Positions 1 through 64,000 of a stretch of 64,000 nt of DNA are shown here, piece by piece. The notes under the pieces were generated by a model. The model was not told where the DNA came from. It saw nothing but the letters and a program-made list of their open reading frames with translations, and searched no databases. The position numbers and the translations under genes were made by a program. Source of the stretch: Pedosphaera sp. (lineage in GTDB: Bacteria > Verrucomicrobiota > Verrucomicrobiia > Limisphaerales > Pedosphaeraceae). Positions within the stretch are counted from its first letter, which is position 1; each line of letters begins with the position of its first letter. The DNA lies in contig JAQGPA010000141.1 in NCBI GenBank assembly GCA_028293325.1, positions 1-64,000 on the forward strand. Direction: 5' to 3'.

Positions 1-1
1 G

Positions 2-556
2 CGGACGCCGCGCCAGACGGAGGGTCCATTTTATCCGGATCATCTGCCTTTGGACACGGACAACGACCTGATCATTGTGAATGACTCACTAACGCCCGCG
101 GTGGGCGAGGTCACGTATTTGAGCGGGCGGATTTTGGATGCGAAAGGCCAGCCCATTCGCAATGCGCTGGTGGAAATCTGGCAGGTGGATAATGGCGGGG
201 TTTACCTCAACAGCCGGGATACACACGCGGCGCGGGACAAGAATTTCCAGGGCTTCGGCCGATTCCTGACGGGTGCGAGCGGCGAATATTTGTTCCGCAC
301 CATCAAGCCGGTGCCCTATCCGGGGCGGACACGGCACATTCACTTTGCCATCAAGCTGAAGGGGCGCGAGAAGTGGACGACCCAGTGTTATGTAAAAGGT
401 GAACCGCAGAATGAACGGGATGGCGTGCTCAATGGGATCAACGATGCCAAGGCGCGGGAGTCGATTATTATTCCGTTCGCGCCAATGAAGGATTCCCGGA
501 CGGGTGAACTCGCGGCGCGGTTTGATATCGTGCTGGGTTTTACGCCGGAGGTGTGA
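2..556 (+). CDS. Intradiol ring-cleavage dioxygenase (protocatechuate 3,4-dioxygenase beta-like), 5' end outside window
   Basis: The reading frame is open to the left edge, so the true start lies outside the window. Codons before the TTG at 50 encode T-P-R-Q-T-E-G-P-F-Y-P, the usual opening of intradiol dioxygenases. The family signature (GRILDAKGQPIRNALVEIWQ) follows. Candidate ligands of the non-haem Fe(III) are visible: Tyr in VDNGGVY, Tyr in PVPYPGR and both His in RTRHIHF. Family role: oxygen-dependent cleavage of catechol-type rings between the two hydroxyls. The dienelactone hydrolase-like gene just downstream acts in the same kind of pathway, which supports an aromatic-degradation role. 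The exact substrate cannot be read, and a secreted or single-subunit variant is possible. Confidence 0.85.
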   Translation, partial: RTPRQTEGPFYPDHLPLDTDNDLIIVNDSLTPAVGEVTYLSGRILDAKGQPIRNALVEIWQVDNGGVYLNSRDTHAARDKNFQGFGRFLTGASGEYLFRTIKPVPYPGRTRHIHFAIKLKGREKWTTQCYVKGEPQNERDGVLNGINDAKARESIIIPFAPMKDSRTGELAARFDIVLGFTPEV

Positions 557-604
557 GGCGCCCCGGGAACAAACAACAACTTGGTTAATCAAAAAGGAAT
601 GGTT

Positions 605-1399
605 ATGAAACGATTGATGTTACTGCTGGTCGCCGGCTGGCTGGCGGGGCACACGGTCTCGGCGCAGGATTGGGCCAAGGCGCGGCTCGATAAATCTCCG
701 CGTCACGGAGAATGGGTGAAGGTGAAACAAGGGCAACGGGAGGTGGAATCGTTCATCACCTATCCCGAGGTGAAGGAAAAGGCGACGGCGGTGGTGGTGA
801 TTCACGAAATTTTTGGGCTCACCGATTGGGCACGGGGCGTGACGGATGAATTGGCGGAGGCGGGATATATTGCGATCGCGCCGGACCTGCTCTCGGGTTT
901 GGGCCCGAAAGGTGGCGGCACAAGCGAGCTGGGTTCGGGCGTGGGCAAGGCCATATCGTCCTTGCCACCGGAGCAAATCACGGCTGACTTGAATGCAGTG
1001 GTGGATTACGTGGCGAAGCTGCCGTCGTGCAACGGCAAGGTGGTGGTAATGGGATTCTGCTGGGGCGGCGGGCAGGCGTTTCGCTTTGCAACGAACAACA
1101 AGGAGATCAAGAGCGCGCTGGTGTTTTACGGAACGCCACCGGAAACAGAGTCCGAGTTGGCACGGATTGCGTGTCCGGTTTACGGGTTTTACGGCGGGAA
1201 TGATGCGCGAGTGAGTTCCACGGTACCGGACACGGTGGCCTTGATGAAAAAAGCCGGTAAAATTTATGAGCCGGTGATTTACGAGGGCGCGGGTCACGGG
1301 TTCATGCGCGCGGGCGAAGCGCCGGATGCCAAGGAGGCGAACAAGCAGGCGCATGACGCCGCGTGGGTGCGGGTGAAGGAAATTTTGGGAAAGTTGTGA
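605..1399 (+). CDS. Dienelactone hydrolase family protein, exported
   Basis: About 264 residues. ATG 605 is preferred over TTG 581 because an AAGGA box lies about 7 bases upstream and translation then opens with a clean signal peptide (KRLMLLLVAGWLAGHTVSA). The alpha/beta-hydrolase core is visible: the VIHEIFGLTDW strand, then the GFCWGG nucleophile elbow with Cys152, Asp200 in YGGNDARV and His231 in GAGHGF. Together these form the Cys-Asp-His triad typical of dienelactone hydrolases. The family hydrolyses carboxymethylenebutenolide to maleylacetate, but many members have other ester substrates. The gene follows the intradiol dioxygenase by about 50 bases on the same strand, so they are probably co-transcribed. 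The signal peptide suggests a periplasmic enzyme. Confidence 0.85.
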   Translation: MKRLMLLLVAGWLAGHTVSAQDWAKARLDKSPRHGEWVKVKQGQREVESFITYPEVKEKATAVVVIHEIFGLTDWARGVTDELAEAGYIAIAPDLLSGLGPKGGGTSELGSGVGKAISSLPPEQITADLNAVVDYVAKLPSCNGKVVVMGFCWGGGQAFRFATNNKEIKSALVFYGTPPETESELARIACPVYGFYGGNDARVSSTVPDTVALMKKAGKIYEPVIYEGAGHGFMRAGEAPDAKEANKQAHDAAWVRVKEILGKL

Positions 1400-1417
1400 G
1401 CCTTCGTTTTCCCGCGT

Positions 1418-1984
1418 TTACTTGCTGCCGGGCTTGATGGCGGGCGTGGCGGCGAGATCGGGCGGCAATTGGTCCGCGGGGAAGGCTTCCACATTAAGGG
1501 CGAGGAGGCTGAATGTGGGAATGCCGAGATTCACGGTTTTGTTGGAGCGGTCCACGGCCATGGCCACGCCGACAACATTGCCTTGGTGGGCGCGCACGAT
1601 GTCGATGGTTTCCTGCACGCGGCCGCCTTTGGTGACGACATCCTCCACGACAAGTATCTTTTCGCCGGGCGCAATCTTAAAGCCGCGGCGGAGAACGAGT
1701 TTGCCCTCCTCCTTTTCGACAAAAATGAAGCGGCTGCGAAGCTGGCGGGCGACTTCCTGGCCGAGCACGAGTCCGCCCATGGCCGGGGAGATGACCGTAA
1801 CGGCACCCAGCGGACGGACCTTGGCGGCGAGCGCGGCGCCGAGTTTTTCGACCGTGGGCATTTGCTGCAACGCGATGGCGCATTGAAAGAATTGGCGGCT
1901 GTGCAGGCCGCTGCGGAGCAGGAAATGGCCTTCCAGCAGGGCGCCGGTGTCGCGGAAGATTTGGAGCACTTCGTTATCGGTCAT
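1418..1984 (-). CDS. pyrE: Orotate phosphoribosyltransferase
   Basis: 188 residues, the normal size for PyrE. The PRPP-binding signature is clear (ILVVEDVVTKGG), and the N-terminal part has the usual SGLHS substrate loop. It transfers ribose-5-phosphate from PRPP to orotate to give OMP in de novo pyrimidine synthesis, in the cytoplasm. It lies convergent to the dienelactone hydrolase gene with only 18 bases between the stops. No other pyr gene is in the window, so it appears to be a stand-alone unit. Confidence 0.93.
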   Translation of the reverse strand: MTDNEVLQIFRDTGALLEGHFLLRSGLHSRQFFQCAIALQQMPTVEKLGAALAAKVRPLGAVTVISPAMGGLVLGQEVARQLRSRFIFVEKEEGKLVLRRGFKIAPGEKILVVEDVVTKGGRVQETIDIVRAHQGNVVGVAMAVDRSNKTVNLGIPTFSLLALNVEAFPADQLPPDLAATPAIKPGSK

Positions 1985-2106
1985 GGGGGAAATATTAAGT
2001 TCCGGGCGAAAAGTTCAAAGCGCAAAGTTGCGGCAGGGTTGAGGATTGAGCCTTTCACAGTCACAATTCTGTTTTCGTGTCGCGCGGCGGCGGTTAAAGT
2101 TGGGTC

Positions 2107-2760
2107 ATGCCGAAATGGTGCAAAACCATCATTGCCGTTCTGCTGTTGCCGTTATGCATCGGCGCAGTGGAGGCGTTTTGGCTGGTGCTGCGGTCCAGCG
2201 GCAATGCCACCACCATTTGGGTGGGCACGCTGTCCGGCGCCGCGTGTTGGCTGGTCATTTACCTGCTGTTGCCCAAGCCGATGTGGGTTTACGTGTTTGG
2301 CCACGAGCTGACACACGCGCTGTGGACCTGGTTGTTCGGCGGCAAGGTCAAGAAACTCAAGGTGACGTCCGGCGGCGGGCATGTGGTGGTGACCAAAAAC
2401 AACTTTCTCATTTCGTTGGCGCCGTATTTCTTTCCGCTCTACGTTGCCTTGGTGGTGCTGGTGTTCGTGCTTGGCCATTTAATATGGAATTGGGCGCCTT
2501 ATGTGGTGTGGTTTCATCTGCTGGTGGGGGCGGCGTATGCGTTTCATGTCACCCTGACGTGGCACATTTTGAAGACCGAACAGTCGGATATCACCCAGCA
2601 CGGATATTTGTTTTCGTCGGTGGTCATTTTTCTGGGAAATATGGGGGTTTTGCTCCTCGGCGTGCCGTTGTTGGCGGCGAGAGTGGGGGTTTTGACGTCG
2701 CTCGGTTGGTGGTTGGAATGCACCGGGGAGGTGCTGCACCGGCTGGGGAAGTTGTTGTGA
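2107..2760 (+). CDS. Predicted integral-membrane zinc metalloprotease-like protein (HExxH)
   Basis: 217 residues with about five hydrophobic membrane segments. After the second segment there is FGHELTHALW, an HExxH zinc-binding motif at the membrane interface as in M50 site-2 proteases. An NLIS/APYFFPLY stretch follows, resembling the part of this superfamily that packs near the active site. The family cleaves substrates inside or near the membrane, but the second-half Asp ligand motif (NxxPxxxxDG) of classical M50 proteins is not obvious. It may be a divergent member or a membrane protein with a different role. It is flanked by pyrE (divergent) and the EIIA-like gene downstream. Confidence 0.55.
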   Translation: MPKWCKTIIAVLLLPLCIGAVEAFWLVLRSSGNATTIWVGTLSGAACWLVIYLLLPKPMWVYVFGHELTHALWTWLFGGKVKKLKVTSGGGHVVVTKNNFLISLAPYFFPLYVALVVLVFVLGHLIWNWAPYVVWFHLLVGAAYAFHVTLTWHILKTEQSDITQHGYLFSSVVIFLGNMGVLLLGVPLLAARVGVLTSLGWWLECTGEVLHRLGKLL

Positions 2761-2843
2761 GCAAAGGGCCGACAGCCGGGATGTGCGGATTGCTCTTGAA
2801 TTGGCCGCCCGTTTCAGGCGAAATGCTCGGGCTGTTTTAAGCT

Positions 2844-3308
2844 ATGAATCTTGGCGACATTCTCGGTCCTGATAATATTTTGCCCGACTTGCAGGCTACC
2901 AACCGGTGGGAAGCCATAGACGAGCTGATTAATAACCTGGTCGTGACCGGGAAGATCAAGCCCGAGAACCGCGACGCCATTGCCGCCGTGGTGAAAAAGC
3001 GCGAAACCTCCATGAGCACGGGCATTGGTTTTGGGATTGGCATTCCGCACGCGTCCACGGATTTGATTTACGAAGTCGTGGGCGCTTTTGGGCGCTCGAA
3101 GAAAGGGGTCAACTTTGACGCGCTCGATAATCAGCCGGTCAACCTCGTCATGCTCTTCCTCGTTCCCCAAGGCCAATTTCAGAAACATCTCCACACGCTC
3201 GCCAATATTGCCAAGTTGCTCCACAAAAAGGAATTTCGTCAGGCATTGGAGGAAGCGCCCTCGGCGGACGCCATGTACAGGATCATCAAGGAATACGGTG
3301 GAAAATAA
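2844..3308 (+). CDS. PTS EIIA (nitrogen-PTS type) domain protein
   Basis: 154 residues forming one EIIA-fructose/Ntr-type domain. The phospho-acceptor histidine is His69 in GFGIGIPHAS, the usual position for this fold. Stand-alone EIIA-Ntr proteins (PtsN) take phosphate from NPr and regulate potassium and nitrogen functions rather than transporting sugar. No EI, HPr or transporter subunits are in the window, so a regulatory role is more likely than transport. argS follows about 75 bases downstream on the same strand. Confidence 0.8.
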   Translation: MNLGDILGPDNILPDLQATNRWEAIDELINNLVVTGKIKPENRDAIAAVVKKRETSMSTGIGFGIGIPHASTDLIYEVVGAFGRSKKGVNFDALDNQPVNLVMLFLVPQGQFQKHLHTLANIAKLLHKKEFRQALEEAPSADAMYRIIKEYGGK

Positions 3309-3383
3309 TTCCCGGCTCTGGCGCGATTGACGGTGGTCGGTTAAGTGATCTTCTGCGTCGGCAGTTGCGGCGCCCATAATTCT

Positions 3384-5159
3384 GTGTTGCTCCATAAATC
3401 CATCGAAGCACGTTTGCAAGCGGCGGTGTCGGCGGTTTTGCCGGACGCCAACACGGCGTCTGTCCTCGTCCGTCCCTGTCCCGACCCCAAGTTTGGCGAT
3501 TACCAGACCAACGCACTCATGGCGCTGGCCAAGGAACGCAAGCTGAACCCGCGGCAACTCGCCACGGATGTGCTGGCGAAGCTGGATGTCAGCGAATGGT
3601 GCGAGCCGGTGGAAATTGCCGGCGCCGGGTTCTTGAATTTTCGATTGAAGACCGCCGCGGTGGCCAATACGCTGGAGTCCGCAGCCAAGGGCGAGCATTT
3701 GTTCTTCGAAAAGGTCGCGCAACCGCGCACGGTGGTGATTGATTTCAGCTCGCCGAATGTTGCCAAGCCAATGCACGTGGGCCATATCCGGTCCACGATC
3801 CTGGGCGATTCCCTCGCGCGCGTGTTGCGGCTGCTGGGGCATCGGGTCATTACGGATAATCATATCGGCGATTGGGGCACGCAGTTCGGCAAATTGCTGG
3901 TCGGTTGGAAAACTCAACTCAACCGTGCCGCACTTCAGGCCGATCCCATCGCGGAAATGGAGCGTCTTTATAAAGCCATCAACGCGGCGGGCGAAGCGGA
4001 CCCGGCGGTGCTCGAAAGGGCGCGGCAGGAATTGGTGAAGTTGCAGCAGGGTGATGAGGAGAATCTCGGCATCTGGCGCGAGATGATCCAGCTTTCCGAG
4101 GTCCAGTTTACGACGATTTACAATCGGCTGGGGATTAAGTTCGATTACGCGCTGGGCGAGAGTTTCTATAATCCGTTTCTCAAAGGCGTGGTGCAGGAAT
4201 TGCGCGACAAAGGAATTGCGAGAGAGAGCGAAGGTGCCATCGCGGTGTTTTCCGACGGCTCGCTGCCACCCAAGCAGGATCCTTTCCTCAAACAGGAGGA
4301 TGGCGAGTGGAAGCCGAACCCCGCGCTGATCCAAAAGAGCGATGGCGCGGCGAATTATGCGACCACAGACCTCGCCACGCTGGCGTACCGATTGGAAACC
4401 TGGCATCCCGCTGAGATCGTCTATGTGACCGATGGCCGGCAGCTGCTGCATTTCCAGCAGATTTTTGCGATTTTCAAACGCTGGCATCCCGAAGCGCAGA
4501 CGAAGCTGGCGCATGTCTGGTTCGGCTCCATTCTCGGCGAGGACGGCAAGCCCTTCAAAACCCGCTCCGGCGAAACCGTGCGGCTCGCCGACCTGCTCGA
4601 TGAAGCCGAGGAGCGGGCCTTAAAAGTGGTTTCAGAGAAGAATCCGGAGTTGCCCGAGGCCCAACGCCGGGAGATTGCGCGTGCGGTCGGACTGGGCGCC
4701 ATCAAATACGCCGACCTGGTGCCGAATCGGCAGAGCGATTACATCTTCAGTTGGGACAAGATGCTGGCGTTGCATGGTAACACCGCGCCGTATTTGCAAT
4801 ATGCCTACGCGCGCATCAGCAGTATTTTCCGCAAGGGCGGTGTGGAATCCGGCGCTGCCGCCAACACGGGTGGTCATGTTCCGGTCATTCTTGCCGCTCC
4901 CCAGGAAACCACACTGGCGCGTCATCTGCTCAACTTTGATTTCGTGCTGAACGCCATGGCAGACGAATATCGCCCGAACTTCCTTTGTAATTATCTTTAC
5001 GAACTCGCCGGTCATTTCGCCGGGTTCTACGAAAATTGTCCCGTGCTGAAAGCGGAACCGGCCGAACGCGCCTCGCGGCTCGTGCTGTGCGCCCTGACAG
5101 CATTGGTGTTGAAACAGGGACTTGAAATTCTGGGGATTGAAACGCTGGAGCAGATGTAG
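3384..5159 (+). CDS. argS: Arginyl-tRNA synthetase
   Basis: Class I aminoacyl-tRNA synthetase that charges tRNA-Arg. The N-terminal tRNA D-loop-binding (Add) domain is followed by the HIGH-type ATP motif in KPMHVGHIRST and the typical DNHIGDWGTQFG. The anticodon-binding domain runs to the C-terminus, with the family end ...LEILGIETLEQM. The start is ambiguous: the frame is open from GTG 3345, but homologue-like sequence (LLHKSIEARLQ) begins at GTG 3384/TTG 3387, and no strong ribosome-binding site decides. The last 63 bases of the gene are repeated at 6060-6122. Confidence 0.92.
   Translation: MLLHKSIEARLQAAVSAVLPDANTASVLVRPCPDPKFGDYQTNALMALAKERKLNPRQLATDVLAKLDVSEWCEPVEIAGAGFLNFRLKTAAVANTLESAAKGEHLFFEKVAQPRTVVIDFSSPNVAKPMHVGHIRSTILGDSLARVLRLLGHRVITDNHIGDWGTQFGKLLVGWKTQLNRAALQADPIAEMERLYKAINAAGEADPAVLERARQELVKLQQGDEENLGIWREMIQLSEVQFTTIYNRLGIKFDYALGESFYNPFLKGVVQELRDKGIARESEGAIAVFSDGSLPPKQDPFLKQEDGEWKPNPALIQKSDGAANYATTDLATLAYRLETWHPAEIVYVTDGRQLLHFQQIFAIFKRWHPEAQTKLAHVWFGSILGEDGKPFKTRSGETVRLADLLDEAEERALKVVSEKNPELPEAQRREIARAVGLGAIKYADLVPNRQSDYIFSWDKMLALHGNTAPYLQYAYARISSIFRKGGVESGAAANTGGHVPVILAAPQETTLARHLLNFDFVLNAMADEYRPNFLCNYLYELAGHFAGFYENCPVLKAEPAERASRLVLCALTALVLKQGLEILGIETLEQM
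5097..5159 (+). repeat. Direct repeat copy 1: 3' end of argS
   Basis: The last 63 bases of argS including its TAG stop. They match 6060-6122 with two differences by eye (T/A at 5109/6072 and G/A near the end, at the codon before Gln-Met-stop). In the argS frame these are a Leu/Met change and a silent Glu change, so the second copy also looks like a genuine argS end. Confidence 0.95.
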
Positions 5160-5289
5160 TCTTTAAGCCGCTTAAAACGAAACGTTTTCTTTTGTTGCTT
5201 TTTCCCCGCCCGCTGGTATCAATGGTAAACAATTTTTCCTGCTGTGGAGGACTTTTACTGCGCCCGGAAAATTCAGAAAGACTATTCTA

Positions 5290-6000
5290 ATGAGGAAACT
5301 ATTTTTTTCAGCGGCCTTCGCTTTCGTGATGGCCGCATCGGCACAGGCTCAAATCACGCTCGCCAAATGGGGCTTTGAAGTTCATGTTCCCCCATCTGGA
5401 TTTACCAACTCAACCGTTTCAGGGCTTAGTCCGGACGTGGGCAGCGGCACAGCATCCTCTTTTCATGCCAATCCTGCCACTGCTAACAATAGTTTCCCTG
5501 GAAACGGTTCCGCTAATTCTTTGAATACGGATCGCTGGACCATTGGTGATTATTATCAATTCCAACTTAGCACTGTAGGATACTCCGGCATTTCCCTCTC
5601 GTTCGACCAAGCCAGCCTCTGGACCGGTTCCAAAAAATTCAATCTTTCCTATAGCACTGACGGTTCATTATTTACAACTTTCGCGACGGATTATCTGGTC
5701 CTGACAAATTCGAACTCTGCCAATAATAGCGGTTCCGGTTTTGCCACCTCGTTCTGGAATGCGACCACGCTGCAATCAGCCTTTTCCCTGTCCTTTGATC
5801 TTAGCTCTGTTGGGTCCATCAATAATGCTTCATCCGTTTTTTTCCGTTTGGTGAGTGATGAAATTCCTAGCGGCCCTTCGGACAGAAATTGGGTTGACAA
5901 CTTCACCGTCACTGCCGCTCAAGTCCCGGAACCGCAAAGCCTTTTTCCTCTTGGTGGTTTGGGTTTGCTGGCTTGGAATTATTTGCGGCGGCGGAAATGA
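5290..6000 (+). CDS. PEP-CTERM sorting domain protein 1
   Basis: 236 residues. It has a signal peptide (KLFFSAAFAFVMAASAQA), a Ser/Thr/Asn/Gly-rich secreted body, and a C-terminal tripartite tail: VPEP, then a hydrophobic stretch (LFPLGGLGLLAWNYL), then RRRK. This is the PEP-CTERM signal, recognised by exosortase at the inner membrane and usually tied to exopolysaccharide-producing bacteria. No exosortase gene is in the window, so sorting would depend on one elsewhere. The body has no recognised domain. The gene sits exactly between two copies of the argS 3' end. A strong terminator follows at 6020. Confidence 0.85.
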   Translation: MRKLFFSAAFAFVMAASAQAQITLAKWGFEVHVPPSGFTNSTVSGLSPDVGSGTASSFHANPATANNSFPGNGSANSLNTDRWTIGDYYQFQLSTVGYSGISLSFDQASLWTGSKKFNLSYSTDGSLFTTFATDYLVLTNSNSANNSGSGFATSFWNATTLQSAFSLSFDLSSVGSINNASSVFFRLVSDEIPSGPSDRNWVDNFTVTAAQVPEPQSLFPLGGLGLLAWNYLRRRK

Positions 6001-6019
6001 TTCCTTCTGCTTTCCAACA

Positions 6020-6057
6020 AAAAGGGCGCCGTTTGATCTGCGCCCTTTTGCTTTTTT
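6020..6057 (+). terminator. Rho-independent terminator after PEP-CTERM gene 1
   Basis: Perfect 10-bp stem AAAAGGGCGC (6020-6029) and GCGCCCTTTT (6040-6049) with a 10-base loop, followed by GCTTTTTT. It lies 20 bases after the stop codon. Confidence 0.85.
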
Positions 6058-6059
6058 AA

Positions 6060-6122
6060 ACAGCATTGGTGATGAAACAGGGACTTGAAATTCTGGGGAT
6101 TGAAACGCTGGAACAGATGTAG
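6060..6122 (+). repeat. Direct repeat copy 2: orphan argS 3' end
   Basis: A 63-base near-exact copy of 5097-5159 (two mismatches), ending in the same stop codon. It has no gene body in front of it and directly follows the terminator of PEP-CTERM gene 1. Confidence 0.95.
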
Positions 6123-6236
6123 CCATCTTCATTGGCTAAGTGTGTCGGGATCACCACCTTGAGCATTTTAATACATTTTTAATGCGGTTTCTCCGTGGCC
6201 GCTGTTCGATTTCGGAGTGTTTTGAAACTTTTTTGC

Positions 6237-6253
6237 TTGGCACGGATACTGCT
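6237..6253 (+). promoter_or_regulatory. Candidate sigma-54 (-24/-12) promoter
   Basis: TTGGCACGGATACTGCT matches the RpoN consensus TGGCACG-N4-TTGCW in all fixed positions but one (C for T at the first base of the -12 element), with the right GG-to-GC spacing. It lies about 115 bases upstream of PEP-CTERM gene 2. In some bacteria PEP-CTERM genes are controlled by the PrsK/PrsR two-component system together with RpoN, so the placement makes sense. Confidence 0.5.
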
Positions 6254-6367
6254 GAAATCCCCCAACTCGGTTGCTGTTTCAGTTGTTGATGTTGGTATCT
6301 TTCGGAAATCAGAAGAGCCCGCGTTTGATTAGTTCAACCGGGTGGAAACTAGAAAACCTGCTGTCGC

Positions 6368-7156
6368 ATGAAAAAACTTTTCGCTCTGTTCGGAGTCATC
6401 GTCGTCATGGCTTCCGTTGCCCAAGCCCAAATTCTCTTTTCCAGCGGAACTTACAATCAAAATTTCAATTCTTTGTCTGGGGCAGGCCCTGCCAACGTCT
6501 GGACAGATAATTCCACGCTGTTGGGATGGTACGCCTCACAATCCGTGGGGACCTTCCCGGGAACTTATCGCGGAACCAACGGCAACAGTGCTACCGCCGC
6601 GCTTTATAGCTATGGAACCACGGGTTCCAGTGAGAGGGCTCTGGGTTCGCTTTCTTCCGGAACTCCCGGCAACATAGCCTATGGTGCGAGATTCCAGAAT
6701 GATACCGGGCTCACGTTGGGAAGTTTTCACGTTTCCTACACCGGCGAACAATGGCGCAACGGGGGAAATACCAGTGCTCAGCCCTTAACTTTTTCCTACC
6801 AGGTCAGCAACGGCCCGCTCACAAGTTCGGACGCCGCCGGTGCTCAATCTTGGACTACGTTTGCTGCGTTGACGTTTACGAGCCCGACTGTCGGTGCCAC
6901 TGCGGGCCAGTTGGACGGGAATAACTCTCTTAATGAGTCGCTTATCAGTGCGGACATCACCGACCTCACTATTGGCCCGGGGCAGGAACTTTTCATTCGC
7001 TGGTTCGATCTCAACGACGCCGGCAACGATCATGGCCTGGCAGTGGATGATCTGGCGGTCACTTTTTCGCCTGTGGTTGCGCCCGAGCCCTCCACACTGG
7101 CAGTGACCGGCATCGGTCTGGCGTGCCTGCTTTTTCTCCGCCGGCGGAATAATTAA
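6368..7156 (+). CDS. PEP-CTERM sorting domain protein 2
   Basis: 262 residues with a signal peptide (KKLFALFGVIVVMASVAQA), a Gly/Ser/Thr-rich extracellular body, and the C-terminal signal APEPSTLAVTGIGLACLLFLRRRNN: PEP, hydrophobic helix, then a basic end. The body has alternating beta-strand-like stretches (LGSFHVSYTGEQWRN, GPGQELFIRWFDLNDAG) like other secreted verrucomicrobial PEP-CTERM proteins, with no known catalytic domain. It should be exported and handed to exosortase. A sigma-54-like promoter lies upstream and a strong terminator downstream, so it is probably a single-gene unit. It shares leader and tail type with the gene at 5290 but is not a close copy. Confidence 0.85.
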   Translation: MKKLFALFGVIVVMASVAQAQILFSSGTYNQNFNSLSGAGPANVWTDNSTLLGWYASQSVGTFPGTYRGTNGNSATAALYSYGTTGSSERALGSLSSGTPGNIAYGARFQNDTGLTLGSFHVSYTGEQWRNGGNTSAQPLTFSYQVSNGPLTSSDAAGAQSWTTFAALTFTSPTVGATAGQLDGNNSLNESLISADITDLTIGPGQELFIRWFDLNDAGNDHGLAVDDLAVTFSPVVAPEPSTLAVTGIGLACLLFLRRRNN

Positions 7157-7172
7157 GTTTTCCAATCTATGA

Positions 7173-7206
7173 CAAAACGCGCAGGCCTGCCCTGCGCGTT
7201 TTGCTC
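7173..7206 (+). terminator. Rho-independent terminator after PEP-CTERM gene 2
   Basis: A 13-bp perfect stem CAAAACGCGCAGG (7173-7185) and CCTGCGCGTTTTG (7191-7203) with a 5-base loop, followed by CTCTTCT. It starts about 16 bases after the stop. Confidence 0.8.
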
Positions 7207-7218
7207 TTCTGCAACAAT

Positions 7219-7255
7219 CAAAAAAGGCCGTGCACCTGCACGGCCTTTTATTTTC
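7219..7255 (-). terminator. Bidirectional terminator downstream of dnaN
   Basis: Stem AAAAGGCCGTG (7222-7232) and CACGGCCTTTT (7239-7249) around a 6-base loop, with an A-run on one side and TTTTATTTT on the other. It can therefore stop transcription from both dnaN (minus) and the PEP-CTERM gene (plus). Confidence 0.75.
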
Positions 7256-7271
7256 AAATCGAAATCCTCGT

Positions 7272-8381
7272 TCAACTCAGTCGCATCGGCATGACCACGT
7301 AGAGGAACGGGCCGTTGATCTTCAGGACGCCGGGGCTGAGTTCGTCAATCAATTCGAGGAAAACCTCATCGTTCGACAGCGCATTGAGCGGATCAATCAT
7401 GTACTTGGGATTGAAGGCAATGGCCATTTCCTTCCCTTTGTAATTGATCGCCAGGCTTTCGCGCGCTTCGCCGACTTCCGGCGAGTTGGCCGTGATGGCC
7501 AGATTGTTCTTGGTGAACGCCAGCTTCACGGAGTTGGACTTCTCGCTCGTCATGATCTCAGCGCGCCGTAGCGCATGCAGAAATTCCTCGCGGCCCAGTG
7601 CCACCCGCTCCTTCGGCTCGCCCGGAATAACCTGTCGATAATTGGGATAATTCCCCTCAATCAACTTGGAGATGATCAAGATGGAAAAGCCCTTTTCATC
7701 CTTCAACGTGAAGGAAGCCTGATTGTCGGAGTAACGCAACTCGACTTCGCCCTTGTCCTGAAGCAGCCGGTTCAACTCATTCACCGCCTTGGCGGGAACA
7801 ATAAATTCTCCCTGGCTCTTCTCGGTCACGTCCACTTCTTCATCCACCAGCGCCAGCCGGCGTCCATCGGTGGCCACCATGGTCATCTTGTGCTCCTTCA
7901 GGCTGATAAAAATCCCATTCAACACATAGCGCGATTCATCGGTCGAGATGGCAAACGAGGTCTTCTTCATCATCCCTTTGACCTTTTCCTGCGGGAGGAC
8001 GACCTTCTTGTCTTCCTTAAACTTGGGCAGCGGCGGAAATTCATCCGCGCTCAGTCCGTTGATCTTGTAAAACGAAGCGCCGGAACGGACGCTGCAGGTG
8101 TTCTTTTCATCCACTTCGATCTCAATCTCCGGATTGTTCAGCTCGCGGATGATGCCAAATAGCTTCTTGACCGGCACGGTGGTCGCGCCGCCCTGCTTCA
8201 CGCTGGCCTCCACGCCGCACGAAACCGTCACATCCAGGTCGGTGGCGGTCAGTTCCAGCCGGTTGTTCTCCGCGCGCAGCAAAACATTGGACAAGATCGG
8301 CAGCGTCGTCCGGGTGCTGACGACATTTTGCACTGCTTGCAGGCCATTGATGATTTGCTCTTTCGAGATGGTTAGATTCAT
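7272..8381 (-). CDS. dnaN: DNA polymerase III beta subunit (sliding clamp)
   Basis: 369 residues, the normal length for the clamp, built from three similar domains. It opens with MNLTISKEQIINGLQAVQNVV...TTLPILSNVLL and ends with the conserved VVMPMRLS, where the C-terminal M-P-M-R-L forms part of the protein-binding pocket. As a ring-shaped dimer it tethers polymerase to DNA. dnaA and recF are not neighbours here; the gene is bounded by a cysteine desulfurase upstream and PEP-CTERM genes downstream. Its roughly 200-bp upstream gap holds one consensus DnaA box. Confidence 0.95.
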   Translation of the reverse strand: MNLTISKEQIINGLQAVQNVVSTRTTLPILSNVLLRAENNRLELTATDLDVTVSCGVEASVKQGGATTVPVKKLFGIIRELNNPEIEIEVDEKNTCSVRSGASFYKINGLSADEFPPLPKFKEDKKVVLPQEKVKGMMKKTSFAISTDESRYVLNGIFISLKEHKMTMVATDGRRLALVDEEVDVTEKSQGEFIVPAKAVNELNRLLQDKGEVELRYSDNQASFTLKDEKGFSILIISKLIEGNYPNYRQVIPGEPKERVALGREEFLHALRRAEIMTSEKSNSVKLAFTKNNLAITANSPEVGEARESLAINYKGKEMAIAFNPKYMIDPLNALSNDEVFLELIDELSPGVLKINGPFLYVVMPMRLS

Positions 8382-8433
8382 TGGACCCTTAATAGTATCT
8401 GTCTATCCTGAAATTATTCTTATTATTAAGGGT

Positions 8434-8442
8434 TGTGAATAA
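8434..8442 (-). promoter_or_regulatory. Single consensus DnaA box upstream of dnaN
   Basis: TTATTCACA on the minus strand fits the TTATNCACA consensus, about 53 bases upstream of the dnaN start. Only one such box was noticed, so autoregulation by DnaA is a possibility but an origin is not supported. Confidence 0.35.
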
Positions 8443-8584
8443 GGCAAACAACCCTCGGTGTCAAGGTCACCGCAAACACTTACGACGGAACCCAAAACCA
8501 AACAAGTTAATAAAGCGATCTCAAAAATTGCCCAACTCCACTTTGTTGGCTCTGTTAACAATCTCTTCACAGCAGACCCCATGC

Positions 8585-9733
8585 TTATCGTATACCTTGT
8601 GCCCTTTTGATAATGCGCGGCACAACCATTTCCGAGTATTCTATTTCTTCCAAGGTGGTTTCCCTCCCCAGGGAAAAACGCACCAGCGAGTTCGCCAGCT
8701 TTTTTTCCACCCCTAAGCCCACGATGACGTGCGACGGCTCAATTGACCCCGCCGAACACGCCGAGCCGCTCGAAGCGCAAATACCCTCCAGATCGAGTCC
8801 CGCGAGCAAAGCGATGCTATCCGTCCCCTCCACCAGGAAGGAAACTGTATTCGCCAGTCCGTGATCGCCCGCGCCAACGAGTTGGACTCCCGGCAACTGC
8901 CCCGCCATGCTCCTGAGTCGTTGCGACAGCGGCAAAAGCTTCTCTTTCGCGAAAACCGGCGTCGGCACGAAGCGTTCCAGCGCTTCGACCAAGCCAATGA
9001 TGGCCGGCAGGTTTTCCGTCCCCGCGCGACGCTCATTCTCATGTCCACCGCCGAATAGAACCGGATCCGGCAGCAATGGCGACTTGATATACAGGATTCC
9101 CGCCCCTTTCGGCCCGTGAAATTTGTGGGCGCAGATGGAAACCAGGTCTGCATGGAACTGTTGCACGTTCTGGAACGGCTCCTTGCCGAACCATTGCACC
9201 GCGTCCGTATGAAACAGCACGCCGCGCTCCCGGCAAACCGCGCCCAATTCCGCCACTGGCTGCAGCGTGCCAATTTCATTATTGGCCGCCATGATCGTCA
9301 CCAATATCGTGTCCGAGCGAATCGCCTTGGCCAAGGCATCCACGGCCACCACCCCTTCCCGCGAAACCGGCAGCCGCGTTACTTCAAATCCTTCCTTCTC
9401 CTCCAGGTAATCGACACAATGCAACACCGCGTGATGTTCGATGACCGAGGTGATGATATGCCGCCCCTTGGCCTTCAACAACCGGGCAACGCCAAAAATC
9501 GCCAGGTTATTGCTTTCCGTGCCGCCGCTGGTGAAAACAACCTCGCTCGGCTTGCTGCCCAACACTTTAGCCGCCCGCTCCCGCGCCTCATCCAAAAGCG
9601 ACCGTGCCCGACGTCCCACATGATGCACACTGCTGGGATTGCCATAAATGCCGTCCAAAAACGGCAGCATGGCCTCCCGCACCTGTGAATCCAAGGGCGT
9701 GGTGGCGTTGTAATCGAAATAAACGGTCCGCAC
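8585..9733 (-). CDS. Cysteine desulfurase (NifS/IscS family)
   Basis: 382 residues, class V aminotransferase fold. Lys204 in ICAHKFHGPKG is the PLP-binding lysine, with the conserved SGGTESNN cofactor loop at about 69-76 and HTDAVQ at about 175-180. Cys326 in ASSGSACSAG is the sulfur-accepting active-site cysteine in the flexible loop of group I enzymes. The enzyme turns cysteine into alanine and passes persulfide sulfur on for Fe-S clusters or tRNA thiolation. No iscU, iscR or mnmA neighbour is present, so the acceptor is unknown. Confidence 0.9.
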   Translation of the reverse strand: MRTVYFDYNATTPLDSQVREAMLPFLDGIYGNPSSVHHVGRRARSLLDEARERAAKVLGSKPSEVVFTSGGTESNNLAIFGVARLLKAKGRHIITSVIEHHAVLHCVDYLEEKEGFEVTRLPVSREGVVAVDALAKAIRSDTILVTIMAANNEIGTLQPVAELGAVCRERGVLFHTDAVQWFGKEPFQNVQQFHADLVSICAHKFHGPKGAGILYIKSPLLPDPVLFGGGHENERRAGTENLPAIIGLVEALERFVPTPVFAKEKLLPLSQRLRSMAGQLPGVQLVGAGDHGLANTVSFLVEGTDSIALLAGLDLEGICASSGSACSAGSIEPSHVIVGLGVEKKLANSLVRFSLGRETTLEEIEYSEMVVPRIIKRAQGIR

Positions 9734-9878
9734 AGGAGAACCTTAAGCGAGAATTTTCAAACTTCGAGATAGAAAAGCGAATCAACAGGTTGGGATCACC
9801 GGGACAAAAATGATTTGCGGCCGCCCAGCCAGGCTCGCTCGCACTCTTCCAGCAGTTCAGCGTCAGGCAACGCACCGT

Positions 9879-10835
9879 TCACCCGCCCTGCGAATCAATT
9901 ACCAGCACGATTTTGCCGCGCACATGTCCGCTCTGGCTTAGCTCCTGCGCCTGTCGTGCCTCGCGCAATGGCAGCACCTTCTCCACATGCACCTTCACCT
10001 TGCCGCTCACCACCAATTCCGCAATCTGCGCCAGTTGATCTCCCCGGCTCTTCGAGTACAGGATTTCCCCCCGCACGCCCAGCGCCGCCGCTTTTTGCTG
10101 ATCCGGCGGTTTTACCAGCGAGACCAGAATGCCGCCCCGCTTCAGCACCTGCCACGACCGTTCCTGCGTCTCGCCGCCAATTGTGTCCAACACCACATCC
10201 ACGTCACGCACGACTTCCTCAAACCGCGTCGTGTGATAATCAATCACCTGATCCGCGCCCAACCCCCGCACAAAATCCACGCCTGGCCCGGACGCCGTGC
10301 CGATCACGTACGCGCCCTTCCATTTCGCAAACTGCACCGCAAAGCCGCCCACGCCTCCCGCCGCCGCATGAATTAAAACCTTTTGTCCCGCGGCAAGGTG
10401 CGCCACATCAAACAAGGCCTGCCACGCCGTCAGCGATGCCGTTGGCAACGCCGCCGCATGCACATCGTCCAACGGCAGCGGCCTTATCGCCACCCGCTTC
10501 GGTGGCGCCAGACAAAACTCCGCATAACTCCCGCTCTCCTCCGCCACCACCCCAAACACCGGATCGCCAATATTAAAACCCTTCACCTCCGTCCCGTGCG
10601 CCTCCACCACACCGGAAAAATCGCTGCCCAATATCTGCGGCAACGGCGCCTTTCCCAAAAGCCCCTCGCGAATCTTCCAATCCACCGGATTCACCCCCGC
10701 CGCATGCACGCGCACCAGCAGTTCATCCGCCGACGGTTCCGGTCGCGGCACATCCTCATAGCTCAAAACCTCCGGTCCGCCGTACCGGTGAATGGTCACC
10801 GCCTTCATCGTTGTGATGCCTGTCATAGTCGCCAT
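9879..10835 (-). CDS. NADPH:quinone oxidoreductase-like medium-chain dehydrogenase
   Basis: 318 residues from ATG 10835, chosen over the upstream in-frame start (10898) because a GGAAAGGA box sits just before it. The GroES-like N-terminal domain (YGGPEVLSYEDVPRPEP...GVNPVDWKIREG) is followed by a Rossmann NADP-binding domain with HAAAGGVGGFAVQFAK. The zinc-binding cysteines of alcohol dehydrogenases are missing, as expected for the zinc-free quinone reductase branch. The family reduces quinones or enones using NADPH. The substrate is unknown. Confidence 0.85.
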   Translation of the reverse strand: MATMTGITTMKAVTIHRYGGPEVLSYEDVPRPEPSADELLVRVHAAGVNPVDWKIREGLLGKAPLPQILGSDFSGVVEAHGTEVKGFNIGDPVFGVVAEESGSYAEFCLAPPKRVAIRPLPLDDVHAAALPTASLTAWQALFDVAHLAAGQKVLIHAAAGGVGGFAVQFAKWKGAYVIGTASGPGVDFVRGLGADQVIDYHTTRFEEVVRDVDVVLDTIGGETQERSWQVLKRGGILVSLVKPPDQQKAAALGVRGEILYSKSRGDQLAQIAELVVSGKVKVHVEKVLPLREARQAQELSQSGHVRGKIVLVIDSQGG

Positions 10836-10912
10836 ATAATTTTTTCCTTTCCCGGAGGCTTGGCCTCCATCAAAACCATAGCACGCGCCCACGCACATTC
10901 AATTTGATCACC

Positions 10913-11548
10913 TCAGGCAAACCGGTCATCCGTCCACGGATCCGCCGTGTTCGAATAACCCCGCAACTCCCAAAATCCCAGGATGTCCCGATCCAAAAAC
11001 GTAATCTCCCGGATGAACTTGGCCCCTTTCCACGCATAACGCTTCGGCAAAATCACCCGCGCCGGCCCGCCATGTTCCTTCGTCAACGGCTGCCCGTTCC
11101 ATTTGTGCGCAATCAACACGTCATCATCCAGGCACGCATCCAGCGGATTATTGGTCGAATACCCGTCGTAACTCTTGAAGAACACATGCGTCGCCGTCGG
11201 CTTCGGTTTCACCAAATCCGCAATTGTGAAAAACGCCACCCCTTCAAACTCCATGTCAAACTGGCTCCACGTCGTCACACAATGGAAATCGCTCACATCC
11301 TTGAATTGCGGCAACGCCAGGAATTGCTCCCAATTCAGCGTCACCGGATTTTTCACCTGCCCGCCAATTTTTAACTCCCATTTCTCCAAAGGAATCTCCG
11401 GCCGAATCCCCAGGTCGAGCACCGGGAAGTTGTGCACCTGCCGCTGGCCCGGCGGCAAGCGGTCGTGCGACCGCACCACCCGCTTCTCCTTCCCCGCCAT
11501 CTTCCGCGCCCACCGTTCCTTCGCCGCGATATATGCTTCTTTCATCAT
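10913..11548 (-). CDS. Sulfite oxidase-like molybdopterin-dependent oxidoreductase
   Basis: 211 residues forming a compact single molybdopterin domain of the sulfite oxidase fold (YuiH/MsrP relatives). The Mo-coordinating cysteine is in DFHCVTTWSQFD. Other family patches are HGGPARVILPKRYAWKGAKFIREITF and the closing FWELRGYSNTADPWTDDRF. There is no twin-arginine leader, unlike periplasmic MsrP, so it is probably cytoplasmic. No haem-binding MsrQ partner is next to it, so substrate and electron partner are unknown. It lies about 80 bases upstream of the quinone-oxidoreductase gene on the same strand. Confidence 0.85.
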   Translation of the reverse strand: MMKEAYIAAKERWARKMAGKEKRVVRSHDRLPPGQRQVHNFPVLDLGIRPEIPLEKWELKIGGQVKNPVTLNWEQFLALPQFKDVSDFHCVTTWSQFDMEFEGVAFFTIADLVKPKPTATHVFFKSYDGYSTNNPLDACLDDDVLIAHKWNGQPLTKEHGGPARVILPKRYAWKGAKFIREITFLDRDILGFWELRGYSNTADPWTDDRFA

Positions 11549-11628
11549 AAACCCTTACGCTAAAATGGCCGCACCTCCGCCCCAAAGCAAGAAGGCAGAT
11601 GCCCAACGCCACCAGCACCTATCTCAAA

Positions 11629-11922
11629 CTACGACACCCGCTCATACATCACCGGAAATTCATAATCGGCCACTGACAGCTCCATTCGCGTTGGAGTAAA
11701 CGAGACCACGGCATACTCTCTGACCTCCACGCCACCCTCTTCTTCATCGCTTTTGAAGAAAAGGCTCCAATGCTCTTCATCCACATACTTCCAAACGGCT
11801 TCTTCCCGGATCACGCCACCGGACTTGGGATGTCCCTCGCACACCGCCTTGCCATCCGCCTGCAGGCGCAGCACCGAGCCGCCGCCCTTTTGTTTCCAGA
11901 TCCCGATCAGTTCGTTGCGAAG
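11629..11922 (-). CDS. Small protein of unknown function
   Basis: 97 residues from ATG 11922, which has a GGAAAAATT stretch before it; an upstream in-frame start at 11955 would add 11 residues. The sequence (LIGIWKQKGGGSVLRLQADGKAVC...VWKYVDEEHWSLFF) alternates hydrophobic and polar residues like a small beta-sandwich or lipocalin-type fold. There is no signal peptide or catalytic motif. It lies between the molybdoenzyme and the 404-residue membrane-anchored protein, all on the minus strand. Confidence 0.6.
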   Translation of the reverse strand, partial: LRNELIGIWKQKGGGSVLRLQADGKAVCEGHPKSGGVIREEAVWKYVDEEHWSLFFKSDEEEGGVEVREYAVVSFTPTRMELSVADYEFPVMYERVS

Positions 11923-12062
11923 CATAATTTTTCCGCCGCTGTCTGACGCCAACACTTCACCACCATTGCCCGGCCTGTCAAGCCAGCGCCGGACGGAAAT
12001 TCGCGCCCCTGCCGGTGAGAACGGTACCTCTGGACGGTTTTTCAGCGTTGCTGCGCAAGCAC

Positions 12063-13277
12063 CTAATTCCCCTCGCCCGACGGCGGAAACAGGCGTGTGG
12101 CATGCGTTCCCTCCAGATCAATGCGCCATAAAGCACGCCCGCGAGAATAAATAACTTCGTTGCCGTAAAATCGTGGCATGGCGTACCGCCCGGCATTGTC
12201 CGGCGGCACAATTGTCCGCTCGGTGTGGTTGACCAGGTCGCGCAGAAAAACGCCGCCGTTGCCTCCATTGCCCGGCGGGCCGCTTGAGCCATCATACAGG
12301 TAATGCGTCGCCGTGGCGTCAAGTTGCGCCGACCAGATGAATTGAAAATCCCGGTAAAGCAGCTTCAGCGCGGGACCCGCCCGCTCCGCTTTGAGGAGGA
12401 AGGTGGTGTTTGTTTTCAAGCCGCGGTCGCGCCTGCCGGAAAAATAGAAATCGAAATTGCTGCCATTCCAGTTACGCGTGGCGGCGATTCCCGCCGGATC
12501 ATTTGGAATCCCTTGCTCTTTTAAAAACTGGTTAATGGCGTCGGCGCTGAAAAGCATTTTGGTCTCGCGCGTCTGGACATCAAAAATACTAAAATTCCCC
12601 GCCGCATCCTTCACCAGCAGGTCATGGTCATCCCACCAGCCCTGCACTTCGTTCGTGAACTGGATTTGGTTGAACGTATTCTTCTCCAGGTCGCACAGAA
12701 AAACTGTCTGGCCTTGATTGTTCCACGTCCGGTTGTAGGAATGGCGAAATCCCGGCGCGGGAACCCAACTGCTGCCTGTGCCGGGTATCTGGGAAATATT
12801 GCCCAGCCGCACCGCGGAATTGTTCCGCAAATCCAGCAGCCAAAAAGTTTCAATCCGATTGCTGTTCGCGGGAATCCTCCCCAACGTAATTTTATTGAGC
12901 AGGCGGGAGAGTTGGTCTTTGAACGAAAGTGCCGGAGCGGAGAAGCCTTCACACAGCAACTTGGTCTGGTCCTGATTGCCATGCACCGCGGCGCCATTAA
13001 GCAATTCGCCCACCACCAACCGCTTGTCCAGGTCATAGAGGAAAGAATGAATATTGGTGCGACTCGCAAGGGTCCATACCCAAACCTTCCCACCCTCAAA
13101 AGGAGCGGAGTCAATCCAATTGTAATTCTCACTTCCGAACGGCCCCGTCGGCTGGGTCGTGACCGGCACATACCTGGGCGCGTTTGGATCCTGCTTCGCC
13201 GGACGCAACCACACGAGCACGCCAAGGCAGACCACCACTATCATGATAATTGGTACTACGCGTTTGATTCGTTTCAT
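12063..13277 (-). CDS. Membrane-anchored protein of unknown function, possible beta-propeller
   Basis: 404 residues. One N-terminal membrane anchor (VVPIIMIVVVCLGVLVWL) carries a large exported domain. The body contains repeated blades of about 45 residues with aromatic strand ends (WLLDLRNNSAVRLGNISQ, FLCDLEKNTFNQIQFTNE, SIFDVQTRETKMLFSAD, FLRDLVNHTERTIVPPD, WRIDLEGTHATRLFPPS). This resembles TolB/WD-type propellers. No enzyme motif was seen. It is transcribed away from the frameshifted HEAT-repeat gene at 13388. Confidence 0.65.
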   Translation of the reverse strand: MKRIKRVVPIIMIVVVCLGVLVWLRPAKQDPNAPRYVPVTTQPTGPFGSENYNWIDSAPFEGGKVWVWTLASRTNIHSFLYDLDKRLVVGELLNGAAVHGNQDQTKLLCEGFSAPALSFKDQLSRLLNKITLGRIPANSNRIETFWLLDLRNNSAVRLGNISQIPGTGSSWVPAPGFRHSYNRTWNNQGQTVFLCDLEKNTFNQIQFTNEVQGWWDDHDLLVKDAAGNFSIFDVQTRETKMLFSADAINQFLKEQGIPNDPAGIAATRNWNGSNFDFYFSGRRDRGLKTNTTFLLKAERAGPALKLLYRDFQFIWSAQLDATATHYLYDGSSGPPGNGGNGGVFLRDLVNHTERTIVPPDNAGRYAMPRFYGNEVIYSRGRALWRIDLEGTHATRLFPPSGEGN

Positions 13278-13387
13278 CCTCGTGGCAATTCTGCAAAAGA
13301 ATATCTCTCGCCCTCCGAAAACAATAGTGTTTTCCGAAAGGCGTTTCCATTTGTCTGGTTTTCCATCGCCGTCGTCCCCATATTCCG

Positions 13388-13848
13388 ATGGTGAGGAAAC
13401 GATTGCGCATCCTGCTGGCCCTGGCGCTCCTCGCGATTATTGTTGGCGGCATTGTCTGGCAACTGCTGCCTCTGAACGCGCCGGAACCGCTGTACCACGG
13501 AGTGCCATTAAGTGTTTGGTTGGAAGGGACGCCTTTTTGCGCGCGGTCAATCATAAGCATCCTTCACAGCGCTATCATGCCGTTTCCGCGCTCGGCCGCA
13601 TCCACGCTCAATCCGGTGTCGTGGTGCCCGCCTTGATCGCGGCTCTCCGCGATCCGGGCATCGATGTTCGCCGCGCCGCGATCCTCGCCTTGGAAAATTT
13701 CGGGGGCGACGCCAAACCAGCCGTCCCCGCGCTGATTGAATTATGGCGCCAGGACCCCGACACCGGCGTCCGCAACATTGCCCGTGATGCTCTCCAGCTA
13801 CTCGCTCCCGAGATTGCCGCTCAGGCAGGTGTCAAATTTTTGCAATAG
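13388..13848 (+). pseudogene. HEAT-repeat membrane protein split by a frameshift
   Basis: Two halves of one protein lie in different frames. From ATG 13388 the frame gives a membrane anchor (LRILLALALLAIIVGGIVW) and YHGVPLSVWLEG, then turns into low-quality sequence. The other forward frame, from about 13525 to 13848, encodes two or three HEAT/PBS-lyase-like helical repeats (SQRYHAVSALGRI, VVVPALIAALRDPGIDVRRAAILALENFGG, AVPALIELWRQDPDTGVRNIARDALQLL). The switch lies near 13525-13540, where there is a T5 run, so a single-base indel (real or a sequencing error) is the simplest cause. It is divergent from the 404-residue protein. Confidence 0.6.
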
Positions 13849-13901
13849 GAAAAAGGAAAACTTTCGTTTACGTTGATTTGTTATTCCCGCCCAATGAAGA
13901 A

Positions 13902-14357
13902 TCAAACTTGCGGGCAGTCGGGGCAGTCGGGGCAGGCATTCAAGGACAACCAATACTCTTCCAACTTTTGGATCAGCAGTTCCAGGTCCTGCGCGTTGTT
14001 GGTTTTCACCAGGTATGAATTGGCATGGAGTTCGTAGGCCAGATTGATGTCCTCCGGGTCATCGGATGAAGTCAAAAACACCACCAGCAGCCGGGTCAAC
14101 CGGGGGTCGCAGCGGATTTCCTTTAAAACTTCCAGCCCGTTCTTGCGGGGCATTTTTATATCCAGCAAAGCCAGTGTGGGAAACGGAAAGCGCTCCCGGT
14201 TGCCATACTGAAGATCCCCTTTCAGGTAGGCCATCGCTTGCTCGCCATTGGCCACCACCTGCCATTGCACATTCAGCCCCGCCCGGGTTATAGCGCGCTT
14301 CAGAAAAAAAACGTCATCGTCACTGTCTTCCGCCACTAAAATTGTATGCTTACTCAT
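13902..14357 (-). CDS. Single-domain response regulator (CheY/Rcp1-like)
   Basis: 151 residues, one receiver domain and nothing else. It begins at MSKHTILVAEDSDDD; an upstream in-frame start at 14399 is possible but gives non-conserved sequence. The acidic pocket is ED...DDD and the phospho-acceptor is Asp66 in LLDIKMP, with TSSD and the conserved Lys in SYLVKTN. Proteins of this Rcp1 type relay phosphate from phytochrome-like or PAS-containing kinases. No kinase is beside it. It has a close paralogue at 39735, with the same length and the same EEYWLSL ending. Confidence 0.88.
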   Translation of the reverse strand: MSKHTILVAEDSDDDVFFLKRAITRAGLNVQWQVVANGEQAMAYLKGDLQYGNRERFPFPTLALLDIKMPRKNGLEVLKEIRCDPRLTRLLVVFLTSSDDPEDINLAYELHANSYLVKTNNAQDLELLIQKLEEYWLSLNACPDCPDCPQV

Positions 14358-14734
14358 AACCTCGTAAACCTTTACTAAACGCAATCGGGAGTTTGTCAAA
14401 AAGAATTTCCCTCCCCCGCCGCGCCCGGCAGCATTAACCGGTGCCCCCGGTTTAAATACGGCAACCTGAATTGGCGGATTATATTTGCCGCTGCTACACC
14501 ACTACTACTGCCAAGGGTCGCCTGCCACCTGCGCAAAATTCCTCTTCGTTTAAACTACCACTTATTTTTCGGTCGGGTAATGCCCCATGGCACTTTTTTT
14601 CCAAAGCGTAATTATTGGCGCACGGCATCCTGGCATAGGGTTGGGCCGCGCACTCCGTTTTCCAGAGCCGTGAGCATTGGCCCGCCCTAAAGTTGAGACG
14701 AGCTGGCCGTTTTTAAGTAAGCAAATTAAAAATT
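14358..14734. other. Intergenic region between divergent response regulators
   Basis: About 375 bases with no convincing gene. It must carry the promoters of the divergent CheY-like gene and of the LuxR-type regulator. TGGCACTTTTTTTCCA near 14588 has a -24-like half but no proper -12 element, so it is not called as a sigma-54 site. Confidence 0.4.
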
Positions 14735-15430
14735 ATGCAAAAGAAAATTAAAATTGTATTGGCGGATGACCATAATGTGGTGCGGCAGGGGTTGCGTGCC
14801 TTGCTGATGGGGCAGGCGGATATGGAGGTTCTGGGAGAGGCGAGCAACGGACGCCAGGCGGTGCAGTTGGCCCGTCAATTGCATCCGGATATCGTAGTCA
14901 TGGATATTGCCATGCCGCTGTTGAACGGACTGGAAGCGACCCGTCAAATTCTCAAGCAATCGCCCGCGGTTAAAGTGCTCGTGCTTTCCTCCTATCGCGA
15001 CGACGATTATATCGAGCAACTCATCGAAGCCGGCGCCGCCGGTTATCTGATCAAGCAAACTGCGGCCAATGACCTCCTGCAAGGTGTGCGTGAAGTGAAC
15101 CAGGGCAACGGCTTCTTCAGCCCGGCCATCGCCAAACGCCTGCGCGATCATTGTCGGGGATCCTTTGCCGACCAACGACCGACGGCCAAACACACCAAGC
15201 CGCTCACGTCACGCGAATCCGAAGTGCTCCAGCTTATCGCCGAAGGACAGCCGAACAAGCAGATCGCCGGCAGTCTATGTATCAGTGTTAAAACCGTCGA
15301 GAAGCACCGGCAGGGGCTGATGGCAAAATTGAATATCCACAACATCGCGGGACTAACACGGCACGCCGTTGAAAAGGGCATCATTGAAAGTAACGTGGCC
15401 ACAGATCCCATCGCCTCACTCCCGGCATAA
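14735..15430 (+). CDS. NarL/FixJ-family response regulator (LuxR-type DNA-binding)
   Basis: 231 residues: receiver domain at about 5-120 with phospho-acceptor Asp57 (DIVVMDIAMP) and Lys in GYLIKQ, then a LuxR helix-turn-helix at about 152-205 (LTSRESEVLQLIAEGQPNKQIAGSL...SVKTVEKHRQGLMAKLNI). Phosphorylation by a partner histidine kinase should activate or repress transcription. No kinase gene is adjacent, so this is an orphan regulator. The start is supported by the receiver opening directly with IKIVLADDHNVVRQG. Confidence 0.9.
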   Translation: MQKKIKIVLADDHNVVRQGLRALLMGQADMEVLGEASNGRQAVQLARQLHPDIVVMDIAMPLLNGLEATRQILKQSPAVKVLVLSSYRDDDYIEQLIEAGAAGYLIKQTAANDLLQGVREVNQGNGFFSPAIAKRLRDHCRGSFADQRPTAKHTKPLTSRESEVLQLIAEGQPNKQIAGSLCISVKTVEKHRQGLMAKLNIHNIAGLTRHAVEKGIIESNVATDPIASLPA

Positions 15431-15670
15431 AGCCGGGCAAAAAAATTCAAGGCAAAGCCGAATTCTTCGCAGCGCGATTCTATTTCGGAACCGCCACACT
15501 CACCGCTCCATTTCCGCCCACCAGTAAGTGTGAATTAACCGGGAAATAATACTTCTGGCCGTGACTGCTGGAGAACGGACAATTTAGGAAAGTCTCGGAG
15601 ACGTTCAACTCTCTCGCGGGTTTAGTATTTGTTAAACCGTAACTTTGCGGTAATCTTGCCGCCTGACTTT

Positions 15671-17269
15671 ATGACTACTCCCTCAAAAAGCGAACTCTGG
15701 ACCCGTTTCCAAAAATACTACACCGAATTCCCCGCTCTCGGCTTCGCCATCGACCTGAGCCGGATGAATTTTGCCGATGATTACCTCGACTCGATGAAGA
15801 CGCCGATCCAAAAGGCGCTCATCGCCATGGCGGAACTGGAGAAGGGCGGCATCGCCAACCCGGACGAAAAACGCATGGTCGGCCATTATTGGCTCCGCAA
15901 CCCTGCCCTCGCCCCGACCCAAACCATCACCAAGGAAATCCTGGATACCAATGCCGCCATTAAGCAATTCGCCGCCGAGGTACATAATGGTACCCTCCGC
16001 GGCGCCAGCGGCCCTTTCAAAAACCTGCTGGTCATCGGCATCGGCGGCTCCGCCCTCGGACCCCAGTTCGTGTCCCATGCCTTGGGCCAACCCGGCAAGG
16101 ACAAGATGGCCATCTACTTTTTCGATAATACCGACCCCGATGGCATGGACAAAGTCCTTGCCGAAATCGGTCCCCGCCTCGGCGAAACCCTCTGCGTGGT
16201 GATCTCCAAATCTGGCGGCACCAAGGAAACCCGTAACGGGATGCTGGAAGCCAAGGCTGCCTATGAACGGGCAGGTCTTCAGTTCGGCCCCCATGCCGTC
16301 GCGGTCACCGGCTCTCTTAGTGAGTTGGATAAATATGCGACTCAAAATGGCTGGCTAAAACGATTTCCCATGTGGGACTGGGTTGGCGGTCGGACCAGCG
16401 AACTCTCCGCGGTCGGACTATTGCCTGCTGCCCTCCAAGGTTTCGACATCGATGCCTTGCTCGCCGGAGCTAAAGCTTGCGACGACGTAACTCGTCAAAT
16501 TAACGTTAACGCTAACCCCTCTGCGCAGCTCGCATTGATGTGGTACTACATCGGTAACGGTAAAGGGACAAAAAACATGGTCATTTTGCCGTATAAAGAC
16601 CGTTTGGAGCTCTTTTCCAAATATACCCAACAACTCATCATGGAGTCCTTGGGCAAGGAGAAGGATCTGGATGGTAAAGTGGTGAACCAGGGAATTGCCG
16701 TGTTTGGTAACAAAGGTTCCACCGACCAACATTCCTATGTGCAGCAACTCCGTGAAGGCATCCTCAACTTCTTTGTTACCTTCATTGAAGTGCTCCAAGA
16801 TCGCCAAGGCAAGTCGCTCATGGTCGAACCTCAAGTAACCTCTGGTGACTATCTGGAGGGCTTTTTCCTCGGAACAAGGCAAGCTTTGCACGAAAACGGT
16901 CGGGAATCCATCACGTTAACGATAAAGCAAGTAAATGCGTTCTCGGTCGGCTTGTTGATTGCCCTCTTTGAGCGAGCAGTTGGGCTTTATGCCTCGCTTA
17001 TCAATGTGAATGCCTATCATCAACCCGGCGTTGAGGCTGGCAAAAAAGCCGCCGCAGCGGTCATTGACTTGCAGTTGAAGATACTCAATTATTTAACCGA
17101 AAAGCAGGGGCACGCTCTGACTTCCTCCCAGATCGCCAGTGGCATCGGTGCGCATGACGGATTTGAAACGGTCTTCAAACTCTGCGAACACCTTGCCACC
17201 AATCCCGATCATGGAGTCGAGAAGGTCCCTGGCAAAACTCCATTTGAAGCAGCGTATCAGAAAATTTAG
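15671..17269 (+). CDS. pgi: Glucose-6-phosphate isomerase
   Basis: 532 residues from ATG 15671; the in-frame ATG 15629 would add 14 non-conserved residues. Sugar-isomerase (SIS) features are present: [18 protein letters not shown] near the phosphate site, [14 protein letters not shown], and [19 protein letters not shown] with the catalytic His region. It interconverts glucose-6-phosphate and fructose-6-phosphate. mnmG begins two bases after the stop, so the two are co-transcribed and probably translationally coupled. Confidence 0.93.
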
Positions 17270-17271
17270 CG

Positions 17272-19230
17272 ATGTTCGTTTATCCCCGGAAGTATGATGT
17301 GATTGTAATCGGTGCTGGCCATGCCGGCGTCGAAGCTGCCTTGGCCACTGCCCGGATGGGATGCCAGACGCTGCTGCTGACCATCAATGCCGATACCATT
17401 GGCCAGATGTCCTGCAACCCCGCTATCGGCGGCTTGGCCAAGGGCCATCTTGCGCGGGAGATAGACGCTTTGGGCGGCGAGATGGGTAAAGCCACTGACA
17501 TGACCGGATTGCAGTTCCGGATGCTGAATACCAAGAAAGGACCAGCCGTTTGGGCACCCCGAGCTCAGTGCGACAAGAAGGCCTACCAATTCCGACTCAA
17601 ATGGGTCTGCGAACGCGAACCCAACCTGGATGTAAAGCAAGGCCAGTCAGCCAAGCTATTGCACAAGGATGGGCAGGTCTATGGCGTCGAAACCACCTTG
17701 GAAGTCCAGTATCACAGCACCACCGTCATTGTTACCACCGGAACTTTCCTGCGCGGCCTGATGCATATCGGCCAGAACCAGCAATCGGGCGGTCGGGCAG
17801 GGGAATCCGCCGCCATGGGCCTCTCCAGTTCGCTTCAGGAGATTGGACTGGAGTTGGGCCGACTCAAAACGGGCACCCCACCCCGCCTTTTGCGTCGTTC
17901 CATTGACTTTTCCAAGACCGAAGCCCAGCCCGGCGACGAGCCTATCCCCTACTTTACCTACTGGACCGATGATTTGTTCCACGTGGAACATTCCGGGGTC
18001 AATCCTCACGACCTAGGGCATTCCAATGGCAAATACCCGCCCGGATCCACTCTGGACCGCATCAACGGCCAATTGCCTTGTCATATCACTTACACGACCG
18101 ATGCCACTGCCAAGATCATCCGGGCCAACATCCACAAATCCCCGATGTACTCCGGCGTTATTGAGGGGGTTGGTCCGCGCTATTGTCCCTCCATCGAGGA
18201 TAAGATCGTCAAGTTCCCGGAGAAGGAGCGCCAGCAAATCTTTCTGGAACCGGAAGGCATTGCGACGGACGAAATCTACGTCAATGGCTTTTCCACCTGT
18301 CTGCCCTTTGAGGTTCAGGTGGACATGGTCAGAACCATCATCGGCTGCGAAAACGCGGAGATCATGCGTCCAGCCTACGCTGTCGAATATGATTTTGCCT
18401 TCCCGACGCAACTCCATCCCTCCTTGGAGACCAAAACCTGTCGCAACCTCTTTCTAGCGGGTCAAATCAATGGCACATCGGGCTACGAAGAGGCTGGCGC
18501 ACAAGGCCTTATGGCGGGAATCAATGCAGCACGCCGCGTCCAGAGCCTGCCGCCTATCATTCTGGGCCGCGACCAAGCCTACATTGGCGTTTTAATTGAT
18601 GACTTGGTTACCAAAGGCACGGTTGAGCCTTATCGGATGTTTACCTCCCGTGCAGAGTATCGGCTCCTGTTGCGTCAGGATAATGCCGATTTGCGTCTGT
18701 CCCAAACCGGCTATGAGATTGGCTTGCTGCCGGAACGAAATTATCGCCAGTTCCAATCGCGCAAGCAGGCTGTCCATACCGAGATCGAGCGCTTGGAAAC
18801 CACCCGCGTTGGGACCGACACCTTGGCCCAGATGCTCCGACGCCCCGAGATCACCTACCGAGACCTGCCCCAGCCGCCGACGAATCTCCCGCTCGAAGTC
18901 GTTCAACAGGTGGAAATCTGCATTAAGTATGAAGGCTACATCGATCGACAGGAACTCGAGGTGGCCAAGTTCAAGCAACTCGAAGACAAGCAAATTCCCG
19001 ATGCTTTCGATTACAACACCGTCCACAGCCTCCGAACCGAGGCGCGCCAGAAGCTTAATAAGATCCGGCCGGTGACCTTGGGCCAGGCTTCGCGCATTTC
19101 CGGCGTATCTCCTTCAGATATAGGTGTTTTGATGGTTTGGCTCAAGCGCGGGGCCGCCCCGAACGGAAAACCCGCTCCGACCGTTGAATCCGTCCCCTCC
19201 TCATCCGACGCCGACGATTGCTGCACCTGA
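17272..19230 (+). CDS. mnmG: tRNA uridine-5-carboxymethylaminomethyl(34) synthesis enzyme
   Basis: 652 residues, slightly longer than the typical 620-630 because of a C-terminal extension ([21 protein letters not shown]). The FAD dinucleotide motif is [17 protein letters not shown] near the N-terminus. Family signatures [22 protein letters not shown] and [21 protein letters not shown] are intact. With MnmE (not in the window) it installs the cmnm5 group on U34 of tRNAs. The only separation from pgi is two bases. The normal oriC-side partners (mnmE, rsmG, parA) are absent. Confidence 0.95.
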
Positions 19231-19732
19231 GAGGTTCAGAGTCTGGGCGCAAGCACGGCGAAGATCCTTTCGGTTCCAGTCCTTGCCCAATCCATCCGTT
19301 TTGACCGGTCCCACGGTTGAAGTACAAAAGGGGCGGCGGAAGGATATAAGAGTTTGTTGCCGCCCCACACACGAACCTCCACAAGAAAATAGAAGCTATT
19401 AAAAACCTAACGGCACTTTTCCGCCGCGCAAGGCCAGCTAATGAAAAAACTTAAAAAATTTCCAGCATCAGTTTTATTTACTTTGTTGGGCAAGGGACGG
19501 CTATTCATTACGAAGGCCGAAATCGCATTAGCAATGCTAATGCATAAGTATAAAACCTCCTTACATCGGCAGGCAATGCATTCACTAAAAAGAAGAGCGT
19601 CTTGTCGCACAAACAAAAATCCTTCGCGGCGAATCAAAGTCGTGACTCACCAAAAGCAAAAACCATTCACGCGAGCGGGGTGGGGGAGTGCATCGAATTT
19701 TGGTGTGACGGGATGCTCCCGCGCTCCAAATC
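19231..19732. other. Gene-free, AT-richer region with a perfect palindrome
   Basis: About 500 bases between mnmG and the epimerase gene. Short frames at 19407-19637 and 19441-19782 have unnatural composition and are not accepted. One perfect inverted repeat, GCATTAGC-AAT-GCTAATGC at 19525-19543, could be an operator or a small hairpin. It is not followed by a T-run, so it is not a terminator. Confidence 0.4.
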
Positions 19733-20809
19733 ATGATTGCTTCCCCGCCTGGTTTGGGCTTTCGTCTCAGCGTGCAGCTTAAGCATTGGCGTTATGATTT
19801 ACGACTCGCCCACACCTGGACCATCGCCCGGGGCAGCGGCACGGACATTTTTCCGGTCGTGCTGCTCCAGCTGACCGGCAGCGACGGCGCCATCGGCCTC
19901 GGCGAATCCGCGCCGGTGGCTCGCTATCAGGAATCGGTTCAAACTGTGATGGCCTTCTGCGATCAAGTGGATCCCCGCAAACTTTCCTTCGCCGACATTC
20001 CTGGCAGCATGAAATATCTCGACACGCTGGCGCCGGGAAACATGTCCGCCAAATGCGCCATTAACATTGCGCTCGTCGATGGCGCGGCGCGGCAGGCCGG
20101 CAAACCACTCTGCGATTATCTCGGCTTGGGCTTCCGTGAATCGCAACATCTCACTTCCTTCAGCATCGGCATTGATAAACCGGAAGTCATCCGCCAGAAA
20201 GTGCTCGCTGCTGAAAATTATCCGGTGTTGAAACTGAAGCTCGGCAGTCCCGACGACAAATTAAATCTGGGCGCCCTGCGCGAAGCCGCGCCGCACAAAC
20301 CGGTGCGCGTCGATGCCAACGAAGGCTGGCCCACGAAGGAAAAAGCGCTCGCCATGATTGAATGGCTCGCCGGGGACGGCCACATACAATTTGTGGAACA
20401 GCCGATGCCTGCCGCCAGCGACCCCCGGGAGATGGCCTGGCTCAAGGAGCGTTCGCCGCTGCCATTGTTCGGCGATGAATCGTTTCACACCGCCGCCGAC
20501 GCGGCGCAGTGCGCGGAATGTTTTCACGGCGTCAACATCAAGCTCGGCAAGACTGCCGGCGTGAGTGGCGGCTACGCGGCGTTGCAAGCAGCGCGGCGCG
20601 CCGGCCTGCAAACCATGATTGGTTGCATGATTGAAACCAGCGTCCTCATCAGCGCCGCCGCGCATCTCGCCGAACTCGCCAACCATCTCGATCTCGACGG
20701 CAATTTGCTCACCACCAACGATCCTTATCTCGGTGTCACCGCTGAAAAAGGAATTCTTTCCTTCGCTCACGCGCCGGGCAAAACCGGCTTGCGCGTAAAA
20801 GCAAAATAG
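19733..20809 (+). CDS. Dipeptide epimerase (L-Ala-D/L-Glu epimerase type, enolase superfamily)
   Basis: 358 residues. The muconate-lactonizing subgroup layout is clear: KLKLG with acid/base Lys167/Lys169, metal ligands Asp194 (VDANEGW), Glu222 (FVEQPMP) and Asp248 (GDES), and the second base Lys270 (NIKLGKTAG). The C-terminal part carries the substrate-specificity region, ending with TNDPYLGV. These enzymes epimerise L-Ala-D-Glu from peptidoglycan, or other dipeptides. Exact specificity needs comparison with characterised members. No peptide transporter or amidase gene is beside it. Confidence 0.87.
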   Translation: MIASPPGLGFRLSVQLKHWRYDLRLAHTWTIARGSGTDIFPVVLLQLTGSDGAIGLGESAPVARYQESVQTVMAFCDQVDPRKLSFADIPGSMKYLDTLAPGNMSAKCAINIALVDGAARQAGKPLCDYLGLGFRESQHLTSFSIGIDKPEVIRQKVLAAENYPVLKLKLGSPDDKLNLGALREAAPHKPVRVDANEGWPTKEKALAMIEWLAGDGHIQFVEQPMPAASDPREMAWLKERSPLPLFGDESFHTAADAAQCAECFHGVNIKLGKTAGVSGGYAALQAARRAGLQTMIGCMIETSVLISAAAHLAELANHLDLDGNLLTTNDPYLGVTAEKGILSFAHAPGKTGLRVKAK

Positions 20810-21105
20810 TCCGCTCGCCAAAAAATTATCACGTCCGCATTGCCGTTTTCGCACGACGGTTTATTTTTTGTTTCTGGCTTGTGCCATCGTTTGCTTGCAA
20901 AGCCAAAGGTTCAATATTTTTTGGATTTGTGTTCGTGGAAACGAATCCAATCCCAATGTTCCACATATTTTAGGTGAACACCCCATTGAGAGAGCCGCGC
21001 TGGTGAAGTGTATTAAGAAGGGTGTTATGCCGCATGGCTTGACCCCAGAAGACCATCATTGCGGTTAAGATGAAGACGGAAAAAAAATGAAAAAATCAGT
21101 TGCCT

Positions 21106-22431
21106 ATGTCTTACATGCCTTATCGCTCTGATACAACCACTGCCGAACGAAACCACTCATCCAAAAAATCGCTCATTGCTCATGCCAAAGCTTTTAAGAC
21201 CGTCGGCCGCAGTCGCAGTCAATTCCGGAAAGGCATTACCCGGCGTTCGACGAAGTCGTCTCCGGAAGCAGCGGATTACCCCATTATAGTCCACTGCCAT
21301 CTTTGCTGGGACTGGGTCTGGCAGCGACCCCAGCAATTTCTTTCACGACTGAGTCAAAAACATCCGGTGTTATTTATCGAAACACTGGGTCCGCGCCCGG
21401 AACTCGTGGCGCCGCACGTCCGCTTTGAGCCGACGCCTGAATATCCCAACATCACCCGCATCCGCGTGCAATTTCCCGACTGGCGCTGGGGCCAATCCGC
21501 TTACGTGGACCGCACCCGCCGCAAGCTCATTCAGGAAGTGATGCATGGACCGCTCGCGGGTCAATTCGACGATGCGGTGCAATGGTTTTACGATCCCATG
21601 ACTTACACGGCCTTTGCCGGGCACATGGGCGAGATTGCCACCGTCTATGATTGCATGGATGAGCATTCCAAATTCAGCGAGGCGCATCCGGAATGCGCGC
21701 AGCGCGAGGCGGCATTGCTGGCGCGGGCCGACGTGGTGTTCACCGGCGGACGCAAATTGTACGAAGCGAAAAAACAACACAATCGCAACTGCCACTTTTA
21801 TGGTTGTGGCGTGGACGTGGAACATTTTGGCCGCGCCCGCGATGTGGAAACGCTGGTGCCGTCCGAGCTCAAGAATCTCGGCGAGCATGTGCTGGGCTAT
21901 TTTGGCGTCATCGACGAACGGCTGGATTACAAATTGCTCGCGAAATTGGCGGAGGCGAATCCGCAGTGGTCCATCGTGATGGTCGGGCCGGTGTTGAAAG
22001 TGAAGAACGGTGAATTGCCGCAACGACCCAACCTGCATTGGCTGGGCCAGCGTTCCTACGCCGACCTGCCCGCCTATGCGAAAGCCTTTGACGTCTGCCT
22101 GATGCCGTTCGCGCTCAACGAAGCGACGGAATACATCAACCCCACCAAGGCGCTGGAATACATGGCCACGGGCAAGGTCATCGTGAGTACGGCCGTGGCC
22201 GACGTGGTGCATAATTTTGGCTCGGTGGTGAAGGTCGCGCGGTCGCACGACGAATTCATCACGCTTTGCCGCCAGGCCACCGCCAAAGCGGACACTGCGG
22301 CCGTCCGGCGGGGATTGCAAATGGCGGCGGAGAACACCTGGGAAATCATCGTGGAAAAAATGGAGGCGCACATCAATGAAGCCCTCGCACGGAAGCGGAG
22401 GGCCACCACCAAGGCGGGAGGAGCGCGGTAA
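21106..22431 (+). CDS. Glycosyltransferase (GT-B fold)
   Basis: 441 residues from ATG 21106 (TTG 21100 is two codons upstream). After a basic, low-complexity N-terminus of about 60 residues comes IIVHCHLCWDWVWQRPQQFLSRLS, the typical opening of a GT-B glycosyltransferase group often found with UDP-galactopyranose mutase. The C-terminal half has the nucleotide-sugar site (LMPFALNEATEYINPTKALEYMATGKVIVS). Its stop overlaps the start of glf by one base, so the two are coupled. It may transfer galactofuranose, but that is inferred only from the neighbour. Confidence 0.83.
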   Translation: MSYMPYRSDTTTAERNHSSKKSLIAHAKAFKTVGRSRSQFRKGITRRSTKSSPEAADYPIIVHCHLCWDWVWQRPQQFLSRLSQKHPVLFIETLGPRPELVAPHVRFEPTPEYPNITRIRVQFPDWRWGQSAYVDRTRRKLIQEVMHGPLAGQFDDAVQWFYDPMTYTAFAGHMGEIATVYDCMDEHSKFSEAHPECAQREAALLARADVVFTGGRKLYEAKKQHNRNCHFYGCGVDVEHFGRARDVETLVPSELKNLGEHVLGYFGVIDERLDYKLLAKLAEANPQWSIVMVGPVLKVKNGELPQRPNLHWLGQRSYADLPAYAKAFDVCLMPFALNEATEYINPTKALEYMATGKVIVSTAVADVVHNFGSVVKVARSHDEFITLCRQATAKADTAAVRRGLQMAAENTWEIIVEKMEAHINEALARKRRATTKAGGAR

Positions 22432-23699
22432 TGGTGGCGCCGATGGCGAATGAAACAAAACGAATGGAGCTGTTTGACTATTTAATAGTGGGCGCCGGTT
22501 TCGCGGGGAGCATCCTGGCGGAACGGCTGGCGCGGGGTTGCGGCAAAAAAGTACTGTTGGTGGACCGCCGGCCACACATTGCCGGCAATGCCTTTGATCA
22601 TTATGATGACGCCGGCATCCTGGTGCATAAATACGGGCCGCACATCTTCCACACCAACAGCCGAGAAATTTTCGATTACCTCTCCCGTTTCACCGCCTGG
22701 CGCCAATATCAGCATCGCGTGCTCGCCAGTGTGGATGGCCAGTTGGTGCCGATTCCCATCAACCTGGACACCATCAACCAGCTTTACGGCCTGGAACTGA
22801 CGTCGCTGCAAATGGACGAGTTTCTGGCGAGTCGCGCGGAAAAAAGGGAGCCGTTGCGCACTTCCGAGGACGTGGTGGTGAACAAGGTGGGCCGCGAACT
22901 CTATGAAAAGTTTTTCCGTGGCTACACCCGCAAGCAATGGGGCCTGGATCCCTCGGAACTCGACGCCCAGGTGACCGCCCGCGTCCCGACGCGCACCAAT
23001 CGCGACGCCCGCTATTTCACGGATGCCTACCAGGCGATGCCGCTCCACGGCTTCACCCGGATGTTTCAATCCATGCTTGATGATCCGAACATCAGCATTT
23101 TACTGAACACAGATTATCGCGAAATCCGGGAGCTCATTCCGCATCGCGAATTAATTTTCACGGGACCGATCGACGAATTCTTCGATTTTACTTTTGGCAA
23201 ACTCCCTTACCGCTGCCTCGAGTTCAAGCACGAGACCCATAACAAGGAATTCCTGCAACCGGTGGCGGTGATCAATTATCCTAATGACAACGCCTTCACG
23301 CGCGTGACGGAGTTCAAGCATCTCACCGGCCAGGAACATCCCAAGACCAGCATCGTCTATGAGTTTCCCCAGGCCGAGGGCGATCCCTATTACCCCATCC
23401 CGCGCGCCGAGAACGCCGAACTCTACCGAAAATATCAGGCGTTGGCCGAGACAACCAAGGGCGTGCATGTTGTGGGCCGGCTGGCCACCTACCGTTATTA
23501 CAACATGGACCAGGTGGCGGCCCAGGCCCTGACGGTGTTCGCCCAGATGGCCGGGGTGAATCGTGCCGAAGCCATGGATTTGAAATACGAGCCGAAGCTG
23601 ACCGCGGTGACTTTTCCAATGAGCCTGAACGGCCTTGGCAACGGCAGTCGTAGCGCTCCGCTCAAACGGCGGCGGCGGGCGGCCCTTGGGGCCACTTAA
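22431..23699 (+). CDS. glf: UDP-galactopyranose mutase
   Basis: 422 residues from ATG 22431; internal starts at 22443 and 22464 are also possible. The FAD-binding motif DYLIVGAGFAGSILAERLA is at the N-terminus, followed by the family hallmarks RRPHIAGNAFDHYDDAGILVHKYGPHIFHT, YTRKQWG and the closing GRLATYRYYNMDQV. It converts UDP-galactopyranose to UDP-galactofuranose through a flavin adduct, in the cytoplasm. This implies that the organism makes a Galf-containing glycan. It overlaps the glycosyltransferase upstream, and the next gene starts 23 bases downstream. Confidence 0.93.
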   Translation: MVAPMANETKRMELFDYLIVGAGFAGSILAERLARGCGKKVLLVDRRPHIAGNAFDHYDDAGILVHKYGPHIFHTNSREIFDYLSRFTAWRQYQHRVLASVDGQLVPIPINLDTINQLYGLELTSLQMDEFLASRAEKREPLRTSEDVVVNKVGRELYEKFFRGYTRKQWGLDPSELDAQVTARVPTRTNRDARYFTDAYQAMPLHGFTRMFQSMLDDPNISILLNTDYREIRELIPHRELIFTGPIDEFFDFTFGKLPYRCLEFKHETHNKEFLQPVAVINYPNDNAFTRVTEFKHLTGQEHPKTSIVYEFPQAEGDPYYPIPRAENAELYRKYQALAETTKGVHVVGRLATYRYYNMDQVAAQALTVFAQMAGVNRAEAMDLKYEPKLTAVTFPMSLNGLGNGSRSAPLKRRRRAALGAT

Positions 23700-23722
23700 A
23701 ACAACGATCATTCCCGGTTCTC

Positions 23723-25018
23723 ATGAAAACTCAAAATCCCTACCCCTCGGCAGACGCCATTCCCGGTCGGTCCAATTTTAAAAGTTACTTCATGGCCGGC
23801 TTCGAATGTTCGTCGCATCAACTCAGGTCCGGCCGGCGTTTGGACATGATTAACGCCACCCGGCACGACACCTTTGCCCTCCAGGACTATGCGCGCATCA
23901 AGGACCACGGCATGCGCACGGCGCGTGAAGGCGTCCGCTGGCATTTGGTGGAACCGACGCCGGGAAGTTACGATTTCGCGAGTGTGCTGCCCATCGCCCG
24001 GGCGGCCGAGGCGACGGAGACCCAGGTTATCTGGGACTTGTGCCATTTTGGCTGGCCGGAGGATATCGACATTTTCAAACCGGAATTTGTGACGCGCCTG
24101 GCGAACTTCGGCGCCGCCTTCGCGCAGTTTTTGCAAACGGAAACCAACCTCGGCCCTTACTTTGTGCCAGTGAATGAAATTTCATTTTTCTCCTGGGCGG
24201 GCGGCGAGGAAGGCGGACTCAATCCCCATGCCACCGGTCGCGGCTTTGAATTAAAGTGCCAGTTGGTGCGCGCTTCCATTGCCGCCATGAAGGCCATTTG
24301 GGCCGTCAACTCCCGCGCCCGCTTTGTGCATGTGGACCCGATCATTCACGTGGTCGCACACCCCAAGCGCCCGCAGGAGCGCGCACAGGCGGAAGCCTAC
24401 CGGCTCTCCCAATTTCAATCCTGGGACATGCTGGGTGGCCGGCTCTGGCCGGAATTGGGCGGCGCGGAAAAGTATTTGGACATCATCGGCGTCAATTTTT
24501 ACTTCCACAACCAATGGATCTACGACATCAAGGGCTTTCGTCGGTCACATGAATTCGAGCCGCTGCGGCGAACCGACCCGCTTTACCGGCCTTTGCGGGA
24601 GATACTCGCCGAAGTTTACGAGCGTTACCACCGGCCCATGTTCATGGCGGAGACGGGAGCTGAGAACGAGGCCCGCGCCGACTGGCTGCGCTATGTTGGA
24701 AATGAGACCGAAGCCGCGATCCGGCAAGGCGTTCCAGTGGATGGCATCTGCCTCTATCCCATTTTGAATCATCCGGGCTGGAACGACGGGCGCCATTGTC
24801 ACAACGGGCTCTGGGATTATGCGGATAAGAACGGAAACCGGGAAATCTATCAACCCCTGGCAGCCCAGCTTCGTCGCTGCCAAAAGGTTTTTGAATCCCT
24901 CGTGCCTCCGCCGGTCGAACTGGCGAAGCAACCCGCACACAACGGTAAAAAGCACCGCTCCCGCCGCAGCGGCCCGGTCAAGTTGACCAAGGCCCACCGC
25001 GCCACCGTGAACCAATGA
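23723..25018 (+). CDS. TIM-barrel glycoside hydrolase (GH1/clan A-like)
   Basis: 431 residues, no signal peptide, so cytoplasmic. The strand-4 motif PVNEISFF carries the likely acid/base Glu152 and the strand-7 motif FMAETGAENE the likely nucleophile Glu310, the arrangement of clan GH-A retaining enzymes. REGVRWHLVEPTPGSYDF and IWDLCHFGWPEDID resemble GH1-type beta-glucosidases. The last 40 residues are basic and probably disordered. The tight link to glf and a glycosyltransferase suggests it trims or recycles the same glycan rather than acting in nutrition, but this is inference. Confidence 0.78.
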   Translation: MKTQNPYPSADAIPGRSNFKSYFMAGFECSSHQLRSGRRLDMINATRHDTFALQDYARIKDHGMRTAREGVRWHLVEPTPGSYDFASVLPIARAAEATETQVIWDLCHFGWPEDIDIFKPEFVTRLANFGAAFAQFLQTETNLGPYFVPVNEISFFSWAGGEEGGLNPHATGRGFELKCQLVRASIAAMKAIWAVNSRARFVHVDPIIHVVAHPKRPQERAQAEAYRLSQFQSWDMLGGRLWPELGGAEKYLDIIGVNFYFHNQWIYDIKGFRRSHEFEPLRRTDPLYRPLREILAEVYERYHRPMFMAETGAENEARADWLRYVGNETEAAIRQGVPVDGICLYPILNHPGWNDGRHCHNGLWDYADKNGNREIYQPLAAQLRRCQKVFESLVPPPVELAKQPAHNGKKHRSRRSGPVKLTKAHRATVNQ

Positions 25019-25158
25019 GGGAGAATTCCGCCTTGTGTCCGGGTCAAAACGGTGGTCGGAAAGCCGTTTGAAAATATTTTACATAAATCAGACGGCTTTT
25101 GAGCAGGATGCTTCGCCCTGTGTCACTATGTATTAAGTTAGAGTATTTTCATGATGTT

Positions 25159-28047
25159 ATGTCGATTTCGTTTGCGTATCCCCGGCCTGAATATCCACGC
25201 CCTGACCGCCAGCGCGGCACCCTGGAAGGGGTTGACTGGCTTAATTTAAATGGTCCCTGGCAGTTCCGTTTTGACCGCTACCGGCGCGGGCTGGAGGAGG
25301 AATGGTTCCGCCCCGACCAGGCGGAGTGGCGCGAACAAATCATAGTACCCTTCTGCTGGGAATCGCTCGCCGCCTGGGGGGAGGGCGATGCCGCCGGCAA
25401 TGAGAACTATTATGCCACGCGCATATTTCTTAATCCGTTGGACGTGAACGCCGCCAATCACCGCTCTGCGCCACGTTATGAAGTGGGCTGGTACCGGCGC
25501 ACCATCGAGCTTCCGGACAACCCGGCCTGGCAGGGTAAACGCATCATCCTTACTATTGGCGCCTCGGATTTCTTCACCGATGGCTGGTGCAACGGCCAGC
25601 ACCTGGGACACCACGAAGGCGGTTATACCCCGTTTGAATTTGATCTCACGGATGCCTTGGGGGCGCCGGGCGCCGACGGCAAGCGCCGCGCCTTGCTGGT
25701 GCTCCGCGTGGAAGACCCCATGAACAACCACGAGCAACCCGTGGGCAAACAATGGCGTTGGTACACCACCACCAGCGGCATCTGGCAGACGGTTTTTGTC
25801 GAACCGCGCAGCGCCGCGCACATCGATTGCTTTCGTGTGTACACGGACATCGATGCGGCCACCGCCCGGTTTCAAATTGACTGTGCGCAGACGGATCAGG
25901 GGACCGTGGCCGTGGAAATTTTCCCGCCGAACAACGGCCCCACCCTCAACGCCACCTTCCCGATCAACAACGGGATGGCGGAAGGCACCGTTAAAATTGA
26001 TCCCTTGTTTCTCTGGAATCCCAACGAACCCAATCTGTACAAGCTCGCGCTCCACTTGCGGCAACCCGGGCCGGTGGACACCGTACGGGGCTACTTCGGG
26101 ATGCGCAAAATTGATTTCGCGCCGGGCGATCCGCCCGAATCTCCCGTGGTGCTGCGTCTTAACGGCGTGGCCCGCTACCTGCGCGGGGCGCTGCATCAAT
26201 CCTATTATCCGGACGGCGTCTATACGGCGGGCGACGTGAGCACCTTAAAGAACGACATTGCCTATGCAAAGAAGGTGGGCTTCAACTTTCTCCGCATTCA
26301 CATTAAGATTGACGATCCGCTGTTGCTTTATTACGCGGACAAGCTGGGGATGCTGTTGATGGCGGACTTTCCCAATTTCGGCGAAGGCGGCGACACCCCG
26401 CTGGGCCGGCGGCGCTATGAGGAAATGATGCGCCAGGCCATCAAGCGGGATTTCAATCATCCTGCCATCTTTGCCTGGTGCACGTTCAACGAAACCTGGG
26501 GGTTTGGCGGGCAGGTGGAGTTTGTTGATTTAATCCATCCGATCAATCCCAAGACCCGTTCGCGCACCAACAACAGACCGGCGGTTTTGGCGCGTGCCGT
26601 CAGCGCGAGTGCCACGGCGGTGGCGGAATTGCCGAAACCCACCACCACGCGCGCCAAGCTCGCCAACCTCAGCGCCCATACCTGGGTGCAATCCATGTGG
26701 GAACTGGCCAAGAAGCTTGATCCCACGCGCCTGATCGAGGACATGAGCGTCGTCCAATGGGAGCATCTGGATTATTTCGCCCACGGCGATACGGACATCA
26801 ACTCCTGGCATTTTTACATCGATGATTATGCGCGGGCCAAGGAACATATTGCCAAGGTGGTGAAATTGACGTTCACCGGCTCCCATTTCAATTACGTCCC
26901 CGGCTACGCGCACAAAGGCCAGCCGCTCATCAACAGCGAGTACGGTGGCGTCGGTGCGCTGGATGGCGACCGCGACGTGAGTTGGTCCTTCAAGTTTCTG
27001 ACCAATGAACTTCGTCGTTACGGACAAATTTCCGCCTACATCTACACGGAACTGCACGACGTGGAATGGGAACATAACGGTTTTATGAATTATGACCGGA
27101 CGCCCAAGGAATTTGGGTATGATCCGGCCTTCATCAACGAAAGCGACGCGTTGCCGGTGGATGCCCCGCCCATTTCCCGCGTCGCTCCCGGCCAGCAAAT
27201 CCGCGTGGATGTTGCCTCCTCCCATTTTTCGTCGCGGCCCTGTCGGGATATGGTCCTGCGCTGGCGGTTGGACGGGATGGACACCCGCGGCCAGGTGCAC
27301 AAAGACCTGGCGCGCGGTCTCGTGCCAATTGCCTTTCCGCATCGCCGCGTGGTGCCGGCGCACACCGTTGAGTTGCAGATGCCGGCGGAACCAATGCTAT
27401 GCACGCTTTGGCTGGATGCCCGCACCGCGGAGGGGACGGTCGTGACGCAAAATTTCATCCAATATTTAGTTTCCGACCATTACCCGCCGCCGCGCGAAGA
27501 ACCGCCGCGCGCGCTGGTGTTGCGGGGTGCGCCCGGCGATTGGGCAAGCGCGGAGTGGAGTCTCGGCGCGGGGGAACGCGAGCGCGAGCGGGCGGAAGAT
27601 TGTTGCTACGGCCAGGGGCATGGGTTTTTTGAGTGGGTGCTGCCGTTGGCGGGCGCGGACATATCCCGGGCGCGGCGCATCCGGGTTTTGGCGGAAACAT
27701 CGTCGCATCGCATCGACACCCCGCAAACCGATGACGATATTTTCCCGACCACGCTCCAGATATTTTTAAATGGAACGCAGGTTTACGATTCGTTCGTTCG
27801 AAATCATCCCCATGATGCGCGGGGTGGGTTAAGTTATTTACGGGGCGGCCTGGGTGCTTACGGTTATCTGGCGCATGCGTTCGCCGAGGACGATCTGCTG
27901 CAACAAATCGCCCGCCATACGCTGGACGATCATTTGCACCTGCGGCTCGTGGTGCCGGCGGATGCGCTGGCCCAGGGCGGGTTGACGGTGTACGGCGCGG
28001 AATGCGGCCGTTATCCGGTCTGTCCCACGGTTATTATTGAATGGTAA
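25159..28047 (+). CDS. Glycoside hydrolase family 2 protein (beta-galactosidase/glucuronidase-like)
   Basis: 962 residues from ATG 25159; the frame is open from 25099, but conserved sequence starts at ISFAYPRPEYPRPD. Layout: sugar-binding jelly-roll domain (about 10-220), immunoglobulin-like domain, TIM barrel with acid/base Glu445 (CTFNETWGF) and nucleophile Glu594 (INSEYGGVG), then extra C-terminal beta domains. No signal peptide is visible. An insertion of about 50 residues after the acid/base loop (LIHPINPKTRSRTNNRPAVLARAVSASATAV) is not typical and breaks up the barrel. It lies in the same direction as the Glf-linked genes after a 140-base gap. Confidence 0.87.
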   Translation: MSISFAYPRPEYPRPDRQRGTLEGVDWLNLNGPWQFRFDRYRRGLEEEWFRPDQAEWREQIIVPFCWESLAAWGEGDAAGNENYYATRIFLNPLDVNAANHRSAPRYEVGWYRRTIELPDNPAWQGKRIILTIGASDFFTDGWCNGQHLGHHEGGYTPFEFDLTDALGAPGADGKRRALLVLRVEDPMNNHEQPVGKQWRWYTTTSGIWQTVFVEPRSAAHIDCFRVYTDIDAATARFQIDCAQTDQGTVAVEIFPPNNGPTLNATFPINNGMAEGTVKIDPLFLWNPNEPNLYKLALHLRQPGPVDTVRGYFGMRKIDFAPGDPPESPVVLRLNGVARYLRGALHQSYYPDGVYTAGDVSTLKNDIAYAKKVGFNFLRIHIKIDDPLLLYYADKLGMLLMADFPNFGEGGDTPLGRRRYEEMMRQAIKRDFNHPAIFAWCTFNETWGFGGQVEFVDLIHPINPKTRSRTNNRPAVLARAVSASATAVAELPKPTTTRAKLANLSAHTWVQSMWELAKKLDPTRLIEDMSVVQWEHLDYFAHGDTDINSWHFYIDDYARAKEHIAKVVKLTFTGSHFNYVPGYAHKGQPLINSEYGGVGALDGDRDVSWSFKFLTNELRRYGQISAYIYTELHDVEWEHNGFMNYDRTPKEFGYDPAFINESDALPVDAPPISRVAPGQQIRVDVASSHFSSRPCRDMVLRWRLDGMDTRGQVHKDLARGLVPIAFPHRRVVPAHTVELQMPAEPMLCTLWLDARTAEGTVVTQNFIQYLVSDHYPPPREEPPRALVLRGAPGDWASAEWSLGAGERERERAEDCCYGQGHGFFEWVLPLAGADISRARRIRVLAETSSHRIDTPQTDDDIFPTTLQIFLNGTQVYDSFVRNHPHDARGGLSYLRGGLGAYGYLAHAFAEDDLLQQIARHTLDDHLHLRLVVPADALAQGGLTVYGAECGRYPVCPTVIIEW

Positions 28048-28054
28048 AAGGAAC

Positions 28055-29248
28055 ATGAACACTTTATTACGAATTTTGCATTTGGAAGATGATTGGAATG
28101 ATGCCGAGTTGATCCGGAGACTCCTGCTGGCGGAAGAATTATCGCGCGACGTTTTGCGCGTGGAAACCAGCGGCGAGTTTCAGGCGGCGCTGGAGGAAAG
28201 GAAGTTCGATTTCATCCTCTCGGATTACACACTCCCTTCGTTCGATGGCATGGGGGCATTAAACCTGGCGCGGGAAAAACAGCCCGAGACGCCGTTCGTT
28301 TTTGTTTCCGGAACCATTGACGAGGAACTGGCGGTGGAAAGCCTCAAGCAAGGGGCCACCGATTATGTCTTCAAGAACCGGCTTTCGCGCCTGGGCCCGG
28401 CCTTGCGCCGCGCGCTGCAGGAGGCCGCCAAACGCGAAGAAGCCCATCGGGCGGAGGAATCGATGCGCCAATCCGAGCATAAATATCGCCAGTTGTTCGA
28501 AAGCCTGGGCGACGCGGCATTTCTGACGGATGTACAAACCGGTCGCATCCTGGACACCAACAAACAGGGCGAGGCTTTGTTGGGCCGCACCCGCGGCGAG
28601 ATCATCGGCAAAAACCAGAACCAGTTTCAAACCGGCGATAAATTTGAGGAACAACGCCGCCGTTTTGCCGCCGAGAGCGAACCCTCGGAGAACCTGGATT
28701 ATGAGGATGAAGTTGCCCGGCCGGATGGCCGGCGGGTGCCAGTGCATATCCGCACCGCGCCATTGGTGCTCTACGAACGCAAGCTGATGATTGGGTTGTA
28801 TCGTGACATCACCGGCCACAAACAGGTGGAAGAACAAATCCAGGAGCAGGCCCGATTGCTCGATCTGGACCCGGACGCCATCCTGGTGCGTGACATGGAG
28901 GACCGGATTCAATATTGGAGCGAAGGAGCCGCGCGCTTGTATGGCTGGCCGAAGGCCGAAGCTTTGGGACAGCCCCTCATCAGTTTGCTCTTTTCGGACC
29001 GGTCGGAATTTGATTCGGCCAGGCAGTTGGTGATGGAACACGGGGAATGGAGCGGAGAACTGCATCAGGTGAACCGGGAAGGACACGAGATTTTGGTGCA
29101 CAGCCGGTGGACATTAATGCGCAACGAACAAGGGAATCCCAAATCCATTTTGCTGGTAAACACGGACATCACGGAACGGGGTCGCAACCGGCTGGCGGCG
29201 AGAGTGGGAAAAGCAAAACCCAGAGTTGAAAGATCACGACGCTTTTAA
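28055..29248 (+). CDS. Receiver-PAS-PAS signalling protein without a kinase domain
   Basis: 397 residues. Receiver domain at about 5-120 with ED pocket and phospho-acceptor Asp57 (FILSDYTLPS), then two PAS/PAC domains (about 150-260 and 270-385), each ending with a PAC-type signature (YRDITGHKQVEEQ, NTDITERGR). In related proteins the second PAS is followed by a histidine kinase beginning with residues like LRAQRMESIG. Here it stops 18 residues later in a basic tail (RLAARVGKAKPRVERSRRF), so it looks truncated or is a sensor adaptor. It begins 7 bases after the GH2 stop. Confidence 0.8.
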   Translation: MNTLLRILHLEDDWNDAELIRRLLLAEELSRDVLRVETSGEFQAALEERKFDFILSDYTLPSFDGMGALNLAREKQPETPFVFVSGTIDEELAVESLKQGATDYVFKNRLSRLGPALRRALQEAAKREEAHRAEESMRQSEHKYRQLFESLGDAAFLTDVQTGRILDTNKQGEALLGRTRGEIIGKNQNQFQTGDKFEEQRRRFAAESEPSENLDYEDEVARPDGRRVPVHIRTAPLVLYERKLMIGLYRDITGHKQVEEQIQEQARLLDLDPDAILVRDMEDRIQYWSEGAARLYGWPKAEALGQPLISLLFSDRSEFDSARQLVMEHGEWSGELHQVNREGHEILVHSRWTLMRNEQGNPKSILLVNTDITERGRNRLAARVGKAKPRVERSRRF

Positions 29249-29330
29249 GGGAGAACGAATGGGGGAATACCCCAGTTGCCGCCGCGCAGATGGCGGAGAA
29301 TATTTTTAAAAACGGAAAGGACCTTGAATT

Positions 29331-29606
29331 ATGGAAACCAAGACCGGAAACGGCAACGCTGTGACCCTGCAAAAGCTCGTGGATGACTTGAAAGTGGTGG
29401 TTCACGACAGCGAAGAATTGATCAGGAGCAGGGCGGGCCAGGTACGCGAACGGGCCATCGCCGGAGCCAGGGCGGCTGATGAACGCATCCGGAAAAATCC
29501 TTATCCCAGTCTCGGTTTGGTGCTGGGCGCGGGCTTGTTGTTGGGGGTGCTCGCCTTCAATCTGTTTTCCAGCCAGGGTAAGGAATCCTGGGAATCAGAA
29601 GATTGA
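29331..29606 (+). CDS. DUF883 (ElaB/YqjD-like) membrane-anchored protein
   Basis: 91 residues. A helical, charged N-terminal part (LQKLVDDLKVVVHDSEELIRSRAGQVRERA) is followed by RKNPYPSLGLVLGAGLLLGVLAFNLF, the C-terminal membrane anchor typical of this family. E. coli relatives bind ribosomes through the N-terminal part and are induced in stationary phase; whether that holds here is unknown. ATG 29331 follows a GGAAAGGACC stretch about 12 bases upstream. Confidence 0.8.
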   Translation: METKTGNGNAVTLQKLVDDLKVVVHDSEELIRSRAGQVRERAIAGARAADERIRKNPYPSLGLVLGAGLLLGVLAFNLFSSQGKESWESED

Positions 29607-29866
29607 AAACCGTGTGGCAAGAGGCATGGGGAATCCGGCAAAGCCTGGGCGCATCCACCCCGCTCGGCTGGGTCGAGTTGAACCCTCCCATCCGGCTGCC
29701 TTTCCTTCGTCTGCATTCCTATGCCACCGGAACTGCGCGCCGCATCCGGCAGTGGGCCAATGTTGGCGGTGGTTGCGTGAGACGAAATTATTTTCCTTCG
29801 TTGTAAATCTTTTAAAAAGTGCCGCGCGGCGTTTGCAAATGAGCGGAAGAGGACTAAGGTTTGGGC

Positions 29867-31564
29867 ATGGGTGAATCCAAGAAAAAACCAACGTCATCGC
29901 CCAAGGCTGAGAATCCAACGGAAGGAGCCTCACCCCTTGGCGAAATGCTTTCACACGAAGAGTTGGAATCGCTTTCCGCACTTCAGCTCGTCGATCTTAT
30001 CGCGGGGAAATTGCCGCCGCGCCATTCCTCGCTCATGGACTTGATTTATCTGCGCGACCGCATTTCGTCGATCGAGGAGATGAATGACCAGGCCCGCCAG
30101 GCGATTGAGAAGCTGGATGAAATTGTCGAGAAGCTCCGCTCGCCCGCGTTTCGCATCGGCACCTTCCTGATGCCGGTGGAAAACGACAAGGCGCACGTCT
30201 GCATCGGCAACACGGATTATGTTTGCCGCGTCGATCCCAAAATCCCGCTGAACAGCCTGCAAATGGGCCAGCGCGTTTTGTGCAACGAGGCCTTTGCCGT
30301 GGTGCAGGGCCTGGGCTTCGACAAAAACGGCCCGATTGTGCGCATCGATGAACTGCTGTCCGACGGGCGGCTGCGCATCGGCCAGGAAGCGGGCTTCACC
30401 TCGCTGGTGCTGCTGCGGTCGGCGCTGTTGGTGAAGGAGAAACTCAAGCCCGGCATGGAAGTGCGGCTGGATGTGAACCAGCGGGTCGCGCTGGAAGTGA
30501 TCGGCATGGGCCGGCGCATTGAACGCGCGCTGGAAACGGTGGCCGAGATTCCCTGGTCCGCCGTCGGCGGGCAAGGCGAGGCGGTGCAGGCCATTCGCGA
30601 TACCATCGAATTGCCGTTCCTGCATCGCGATTTATTCAAACGCTTTGAGCATACCGTGCCGAAGGGCTTTCTGCTGCACGGCCCGCCCGGCTGCGGTAAG
30701 ACCCTGCTCGGCAAGGCCACCGCCTACAATTTGCGCCAGCAACTCAAGGCCCAAACGGGGGTGGATCATCCCGAGTTCTTTCTCCATGTCAAAGGCCCGG
30801 AGATCTTGAACATGTGGGTTGGCGAATCCGAGCGGCAGGTGCGCGACCTTTTCATTCAATGCCGCGAGCGGGCGCGGGACGGGGCGCTGGCATTTCTGTT
30901 CATCGACGAGGCGGAATCCATTTTGGGCACGCGCCGCGCGGGCCGCTATCACAGCATCCTCAGCACGCTGGTGCCGATGTTCTGCACCGAGATGGACGGA
31001 CTCGAGACGTTGACCAATGTGGTCGTCATCCTGGCCTCGAATCGCGCGGACCTGATTGATCCGGCGATCCTCCGGCCCGGACGCATCGACCGGAAGATCA
31101 AGGTCAACCGGCCCGATCAGGCGGGAGCGCAAGCCATCTACGAAATCTATCTGCGTGAAACCCTGCCACTGGCCGAATCGCGCGCGGACCTGGCGCGGGT
31201 GGTGACCGAGGCGCATTACGCCCACACGCCGACGAACCAGTTTTTGGAAATTGTGTTCCGCAGCGGCAAGAAGGATTTCCTGTATCGCGGCGATCTGGCG
31301 AGCGGCGCGATCATCGCGGCGGTGGTGGAGCGGGCCAAGAGCTTTGCCATCAAGCGCTCCATCGACACCAAACAGGAAACGCAGCTCACCCGGGAGGATT
31401 TGCTCCGCGCTTTGCAGCGCGAATACGAGGAGAACGATCTCTTCCCGCCCACGGACGTGACCGAGGATTGGCTCAAGCTGACCGACTTCGATCCGGAAAA
31501 CGTCATCAAACTCGGCCCCGTGCGACCGCTCAAAAAGGATGCGCTGGGCAGCGGGGTGGTTTAA
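29867..31564 (+). CDS. Proteasome-associated AAA ATPase (Mpa/ARC family)
   Basis: 565 residues from ATG 29867. Domain order matches Mpa/ARC: N-terminal helical coiled-coil (about 60-92), tandem OB domains (about 95-220), then one AAA+ module with Walker A GPPGCGKT (272-279), pore-loop region KGPEILNMWVGE (309-320), Walker B FLFIDEAE (343-350) and arginine-finger region RPGRIDR. It forms a hexameric ring that binds the Pup-type tag through the coiled coil, unfolds substrates and feeds them to the 20S core. Unlike actinobacterial Mpa, it does not end in GQYL but in DALGSGVV. It is first gene of the proteasome locus, 102 bases before dop. Confidence 0.93.
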   Translation: MGESKKKPTSSPKAENPTEGASPLGEMLSHEELESLSALQLVDLIAGKLPPRHSSLMDLIYLRDRISSIEEMNDQARQAIEKLDEIVEKLRSPAFRIGTFLMPVENDKAHVCIGNTDYVCRVDPKIPLNSLQMGQRVLCNEAFAVVQGLGFDKNGPIVRIDELLSDGRLRIGQEAGFTSLVLLRSALLVKEKLKPGMEVRLDVNQRVALEVIGMGRRIERALETVAEIPWSAVGGQGEAVQAIRDTIELPFLHRDLFKRFEHTVPKGFLLHGPPGCGKTLLGKATAYNLRQQLKAQTGVDHPEFFLHVKGPEILNMWVGESERQVRDLFIQCRERARDGALAFLFIDEAESILGTRRAGRYHSILSTLVPMFCTEMDGLETLTNVVVILASNRADLIDPAILRPGRIDRKIKVNRPDQAGAQAIYEIYLRETLPLAESRADLARVVTEAHYAHTPTNQFLEIVFRSGKKDFLYRGDLASGAIIAAVVERAKSFAIKRSIDTKQETQLTREDLLRALQREYEENDLFPPTDVTEDWLKLTDFDPENVIKLGPVRPLKKDALGSGVV

Positions 31565-31666
31565 AATTTCCACGGCATAAATGAAACACCGAGGCAACGT
31601 TGACACGGAAAAGGCCAACCCGCGCACCGCGCCCGTTGAGCCCGGATTTTCCGCGACGAAACACGC

Positions 31667-33190
31667 ATGACACCGCCACCGCTCATCCAGTTCGGGATCG
31701 AAACGGAAATTGGCATTGCGCGCGACAACGATGAGGAACTGGATGTGGTGGCGGAATCCATTGCGTTGGTGCGGAGCGTGGTGGAACCAGGGGTGTTGAT
31801 GCGGTGGGATTATGACAGTGAAGATCCGCACGCGGACATGCGCGGCTTTCACGTCCCGGAATTGCGGCAGGACACGGACGAGGCCAACTATTACGCGCAG
31901 GACGCCCAGCGCGAATTGAGCTACGTGGAAATAAAGAGCGACCTGGTGCTGGGCAACGGCGCGCGGTTCTACAACGACCATGCGCATCCGGAATATTGCA
32001 CGCCCGAGTGCAGCACGCTGGATGAAATCGTGGCGCAGGACCGGGCCGGCGAACGCATCCTGATGGCCTGCGCGAAACGACTCTCCGAGCAATGCGGCGA
32101 CACCATCCGGCTGTACAAAAACAACACCGACTTCCGCGGCCACAGTTACGGCTGCCACGAGAATTATTTGATTTCCCGTTCGCTGCCGTGGGGTTTGCTG
32201 GCGCAGGGCGTGCAGGCCTATCTGGTGACACGACAGATTTTTGCCGGCGCGGGCAAGTTCGCGATCGAGGAAGAGGACCAGTTTATCTCGCCCGATTTTC
32301 AAATCGCGCAACGCAGTGATTTTTTCAGCGAACTGCAAAGCGTGGACACCATGCAGCGCCGGCCGCTGGTGAACACCCGCGATGAACCACACGCCAACCC
32401 CAAGCTCTACCGCCGGTTTCACGTCATAATCGGTGACGCCAACATGTCGCCCTTCGTCACGCGGCTGAAGATCGGCGTGACGGCCCTGGTGCTGGAGGCG
32501 CTCGTGCGCGACCCGCAGCGCGCGTGGCCGCAGATCGAGGAACCGCTGGCCGCGCTGCCGGCCATCTCGCGCGATCCCTCCTTCCGCTGGGAGGTGGCGG
32601 TGCCGGGCGGGCGGACTTCGACCGCGCTGGCGGTGCAGCGCGAATATCTGGAAGGGGTGAAAAAACTTTGCGATTTGACCTCCCCGGCGCGGGCGGCGGT
32701 GGTGGCGGATTGGGAGGCGGTGTTGAACGATTTGGAAACCGATGTGATGCGCTGCCGCAACCGGCTGGATTGGGTGGCCAAACTGGCCATGGTCCGGGAA
32801 TTTCAAGCGGCGCAAAACATTGCGCCGAACAGTCCCTGGCTGCAGAGCCTGGATTTGGAATATCACCGCCTCGACCTGGCAGAGGGGTTATATTATAGCC
32901 TGGAACAGAGTGGGGCCATGCTGGGCGCGCCGGAGGAGTCCGCCGTCCGCTGGGCCATGTGCGAACCGCCCGCCACGACGCGCGCGTATGTCCGCGGCAA
33001 GTGCATTCAAAAATTTCCGGCGGCGGTGGAGTCCGCGCAATGGGATCACATCACCCTGCAGGGGGAGGATGAGTTGATCAAAATTTCATTGATGGATTTG
33101 TTCGCACCGGAGGACATTTTACGGTATGGTAGGATAATTGACAGGGCGCATTCGCCCGGGGATTTGCGAATGCTGAAATCGATGCAATAA
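31667..33190 (+). CDS. dop: Pup/UBact deamidase-depupylase Dop
   Basis: 507 residues, glutamine-synthetase-like fold. The ATP/Mg motif is IQFGIETEIG (Glu12, Glu14). The 'Dop loop' sits between it and the catalytic strand (about 40-90: RWDYDSEDPHADMRGF...), a segment absent from PafA. The catalytic Asp104 is in NGARFYNDHAHPEYCTPE. Dop turns the C-terminal Gln of the modifier into Glu and also removes the modifier from substrates. It is needed here because the tag encoded 12 bases downstream ends in Gly-Gln. Distinguished from the PafA gene at 35017 by the loop. Confidence 0.93.
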   Translation: MTPPPLIQFGIETEIGIARDNDEELDVVAESIALVRSVVEPGVLMRWDYDSEDPHADMRGFHVPELRQDTDEANYYAQDAQRELSYVEIKSDLVLGNGARFYNDHAHPEYCTPECSTLDEIVAQDRAGERILMACAKRLSEQCGDTIRLYKNNTDFRGHSYGCHENYLISRSLPWGLLAQGVQAYLVTRQIFAGAGKFAIEEEDQFISPDFQIAQRSDFFSELQSVDTMQRRPLVNTRDEPHANPKLYRRFHVIIGDANMSPFVTRLKIGVTALVLEALVRDPQRAWPQIEEPLAALPAISRDPSFRWEVAVPGGRTSTALAVQREYLEGVKKLCDLTSPARAAVVADWEAVLNDLETDVMRCRNRLDWVAKLAMVREFQAAQNIAPNSPWLQSLDLEYHRLDLAEGLYYSLEQSGAMLGAPEESAVRWAMCEPPATTRAYVRGKCIQKFPAAVESAQWDHITLQGEDELIKISLMDLFAPEDILRYGRIIDRAHSPGDLRMLKSMQ

Positions 33191-33202
33191 TATATCAAAC
33201 TT

Positions 33203-33373
33203 ATGCCCGACCAAACACAAAAGACACGGTCTCCGGGTGCCGGCCCCACGGGCGGCGGCGAGGGACCCAATTCACCCAAGGTGGAAAAACCAAACACGGA
33301 AGAACTCCTGAAACGGATGCGCAAAGTGGATCCGGACCAGGCCAAACGCTATCGCCAACGCACGGGCCAATGA
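33203..33373 (+). CDS. Prokaryotic ubiquitin-like protein modifier (Pup/UBact)
   Basis: 56 codons. The N-terminal half is Gly/Pro-rich and disordered (RSPGAGPTGGGEGPNSP). The second half has the amphipathic helix expected to bind the ATPase coiled coil (NTEELLKRMRKVDPDQAKRY) and ends RQRTGQ. The R-Q-R-T-G-Q ending is that of UBact, the Pup-like tag described in Gram-negative phyla; actinobacterial Pup ends GGQ or GGE. The last Gln must be deamidated to Glu before ligation to substrate lysines. The stop overlaps the prcB start (ATGA), so the tag and the core subunit are translationally coupled. No strong Shine-Dalgarno box precedes it. Confidence 0.92.
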   Translation: MPDQTQKTRSPGAGPTGGGEGPNSPKVEKPNTEELLKRMRKVDPDQAKRYRQRTGQ

Positions 33374-34140
33374 ACCCTGCGACGCCGATTGCGGGTGACT
33401 TCGTCTCCCTGCTCGCCGCCCACAAGCTGGCGGCACTTCCCTCGGCCCCCTCGTCCACCGCGCCGGTGCAGACGCAGGCGACCACTGTTTTCGCGTTTCA
33501 TTACGCGGATGGAATCCTGATGGCCGGCGACCGCCGCGCGACCGCCGGCAACGTGATTGTTACCGACCGCGTGGACAAGGTGATCGAGATTGACGCCAGT
33601 TCGCTGCTGGCCATTGCCGGCGTGCCGGCCACGGCGTTCGAGATGGCGCGCGTGCTGCAAACCTCCTTTGAGTATTATCGCCGCAGCCAGTTGCAACCCC
33701 TCAGTCTCCCGGCCAAGGTGCGCGCGCTGGCGCGATTGTTGCGGGAGAATTTGCCCATGACCATGCAGGGCGTGGGGGTGGTGGCGCCGCTGTTCGCGGG
33801 CCTGGACCAAACGATTCACCCCGCCAAACCCCGGATTTATTTTTACGATCCCCTCGGCGCGCAATTTCAGGCGGTGGACTATGTGGCTTCCGGCTCGGGC
33901 TCGGGCACCATCCGCAGCATCCTGAGTTTTCAGGAACGCTATGGCAGCCCGCATCCCTCCCAGATGAAATTGGGCGAAGCGGTCAAGTTTGCGCTGCGGC
34001 TGCTGATGATCGCATCGGAGTTTGATTCCGCGACGGGTGGGGTGAATCCCGCAACCCAAACCTACGCCACCATCAAAACCTTGGGCAGCAAGGGCGTGGA
34101 ATCGCTCAGTGATGAACAACAAGCGGCTTTTCTGAAATAA
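33370..34140 (+). CDS. prcB: 20S proteasome beta subunit
   Basis: 256 residues. A 37-residue propeptide precedes Thr38 in TQATTVFAFHY, the nucleophile freed by self-cleavage. Asp54 (MAGDRRAT) and Lys70 (DRVDK) fall exactly 16 and 32 residues after it, matching Asp17/Lys33 of actinobacterial PrcB. SGSGSGTIRSIL in the second half is the usual Ser-Gly-rich active-site loop (known family: GSGS). The protein forms the two inner seven-fold rings of the 20S core and degrades tagged substrates. Its start overlaps the modifier gene, and prcA follows 6 bases after its stop. Confidence 0.95.
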   Translation: MNPATPIAGDFVSLLAAHKLAALPSAPSSTAPVQTQATTVFAFHYADGILMAGDRRATAGNVIVTDRVDKVIEIDASSLLAIAGVPATAFEMARVLQTSFEYYRRSQLQPLSLPAKVRALARLLRENLPMTMQGVGVVAPLFAGLDQTIHPAKPRIYFYDPLGAQFQAVDYVASGSGSGTIRSILSFQERYGSPHPSQMKLGEAVKFALRLLMIASEFDSATGGVNPATQTYATIKTLGSKGVESLSDEQQAAFLK

Positions 34141-34146
34141 CAAGCC

Positions 34147-34887
34147 ATGACTGAGGAACCCTATCGGTGGTTGGAGGCGGTGGCAAACCGCCGGGAGTAC
34201 GTGCGCGATCAACTCAAGGGCGGCTCGCCCGCTTTTGCCGTCAGCCTGCCCGAAGGCATCCTGTTGCTGGGCGTCGGCAGCGGGCAATCCAAGGTTTTTG
34301 AATTATTCGACCGTCATGCACTGGCGGGACTCGGGCATCCGGCCGATATTGAAAAGATTCGGCAGGCGGCCATCGACGCGGCGCATACGGAATCGTTCAC
34401 GCGGGCGCCGGAGGATGTGAGCCTGCGCCGCCTGGTGAGTTTTGGCATGAGCCCGCAATTAAAGACGAATTTCGAACAGATTTTTGCCGCGCCGTTTTTG
34501 GTGGAGCTGTTGCTTGCGGAGATTGGCGCGGAACCGGATAAGGATTTGTTGTTGCGCCTGTATTTTGACGGCGGGTTTCGCTTTCAAACCGGCGGCGTGA
34601 TGGTGGTGGCGAGCCAACCGGAACCAGAAGCGGCCGCGCAAGGCTGGCTGAACCGGGAGTTGGCGGGTCGCCAGGACCGCCGGGAAGTGGCGGATTTGTT
34701 GCTGCAAGCGTGGTGGTGCTTGGTGGAGGGCAAATCTTTCGGCGACGCTTTGCCGGCGGCGGCGGAACGCCAGGCTGGCTGGCGAGCGGCGACCAAGGAC
34801 CGGGTGGTGGAGTTGGGCTGGCTCGCGCGGCACAGCAACCGACCCGCGCATTATGAGGCATTGAGTCTGGCGCAGGCCGGTTTATGA
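34147..34887 (+). CDS. prcA: 20S proteasome alpha subunit
   Basis: 246 residues, NTN-hydrolase fold without a catalytic N-terminal Thr. Its N-terminal helix (EEPYRWLEAVANRREYVRDQLKG) and the strand AFAVSLPEGILLLGVGSGQSKVFELFDRHALAGLGHPADIEKIRQAAID match the outer-ring subunit, which gates entry and docks the ATPase. The middle and C-terminal part is divergent (FGMSPQLKTNFEQIFAAPFLVELLLAEIG). It lies directly after prcB. The assignment as alpha relies on position plus the ring-forming core, so it is firm but the sequence is atypical. Confidence 0.87.
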   Translation: MTEEPYRWLEAVANRREYVRDQLKGGSPAFAVSLPEGILLLGVGSGQSKVFELFDRHALAGLGHPADIEKIRQAAIDAAHTESFTRAPEDVSLRRLVSFGMSPQLKTNFEQIFAAPFLVELLLAEIGAEPDKDLLLRLYFDGGFRFQTGGVMVVASQPEPEAAAQGWLNRELAGRQDRREVADLLLQAWWCLVEGKSFGDALPAAAERQAGWRAATKDRVVELGWLARHSNRPAHYEALSLAQAGL

Positions 34888-35016
34888 GGTGTATATTGTC
34901 GAGGGGCGAACGGGCCACTGCCCGGAATCGTCAGCAGCAATGGAGCAAAGGAGTAGTGGTTCAGGTCGCAGTTACCCATCTCGCGGGCTAACGGTCTGTG
35001 CTGCGGGGAGTTGTTT

Positions 35017-36468
35017 ATGAATCGTATTGCGGGATTGGAAACAGAATATGGGTGCCTGACAAACACGCCGGCGGGCTCGTTCATCGCCGTCGAACGCGTG
35101 CGCGACTGGATTTTTGGCCGCGAGGAATTCGGGTTGATCGATGTGCATCATCGGGATTGGGACGAACCGCCGGGCAACGGCGGTTTTCTGTTTAATGGCG
35201 GGCGGGTGTACATCGACATGGGCCACCTGGAATATTGCACGCCCGAATGTCTCTCCCTGTTTGACATCCTGAAGTACGACCGCGCCGGCGATGCGCTGGC
35301 GATGCACGCCCTCAAGTCGCTGGGGCTCGCGGGCGAAGTGAGTTTCATCCGCAACAACATCGACCACTACACGGGGGCCACGTTCGGCTGCCATGAAAAT
35401 TATCTGGTGCGCCGGTCCGCGCCGCTGACGGAAACCAACGTGCTGTCGCTGCTGACGTTTCTCACCCTGCGGCTGCTGTTCACCGGCGCGGGGCGCGTGG
35501 GCACGACGCTGGCCGCAGAGTGGCGCGGGGAAATGAGCCGGCCCGGCTCCGACGGCGTGTTCCAGATGAGTCAGCGCGCGGATTACATCAACAACGATCT
35601 GTATGAATGGGTGCAATTTAATCGCTCCATCATCAACACCCGCGACGAACCGCTGGGCGATCCGCGCAAGTTTCGCCGGTTGCATTTGCTGCATGGTGAC
35701 ACCAGCGTGTTGCCGGCCACGGTCTTGTTAAAGGTGGGCACGACGTCGCTGATGCTCGACTTGCTGGAAATCAATCATCTCCCCAAGGTGGTGCTGGCGG
35801 ACGCGGTAAAAACGTTTCGCGCGATGTCGCATCAGCCGGAAGGCCCGTGGCTGGTGAAGTTGACGGATGGAAAGAGCGCTGACGCCGTGGAACTGTTGCA
35901 AAAGTTTTTTGACGCGGCCTGGTCGGAATTTCACGGGCGCGATACGGAGACGGATGTTTTGCTGGATGTGTGGGGCTCCACGTTGAAGGCGTTGTCCACG
36001 GAGCCGCAGGCATTGATCGGCAAGGTGGATTGGATCACCAAACGCTGGCTGCTGAAAAAATTCATGGAGCAGGAGAAACTGGATTGGGATGATCCGTGGT
36101 TGAAGGCGCAGGATCTGGAGTTTCATCACATTGACCCGGCGCGCAGCCTCGGTTGGGCGATGAGCACGCCGCCGCCGGCCTGGGACCTGACCGACAAGAT
36201 CATTGAGGCTTCGATCATGGAGCCGCCCAACAATTCCCGCGCCCATGCACGGTCACAAATCATGCATTTGCTGCGCGAACACGCACCGCCGTATTCGATC
36301 GATTGGGAAATCATCGGCGTGGAAGGCATCAACCCGCTCAACCTGTTGAATCCGTTTGATCCCTCGCCACCCGAATTGAAGACCTGGTTTGCGGAATTCA
36401 GCACGGCGTTGAAGGGCAACGCCACCCATACGCGTCCGCCACGGAAAGAGGGAAAAGGCGGCAGTTAA
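35017..36468 (+). CDS. pafA: Pup/UBact ligase PafA
   Basis: 483 residues from ATG 35017, preceded by GGGGAG six bases upstream. Glutamine-synthetase-like fold: RIAGLETEYGC with Glu8 and Glu10 as metal ligands, catalytic Asp67 in GGRVYIDMGHLEYCTPEC, and the nucleotide loop in GCHENYLV. There is no Dop loop, as expected for the ligase. It phosphorylates the C-terminal Glu of the deamidated modifier and joins it to substrate lysines. It sits 129 bases after prcA, so it may have its own promoter. Confidence 0.94.
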   Translation: MNRIAGLETEYGCLTNTPAGSFIAVERVRDWIFGREEFGLIDVHHRDWDEPPGNGGFLFNGGRVYIDMGHLEYCTPECLSLFDILKYDRAGDALAMHALKSLGLAGEVSFIRNNIDHYTGATFGCHENYLVRRSAPLTETNVLSLLTFLTLRLLFTGAGRVGTTLAAEWRGEMSRPGSDGVFQMSQRADYINNDLYEWVQFNRSIINTRDEPLGDPRKFRRLHLLHGDTSVLPATVLLKVGTTSLMLDLLEINHLPKVVLADAVKTFRAMSHQPEGPWLVKLTDGKSADAVELLQKFFDAAWSEFHGRDTETDVLLDVWGSTLKALSTEPQALIGKVDWITKRWLLKKFMEQEKLDWDDPWLKAQDLEFHHIDPARSLGWAMSTPPPAWDLTDKIIEASIMEPPNNSRAHARSQIMHLLREHAPPYSIDWEIIGVEGINPLNLLNPFDPSPPELKTWFAEFSTALKGNATHTRPPRKEGKGGS

Positions 36469-36515
36469 GGCGGAGTTGGGCTTGACCGCAAACGCGGGGG
36501 CGGGAAAAGTGGGGG

Positions 36516-37580
36516 ATGATTTTACGGCAGCGTGCCATCGCCCGATTTTATCCGCTGCTGCGCCATTGTTTGAGCGCGGGGCTGCTTTTCACTCTTGTTC
36601 TAGCCAGCGGTTGTCGCAGTTTGCCTGGCACTTTGGCCGCACGCTCCGGGGATGAAATGGTTGTCGCGGGCCAATTTTTCCATACGGGGACGCCGGTGGT
36701 GCTCTGGCTGGATCCGGGCGGCTATGATGGGTATCGCGTGGAGCGGCGGTTCAGTCCCTTGGACAAGGCGGATTGGCTGACCTCGCACGGAGAGGATAAA
36801 AGTTTGGAGACGCCCAACCGTTATACGCTGCGTCGCGATACATTGACACCGGAGCAATTGGAAAAAGTGCGTGGCGGCGGTTGGGACCTGCCGTTGTTGC
36901 AAAGCGTGGTGGACCAGTTCGTGATTCACTACGATGTGGCCGGCACGAGCCGCCAATGCTTCAATATTTTGCACGATCATCGGGATATCAGCGTGCACTT
37001 CATGCTCGACCTGGATGGCACGATTTATCAGACATTGGATCTCAAGGAGCGCGCCCGGCATGCGGGGAGTTCGAATAATCGCTCCGTGGGAATTGAAATC
37101 GCCAACATGGGCGCGTATGGGCCGGAACAGCCGAATCCGTTCGCGGATTGGTATCAGCACAACAAGGGCGTGACGACCCTCACCATTCCCAAACGGTTTG
37201 GTGATGGCGGCGTTCGCACCAAGGGATTTGTCGGGCATCCAGCGCGGCCGACACCCGTGAAAGGCACAATCCAGGGCGACGATTTGATTCAGTATGATTT
37301 CACGCCGCAACAATATGAGGCACTTAGCCGATTGACGGCGGCGTTGTGCAAAGTTTTTCCCAGGTTGAAATGCGATTACCCGCGCGATGCCACCGGCCGG
37401 TTGATTCCGCACATTCTGGCGGAGAGCGAACTGGAAAAATATCAGGGCGTGTTGGGACATTATCATCTGCAGGCCAACAAGGTGGATCCCGGCCCGGCGT
37501 TCCAATGGGAGCGGGTCATCGGTCAGGCGCAGAAACTGTTGCAGAACTCCGCCCGGGGACATGGCCGGGACGGGAATTGA
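36516..37580 (+). CDS. N-acetylmuramoyl-L-alanine amidase lipoprotein (Amidase_2)
   Basis: 354 residues. The signal peptide ends in the lipobox VLASGC (Cys33), so it is an anchored lipoprotein. The Amidase_2 domain is at about 125-300: VIHYDVAGTSRQCF (first zinc His), HAGSSNNRSVGIEIANMG, and VGHPARPTPVKG with the later His/Lys. It should cut the lactyl-amide bond between MurNAc and the peptide stem in the periplasm. It begins about 50 bases after pafA on the same strand, but a role in the proteasome system is not implied. Confidence 0.87.
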   Translation: MILRQRAIARFYPLLRHCLSAGLLFTLVLASGCRSLPGTLAARSGDEMVVAGQFFHTGTPVVLWLDPGGYDGYRVERRFSPLDKADWLTSHGEDKSLETPNRYTLRRDTLTPEQLEKVRGGGWDLPLLQSVVDQFVIHYDVAGTSRQCFNILHDHRDISVHFMLDLDGTIYQTLDLKERARHAGSSNNRSVGIEIANMGAYGPEQPNPFADWYQHNKGVTTLTIPKRFGDGGVRTKGFVGHPARPTPVKGTIQGDDLIQYDFTPQQYEALSRLTAALCKVFPRLKCDYPRDATGRLIPHILAESELEKYQGVLGHYHLQANKVDPGPAFQWERVIGQAQKLLQNSARGHGRDGN

Positions 37581-37736
37581 GCAAAGCGGCACTCGTTTAG
37601 AATGAGGCAGATACATTTGCAATCGATTTGCCGCTTGGTATCATCCGGGCAGACGGGCTTGCGGTAACACCACCACCAACTCGTAAACTAAAAGGTGGTG
37701 CCATAAACCGCCCGTCTCATCCGAAAGCAAAACCAA

Positions 37737-38204
37737 ATGAAAAACAAACACACCATCATAATCCTGACCCTGAGCGGCCTGCTGGCCTTGACCGGCGGTT
37801 GCGGCAAGTCAGAAACAGCGACTACGACATCGGATGCAGATAAGACGGCCAAAACGGAGGCTCCGGCAATCGTGAAGCCGGCCGCAACGGCTCCGCCGGT
37901 AATTGAACAGGCGACCAATGTAGTGGCCAAAGCCATGGATGCCGCCCCCCATGCCGCCGAACAGGTGATCAAGGCAGCGGACACCGCCAAAAGCGCCGGG
38001 ACTGAAGCGCAAGGCCTGATCGACCAGGCCAAGAGCCTGATGTCAGAAAACAAATATCAGGCAGCGTTGGATACGATCCAAAAATTGGCCAGTTACAAGC
38101 TGACCCCCGACCAGCAGACGATGGTGGATAATTTGAAAACGCAGATTCAAAAACTGATGGCGTCGGACGGCGCCAAGGCGTTGGGTAACATGCTCGGCAA
38201 ATAA
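37737..38204 (+). CDS. Small Ala-rich lipoprotein of unknown function
   Basis: 155 residues. The signal peptide [21 protein letters not shown] ends with a lipobox Cys. The mature part is Thr/Ala-rich linker (about 25-70) followed by two helical stretches ([42 protein letters not shown]) with TPR-like spacing. No enzyme motif. Together with mscL it may be part of envelope-stress functions, but no operon link is clear. Confidence 0.7.
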
Positions 38205-38218
38205 GCGGCGATTATCAA

Positions 38219-38267
38219 AGACCCTCGCTGTCGGGCGCAGCGTGATTTTCTGTCGCGGCGAGGGTCT
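38219..38267. repeat. Long hairpin upstream of mscL
   Basis: 10-bp perfect inverted repeat AGACCCTCGC (38219-38228) and GCGAGGGTCT (38258-38267) with a loop of about 29 bases, in the gap before mscL. No T-run follows, so it may be a processed mRNA structure or a leaky terminator. Confidence 0.5.
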
Positions 38268-38316
38268 GGTTCCCCGGTTTTCCTGTCATTCGAAGCAAAC
38301 CATAACTACAAACCAA

Positions 38317-38733
38317 ATGAAGATACTAAAAGAATTCAAAGAGTTCGCCATGCGCGGCAATGTCGTTGACCTGGCGGTCGGTGTGATTATTGGCGCGGCA
38401 TTTGGAAAAATTGTAACCGCGCTGGTGCAGCAGGTCATCATGCCACCCATCGGACTGCTGACCGGCAAGGTTGATTTCAAGGAATTGTTTTTCAATCTTC
38501 CCGGCCAACATTTTGAAACCCTGGAAGCCGCCACCGCGGTAAAAGCGCCGGTGATCGCGTACGGAGCATTCCTCAACACGATCATTGAATTCGTGATTGT
38601 GGCGTTCTGCGTGTTTCTCGTCATCAAGGGGATGAATGCCCTGGCCAAAAAGCCGGACCCGACTCCGGCCGAGATGACCAAGGAAGAAAAGCTGCTGACG
38701 GAGATTCGCGACCTACTAAAAGCACGCGCGTAA
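38317..38733 (+). CDS. mscL: Large-conductance mechanosensitive channel
   Basis: 138 residues from ATG 38317; the frame is open from 38242 but the conserved protein starts [32 protein letters not shown]. Two membrane helices are visible (about 15-45 and 78-100), with the C-terminal cytoplasmic helix ([12 protein letters not shown]). It opens under membrane tension as a pentamer and releases solutes in hypo-osmotic shock. Monocistronic in appearance. Confidence 0.95.
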
Positions 38734-38816
38734 AGTGGCCGGCGGGCGGAGCCGTCCCGCGCAGCTCGTGGTTGGCGGTCGGTGGTTTTTGAGCTATTGT
38801 TCCATAAGGAGTTTAT

Positions 38817-39239
38817 ATGAGAACAACACTGGAAATCGCCGGGTTTAAATCTGTGTGCCGCAAGGTTTTGGTCATGGCCCTGATAGTTTCGTTGCCGTGC
38901 ATGGCGCTGGCTGAAATCAGCCTGGCCCGTTCCGAGCCGGCAGAAGGGAATTCAATTCAGGCGCCCCGGCAACTGGAGCTTTGGTTCAATGAACCACTGG
39001 CAACTGAACAAAATACGGTGGCGATATTCCCCATCACCCAGTTAAACAGCCAGGATCGCACGAACCTGACACAAGGAGCCGTTACCGTGGACCCACAGGA
39101 CCCGACGCATCTGACAGTGGGGGTGCAGCATTTGTTGCCGGGGGAATATCTGGTGGTGTGGCGGGCCATGCCGCGTGACGGTCAGGGTATTCCCGGACGC
39201 TTCCGGTTCCGGGTAACCAGGATACAGAGTCCGCAGTGA
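38817..39239 (+). CDS. CopC-domain secreted protein 1
   Basis: 140 residues with a signal peptide (about 33 residues, cleaved near SLPCMALA-EIS) and one CopC/YobA-type beta-sandwich: LARSEPAEGNSIQAPRQLELWFNEPL...DPQDPTHLTVGVQHLLPGEYLVVWRAMPRDGQGIPGRFRFRV. CopC binds copper in the periplasm. The last-strand ADGH-type His is Gln here (DGQGIPG), so metal binding may be altered. An AAGGAG box precedes the start. The stop is 50 bases before the CopC-domain protein at 39290, so they form a pair. Confidence 0.78.
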   Translation: MRTTLEIAGFKSVCRKVLVMALIVSLPCMALAEISLARSEPAEGNSIQAPRQLELWFNEPLATEQNTVAIFPITQLNSQDRTNLTQGAVTVDPQDPTHLTVGVQHLLPGEYLVVWRAMPRDGQGIPGRFRFRVTRIQSPQ

Positions 39240-39289
39240 ACGGTTTGCCGACAATGGCTTTTGCCGTTTCGTCGAAAGGGAGGTTGGTC

Positions 39290-39709
39290 ATGAGTTCCTC
39301 GTTTTCATTTGCGGGTCGAAGGATCATCGCATCTGGAGTCTTATTGTTCCTGCTGTTGATTGGCGCGCCGCTGGAAATGCAGGCGCAGGCGCAGGTTCGT
39401 TTGCTGCGTGCCCTGCCGATGCCTGGAGCTGCGGTTTCGGCGCCGCTGTTGGTTCAACTTTGGTTTAACGAACCGCTCAAGAGCGGCGCCAATAAACTGC
39501 TGGTGTTATCCACCGAGGATTTAGCCGTCGGCCAACAATATAATATGGCGCGGGGCATGCCCATCGTGGACCCCAAAGATCCCACCCACTTAAGCGTGAT
39601 GCTGGAACCGCTGCCGCCGGGGGAATACGTTGTGGAGTGGCAGGTGTCGACACTGGCCGGCCACAACGCCACGGGCCGGTTTAATTTCCACGTGGTGGGC
39701 TCCTTTTGA
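39290..39709 (+). CDS. CopC-domain secreted protein 2
   Basis: 139 residues from ATG 39290, chosen over the in-frame GTG 39236 because a strong GGGAGG box sits six bases upstream and a signal peptide follows directly (RRIIASGVLLFLLLIGAPLEMQAQA). CopC-like beta-sandwich: LPMPGAAVSAPLLVQLWFNEPL...DPKDPTHLSVMLEPLPPGEYVVEWQVSTLAGHNATGRFNFHV. The His that CopC uses in the last strand region (AGH) is kept, unlike in its neighbour. Periplasmic copper binding is likely but not certain; no CopD partner follows. Confidence 0.78.
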   Translation: MSSSFSFAGRRIIASGVLLFLLLIGAPLEMQAQAQVRLLRALPMPGAAVSAPLLVQLWFNEPLKSGANKLLVLSTEDLAVGQQYNMARGMPIVDPKDPTHLSVMLEPLPPGEYVVEWQVSTLAGHNATGRFNFHVVGSF

Positions 39710-39734
39710 GGGGAATCGCCGCGGACCGGGAAAG

Positions 39735-40181
39735 CTATTGTGGGAAGATAGTGGCCCGCTTATGCAGGGAGAGCCAATATTCCTCCAGCCTCCGCAATAA
39801 TTGAGATAGGAAATCCAAATCCGGCGCTTTCACCAGATAGGAATTCACCGCCAGGTCGGCAGCGAGATTGATATCCCTTACCTGGTCCGAGGAGGTGAGA
39901 AAAACCACAACCAACCGGCGCAAATTGTGGTCGCGGCGGATGGCATCCAGCACCTCGAAGCCGTTCATTTTTGGCATTTTGATGTCGAGCAGGACCAGGC
40001 ATGGAAAGGGAAATTTTTGGCGATTGGAATATTCACCCTCGGCGTGCAGATAGGCAATGGCCTGCTCGCCATCGGCCACAATTTGCAGGTCCGCCTGCAC
40101 GCCCGATTTCTCCAGCGCGCGCCGGAGAAAAAACGTGTCATCATCGTTATCCTCGGCCACTAAAATTGTGTGGTTTTGCAT
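39735..40181 (-). CDS. Single-domain response regulator (CheY/Rcp1-like) 2
   Basis: 148 residues: one receiver domain with acidic pocket ED...DDD, phospho-acceptor Asp66 (LLDIKMP), TSSD, and Lys in SYLVKAP. It is a clear paralogue of the protein at 13902, with the same frame of motifs and the same LEEYWLSL tail. It is orphaned, with no kinase beside it. A small coiled-coil protein at 40318 lies upstream on the same strand. Confidence 0.88.
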   Translation of the reverse strand: MQNHTILVAEDNDDDTFFLRRALEKSGVQADLQIVADGEQAIAYLHAEGEYSNRQKFPFPCLVLLDIKMPKMNGFEVLDAIRRDHNLRRLVVVFLTSSDQVRDINLAADLAVNSYLVKAPDLDFLSQLLRRLEEYWLSLHKRATIFPQ

Positions 40182-40317
40182 AGAACCTTATTCTCTGTCA
40201 CTCCACAAAAAATGACCTGTCAAAGCCGTTTTGTAAAACTAAAACGATGGTGGGGTGGGAAACTGGCAATGGGACCGGGACTGGGAGCAGCGGGTTGGAC
40301 CCTGCCGCGGATGATGC

Positions 40318-40548
40318 TCAAAAGGCCGATCGTGAGCGCTGCCCGGTGGGAGAAGGGGAGGCCATGTCGGATGCGCTCAGGCTGTAGTGGGCTTTATTTT
40401 CCCGCAAAGCGCGCGCTGCCCGCTGTTCCACCTGATCCAGGTGTTCCATCAATGTGCGGGATTGGGCGAGGGTTTGCCTGACCTTTTCCAGAATTCGTCC
40501 GCGCTCGGTGACATCCGGAAGCTCCCCTGCGCCCATGCTATTTTGCAT
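40318..40548 (-). CDS. Small coiled-coil protein of unknown function
   Basis: 76 residues. It is helical and charged (ELPDVTERGRILEKVRQTLAQSRTLMEHLDQVEQRAARALRENKAHY) and natural-looking, unlike random shadows. No membrane segment or signal. It lies about 137 bases before the CheY-like gene on the same strand and may be a regulator partner. Coding status is plausible, not proven. Confidence 0.45.
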   Translation of the reverse strand: MQNSMGAGELPDVTERGRILEKVRQTLAQSRTLMEHLDQVEQRAARALRENKAHYSLSASDMASPSPTGQRSRSAF

Positions 40549-40580
40549 GGCAGTCTATACCAGTTTGGACGCCGGAAATT

Positions 40581-40600
40581 TATGGGGTCTCTACCCCATA
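40581..40600. repeat. Short perfect inverted repeat near the island's left end
   Basis: TATGGGGT-CTCT-ACCCCATA, an 8-bp stem with a 4-base loop, just outside the left ssrA fragment. It has no T-run on either strand. Confidence 0.5.
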
Positions 40601-40603
40601 TGG

Positions 40604-40640
40604 AAAAAAACCGGCTGAAGAGCCCTGATGAACAGGGGCT
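40604..40640 (-). terminator. Terminator-like structure, probably the original ssrA terminator
   Basis: On the minus strand, directly after the orphan ssrA 3' fragment, there is AGCCCCTG-TTCAT-CAGGGCT (40640-40621; one bulged base), then about ten bases and a T7 run (40610-40604). A terminator here, without a gene, is what is expected if this is the displaced downstream flank of ssrA. Confidence 0.45.
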
Positions 40641-40645
40641 TGAAA

Positions 40646-40671
40646 TGGTGGAGGCGGCGGGAGTTGAATCC
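40646..40671 (-). repeat. Orphan ssrA 3' end (attL-like)
   Basis: TGGTGGAGGCGGCGGGAGTTGAA followed by TCC, identical over 23 bases to the end of the intact ssrA gene at 59650 (26 bases with one mismatch). On the minus strand it reads as the T-arm and acceptor ending in CCA. No tmRNA body is attached. Confidence 0.85.
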
Positions 40672-41400
40672 ACAATGAGGCTTTCGCGATGTTTCGTGCA
40701 ACGCGGGAAAACTGCATATAAACATTATGTCCTGTGCGTGTTCCGCTTCTGGCTCTCCACGCATCGAAACACGAGTTCTCACTTAACTTTTGTCCCCAGC
40801 TGTCCCCAATTTCTGAGAGGAGGGGGGAGGGGGGTGTCGTGGCGACCGGCGAGAGGTCGAGCCGATGGATTTGCGCTCGGTAAAATTTTGGCAAAAGAAC
40901 CTTTTTGGATTGTAATTGTAATGCCGCGCACTTGGAGCGAGGAAATTCATCAAAAGCAGCGATTCCTGATGGCTGCTGGAAAAGACCATCAAAATGCCCA
41001 ATGAAGCGGGAGAATGGGGATTACGATAATTTTATCCGACGGCTTTCTGGCAATCCTTTGGCTTGCAGGGTAAAAATCGCCGATCTGGAGAACGATATGG
41101 ACGTTCACAGACTTTCTAACTTCACACCAAAAGAGGGCAGTTGTTTGCCAAATACCTTCGTGCGTGGTTCGGGTTGATGAAACTTGAGCAGGTAAGGGCC
41201 TTGAATCTTGGGCGCGGGTTACGCGTCTGACAAATTCGCAAAGAATCACTTTGTCCGCTAACCAAGCCCGCTTGATTGCCACGCGCTCCGGTGTCGTGGG
41301 CGCTCAATAAAATTATTAGGATGCCCCAGCAACCCTTCCAGTAACGCCGTGCGACAATATGGCAGCGCAGATGCATTTCGGTAAAAACCACCTGTGTAAA
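40672..41400. other. Left end of the island without a confident gene
   Basis: About 730 bases of decayed sequence between the orphan ssrA end and the first glycosyltransferase. Frames at 40387-41004, 40580-40894 and 40905-41177 look like remnants or noise. It includes the internal repeat 40995-41061, which is matched at 59156-59221. Confidence 0.5.
40995..41061 (+). repeat. Internal direct repeat, left copy
   Basis: About 67 bases, roughly 85% identical by eye to 59156-59221, both containing AATGAAGCGGGAGAA and GGCTTTCTGGCAATCCTTTGG. Each copy sits in gene-free DNA just outside the cargo operon. Confidence 0.8.
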
Positions 41401-42744
41401 TTATGCACAGCTGATAAACTGCGCGAAATACTTCTCAGCCACCTCCGTGTAGATGTTCACCAAATCGTCGATGCACGTGGCTGAGATAAAGTGCGCCTCG
41501 ACATTTTCCCTGCCGCGACGCCCAAAGGCTGGCCAAAGTTCGGGATGTTCCACCAGATAGTTCAACCGGTCAGCCAGCGCATTCACATTGCGTTCGGGTG
41601 CCAGCAGCCCGCTTTTGCCGTTCAGAACAATTTCTGGAATTCCGCTGTGGTGTGTCGAAATCACCGGCAGCCCCGAAGCCTGTGCTTCCAAGAGTGAGAC
41701 TGGCGTCCCTTCCTGGTCACCATCCTGCGCCGTCACGCTGGCCAGAACAAACAGATGGGCTTGGTCCAGTAAAGCCCCAACAGCTTTACCCTCCAGCGCG
41801 CCGTGAAATTGGACAATGCCCTCCAGTGATAGTTCGCGCACGAGTTGCTGTAACTGCCCTCGTAGCGGGCCGTCGCCGATCACATCATAGCGCAAGTGAT
41901 GGTGTTTCTGTGCGATCTGGCCCAGGGCACGGATAACATAATCAATGCCCTTTTTCTCGACTAAACGACCAATCGTTATGATGCGTACCGGTTCATTGCC
42001 GGCAAGCACGCGGGGACGAAACGGATATTTCAGCAGATCAATTCCATAAGATAACTTGCGGATTTTGTCCGGTGAACAACCCAATGGTTGAAGCTTTTGG
42101 CCCATGTAATCACTATTTGCCGTCACACAATCAGCTGTGGTGAAGAGCTTCTTGTAAATCCCATGGCCTTGCTGCTGCGGCACCATGGTAAAATCATAAC
42201 CGTGAAAACTAACCACCATCGGCGCGTGCCACAACTCACGGACGAATCGAAAACTGTTTGCCACTGGGCCGAAGTGAGCGTGCAGCACGTCATAGCGGCG
42301 TGACACAGTGCGGAGTATTGCCAATCGATGGAGCGCCGACAAACTGGCGGCCTGATAGCCAAATTCAGCCCGACATAAAACTTGGCGTGTCAATCGCGAT
42401 TGCGATGCGGCGCACCGCAGGAACTTTGGAAACGCCTGTGCGATACGGCGCCAGTTTGGGATGGAATTTACCGCCCCGGGCAACCAGGTCTCGCCCATAA
42501 GTGGCCAGACCGGCATTTCCCACGGCGCAACTTCAGGCGGCATGTCCATGAACGTCGTCCGCTCCAGCAAGTGATATTGTTCAACTTCAGGCTGGACAGG
42601 TATGCCTGGTTCGGCGCGCGCATCAGCGTAAATATCCACCTCATGACCGAGTTCAAGTAACCCGGTGATCTGGCGAAGGATAAAGGTCTCCGAAACGACC
42701 GGGAAACAACCGACAAAACAAGCGATGCGCAACGGGCGTTTCAT
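41401..42744 (-). CDS. Glycosyltransferase family 4 protein (GT-B)
   Basis: 447 residues from ATG 42744, whose ATGA overlaps the stop of the PIG-L gene. N-terminal acceptor domain (RIACFVGCFPVVSETFILRQITGLLELGHEVDIYA), then the GT4 nucleotide-sugar domain with IGRLVEKKGIDYVIRALG and the EAQASGLPVISTHHSGIPEIV phosphate/ribose motif (EX7E type). It transfers a hexose from an activated sugar to a glycan or lipid in the cytoplasm. Last gene of the island's long minus-strand operon. Confidence 0.9.
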   Translation of the reverse strand: MKRPLRIACFVGCFPVVSETFILRQITGLLELGHEVDIYADARAEPGIPVQPEVEQYHLLERTTFMDMPPEVAPWEMPVWPLMGETWLPGAVNSIPNWRRIAQAFPKFLRCAASQSRLTRQVLCRAEFGYQAASLSALHRLAILRTVSRRYDVLHAHFGPVANSFRFVRELWHAPMVVSFHGYDFTMVPQQQGHGIYKKLFTTADCVTANSDYMGQKLQPLGCSPDKIRKLSYGIDLLKYPFRPRVLAGNEPVRIITIGRLVEKKGIDYVIRALGQIAQKHHHLRYDVIGDGPLRGQLQQLVRELSLEGIVQFHGALEGKAVGALLDQAHLFVLASVTAQDGDQEGTPVSLLEAQASGLPVISTHHSGIPEIVLNGKSGLLAPERNVNALADRLNYLVEHPELWPAFGRRGRENVEAHFISATCIDDLVNIYTEVAEKYFAQFISCA

Positions 42745-43376
42745 CGGGCGTGCTTCAACGAGAGCGTCTGGAAAACTTCCGCGTAACGACATTTTCCCGC
42801 CAGCTCGCCCCGAAACTGATTAAGTCCGCGCACGGCCCGTTCGTAATCGAACTCCTCCAACTGCGAACGGTGGGCGCGAAGAGCGCGCAGTTTTCGCGGC
42901 ATCACTTCCGAAATATTTTCGACATGATCATGCTCGACCATCGGCGTCCACACTTCATAGCCCCGCAATTCCGCCGGAGCAAAATCGCTTTTTCGCAAAG
43001 CGGCGCGTAGCATGGGCAAGGCCGCTTGATGATCGGGATGCCATTCGCACGGATGCGGCGCATAAATGATTCCCGGCTTTTCGCGCTTCAGAATTGGCGT
43101 AAGCAAACGGGCGCCTTCTTTGACGTAAGTGCCCGCCGTCCAATCGGGCAGCCGCAAAAATTCAGCGTGTGTGATGCGCAAAATCTTCGCCGCACTCCTC
43201 GCCTCGGCTTCACGAATATTCCAGGCTTTCTCGCGTGGCAGCCGCTTTAACCCCAGTTCACCCGAGGTCAGAAAAGCCACTGTCACTCGATCACCGCGCG
43301 CGGTATGTTTGCAAATGGTTCCACCGCAGCCGATGGCTTCGTCGTCAGGGTGCGGCGCAATAACGAGAATATTCAT
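42741..43376 (-). CDS. PIG-L family deacetylase
   Basis: 211 residues. The zinc site motif PHPDDEAIGCGG is at the N-terminus (His-x-Asp-Asp), and the second ligand patch APHPCEWHPDHQAAL is at about 105-118. The family removes N-acetyl groups from GlcNAc-type sugars. It lies between two GT4 genes with stop/start overlaps on both sides (42741-42744 and 43373-43376), so it should act on the sugar these enzymes add. Confidence 0.9.
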   Translation of the reverse strand: MNILVIAPHPDDEAIGCGGTICKHTARGDRVTVAFLTSGELGLKRLPREKAWNIREAEARSAAKILRITHAEFLRLPDWTAGTYVKEGARLLTPILKREKPGIIYAPHPCEWHPDHQAALPMLRAALRKSDFAPAELRGYEVWTPMVEHDHVENISEVMPRKLRALRAHRSQLEEFDYERAVRGLNQFRGELAGKCRYAEVFQTLSLKHAR

Positions 43377-44392
43377 GTTCCACGATGGTTGCAGAGTTCA
43401 GCGTAAACTTTTGCGTAATGGCGTGCCATGCGTTCGGCGGAAAATTGCCGCTCCGCATGCTCGCGAATCACACGACGATCCAGTGAAAAGCACTTTGTAA
43501 CCGCCGCCTCGAATTCTTCGGCGTTTGCCGTCATGCATCCGGTCAGATTTTCCTCTATAATTTCGGGCACGGCGCCCAGGCGCATCGCGGCAATCGGTGT
43601 TCCGCACAGCATGGCCTCCACGAGCACCAAACCGAACGATTCAGGATATTGAATGGGATACAGCAAAGCGCGCGCCCCCCCGAGCAGACGATCCCGTTCA
43701 ACGCCGCGCGCGAAGCCGACATACTCGACGGATCTCCCGTCAATGAGTGGTTTAATTTTCTCACGGAAGTAGGGGTTTTCCGGCCCTGCCATTAATAGCC
43801 GCAAACCTAATGACCGAGCCGTCTCTATGGCTTGAATCGGCCCCTTGCCGGAAGTGAAACGCCCCAGGTAAAGAACATAGTCATCCGGCATTTCCCGAAA
43901 GGTAAACTGCGACGCATCCACGCCGTGCGGAATGATGGCGGCGGGTGCGAGTTGCGGGCGCGCGCTCCACTGATGGTTTGAAATCGCCGTCACGCACGCG
44001 CTTGGCGAGAATTCCCACAATCGTGCCGCATTGTCATCGGGCACGATGTGAATCGTATGCACCAGCGGCGCGCGGGACAGTGGTTGCAGCGGAATGCCCC
44101 AGAGATAGGCCTGCGTATGCAAAATGTCGAACCGGTTTGATTGCGCGACTGCGCTGCAAAGATTTACCCATTCACAAAGATGCCAGTCATCGGGGGAGCC
44201 GGGCGCTCCATAAGGCCCTGGCATCGTCTCAATGAAGTCGCTTTCTGTTTCCGATCCGCCGCAACCGAACACGGTGACTTGGTGATTGAGGCGGATCAAT
44301 TCGCGTGCCAGCAGCCACGTCCATGCCTCCACACTGCCCCGCGAATCCTTGCGGACAGGCGCGGAAACTGTTGGCACAAGTGCGATTCGCAT
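43373..44392 (-). CDS. Glycosyltransferase family 4 protein (GT-B), second
   Basis: 339 residues. It opens RIALVPTVSAPVRKDSRGSVEAWTWLLARELIRLNHQVTVFG and has the C-terminal GT4 pattern YLGRFTSGKGPIQAIETARSLG and YPESFGLVLVEAMLCGTPIAAMRLGAVPEII. Soluble, cytoplasmic. Its stop overlaps the PIG-L start. The order suggests that its product is deacetylated afterwards. Confidence 0.9.
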   Translation of the reverse strand: MRIALVPTVSAPVRKDSRGSVEAWTWLLARELIRLNHQVTVFGCGGSETESDFIETMPGPYGAPGSPDDWHLCEWVNLCSAVAQSNRFDILHTQAYLWGIPLQPLSRAPLVHTIHIVPDDNAARLWEFSPSACVTAISNHQWSARPQLAPAAIIPHGVDASQFTFREMPDDYVLYLGRFTSGKGPIQAIETARSLGLRLLMAGPENPYFREKIKPLIDGRSVEYVGFARGVERDRLLGGARALLYPIQYPESFGLVLVEAMLCGTPIAAMRLGAVPEIIEENLTGCMTANAEEFEAAVTKCFSLDRRVIREHAERQFSAERMARHYAKVYAELCNHRGT

Positions 44393-44395
44393 AGG

Positions 44396-45532
44396 TTAGC
44401 TCATAGCCGCATCAAGAAATGTAGGCAAGACCCGTTCTGTCGAGAAAACATTCTCTGCCAGCGCACGAGCGCGGCGGCGATGTTGTTCGTAATTAGAATT
44501 GATGCGTTCCACGCCTGCGATGGCTCCCGGCAAATCGTTGAAAGTAATCAGCCCTTCGCCAATGGGAAAAATGGCTTCCAGTCCGGTATCCTGGATCAAC
44601 ACCGGACGCCCGGAAGCCAGATAACAAACGCTGCGGTCGCTGAACCAGCCGCCGCGCATTTTCACGTAACCACTTTTCGGCACGCTGAATTCCGCGCGCG
44701 AGCTGCGGATAAACTCGCGGTAGGAATTCACTGTTTTGGAGATCGCTTCGCCCGGCACGACTTCCCAGCCGTGGCTCGTGAGTAACTCGGGCTCCATTCC
44801 CATTTGCGCAAGACAAAACCTTTGAGAAGTTTCGTGAGGCAACTTAAAGAAGTTCGGAAATTCCTTGTCGCGCTGGCCATAGGCCACGCTGCGGTAGGTC
44901 ACTTCCCGAAGGCCTTGCCAGCGAATGATGGATGTAAAATGCGTCGCTTCGGATTCTGCAAACGGCCATTCCGGCAGGAAGACTGGTGGCAGTGTTTTCA
45001 ACCATGGTCCGCCGGATTGCGGAATTGGACAATCGGCGGCACCAATTCGCTGGGCGAGCGTGAACCGCCGCTCGGCTTTGGCAACTCCGTCAAGCCAGCC
45101 TTTGTCGTGATTCGCCAACGTGATTTGCGTGAAGCCAGGATCAACATCAATGAACGCGCGGCGTTGTGGGCCGGCGTATTCCTCATGCCAGGTCCAAAGT
45201 GGTGTGGCGCGCATGATCAACAGGTCTGCCCCGTGGCAAACTTCCTTGAATCGGTCGAGGGACATCCCGCGCGAATCCGTATCCGTGCGGTAAATCCAGG
45301 AATCGCCCAAGCCAAACGGTGCAAGCGAGGCGTTCACATACGCGGCGGGATAATCGAGAGCATAATTCCATTCTTCCTTTTCCCAATCCCAAACCCGCGT
45401 CGTATCACCGCAATCTTCCAGATAAAACACCTCGTGGCCGAGCGCGCGGAAGCCGAGAAGATATTGCAAGCTCGCCCAAACCTGGCCCCCCAGTCCGGAG
45501 CGCCCAATGGTTCCGGCGAGAATTATTTTCAA
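44396..45532 (-). CDS. CgeB/DUF3880-like glycosyltransferase-type protein 1
   Basis: 378 residues. N-terminal KIILAGTIGRSGLGGQVWASLQYLLGFRALGHEVFYLED and C-terminal nucleotide-site-like GGWFSDRSVCYLASGRPVLIQDTGLEAIFPIGEGLITFNDLPGAI, the usual closing of GT-B proteins of the spore-maturation CgeB type. It is a paralogue of its neighbour at 45529, which has the same NTGWFSDRTACYLAAGRPVITQETG block. Starting at 45532, it overlaps the stop of that gene. Enzyme activity is inferred. Confidence 0.75.
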   Translation of the reverse strand: MKIILAGTIGRSGLGGQVWASLQYLLGFRALGHEVFYLEDCGDTTRVWDWEKEEWNYALDYPAAYVNASLAPFGLGDSWIYRTDTDSRGMSLDRFKEVCHGADLLIMRATPLWTWHEEYAGPQRRAFIDVDPGFTQITLANHDKGWLDGVAKAERRFTLAQRIGAADCPIPQSGGPWLKTLPPVFLPEWPFAESEATHFTSIIRWQGLREVTYRSVAYGQRDKEFPNFFKLPHETSQRFCLAQMGMEPELLTSHGWEVVPGEAISKTVNSYREFIRSSRAEFSVPKSGYVKMRGGWFSDRSVCYLASGRPVLIQDTGLEAIFPIGEGLITFNDLPGAIAGVERINSNYEQHRRRARALAENVFSTERVLPTFLDAAMS

Positions 45533-46701
45533 AGCCCCGCCCTTTCCATCAGGCTGCCGACGACTTTTTCCGCAGCGAAAAATTCAGCGGCAATTTCTCG
45601 CGCCGCGCGGCAATTGCCTTCGTAATCACCCTCAATCGCGTCCACGGCTTTCAAAATATCATCCATGGTTTTGAACCCGAAGAGGCCCTTGCCGCTCGGT
45701 AGAAATTTGCTGAACCCGGTTTCCTGCGTGATAACCGGCCGGCCGGCTGCCAGATAACATGCGGTGCGGTCGCTGAACCACCCGGTATTGGGGCGCACGT
45801 ATTGGTCGCGCGCTACGGTGAACTCGCCGCGCGATTGCTGTATATAACTTCGGTAGCCCTTAATGTCGCGCGAAATGTCGAGCGAACCCCGCTGTTGCCA
45901 GCCATGTTCTTGCAACAATGCTTTGATTTTGTCATCCACGGTGGCAGCAAGTTCGAATTTCACAGTCCGTTTGCGCGGCAAATCGAGAATGTTTTCAAAC
46001 TCACGGTCTTTGGTCCAATACCAGGTTTCACCGCGCCACTCGATATTCTTCCCTTTGTTGTGCCAGGTGGTGATGGTGCTGTAAGTGTCACCGCCCGTGG
46101 CCGCGCCGTGCCAAAGCTCCATCACCACGGGCTGGCGCGTGGGCAGCCAGCGAAATTGTCCCACCGGTGCGGCGCAATCGGATGCGCCAAGGTTTTCACC
46201 AAAACTGAAGAGGGTGTCATGCGCTGCCAGCGTCCGGATGGTGCCCGCATCGCCAAGCGCGACTTTCACCTGCATCGGGAACGGATCGGATTCGACGTAG
46301 ATTCGGCGGCGGATGGCGCGGTGTTCATCGCGGAGTTCCTGGGCTCCGGTCACGTTAAGAAACGCGTCGGCGTCTTTGTAGAGTTGAAGAATCTTTTCCT
46401 CAGTCATCCCGTAGCATTGGCCGTCGGGATAATGGCCGCGAAAGGCCCAGCGATCTCCGAAGCCATGCGCCTCCAATACCGGAACAACAGCCTCGATGTT
46501 GTCCGTGGCGTCGGGTGAGAGATCGTTTAGGCGTGGGTCGTAAATCCAACGGCCTGAATCCTCGATGTAATAAGGATCGTAGCCCAGTCGCCGCAGCCCG
46601 ATCAGGTAATGGAGAAACTGATATGTGACCCCGGCGAGCGGATACCAGAACAGGATTCCGAAAACGACAATGCGACCTTTGGTTGGTTTAGGTTGGGGCA
46701 T
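45529..46701 (-). CDS. CgeB/DUF3880-like glycosyltransferase-type protein 2
   Basis: 390 residues from ATG 46701; the frame is open to 46809, but residues before [15 protein letters not shown] have no family character and overlap the acyltransferase gene. N-terminal GT-B-like domain FGILFWYPLAGVTYQFLHYLIGLRRLGYDPYYIED and closing block TGWFSDRTACYLAAGRPVITQETGFSKFLPSGKGLFGFKTMDDI. Paralogous to 44396 and probably the result of an old duplication. Confidence 0.75.
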   Translation of the reverse strand: MPQPKPTKGRIVVFGILFWYPLAGVTYQFLHYLIGLRRLGYDPYYIEDSGRWIYDPRLNDLSPDATDNIEAVVPVLEAHGFGDRWAFRGHYPDGQCYGMTEEKILQLYKDADAFLNVTGAQELRDEHRAIRRRIYVESDPFPMQVKVALGDAGTIRTLAAHDTLFSFGENLGASDCAAPVGQFRWLPTRQPVVMELWHGAATGGDTYSTITTWHNKGKNIEWRGETWYWTKDREFENILDLPRKRTVKFELAATVDDKIKALLQEHGWQQRGSLDISRDIKGYRSYIQQSRGEFTVARDQYVRPNTGWFSDRTACYLAAGRPVITQETGFSKFLPSGKGLFGFKTMDDILKAVDAIEGDYEGNCRAAREIAAEFFAAEKVVGSLMERAGL

Positions 46702-47293
46702 GAGGCAGCGTGGTTCGAGGTTCGAGCTTGCGAATGATTCGAGCGGGGTTGCCCGCGACAATCGTGAACGGCGGAACATTCGTGGTGACGACCGAACGCG
46801 CGCCAACAATTGACCCTTCGCCGATGGTCACACCCGGCAGAACGCAAACGTCAAAACCAATCCAGACGTTGCGCTCGATGCGAATCGGTCGCGCGGGCAC
46901 GTCGGCGCAGGCCATGCGAAGCAGGCGGGTGGGGACAAGCTCCAATTCTTTGCGACGCTCGTGCGAATTGAGCGGCACGCGATAGGTGTCCATCAACACC
47001 ACATTCCACGAAATCAACGCATAGTCGCCAATGCTGACTTCCGCGTCGCAAATGATGCGAGCGCCATGCACCAGCGCATAATCGCCGAGCGTCACGCGAC
47101 CCTGCGGGCCAACGTCAAACATCGTGCCGAGATAGGTCGAAGCGCCACGGCCATACGCGACGCCGCCGGGACGGATGCTGCGAAAAAACTGGAAGCTGAA
47201 CGTGGTTTCAATATAGGCGGTTTCGTCCACAATCACGTTCTCGGGAATCGTCCCTGCAAACCAATCCCATGAAAGCTTGCGGCCGGCGCTCAT
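46688..47293 (-). CDS. Hexapeptide-repeat acyltransferase 1
   Basis: 201 residues from ATG 47293, whose ATGA overlaps the stop of the upstream acyltransferase; the longer frame to 47926 is antisense noise. Left-handed beta-helix repeats run through the middle ([86 protein letters not shown]). It should move acetyl or a related acyl group onto a sugar, forming a trimer. Its stop overlaps the start of the glycosyltransferase gene at 46701. Confidence 0.87.
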
Positions 47294-47865
47294 GAAACTT
47301 CTCCAATAACTTGCGCTGGATTGCCGAGCACGCGCGCGCGCGCGGGCACATCGCGAGTGACAAGGGAACCGGCCTCGACGAACGCCCCGGCACCGATGCA
47401 AACGCCTTTGAGAATCGTGGCGTTCGGGCCAATCCACACATTGTCTTCTATGATCACGGGCTTTGTCAGCACCTTGGGACGCGGGCGCCCTTTGCCCAGC
47501 GGCGAGCATGCCATGGCGTCGGCAATTCGTTCGGCGGGTCCGAGCGGGTGAAAATCCGTATCGGTGATCGTCGTATTCCAGCCGATCACAACATAGTTGC
47601 CGACGCGCACTTCCAGTTCGCACAAGAGCACTGCGTTGGTGAAGTAACAGTAATCCCCGACGACGAGACGCCCGTCTTTGCCGAGGTCGAAGTGAACGCC
47701 GTCCATCGTGCAATGCGCGCCAATGACAAGGGCTTTTTCCAGCTGGCTGTGAAACCGCTTGAACGCGAGCTCGCCAGTGATGAGTGAATTGGCTCCGATG
47801 ACCACGTTCAGTGGCAGTGTGCCGCAGGGCCAGCCGTTGATTGGTGAATGTTGTGTGCTGCTCAT
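47290..47865 (-). CDS. Hexapeptide-repeat acyltransferase 2
   Basis: 191 residues of left-handed beta-helix repeats ([97 protein letters not shown]). The FHP loop in DTDFHPLGP holds a likely active-site His. Its stop overlaps the start at 47293 and its own start overlaps the stop of the ABC gene, so it is locked into the operon. Confidence 0.87.
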
Positions 47866-49703
47866 TTTGCTTTGGCTGCCATAGTCGCTTCCATAGGGCC
47901 GGATTGAAGCTTGTGAAACCGGGCATAGATTCCGTTTCGCGCCAAAAGTTCTGTGTGCGTGCCGCTTTCAGCCATCCGTCCGTCCTTCAAGACAATGATT
48001 CGGTCAGCTCGCCGAATGGTCGAAAGTCGATGCGCGATAATAAAAGTAGTTCGACCACGTGTCAAACGATCCAATGCTTCGAGCAGGGAGTGCTCCGTTT
48101 CCACGTCGAGTGCGCTGGTGGGCTCGTCCAGAATAAGAATCGGCGCGTCTTTAAGCAGGGCGCGGGCAATGGAAATGCGCTGGCGTTCGCCGCCGGACAA
48201 GGTGGCTCCGCGTTCGCCTATCACTGTGTGATAACCGCCGGGCAAACGCAGAATAAAGTCGTGCGCATTCGCCGCGCGCGCGGCGGCTTCAATTTGGCCG
48301 AAGGTCGCGTGCGGAAAACCGTAAGCAATGTTCTCAGCTATCGAAATGGGAAACAAAAAAGGTTCCTGCAAAACAAGCGCAACATTGTTTCGCAAATTTT
48401 TCAGCTGAAGATCACGCACGTCATGACCGTCCACCAAAACGCGGCCTTCCGCGGGATCAAAGAATCGTGGAATGAGACTGGCCAGCGTGCTCTTGCCCGC
48501 GCCGGTTTCGCCAACCAGCGCCAGGGTCTGGCCGGGCGCCACGTCGAGCGAAATGTTTTGCAGCACCGGACGCCCGGGGAGATAGCCGAAGGTAACATTT
48601 TCCAGGCGGACATTGCCGCGCAGCGAACCGAGTGACGTTGCCCCAGGTTTGTCGGTTACGAGATTTTCGGTTTGCAAAACTTCCAATACACGCCGAGCGC
48701 TGCCCGCCGCGCCCTGAATGGTCGAACCCGTGTACATGATTGATTCCAGCGGAACGTAGAGAGACCCGAGATAGGACAGGAAGGCAATGATCGTTCCCAG
48801 ACTCAGGTATCCCGCGAGGGCGTGCCGGGTGCCGAGCCAGATGATCGCCGCCGTTCCAAGTGCCGTAGCCAAGCCGATAAGAATTTTGAATTGCATCTGC
48901 ACCCGGGTCAGGGAAAGCGTGGCGGCAAGGGTGCTTTGCGTGGCTCGGGTAAAGCTTTTGCAGTTGAGATCTTCGCGGCCAAATGCCTGCACAATGGGAA
49001 TCGCCGAAAATGTTTGCTCAAGGACTTCGTAGATTTTTCCCTCGGCTTCCTGCTGGGCGTAACTTCGCTCCATCATTGGCCGGGCGAATTTCCAAAACAC
49101 GAACATCATATAAGGCACAACGGCCAGTGAGAGCAACGTCAGCGACGCGTCCAGCCGCCAGAGAATGAAAAACATTGCAACCAGGCTGACGACTGACGAA
49201 CAGACCGGCAGCAAGGCATCCTTCACGATAATCGACGCGCAAGCACAATCGGCGGTGACCCGGCGGATATTGTCGCCGACGGATTTCCGCGCGTGAAAAT
49301 GTAATGAGAGTTGTTGCATTTTCGCGAACAAATCGCCGGCCAGGTCATAGGTCATTCGCTGCGCCAGACTAATATTGGCATAGGTGGCTGCGAGATCGCT
49401 GACCCAGCCCAATAGAAAGATCAAAATGGTTGCGCCCACGCTCCAAGCAATCAGATAGTGCGGAGTTGGGGCACCGGGAAGCAGATGCACAAAATTATCC
49501 AAAGCGGGCGAGATGGCTTTTCCGCGCAGGACATAATCGATGAGAAAAACTGTTGGCCAAGGCTTGAGCAAATCCAACCCAACTTTCAGCAGCAGACCAA
49601 TGACGACAGCCACCGACGACACCCACCGACGCAACGCGTAACCCGCCGCCCACCGGCAAAGCCGCGGAATCGTGAGATCGTTATTGGAATTCCGGTCAGC
49701 CAT
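47862..49703 (-). CDS. ABC exporter (fused permease-ATPase) 1
   Basis: 613 residues. About six membrane helices (30-320), then one ATPase domain: Walker [12 protein letters not shown]-loop VLQEPFLFP, signature [16 protein letters not shown], Walker [16 protein letters not shown]-loop HRLSTI. Homologues of the MsbA/lipid-exporter type work as dimers and flip lipid-linked glycans or lipids. It lies three bases after its neighbour ABC gene at 49707, so the two may form a heterodimer. The RNP tag-like C-terminal end ([12 protein letters not shown]) has no motif. Confidence 0.9.
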
Positions 49704-49706
49704 AGC

Positions 49707-51512
49707 TTAGATCGCGGCGGCGTGGAGCGATGGCGCCTCGGCCGAGTGAATCCGATTCAAATGAGCATAATGCTCTTTCCGCGCGAGCAATTCTTCATGC
49801 GTTCCGCTCTCAATAATTTCGCCGTCCTTCAGGACGAGGATACAGTCCGCGCGTCGCACGGTCGAGAGGCGGTGTGCGATCACAAACGTCGTGCGGTGTT
49901 TCATCAGTCGTCGCAAGGCGTCAATGATGGAATGTTCCGTTTCTGCGTCGAGTGCGCTGGTGGGTTCATCCAAGATTAAAATCGGCGGGTCTTTCAACAA
50001 AGCCCGGGCAATGGCAAGGCGTTGGCGCTCGCCGCCGGACAACGTCGCGCCGCGTTCACCAATCACGGTTTCGTATCCCTCCGGCAATGCAGAGATGAAG
50101 CCATGCGCGTTGGCAGCGCGCGCCGCCGCTTCGATCTCCCCGCGACTTGCATCCGGCCGTCCGTAAGCGATGTTCTCGGCAACAGTCAGTGGAAATAAAA
50201 AGGATTCCTGAAGCACGATGCCAATTTGATCGCGCAAACTTTTCAGCCGTATATCGCGCGCGTCGTGTCCATCAATGAGCACGCGGCCCTGCCATGGATC
50301 GGCAAAGCGTGGAATCAAGCTCACGAGCGTTGTTTTTCCCGCGCCAGTTGCGCCAACGAGGGCAATGGTTTGGCCAGCTTGCGCGGAGAAGGAAATATTT
50401 TTCAGCACAGGATAGCCTAGTTCGTAACCAGCGGTGACGTTTTCAAATCGAACGCTGCCACGCACTGGTGGCAACAATGCCGCATCGGACTTGTCCGCAA
50501 CTTCGGGTGGCGTTTCCAGTATCTCCGCAACGCGATGCATATTCGCGCTCAAACCTTGTGCTGTTGTGTAAAGGCCAGCGACGACTTTCATTTGCGCCTG
50601 CAACGAATTCAAATAAACCAGGAACACGAGAATGCTTCCGATGCCAAGGTGTTGCGGTCCGAGCACATGACGTGCGCCAACCCAAAGAACCAAGCCGGAA
50701 CCCAGCGTGGTAATGAGACCCGAACTGAGGCTGTTGACGCTGCCGAGCAGAGCGCTCCGTTGCTGTGAACGGATCGCGGCATCGGCAAATTTTTGGAAAC
50801 GGAGAGCCTCGCGTTCTTCCTGGGCGAAGGCCTGCACGACCGGAATGCCGGTCAAGGTCTGCTGGATGTGCGCGTGGACGCGGCTTTCAATTTCGCGTTT
50901 TATTTTTGCAGCGGCGCGCAACGGTTTTCCGAGCAGGAATGAAGCGGCAACCATGAACGGCGCGGCGATCAGCGCGAGCAGGGTAAGTTGCGCATCCAAT
51001 TGTGCCATGAGAAAGACCATAATGATTGTGGCCAATAGCGCATGGGCGGGCGAAAAGACAATGGATTCGGCGGCCTGATACACGCACCAACTGTCCACGG
51101 TGATGCGGCTCATGATGTCGCCGACAGTGTTGCGTTTATGAAAGAGCATCGAGCGGGATTGCAGGCGCGCAAACAGGTCTTCGGCCAAATCATAGACCAT
51201 GCGGCGGCCCGCGACGGTCCAGCACCAGGTGAGCGCGACATCCATCAAACTATTCAACGCGAAGAGCAGCAAGGTGCCAATGACCACGATGCCAAGCAAA
51301 ACCGTCGCACCTGAATCCAACGAGAGAGCCTCCAACGCGCGGTGGAGGGGCCCGGGCAGCGGCGCGCTTCCGAGAATGTGATCGGCGAGCAACTTCATCG
51401 GCCACGGTTGCAGCGCCGCCAGCAGCGATGTGGCAAGCGTGAACACGGCTATCAGCGCCAGAAAACGCGGCTGCCGCCGAAAGTATCGCAGAAGCAGTAA
51501 AAATTGTTGCAT
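49707..51512 (-). CDS. ABC exporter (fused permease-ATPase) 2
   Basis: 601 residues with the same layout: membrane domain (about 15-310), Walker A VGATGAGKTT, Q-loop VLQESFLFP, signature [16 protein letters not shown], Walker [21 protein letters not shown]. It is related to, but not a recent copy of, the neighbour at 47862. Both ATP sites look complete in each protein. Expected role is export of the glycan or glycolipid made by this operon. Confidence 0.9.
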   Translation of the reverse strand: MQQFLLLLRYFRRQPRFLALIAVFTLATSLLAALQPWPMKLLADHILGSAPLPGPLHRALEALSLDSGATVLLGIVVIGTLLLFALNSLMDVALTWCWTVAGRRMVYDLAEDLFARLQSRSMLFHKRNTVGDIMSRITVDSWCVYQAAESIVFSPAHALLATIIMVFLMAQLDAQLTLLALIAAPFMVAASFLLGKPLRAAAKIKREIESRVHAHIQQTLTGIPVVQAFAQEEREALRFQKFADAAIRSQQRSALLGSVNSLSSGLITTLGSGLVLWVGARHVLGPQHLGIGSILVFLVYLNSLQAQMKVVAGLYTTAQGLSANMHRVAEILETPPEVADKSDAALLPPVRGSVRFENVTAGYELGYPVLKNISFSAQAGQTIALVGATGAGKTTLVSLIPRFADPWQGRVLIDGHDARDIRLKSLRDQIGIVLQESFLFPLTVAENIAYGRPDASRGEIEAAARAANAHGFISALPEGYETVIGERGATLSGGERQRLAIARALLKDPPILILDEPTSALDAETEHSIIDALRRLMKHRTTFVIAHRLSTVRRADCILVLKDGEIIESGTHEELLARKEHYAHLNRIHSAEAPSLHAAAI

Positions 51513-51596
51513 GCTGCTTGAGCCGTTCTAACAAATTACCTCCGGCATGACAACGCACCGTTTAAATTTTTTCCAATATAATTTATCAACTGCCGG

Positions 51597-53339
51597 TTAT
51601 GGCCGATATATACGATAAAACCGGTTGGTAGCGGTATTATTCGTATCAATTATCGTGCAAATACTTCCATCGCCAACAGAATTAGTGAGGAGCAGCCAGC
51701 TGGTGGCTGGCAACGAATCGGCGTACTGCACCTGGTAGGTCGGCCCGGGATCGGTCGCGAACGAAAAGCCGAAGGAGGTTGGAGTGCTGGCGGAGTTCGT
51801 GATGAGGATAATGGATGAAAGCGGTAACAGACCATCTGACAACGTGGCTGCTTGCAAGGTAACGTTGCCAAAGGTCGTGTCGTAGCTGTTGAGCGCCATA
51901 TGGCGAATGGCAAGCGTCTGGTTATTAGCGGCGGCCGCATAATTGAGCGTGTAGACCCGGTAACTGTTGCTGTAAAAGTTGTTCAGTGTTGTATCGCTGA
52001 ATTCGGGCGCACTGGCATCACTGAGATAAGCACGAAAATTTGCGCGTGCGCCATAGAGCCCAACATACACTTTGACCGTCTGCGGCTGCGGGCTCGCAGG
52101 CAGTATCAGATCGAATCCATTGGTCAGGCCGTAGATATAGACACCGGTTGTTGTCCCCGGGGCGGCGACGGTGGGTGTGCCATTCGCCCAATTGTAAGCG
52201 GTAAAGTTGTCACCATAAGTCAACCCCGTGTTGGTGCCAATCGTGGTGAAATTGCCGATTTGCGGAATCACATCGGCCTTATGGTCAAAGCTCGTGGCGG
52301 AATTCAACCCCCAATGCGCCCAGTCGTTAGTGCCTTCATCGCTCAAGGTAACACTCTGCGGTGGAACCATACTGCTGCCGGCAAGCGAACCGCCATTGGT
52401 GTAAACAAAAACTTCCACGGCCTTGGAAGTGTAAGTTGCGCCCAGGTTGTCAGTGGCCTTGACCGTCAACAGATGGAGACCAGGCGGTGGATTGGTCCAG
52501 TTAATCACGAATGGGCTGCTGGTGGATTGGCCAAGTTTGTTAGTTTCCGCGAAAAATTCCACGAGCGACACGGTGCCGTCTGAATCCGACGCGAGCGCTT
52601 GTAATGTCGGGGTTGAGGACGCGGAAAGGTTTGCATTGAGGGTTGGGCTGGTCAGCGTGGCAGTGGGCGGATTATTGCTGGTCAAATGCGACAGCGCCGC
52701 CGATTGCAATACAATCATGCTGCTGTTGCCACTACCCACCCAGGTCACCGTGAGTGTGTTTCCCGAGGAGCCGGCCGCGTTAGTGATGGTGTAGCAGCCT
52801 TCGACCACATTGGCGGTGGTGCTCGAATAAGGCCCCGCGCTGCCGTCACTGAGCGTCGCGGTGAAGTTGCCGCCTCCCGCCAGCGAAGCTATATAGACCC
52901 GAAGAATATTGGTCACGGGGCTGGCAGGAACGGTGATGCTGAAACCATTATTCCTTCCGATAAGATAAGTGCCTGTGGTGGTATTGGTGACAAAAGAATT
53001 TTGCAAACCGTCCCGCCAACTATAACCGCCAGATAAATCACTGCGCTGGAACGGTCCATCCGCAGGAATAGGGTTGCCGAGGATCGTAAAGTCGCCGATT
53101 GCGCCGACGGTCACCACCTTTCGGTCGTAAGCGAATTCAGTGAATTGCCCCCAATGAATCCAGTCCACTGGCCCAAGATCGGTCAGGTTAATATTTGTGC
53201 CGGCAGGCAGAGCAGTAAAGCTCCCGGTCAATGTTGCGGCGTTTGCAATCCAGGGACATACCAGAATCATCACCGTCCCGAAGTGTCGGAGAATAGTATG
53301 CTTAATGTGCATATTTGTTTGCGACAGCGAGGGGGACAC
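51597..53339 (-). CDS. Large secreted repeat protein 1 (DWxHWG modules with Ig-like linker)
   Basis: 580 residues; the start may be at 53312 (MHIKHTILRHFGTV). After a signal peptide there is an N-terminal module with VDWIHWGQFTEFAYDRK, an Ig-like segment near 225-320 (NPPTATLTSPTLNANLSASSTPTLQALASDSDGTVSLVEFFAETNKLGQS), then a second module with NDWAHWGLNSATSFDHK and a closing Fn3-type strand set (YQVQYADSLPATSWLLLTNS). Secreted and probably surface-bound. No known enzyme. Its neighbour at 53349 has the same plan. Confidence 0.75.
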   Translation of the reverse strand: MSPSLSQTNMHIKHTILRHFGTVMILVCPWIANAATLTGSFTALPAGTNINLTDLGPVDWIHWGQFTEFAYDRKVVTVGAIGDFTILGNPIPADGPFQRSDLSGGYSWRDGLQNSFVTNTTTGTYLIGRNNGFSITVPASPVTNILRVYIASLAGGGNFTATLSDGSAGPYSSTTANVVEGCYTITNAAGSSGNTLTVTWVGSGNSSMIVLQSAALSHLTSNNPPTATLTSPTLNANLSASSTPTLQALASDSDGTVSLVEFFAETNKLGQSTSSPFVINWTNPPPGLHLLTVKATDNLGATYTSKAVEVFVYTNGGSLAGSSMVPPQSVTLSDEGTNDWAHWGLNSATSFDHKADVIPQIGNFTTIGTNTGLTYGDNFTAYNWANGTPTVAAPGTTTGVYIYGLTNGFDLILPASPQPQTVKVYVGLYGARANFRAYLSDASAPEFSDTTLNNFYSNSYRVYTLNYAAAANNQTLAIRHMALNSYDTTFGNVTLQAATLSDGLLPLSSIILITNSASTPTSFGFSFATDPGPTYQVQYADSLPATSWLLLTNSVGDGSICTIIDTNNTATNRFYRIYRP

Positions 53340-53348
53340 AGTCGAGGC

Positions 53349-55106
53349 TCATTGTGTCTGCACGCGATAGTATCTTTGCCCGGCGCTCACATTATAGTTT
53401 GTCACCGTGGCCATCGTTCCGGTACCGGAGAAATTTGTCACCGTTCCCCAATTGGGGGGAGGCAACGAATCAGCGTACTGAATGGTGTAATTATGGTTCG
53501 ATTGGGTCAAAAATGAGAAGACATAGTCACTGCCGATTTGCAGCGGGTTAATGATGTAAACCGGCAGCGGGTCCGATGGCCCGCCCTGAAGCGTTGCCGC
53601 TTGGAGCGTGACGTTGCCGTAGGTCAGATCGAAGAGGTTCAGGGAGCGATAGTTGATGATGAGTTGTAGGCCCGGAGAAGCTGCGGTATAGCTAATGGTG
53701 TAAACTACATAGCTGTTGCCGTACACGTTGCTGACCGATGTGTCCATGTAGGGAGGGGCGCTCAAATCACTTAAGTAAGCTTGAAATTGTCCCTGCACGC
53801 CATAACCACCCACATAGACCCGAAGTTGTCTTGGCTGAGTGTCCGCCGGGGCTGTAAGGCGAAAGCCGTTGGTTACGCCCGTGATGAAAACACCTGTGGT
53901 TGTACCGTTGGTGTCCGTTATCGGAGTTCCATCGGACCACGAGAAAGAGGTGTAGTTGTCCGCAAAACGGTGGATGGCATTCGTGCCGAGCACCGTGAAA
54001 TTACTGATTTTTCTCTGGACGATGTTCTTATAGTCAAAGCTGGTGTTTGTCACTGCCCCCCAATGCGTCCAGTCCGCCGTCCCTTCACCAGTGAGATCAA
54101 CTGTGGGTGGTGAAGACGCAACTGAATTGGTCTGGCCGCCGCCCGCTCCGTACACAAAAATTTCCACTGGTTGCGAGTACGAGGTGATGCCGGCGTTATC
54201 CGTGGCTGCCGCTGTGAGTATGTAGCGACCGCGCCCCACACTCGCCCAATCAAAATTGTAAGGACTGCTCGATGTTTGCCCCAGCTTGTTCGTCCCCGCA
54301 TAGAATACAACATTGGTAACCGTTCCATCGAAGTCTTGCGCGTTAGCCTTTAACGAAAGAGTCGCGGGTTCCTGGAAGCTGGCATCGTTTGCCGGGTTGG
54401 TGAGGGCGACGTACGGAGGATTGTCCGCTCCCGGTGCGGTTAAGGTCGCCGCCTGTAGCGTTACGTTAGCGCCCGCTCCTCTGGATGTTTCGAGTGTCCA
54501 GGTGACAGTCAGAACCTGTCCGGTCGAGTTGGCGGAATAATTGAGCGTGAAGACCCCGCCTGGTCCATTGCCAATGTTGCTTACAGTTGCGATTGGCGAG
54601 GACGTGAAGGATGAAGCGCTGACATCGCTTAACGACGCCTGCAACTTGCCGACGGCAGCGAAGGTGCCGACGAAAACTTGCAGAGTTTTCTGCGTCGTAT
54701 CGGCGGGAACTGTGATTTGGAATCCCGACCCAATGACAACCGGATTACCATAAGCCCAAACGCCCGTAGTTGTATTGGTAACGCTTGCAGTCGGCGCGCC
54801 ATCGTCCCAAGTATAGCCATTGGAATTGCCGGTGTACTGGTATGCCGCAAGGAAGTCATTGGTATCACCCAACAAAGTAAAATTGCTGATCTGAGGCGTA
54901 ACCGAAGCTTTCCGGTCAAGACTAGAATCGGTGTAAAGCCCCCAATGTGCCCAATCGAGCTTTCCGCTTATCGTCAAATTCACGTTGGAACCAGTCGCAA
55001 TGGGACTGAACGCTCCGGTAAGCGTGCCCGCCGGAAGTTCTTTGATAAAAAAACAAAAGAAAATAGCTATCAGTGCTTTTACGGGAAATAACGACTTGTG
55101 AAACAT
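53349..55106 (-). CDS. Large secreted repeat protein 2 (DWxHWG modules with Ig-like linker)
   Basis: 585 residues. Signal peptide ALIAIFFCFFIKELPAG, first module with LDWAHWGLYTDSSLDRKASVTPQISNFTLLG, Ig-like segment (YVALTNPANDASFQEPATLSLKANAQDFDGTVTNVVFYAGTNKLGQ), second module with ADWTHWGAVTNTSFDYKN, and a closing segment (YTIQYADSLPPPNWGTVTNFSG). Parallel to the gene at 51597 over its whole length, so the two are tandem duplicates. Function is unknown. A surface or matrix role is suggested by the glycan operon. Confidence 0.75.
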   Translation of the reverse strand: MFHKSLFPVKALIAIFFCFFIKELPAGTLTGAFSPIATGSNVNLTISGKLDWAHWGLYTDSSLDRKASVTPQISNFTLLGDTNDFLAAYQYTGNSNGYTWDDGAPTASVTNTTTGVWAYGNPVVIGSGFQITVPADTTQKTLQVFVGTFAAVGKLQASLSDVSASSFTSSPIATVSNIGNGPGGVFTLNYSANSTGQVLTVTWTLETSRGAGANVTLQAATLTAPGADNPPYVALTNPANDASFQEPATLSLKANAQDFDGTVTNVVFYAGTNKLGQTSSSPYNFDWASVGRGRYILTAAATDNAGITSYSQPVEIFVYGAGGGQTNSVASSPPTVDLTGEGTADWTHWGAVTNTSFDYKNIVQRKISNFTVLGTNAIHRFADNYTSFSWSDGTPITDTNGTTTGVFITGVTNGFRLTAPADTQPRQLRVYVGGYGVQGQFQAYLSDLSAPPYMDTSVSNVYGNSYVVYTISYTAASPGLQLIINYRSLNLFDLTYGNVTLQAATLQGGPSDPLPVYIINPLQIGSDYVFSFLTQSNHNYTIQYADSLPPPNWGTVTNFSGTGTMATVTNYNVSAGQRYYRVQTQ

Positions 55107-55130
55107 TTGTGGGCTGGTTCCAAACTCGAG

Positions 55131-55829
55131 TTACCATTTTGCAGCCTGAACATGCCAATCGAAAAAAAGCTGGTTTCGTACCGGGCCATGGACGGGTCGG
55201 TTCGGCAAATCCGTCCACCATGAAATGGACGGATCCAGCCCGGGGAATGCCTGATCCACGTCAGTGATGGCATAGATTTGTGCCCGCGAAACGTAATTGT
55301 CGAACGCTCCATATTTTAGCGGCTGAATGGCGGGATTAGGGGCAACTGCCGGATAACCAAACGGCGGCACACGATTCAGCGGGTTTGGATCAACGTCATC
55401 ATTAAGAAGATACATTTTCCGGCCCTCAAGGGACGTCAAATTCGGGGCCGAGTGTTCGTAACCCGGGCAAACAAACGCTTTGACAATAACCGTCTGGCCG
55501 GATGGTGCGGGTTGGCTCAAGTACGGAGCTAGATGGTAAATCAACTCATCGCTGGAATTATTGTCATAACTCGCGCGCGCGCCCGCCCAGACTGGCCCAG
55601 GCAGGACTTCGTGGTTGTCGTCCACGTACATTTGCAATGCGGTTCCAACCTGTTTGAGATTTGATATGCACTGGGTGCCATAGGCCTTCTGTTTTGCACG
55701 GGCCAGCGCCGGCAGCACCATTGCAGCCAAAATCGCGATGATGGCAATAACGACGAGCAATTCGATCAACGTAAAACCCATCGTGGCCTTAAAAAAGCAA
55801 AAATTCTTGCGTGACTTCTTCATAAGCAT
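55131..55829 (-). CDS. Prepilin-like secreted protein (DUF1559-type pseudopilin)
   Basis: 232 residues. Class III-like prepilin signal [40 protein letters not shown], cut after Gly before Phe, followed by a soluble domain with [31 protein letters not shown], and the C-terminal [11 protein letters not shown], as in the many planctomycete/verrucomicrobial pseudopilins. Exported by a type II-like or type IV pilus machine encoded elsewhere. First gene of the minus-strand island operon. Confidence 0.85.
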
Positions 55830-56107
55830 GGGAGGTTTTTAGGCTTAAGCAGAACTCTAATTGTTCAATTGAACAGAGTTGATGCCAGAAGAGCGGCATT
55901 TTTGCCAGCAAAAAGCAGTGAACATAATAGTTTTTTACTGCTTGCGACAGCAAAGACACAGGCTGCTTCTGACTCTCTAGCCATCAACCTCTTCCGCACA
56001 CGGCTTGTTTGTGTGAAATTTTTTCAACAAGGGATTCGGCAAATTTTACGACGGCAATATCGTTATAAATGAATTGCCGAAGGCATTGTCCTGAATTAAA
56101 AGATGCC
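55830..56107. other. Divergent promoter region of the island
   Basis: About 280 bases between the divergent minus-strand operon and the plus-strand pair. No RNA or repeat was found; promoters for both should lie here. Confidence 0.4.
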
Positions 56108-56482
56108 ATGCGTTTTGCGCGACGGCATCAATATCTGCTTTGCTTTCTGGCGGTTCTTGTTTTCTCAAGCGTGATGGTAATCAGGCAGTTCTTCGCGAAC
56201 GAGTCCGCACACGTCGAGTTGCGGGAGGATTTCATGCTGCTTCATGAACGCGGCGAAACCAAACCGGAGGAACGGCTTTATCAGATGCTGATCCAACAGT
56301 TGCCTGACCTGACGGACAAGGCTTTGGTGGACGACTTGCAGCGAACCGTCATGCTCATTGACTCGAAAACGCCGCAACTCAACAATCTCATTTGGAAATA
56401 TCAAGTGAGCGTGAAAAATGAATTGCGGAAAAGATCGGAGCACCGCGTCTCCCGCGCGCTCGAACGCGCGGCAGTTCCATAA
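56108..56482 (+). CDS. Single-pass membrane protein of unknown function
   Basis: 124 residues from ATG 56108 (an in-frame start at 56069 would add 13). One membrane helix (YLLCFLAVLVFSSVMVI) near the N-terminus and a helical exported domain (HVELREDFMLLHERGETKPEERLYQMLIQQLPDLTDKALVDDLQRTVML). No known domain. It lies 18 bases before the glycosidase-glycosyltransferase fusion and is probably co-transcribed with it. Confidence 0.65.
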   Translation: MRFARRHQYLLCFLAVLVFSSVMVIRQFFANESAHVELREDFMLLHERGETKPEERLYQMLIQQLPDLTDKALVDDLQRTVMLIDSKTPQLNNLIWKYQVSVKNELRKRSEHRVSRALERAAVP

Positions 56483-56500
56483 CTTCGCCGCCAAGCCGTC

Positions 56501-59029
56501 ATGAAACACGCCAGCGCCATGGCCAAAGCTCACAATCGCGTGCGGGTTGACGGGAAATTCTTCCGCCTTGGCGCCCGCAAGTTTTGCGTTAAAGGTGTCA
56601 CCTACGGCCCGTTCGCGCCAAACGCCAATGGCGAAATGTTCGCTTCGCCGGAACAAACCGCGCGCGACTTCAAACAAATTAATGAGCTTGGCGCCACGGT
56701 CGTCCGCGTTTATTACGCCCCGCCGGCATGGTTGCTTAATCTCGCCGCCGATCATGGGCTGAAACTTCTCGTTGACATTCCTTGGCCGAAACACCTTTGC
56801 TTTCTCGACTCGATACGCGCGCAAAATGAGGCCCGGGAAACAGTTCGCCATGCCGTCAGCGCTTGTGGCGGGCATCCCGCCGTCTTCGCTTTCAGTGTCG
56901 TGAATGAAATCTCAGCCGAAATTGTGCGCTGGAGCGGCGTGGCACGCGTCGAAAAATTCATTGACGAGCTGGTGGCCGAGGCGAAAGCCATTGACCCGGA
57001 ATGCCTCTGCACATTTACTTCGTTTCCTCCGACGGAATTTCTTCAATCTCAGGACATAGATTTTGTCTGCTTCAATGTTTATCTACATAATCCCAAGCCG
57101 TTTGAGAGCTATCTTGCCCGGCTGCAATCTCTCGCCGGAGAAAAACCGCTCATGCTCGGCGAACTCGGAATGGATTCCATCCGCGAGGGCGAGGAGCACA
57201 AATGCGAATTTCTGACGTGGCAGATTGAAGCTGCTTTTCGCGCGGGCCTGGCGGGAATGATCGTATTTAGTTTTACGGACGACTGGTTTCGCGGTGGAAT
57301 GCAAATCGAAGACTGGGGCTTCGGCCTGACAACTCGTAATCGCCGGACGAAGGAATCATTTTATGCCGTCCAGCGCCAATTCCACAGCGCGCCATACTAC
57401 CCGCTTCCTAAAGCGGCGAAGGTCTCGGTCGTTGTCGCCACTTACAATGGCTCCCGCACGCTTGAGAATTGCCTCGAATCTTTAAAGCAGTTGAACTATC
57501 CGGATTACGAAGTCATTCTTATTGATGATGGTTCAAAGGACCGAACGCCCGAAATCGCCAAACAATTCCCGTTCGTTCGTTACATCCGCCAAACCAATCA
57601 GGGCCTTTCAGCCGCGCGCAACGCTGGCATCAGCGCCGCGGCTGGCGAAATCGTGGCCTTTACTGATGACGACTGCCGTGCCGATGAAGACTGGCTTTAC
57701 TATCTCGTCAGTGATTTGGTGCGGAGCGATTTCGCAGGAATCGGCGGGCATAATTTTCTGCCGCCTGAAGATTCGCACATCGCCGCCGCTGTGGTCGTAT
57801 CGCCCGGCGGCCCAGCGCATGTCATGTTGACAGACCGGGAGGCTGAACACATCCCGGGCTGTAACATGGCATTTTACAAATGGGCGCTGGAACAGATCGG
57901 GATGTTCGATCCGCTTTTCCGCAAAGCCGGGGACGACGTGGACGTTTGCTGGCGTTTGCAGGACAACAATCTTAAAATTGGATTCAGCGCGGCGGGCTTC
58001 GTCTGGCATTACCGCCGCTCAACGGTGAAGGCTTATTTGAAGCAACAAGCCGGTTATGGCGAAGCCGAGGCGCTGCTGATCGGCAAACATCCCGAACATT
58101 TTAATTCATTCGGCGGCGGCATCTGGCATGGCCGCATCTATGCGCCATCTTATTCCGGGTTGCTGTTGCGCGGTCCTGTGATTTACCACGGCATTTTCGG
58201 AAGCGGATTTTTTCAACGACTCTATGCGCCCGATCCAGTGCAACCGCTGATGTTCTGTACGGCTTTATCCTTTCATGTTTGCATAAATATTCCGCTGCTC
58301 CTGCTGGCATCTTACTTCGACGCGCCGCTGCTCCTTGCGCTGGCGAGCGTGGGCGCTTCGCTCGGCACCTGCGCGCTTGCGGCTGCGCAGGCAAATCTGC
58401 CACGAAATAAAAAGCGGTTTTGGTCCCGGCCCCTGGTCGCCGCGCTATTTTTCCTGCAACCCATCGTTCGCGGTTGGGCGCGCTTCAAATGGCGGCTGAA
58501 CCTTCTTTCCGCCCCTAAAAATAATTCGGTTGAGCGGTTCCCGTCTGTACCGGCCTGGGAGCTGCCCGATGTGACGGTCTATTGGTCGGACGGCAGGATT
58601 GACAGGCACCAATTTCTCAGCGGCATCATATCTAAACTCGGCCAAGGCGGCTGGAGTTTCATGACCGACACTGGATGGACTACTCGTGATGTGGATATTC
58701 CGGCCCACGTTTGGACCCGGCTGGTGCTCACCACCGTCAGCGAGGAACTGGAACAAGGCCGAAAAAACATCCACTGCCGGATCGTCAGCTTCTGGTCGTT
58801 ATCGGCAAAAATTCTTTTTGGAATTTCAGCCGTGACCGTATTGATACTGATTGCGGCATTCGCCAGTGTAATGCCTTGGATTTGGATGAGCATGATCGCC
58901 CTGCCGCTGGTTTATTGGCTCATTGATGAAGAAAGGCTGGAGTGCATACAAGTTTTGGTCGCAATGGTTGATGCAGTTGCCACGGACCATAACCTATCCA
59001 AGCTTGCACCAGATCAATCCAAGCACTGA
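56501..59029 (+). CDS. Glycosidase-glycosyltransferase fusion (GH clan A barrel + GT2)
   Basis: 842 residues. Residues about 12-295 form a GH-A type TIM barrel close to GH2 beta-glycosidases (DGKFFRLGARKFCVKGVTYGPF, Glu136 in FSVVNEIS, Glu221 in LGELGMD), without the usual jelly-roll domains. Residues about 305-560 form a GT2 synthase (KVSVVVATYNGSRTLENCL, DD of IDDGSKDRTP, DDD 389-391, and a later ...CWRLQD acceptor motif). Membrane helices follow near 590-640 and 780-820, so it is membrane-bound. Both active-site sets look intact. It should build, and perhaps trim, a membrane-attached polysaccharide. A family with this order is not known to me. Confidence 0.85.
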   Translation: MKHASAMAKAHNRVRVDGKFFRLGARKFCVKGVTYGPFAPNANGEMFASPEQTARDFKQINELGATVVRVYYAPPAWLLNLAADHGLKLLVDIPWPKHLCFLDSIRAQNEARETVRHAVSACGGHPAVFAFSVVNEISAEIVRWSGVARVEKFIDELVAEAKAIDPECLCTFTSFPPTEFLQSQDIDFVCFNVYLHNPKPFESYLARLQSLAGEKPLMLGELGMDSIREGEEHKCEFLTWQIEAAFRAGLAGMIVFSFTDDWFRGGMQIEDWGFGLTTRNRRTKESFYAVQRQFHSAPYYPLPKAAKVSVVVATYNGSRTLENCLESLKQLNYPDYEVILIDDGSKDRTPEIAKQFPFVRYIRQTNQGLSAARNAGISAAAGEIVAFTDDDCRADEDWLYYLVSDLVRSDFAGIGGHNFLPPEDSHIAAAVVVSPGGPAHVMLTDREAEHIPGCNMAFYKWALEQIGMFDPLFRKAGDDVDVCWRLQDNNLKIGFSAAGFVWHYRRSTVKAYLKQQAGYGEAEALLIGKHPEHFNSFGGGIWHGRIYAPSYSGLLLRGPVIYHGIFGSGFFQRLYAPDPVQPLMFCTALSFHVCINIPLLLLASYFDAPLLLALASVGASLGTCALAAAQANLPRNKKRFWSRPLVAALFFLQPIVRGWARFKWRLNLLSAPKNNSVERFPSVPAWELPDVTVYWSDGRIDRHQFLSGIISKLGQGGWSFMTDTGWTTRDVDIPAHVWTRLVLTTVSEELEQGRKNIHCRIVSFWSLSAKILFGISAVTVLILIAAFASVMPWIWMSMIALPLVYWLIDEERLECIQVLVAMVDAVATDHNLSKLAPDQSKH

Positions 59030-59320
59030 AAAGAAAATTGGATTTTGACTGGAAGCGAAACACCGGGATTGTATGAATTTCTGTGGGACTATCCCTTGGA
59101 CGCTCGCCGCATTGAAAAGAGAGGGCTTTCGCCGAAAATGTGTTACACGATCAATTGCCTAATGAAGCGGGAGAACGAGGACTACGATGATTTGTCTAAC
59201 GGCTTTCTGGCAATCCTTTGGCCCTAACAGCCTGTTGAAGTATTCGCAATTTGAGTGATTTTGATGGACGTATGTTTTCTGTGAAGGAGAGGATTCCCCG
59301 ATGGGTGGCCGGAGGCAAGG
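59030..59320. other. Right end of the island, decayed sequence
   Basis: About 290 bases with no gene. The short frame 59045-59227 carries MKRENEDYDDLSNGFL, matching a frame in the left repeat copy, so both ends derive from one ancestor. Confidence 0.5.
59156..59221 (+). repeat. Internal direct repeat, right copy
   Basis: Matches 40995-41061 at about 85% with one gap (see that entry). It lies 127 bases after the last cargo gene. Confidence 0.8.
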
Positions 59321-59626
59321 TCAAGCTATGGGCCCGCTCTCCGAAGTTTCAATTCTACTCCAAATTAGACCAGACGCTGGAAGGTTTTGCGTTTGGCGAA
59401 AAGATCCGGGCACTCTGTGCTCCGGCCTATGCTCGGAGCCGGGTGGGCCAGCATAGTAAACCAGAGTGTATTGGTTATACTGCTTGGATTCGCCGGACTT
59501 GATTTTGGCGCGGTTCGATACCGTGTAAATCTTAACGGCAACATTGCCCGCTTGAGAATTATGGGTTCGACTTTGGGCCTCTTTGGGTTCGCGTTCATGC
59601 GCGGAATTGTCCCCAAAAGTCAACAA
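59321..59626 (-). pseudogene. Frameshifted remnant of a tyrosine integrase N-terminus
   Basis: On the minus strand the sequence starts in one frame (MNANPKRPKVEPIILKR, start near 59598), then continues in another frame with GNVAVKIYTVSNRAK and QYNQYTLVYYAG. These together resemble the N-terminal arm-binding part of tyrosine integrases common in verrucomicrobial islands (the match is from memory of the family). The catalytic domain is missing. It lies 24 bases from the ssrA 3' end, where the integrase of an ssrA-targeting element is usually found. Confidence 0.45.
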
Positions 59627-59649
59627 CCAACTAAAACACCAACTAAAAG

Positions 59650-60001
59650 TGGTGGAGGCGGCGGGAGTTGAACCCGCGTCCCTGACAAATAAACCAGCCG
59701 CGACTACATGCTTATTCAGAGAATATTTTCTGCTATGCGATAACGCCCTGACTCGAGTCGCACTGCCTAGTCCGCATGAAATTTATTCAACCAGCCGCGC
59801 GCGGTCTCCGCGTCTGATCTAACCTGCTGTGGCGTTCGTCCCCCGTAGCAGGTGTCCAAGGGCGAACGTCGTGGCACTTAGGCCGCGAGAGCTAGTTCTT
59901 GATTAGCACTTAATTTTTGACTCGATTTTTTACGAGGCCAACGAATCATCCTCGGCATGCCGCCTCTGGCGCATCTCTCAGGTCGAAACCAGTACGCCCC
60001 C
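59650..60001 (-). ncRNA. ssrA: tmRNA (ssrA)
   Basis: 352 nt on the minus strand. The 5' end GGGGGC pairs with the 3' GCCTCC before ACCA, giving the acceptor stem; the T-arm is GGTTCAACTCC and CCA is encoded. The tag reading frame is at 59907-59878: GCT AAT CAA GAA CTA GCT CTC GCG GCC TAA, giving A-NQELALAA, ending in the ALAA degron. It rescues stalled ribosomes and marks the products for degradation. Its 3' end is the integration site of the island. Confidence 0.93.
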
Positions 60002-60266
60002 GAAAACGACAAGTCAATATGACCGATGGCGGCGGCAGGGTCAAGTGCGGCCCCGAGGGCTGAAATTCGGAATTTGGAGCTGGGTTTTTCACCGCGGAGA
60101 TCGCGGAGTCGCGGAGAAGACAGAAGAAGGACGCGGTACACGGTGCAGGTTCAGAACATAGGTAACACATTGTTGATGTCAGGTTACTCTCGTGGTGAGT
60201 GAATGGGCGCAGGAAACGGAATAATGGCGTTCCCGGCGCCCATGGGAGGTGAATCCGCCCCACCCC
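60002..60266. other. Intergenic region upstream of ssrA
   Basis: About 265 bases between ssrA and the ankyrin-repeat gene. It should hold the ssrA promoter; no further feature was recognised. Confidence 0.4.
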
Positions 60267-62936
60267 CTAAGGTTTTTCCGGAATTTCGATGATGTCGCCG
60301 TCGCGGAGCCAGAGATTGATTCCGGAATTTACAGACGGGGAAGTCCAGGGGGCGATGCCAGGCTGGCTCAGGACTCGCATCGGCGCGGGCGGCGCGGGCA
60401 AGCCCAGGCCGGGCGTCCTTCGCGGCTGGGGCATGAACACAGTGAAATTGTCGGTGGCGGCGGAATCCAGATTGAAGAGCATTTCCTTGTTTTTCTTCGT
60501 GGCGGGATCAAGGCGGGTGACTTTGACCCGGGACAAATCGGAGGAGGCGCGGAGGACATTGGCGCCCATTACGGCATCGCGCAGCCAGAAAGAATTTAAG
60601 ACTTTAGAAGCTGAACTTCCACGCTCAGCCGTTTCCAAAGATTCGGAAATTTCCCGGACCAAAAAAATTCCAGGGCCCAAAATCATCGGAATTTTCTCGC
60701 CCTTGATAAGCAAGGTTACCCGACGAATAAGGCATTTGTTGAGGGTTTTTTTGACTTCGGCAGACAATCCCCGCCATTGTTCGGCAACGATGTGGTCCTG
60801 TTCGGGAATTTCCACGACGTCGCCCCACGCCAGCGGGATGTCACCGGAACAATCACCGGAGTTTAACAAGGCTTCCAGATCCACCGCCGTATCTTTTGCT
60901 TCCTTTTTCTGATCCCTGGCTGCCAAGTGATGAATTTTAACTTTGGCAAAATCGGGGAAGGGCAAACCAGGTTGCTGGCCGGAGAATTGAGTCTGATATT
61001 GAAGCTGATAAAGTTTTGCGATGACTTCAAAGAGGGTGAAATGATCTTGCGAGCCTTTGTCCTGGCGGAAAACTTCCATGGGCGCAGGCAAGCCGTTCCG
61101 GGTGACGCGGATGGTGGAGACCTCGTCGGCTTTAAACCCGCCATGCTGGCGCAGCAGTTTGTCGATTGATTCCACGTCCTCTGCACGCATGGAATTTGAA
61201 GACAGATAATCGGCGGGTGTTTTCCCGAATTTATCCATGGCATTCACGTTCGCGCCGTGCTGGATTAATAGTTCGGCGGGTTCCAACCCGCGGCTGACAG
61301 CAAGGTGCAAGGGAGTCATCCCATTATCGTCCACGGCACTTACATTGGCACCGCTGGCCAGAAGCATACTAAGAATTGTTTTTTCCCCATGCATGGCCGC
61401 TGTGTGCAATGCTGTGTAACCATCCCCGTAACGAGCTTGCAAATCCGGTTTGTGGGCGAGCAGCAACTCAACCATATCCTGGTCGGCGCGATCTACGGCC
61501 AGCAGCAGCGGAGTCGTTTGGATGTCATCCTTGAGATTGATGTCGGCGTGATATTTCAGAAGCAGATCGACGGTTTCCTTCTGGTGCTGGTGGATTGCAA
61601 CCAGCAACGGCGTAAGGCCCGCATAGGCCGACGCGAAAGGAAACGCACTGGTTCCTCCATGATTAAGATTGTAATTACTTAAACTATAAGTCGCTTTGGC
61701 GTTTGGATTTGCCTTGTGCTCGAGAAGCAACTTCACCAGCGGGTTTTGGTTGCCCAGCACCGCTAAAAAGAGAGCGGTTTGCCCGGCTCGTTCTGGTGGA
61801 TTGCTCCCCAGCACGGCATCCACATCCGCACCATGTTGAAGCAATAATTTTGCGATCTCCAGCTTGCCCGCTTCGACCGCCTGCATCAAAGCGGTGCTGC
61901 CGTTGCTGCCCTTCGCGTTGATATCGGCACCGTGGGCGAGCAACAATTCAATCATGGGCAACTGGCTGGCCATGATGGAGATGTTCAGCGCCGCGACGTC
62001 TTTCCGGTCACGCATGTTGACGTTGGCGCCATTTGCAATCAGTAATTCCGCCACTGCTGTATAACCCTTCTGCACGGCGAGGTGCAACGCCGACTGTCCG
62101 GAGTTATCAGCCGTCGCATTCACATCCGCGCCATTTTGCAATAAAAGTTCCGCCATGGAGCGGTATCCAGCTTGAGCCGCCAGTTGCAACGGCGTCTTGC
62201 CATCCCCACGAAACTCGGATTTATTTTTGATATCCGCGCCATTGGTTAAAAGCAGTTCAACCATTGCTTTATTGTTCGCTTGGGCGGCGATATGGAGCGG
62301 GGCTAATCCGCCCGAGCCTTTGGCATTCACGTCCGCATGATTTTCCAGCAGGAATTTGGCGACCTTCAAATGCCCATTCGCTACGGCAGCATTAAGCGGG
62401 GTCTGTGAGTTCGCTCCGGGCTCCATGGCATTGATCAAATCCGGGTTGTCCTTGATCATGGCCTGGATTGTTTTTATCTCCTCCGCTTCGGGGTCGATGG
62501 GGGGTTGCGCTGCTGCGGGGGGAGATGCGGCTTTGGCGGTAGCTAATGGCTGCTCCCAGCCGCCGGTCGATTCTGAATTCCCAACGGAGATGGCGGCAGC
62601 GGCAGGACCGACTTGTTGCTGGCTCAATTTCACGAGTTCCTGCTGATCGGGAAACTCGCGGAGGATGCGCTGGTATTGGGCGGTGGCTTCGCTGGCCTTG
62701 CCTTGCTTGCGAAAACATTCGCCGAGACGGAAGACGGCGGTGGCGGCGAATTTTCGGTCCTTGTCGGTCTGAAGGATGACGGATTGATACGCCTGGATGG
62801 CGGCGTCGAGATTGCGGTTGGCCTCCTCTTCGAAGAGGCCTTTTTGCAGGAGGGAGCTGACGTCATTTGTGGCGGCGCCGGCGAGACTCGCGGTCAGGAG
62901 GAGCAACGCCGGTAAAGTGAACAGTTTTGTTTTCAT
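60267..62936 (-). CDS. Secreted TPR-ankyrin repeat protein
   Basis: 889 residues from ATG 62936 (the frame is open to 62966). Signal peptide KLFTLPALLLLTASLAGA, then a TPR-like part (AIQAYQSVILQTDKDRKFAATAVFRLGECFRKQGKASEATAQYQRIL) and about twelve ankyrin repeats (about 165-560; TPLHLAVSRG, GADVNATADN and similar). The C-terminal part has two SLBB/beta-grasp-like patches, GDVVEIPEQDH and DGDIIEIPEKP at the very end, a style seen in polysaccharide-export proteins. Periplasmic or surface. Upstream of a two-component system gene on the same strand. Confidence 0.85.
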   Translation of the reverse strand: MKTKLFTLPALLLLTASLAGAATNDVSSLLQKGLFEEEANRNLDAAIQAYQSVILQTDKDRKFAATAVFRLGECFRKQGKASEATAQYQRILREFPDQQELVKLSQQQVGPAAAAISVGNSESTGGWEQPLATAKAASPPAAAQPPIDPEAEEIKTIQAMIKDNPDLINAMEPGANSQTPLNAAVANGHLKVAKFLLENHADVNAKGSGGLAPLHIAAQANNKAMVELLLTNGADIKNKSEFRGDGKTPLQLAAQAGYRSMAELLLQNGADVNATADNSGQSALHLAVQKGYTAVAELLIANGANVNMRDRKDVAALNISIMASQLPMIELLLAHGADINAKGSNGSTALMQAVEAGKLEIAKLLLQHGADVDAVLGSNPPERAGQTALFLAVLGNQNPLVKLLLEHKANPNAKATYSLSNYNLNHGGTSAFPFASAYAGLTPLLVAIHQHQKETVDLLLKYHADINLKDDIQTTPLLLAVDRADQDMVELLLAHKPDLQARYGDGYTALHTAAMHGEKTILSMLLASGANVSAVDDNGMTPLHLAVSRGLEPAELLIQHGANVNAMDKFGKTPADYLSSNSMRAEDVESIDKLLRQHGGFKADEVSTIRVTRNGLPAPMEVFRQDKGSQDHFTLFEVIAKLYQLQYQTQFSGQQPGLPFPDFAKVKIHHLAARDQKKEAKDTAVDLEALLNSGDCSGDIPLAWGDVVEIPEQDHIVAEQWRGLSAEVKKTLNKCLIRRVTLLIKGEKIPMILGPGIFLVREISESLETAERGSSASKVLNSFWLRDAVMGANVLRASSDLSRVKVTRLDPATKKNKEMLFNLDSAATDNFTVFMPQPRRTPGLGLPAPPAPMRVLSQPGIAPWTSPSVNSGINLWLRDGDIIEIPEKP

Positions 62937-63012
62937 AATCAGAATTGATTCGGTGTCATTCTGCAAAAGTTGCCGTCAAGGATTGTCACGGTTTTGTAAA
63001 ATGGAATGGTTC

Positions 63013-63699
63013 TCATAATTCTAGTTTGTAGCCGACGCCATGGACTGTTTTGAGCCAGCGCGGTTTGTCGGGATCGGGTTCGAGCTTGGCGCGGAGGTTG
63101 GCAATGTGATTATCGACCGTGCGCGTGGTGGGGAACGCGGCGTAACCCCAGACGACATCGAGAAAACGTTCGCGGGAAACGGGTTCGCCGGGAGTTTCGA
63201 GCAACAGCCGAAGCATCGCAAATTCCTTGGCGGTGAGGTGAATGGGCTTTCGACCGCGCGTGGCGGTTTGTTTGGCGAGATCAATGCGCGAGTCGCCGAG
63301 CGTTACGGTGGCGGGGGCGTGCGTTTGACGGCGAACGCGGCGGAGCATGGCGCGCACACGGGCAAGGAGTTCCTCGGTGCTGAACGGCTTGACGAGATAG
63401 TCGTCCGCCCCGACATCAAGGCCGGTCACGCGGTCGTCGATGTGGCCCTTGGCGGTGAGCATGAGGATGGGGACGGGATTGGCAAGACGGCGGAGTTCGG
63501 CGCAAACAGCATAGCCATCCAATCGCGGCATCATGATATCGAGCAGAATGAGGTCGGGCTTTTCCTCGAGGGCGCGTTTGAGGCCGGTCTCGCCCTCGGC
63601 GGCGGTGAGCACGCGGTAATCCTCGGCTTCGAGACAATCTTTCAGCGCGGTGCGCATCGGTAATTCGTCTTCAATGATGAGAATGCGCGGCATAATCAT
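63013..63699 (-). CDS. OmpR/PhoB-family response regulator
   Basis: 228 residues (the second in-frame start at 63693, MPRILIIED, is also possible). Receiver domain with Asp54 in LILLDIMMP, Lys in DYLVKPF, then the winged-helix DNA-binding domain (LTAKEFAMLRLLLETPGEPVSRERFLDVVWGYAAFPTTRTVDNHIANLRAKLEPD...VHGVGYKLEL). Its start overlaps the stop of the kinase gene by four bases, so they form a classic pair. Confidence 0.93.
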   Translation of the reverse strand: MIMPRILIIEDELPMRTALKDCLEAEDYRVLTAAEGETGLKRALEEKPDLILLDIMMPRLDGYAVCAELRRLANPVPILMLTAKGHIDDRVTGLDVGADDYLVKPFSTEELLARVRAMLRRVRRQTHAPATVTLGDSRIDLAKQTATRGRKPIHLTAKEFAMLRLLLETPGEPVSRERFLDVVWGYAAFPTTRTVDNHIANLRAKLEPDPDKPRWLKTVHGVGYKLEL

Positions 63700-64000
63700 G
63701 GTTGTTGCCCCGGCAATTGCATTGTGAACCGGCTGCCCTGGCCGGGGGCGCTGCGCACGATGATTTTTCCGCCATGGGCCTCGACGATATGTTTGACGAT
63801 GCTCAAGCCAATGCCGACACCTTGCGTCTCCCGGCGCAACTCGGAGCCGAGGCGATAGAAACGCTCGAAGATCTTTTCCTGTTCGCCAGCGGGAATGCCT
63901 TCGCCGATGTCCTCCACCCAGAGACGAAGGGCGGACTTGGGCACGCTTTCAAATTCCACGCCAATGGAAACCGTGGCGCCTTTGGGAGAATGTTTGATGG
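63696..64000 (-). CDS. Sensor histidine kinase, C-terminal part (cut by window end)
   Basis: Frame open to the right window edge. Visible part is the catalytic HATPase domain: N-box remnant KHSPKGATVSIGV, G1/F-box VEDIGEGIPAGEQEKIFERFYR and G2-box GVGIGLSIVKHIVEAHGG, ending SRFTMQLPG. It phosphorylates the response regulator encoded directly downstream, with which it shares a stop/start overlap. The sensor part is outside the window. Confidence 0.9.
   Translation of the reverse strand, partial: IKHSPKGATVSIGVEFESVPKSALRLWVEDIGEGIPAGEQEKIFERFYRLGSELRRETQGVGIGLSIVKHIVEAHGGKIIVRSAPGQGSRFTMQLPGQQP

Follow-up and report, generated by a model that had tools for sequence, protein, structure and literature searches.

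The window, a stretch of 64,000 nucleotides, carries at positions 29867-36468 of the plus strand six intact and tightly packed open reading frames in the same direction, as established by a frame check. We consider these genes to form a complete operon for UBact conjugation and a proteasome, one that would work like actinobacterial pupylation, a reading to which we assign, on the strength of the sequence, a probability of about 0.8. It is based on matches to UBact models far above their cut-offs, on invariant catalytic residues, on a conserved gene order and on dN/dS values of 0.04-0.20. The six genes have intact active sites and are under purifying selection, and both the gene set and the C-terminus of the tag are conserved among relatives; deamidation, ligation and degradation are each predicted from homology. 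The data support a UBact-type conjugation and proteasome operon in a Gram-negative, Pedosphaera-like verrucomicrobial genome. This agrees with the first-pass annotation, which had claimed a UBact/Pup-type system in a Gram-negative genome of verrucomicrobial type: the UBact models match and the nearest relatives in a Dop scan include Pedosphaera.

In the proposed mechanism the UBact tag would be synthesised with a C-terminal Gln, which Dop would convert to Glu. PafA would use ATP to phosphorylate the gamma-carboxylate of the tag and would then join it to a lysine of the target, and Dop may be able to take the tag off the target again. The ATPase ring would recognise the tag, unfold the target and feed it to a barrel of four PrcA/PrcB rings, in which the N-terminal Thr of PrcB would cut it. 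Counting against such a pupylation-like way of working are the near tie of PafA on the Dop and PafA models, its orthology left undecided by the trees, the Val-Gln that it has for Thr-Thr, an ATPase lacking GQYL and a genome with no PAC2 match.

Gene order

The order ATPase-Dop-tag-PrcB-PrcA-PafA, with all six genes in one direction, had been proposed at first pass, and every gene was confirmed as intact on the plus strand. Most loci of relatives have the same order, which is identical in the actinobacterium Nonomuraea and matches that of pupylation loci as reviewed (PMC3511204). The stop codon of the tag gene and the start codon of prcB share an ATGA, as they do in 52 of the 81 distinct tag loci. 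In 80 of these 81 loci PrcB follows the tag at a short distance, and since the two are such constant neighbours, tag and proteasome may be taken to work together.

The locus is split in some relatives. In 26 of 29 such genomes the tag was located at another site, and at least two Pup-ligase genes were present in 30 of 35 genomes, most of them draft assemblies. Loss of the tag or of the ligase at loci with Dop only was considered and rejected for most of them, the genes being found elsewhere in the genome. Both Pup-ligase paralogues were present in all 10 UBact genomes of the phylum sample. Dop, tag and PrcB stand apart from PrcA and PafA in L039, L040, L044, L046, L048 and other relatives, and PrcA and PafA were seen together elsewhere after such a separation in L166, L169 and L170. 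In Spartobacteria-like genomes it is Dop, often with the ATPase, that is separate from tag, PrcB and PrcA.

The UBact tag and its last residue

The tag (33203-33373) is a protein of 56 residues with the C-terminus RYRQRTGQ. A profile search of this protein had been suggested at first pass as a check, and it came out on the side of UBact: PF20513 was matched at 4e-24 with 84.5 bits (cut-off 27.8) and NF033388 at 5.2e-24 with 84.2 bits (cut-off 35), while the Pup model PF05639, on which the Pup of Nonomuraea scores 1.4e-30, gave no match at E up to 10. Profile-profile comparison of UBact and Pup by hhalign returned a weak alignment in the right register that was not significant (probability 0.6%). 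A homology of UBact and Pup was thus undetectable with either the PF05639 search or hhalign. By these models the system of the window belongs to UBact and is no Pup system, the tag having failed to match the Pup model.

The C-terminal RYRQRTG is invariant in 74 of 74 relatives and is followed only by Gln or Glu. By parsimony on the Dop tree of 80 labelled genomes, a set that was collected via Dop and cannot reveal its loss, the last residue has changed between Gln and Glu 13 times, and at least 10 of these changes are forced by well-supported branches. The phylum sample of 388 genomes was collected via the tag and not via Dop. Its 10 UBact genomes comprise six in which the tag ends in Glu and four in which it ends in Gln, and all of them keep Dop and PafA. 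As Glu-ending genomes keep both enzymes, Dop is kept where deamidation is not needed, and deamidation is not the only function for which it is kept. This agrees with the view that depupylation is the main role of Dop in Glu-ending species (PMC12288473), and it leads to the prediction that removal and recycling of the tag, and not deamidation alone, are the core role of Dop.

A divergent tag was observed in the metagenome-assembled genome L039, where at about 10607-10690 the N-terminal part is kept and the protein ends in ...KKVDPAAARIT instead of ...DPDQAKRYRQRTGQ. The altered tag is separated from prcB by unrelated sequence, and no second UBact copy was found in the L039 genome. Either the assembly is wrong here or the tag has lost the end through which it would be conjugated.

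Conservation and distribution

Against the close relatives L024, L025 and L068 the dN/dS was 0.04-0.10 for all six genes and 0.09-0.10 for the 56-residue tag, and against the more distant L026 it was 0.06-0.20. Purifying selection acts on every gene of the operon. The small frame of the tag is not a chance frame, because its dN/dS is about 0.1 and that of the other genes 0.04-0.20. UBact was found above cut-off in 10 of the 388 genomes sampled across the phylum, in 69 of 196 genomes of the order to which the window belongs and in 8 of 8 sampled genomes of its family, so the system appears stable within the family and patchy further out. Conservation of the small frame in relatives, on which the first-pass annotation had depended, is thereby borne out by its presence throughout the sampled family and by the dN/dS of the tag. 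In a scan for Dop among named genomes the nearest relatives include Pedosphaera, and nearly all are labelled Verrucomicrobia, with a few metagenome-assembled genomes under other labels.

A decaying relic that is scarcely or never translated could be imagined from a draft genome in 218 contigs with a relative, L039, whose tag has a changed C-terminus. Every frame is intact, however, with dN/dS about 0.1, and UBact is present in all eight sampled members of the family, which makes decay extremely improbable.

Dop and PafA

Dop (31667-33190, 507 residues) is of the deamidase/deligase type. It matches PF03136 at 7.9e-142 and the solved Dop in PDB 4b0r at 4.4e-105, and its score is 425 bits with the Dop model TIGR03688 and 324.6 bits with the PafA model TIGR03686. 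The former value is under the equivalog cut-off of 492.3, which was probably set on actinobacterial sequences. PafA runs from an ATG at 35017 (alternative TTG at 35011) to 36468 and is the second Pup-ligase paralogue, with 483 residues. It matches PF03136 at 1.9e-107 and PDB 4b0t at 4.5e-61, and the two family models hardly separate it, with 260.6 bits for Dop and 255.5 bits for PafA (TIGR03686, cut-off 551.3). The PafA-type protein is the probable UBact ligase.

The intact catalytic residues claimed at first pass, Asp104 of Dop and Asp67 of PafA together with Thr38, Asp54 and Lys70 of PrcB, all align with catalytic residues of solved structures. Asp104 falls on the catalytic Asp of solved Dop and Asp67 on that of solved PafA; the former is invariant in 87 relatives, the latter in 54. 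Also invariant in the 87 relatives of Dop are Tyr92, Asp94, Glu99, His155, Arg205, Arg221, Arg227 and His241 (A. cellulolyticus numbering), as are the active-site residues of PafA in its 54 relatives. The N-terminal GxETE motif is present in 83 of 87 Dop frames and 52 of 54 PafA frames, the others being broken or truncated. Dop contains the Dop-loop, RWDY..EDPH.D.RGF, and PafA is without it; this loop is common to all Dop and missing in all PafA homologues (PMC8599861). AlphaFold models reached a mean pLDDT of 86.8 for Dop and 85.4 for PafA. In Foldseek the best match of the Dop model was the Dop structure 7oxv (1.4e-42, versus 3.0e-33 for PafA), and for the PafA model the PafA structure 4bjr (8.3e-36) was narrowly ahead of the Dop structure 7oxy (2.1e-34).

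The phylogeny of both enzymes with actinobacterial homologues, another check proposed at first pass, gave a divided outcome in trees whose actinobacterial PDB rows are incomplete at the ends. The separation of the verrucomicrobial Dop and PafA groups stood, with full support; the orthology of PafA to actinobacterial PafA was left undecided, since the 30-row tree contradicts the 66-row tree on whether these are sister groups, though with little support, and the tests do not choose between them. In the 66-row tree Dop grouped with Dop (87/55). The 30-row tree joined both verrucomicrobial paralogues (80/59, not starred), and a constraint placing all Dops together was not rejected (p 0.36).

Both enzymes also differ from their actinobacterial counterparts in the alpha-loop. 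In PafA it reads W-V-Q-x-N-R in 54 of 54 sequences, where the actinobacterial loop is A-T-T-R-S-R, so that the Thr-Thr is replaced by Val-Gln throughout and the Arg is kept; in Dop it reads D-T-M in 87 of 87, the actinobacterial loop being E-T-T. Specific positions, including the alpha-loop, decide between hydrolase and ligase in mycobacteria, and the threonines of the loop affect the activity of mycobacterial PafA (PMC7947786). Given that these threonines matter there, the verrucomicrobial enzymes presumably either solve this step differently or rely less on the loop, and a different solution to the switch between hydrolase and ligase is predicted. The discriminating positions in PafA are mixed: two are PafA-like, namely a Phe in 53 of 54 (C. 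glutamicum Phe54) and an Asp in 51 of 54 (Asp439), and the others are Dop-like or neither. The alpha-loop of the PafA model has a pLDDT below 50 at residues 194-202, and in actinobacterial PafA the loop is a helix.

The labels Dop and PafA might not be one-to-one with the actinobacterial functions, if a duplication within Verrucomicrobia itself gave rise to the pair and the ligating and cleaving roles differ. The joining of the paralogues and the unrejected constraint in the 30-row tree would fit such a history, as would alpha-loops that differ in both paralogues and the near tie of the PafA model in Foldseek. It is nonetheless unlikely, as the Dop-loop is present and absent where expected, the gene positions are those of Actinobacteria, the Phe and the Asp of PafA are PafA-like and Dop grouped with Dop in the 66-row tree.

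The proteasome, its ATPase and docking

PrcB (33370-34140), the proteasome beta subunit, matches TIGR03690 at 1.7e-45, PF00227 at 4.5e-27 and PDB 2h6j at 3.9e-28. In the alignment to solved PrcB chains its Thr38, Asp54 and Lys70 are Thr1, Asp17 and Lys33 of the mature protein after a propeptide. PrcA (34147-34887) is strongly diverged. No Pfam model matches it, and the matches to TIGR03691 (9e-15, under cut-off) and to solved actinobacterial alpha subunits (PDB 1q5q, 2.5e-7) are both modest; together with the position in the operon, these two matches identify it as the alpha subunit. The PAC2 family has been proposed as a proteasome chaperone by Iyer et al. (PMC2588565); no PAC2 match was found in the whole genome of the window, and the family was found in the controls, C. 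glutamicum and archaea.

The ATPase, a proteasomal AAA+ protein of the Mpa/ARC type with 565 residues, runs from an ATG at 29867 (alternative TTG at 29861) to 31564. It matches TIGR03689 at 2.8e-125 with 419 bits (under the cut-off of 504.75), as well as PF17758, PF16450, PF00004 and the solved Mpa 7ljf (9.8e-92). An N-terminal region is followed by two OB domains, an AAA domain and an Mpa-like C-terminal region that ends in ...ALGSGVV. All 52 relatives have Val or Ile as the terminal residue, and 73% have one of the two at the penultimate position; the linker ahead of this end is variable. None of the 52 has a Tyr in the last four residues, and the GQYL/HbYX motif is absent. Mycobacteria need the C-terminal GQYL, in which the Tyr binds Arg26 or Glu119 of PrcA and the carboxylate binds Lys52 of PrcA (PMC9599533). 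In the activator pocket of PrcA the equivalent of M. tuberculosis Lys52 is kept, being Lys in 63 of 63 sequences. The equivalent of Arg26 is Arg in only two, one of which is the Nonomuraea outgroup; a weak point is that 42 of 62 sequences carry Lys or Arg in the preceding column, and a shift of one residue could hide a substitute. The ATPase of this phylum thus probably docks on the barrel via a tyrosine-less C-terminal Val/Ile motif and not via GQYL/HbYX.

With the Tyr missing from all 52 ATPases and its mycobacterial binding partner Arg26 (PMC9599533) without an equivalent in PrcA, the tagging could also be real and serve regulation or storage, mostly uncoupled from degradation, the 20S barrel acting alone or with other activators; pupylation is kept without the proteasome in some Actinobacteria (PMC3511204). 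This is very unlikely, because 80 of the 81 distinct tag loci have the tag gene a short way ahead of prcB, including loci whose other genes now lie elsewhere. An ATPase end that is invariantly Val or Ile despite the variable linker, and the invariant PrcA Lys that meets the carboxylate of the activator, likewise point to a coupling that has been kept.

Relation to known systems

The UBact system, defined by PF20513 and NF033388, is the closest counterpart. The tag matches both models, the genes for Dop, PafA, proteasome and ATPase adjoin it, and in this comparison of models and gene content no difference was found. UBact was reportedly named by Lehmann et al. in 2017.

The actinobacterial Pup-proteasome systems of Mycobacterium, Acidothermus, Corynebacterium and Nonomuraea share the six functions, the gene order, the fold and active site of Dop and PafA, and a tag that ends in Gln or Glu. 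The window differs from them in a tag without a significant match to Pup, an ATPase without GQYL, altered alpha-loops in both enzymes, a strongly diverged alpha subunit and the lack of a PAC2 match. In 2008 Iyer et al. described a Pup-type tag with a conserved G[EQ] C-terminus in Methylacidiphilum of the Verrucomicrobia (PMC2588565). That homologue has the phylum and the G[EQ] end in common with the window, whereas the window is of a Pedosphaera-like lineage and the earlier tag was called Pup before UBact was named. The kind of system is thus already known, pupylation-like genes having been reported from Verrucomicrobia in 2008 (PMC2588565). Novelty at a small scale may lie in the comparative details on how the tag ends, on the ATPase tail and on the alpha-loops, the subscription literature being beyond our search.

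A more specific proposal, which we hold tentatively and at somewhat less than even odds, is that verrucomicrobial UBact is a branch with changed interfaces. The tyrosine-less Val/Ile motif would open the 20S gate, matched by a PrcA pocket with Lys52 and without Arg26, and the direction of the reaction would be set by the alpha-loops W-V-Q-x-N-R in PafA and D-T-M in Dop, unlike the mycobacterial ones. Gate opening without the HbYX tyrosine is therefore predicted here, and together with the predictions on Dop and on the hydrolase-ligase switch it bears on the docking of bacterial proteasome activators and on the divergence of Dop and PafA. Apart from the citation of 2017, a literature search on UBact biology returned the word in unrelated senses only, and with an experimental record that is nearly nil in the literature searched, complete Gram-negative operons are useful material.

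Surroundings of the operon

Two minus-strand frames are antisense to the operon, at 30632-32866 (744 codons) and 33349-34287 (312 codons). Neither has a Pfam match, and they were rejected as genes, being probably by-products of codon composition. Upstream of the operon are a response-regulator/PAS protein (28037-29248) and a small DUF883-like protein (29331-29606) that is slightly under the Pfam cut-off, and immediately 3' of pafA, on the same strand, an N-acetylmuramoyl-L-alanine amidase (PF01510) is encoded at 36516-37580.
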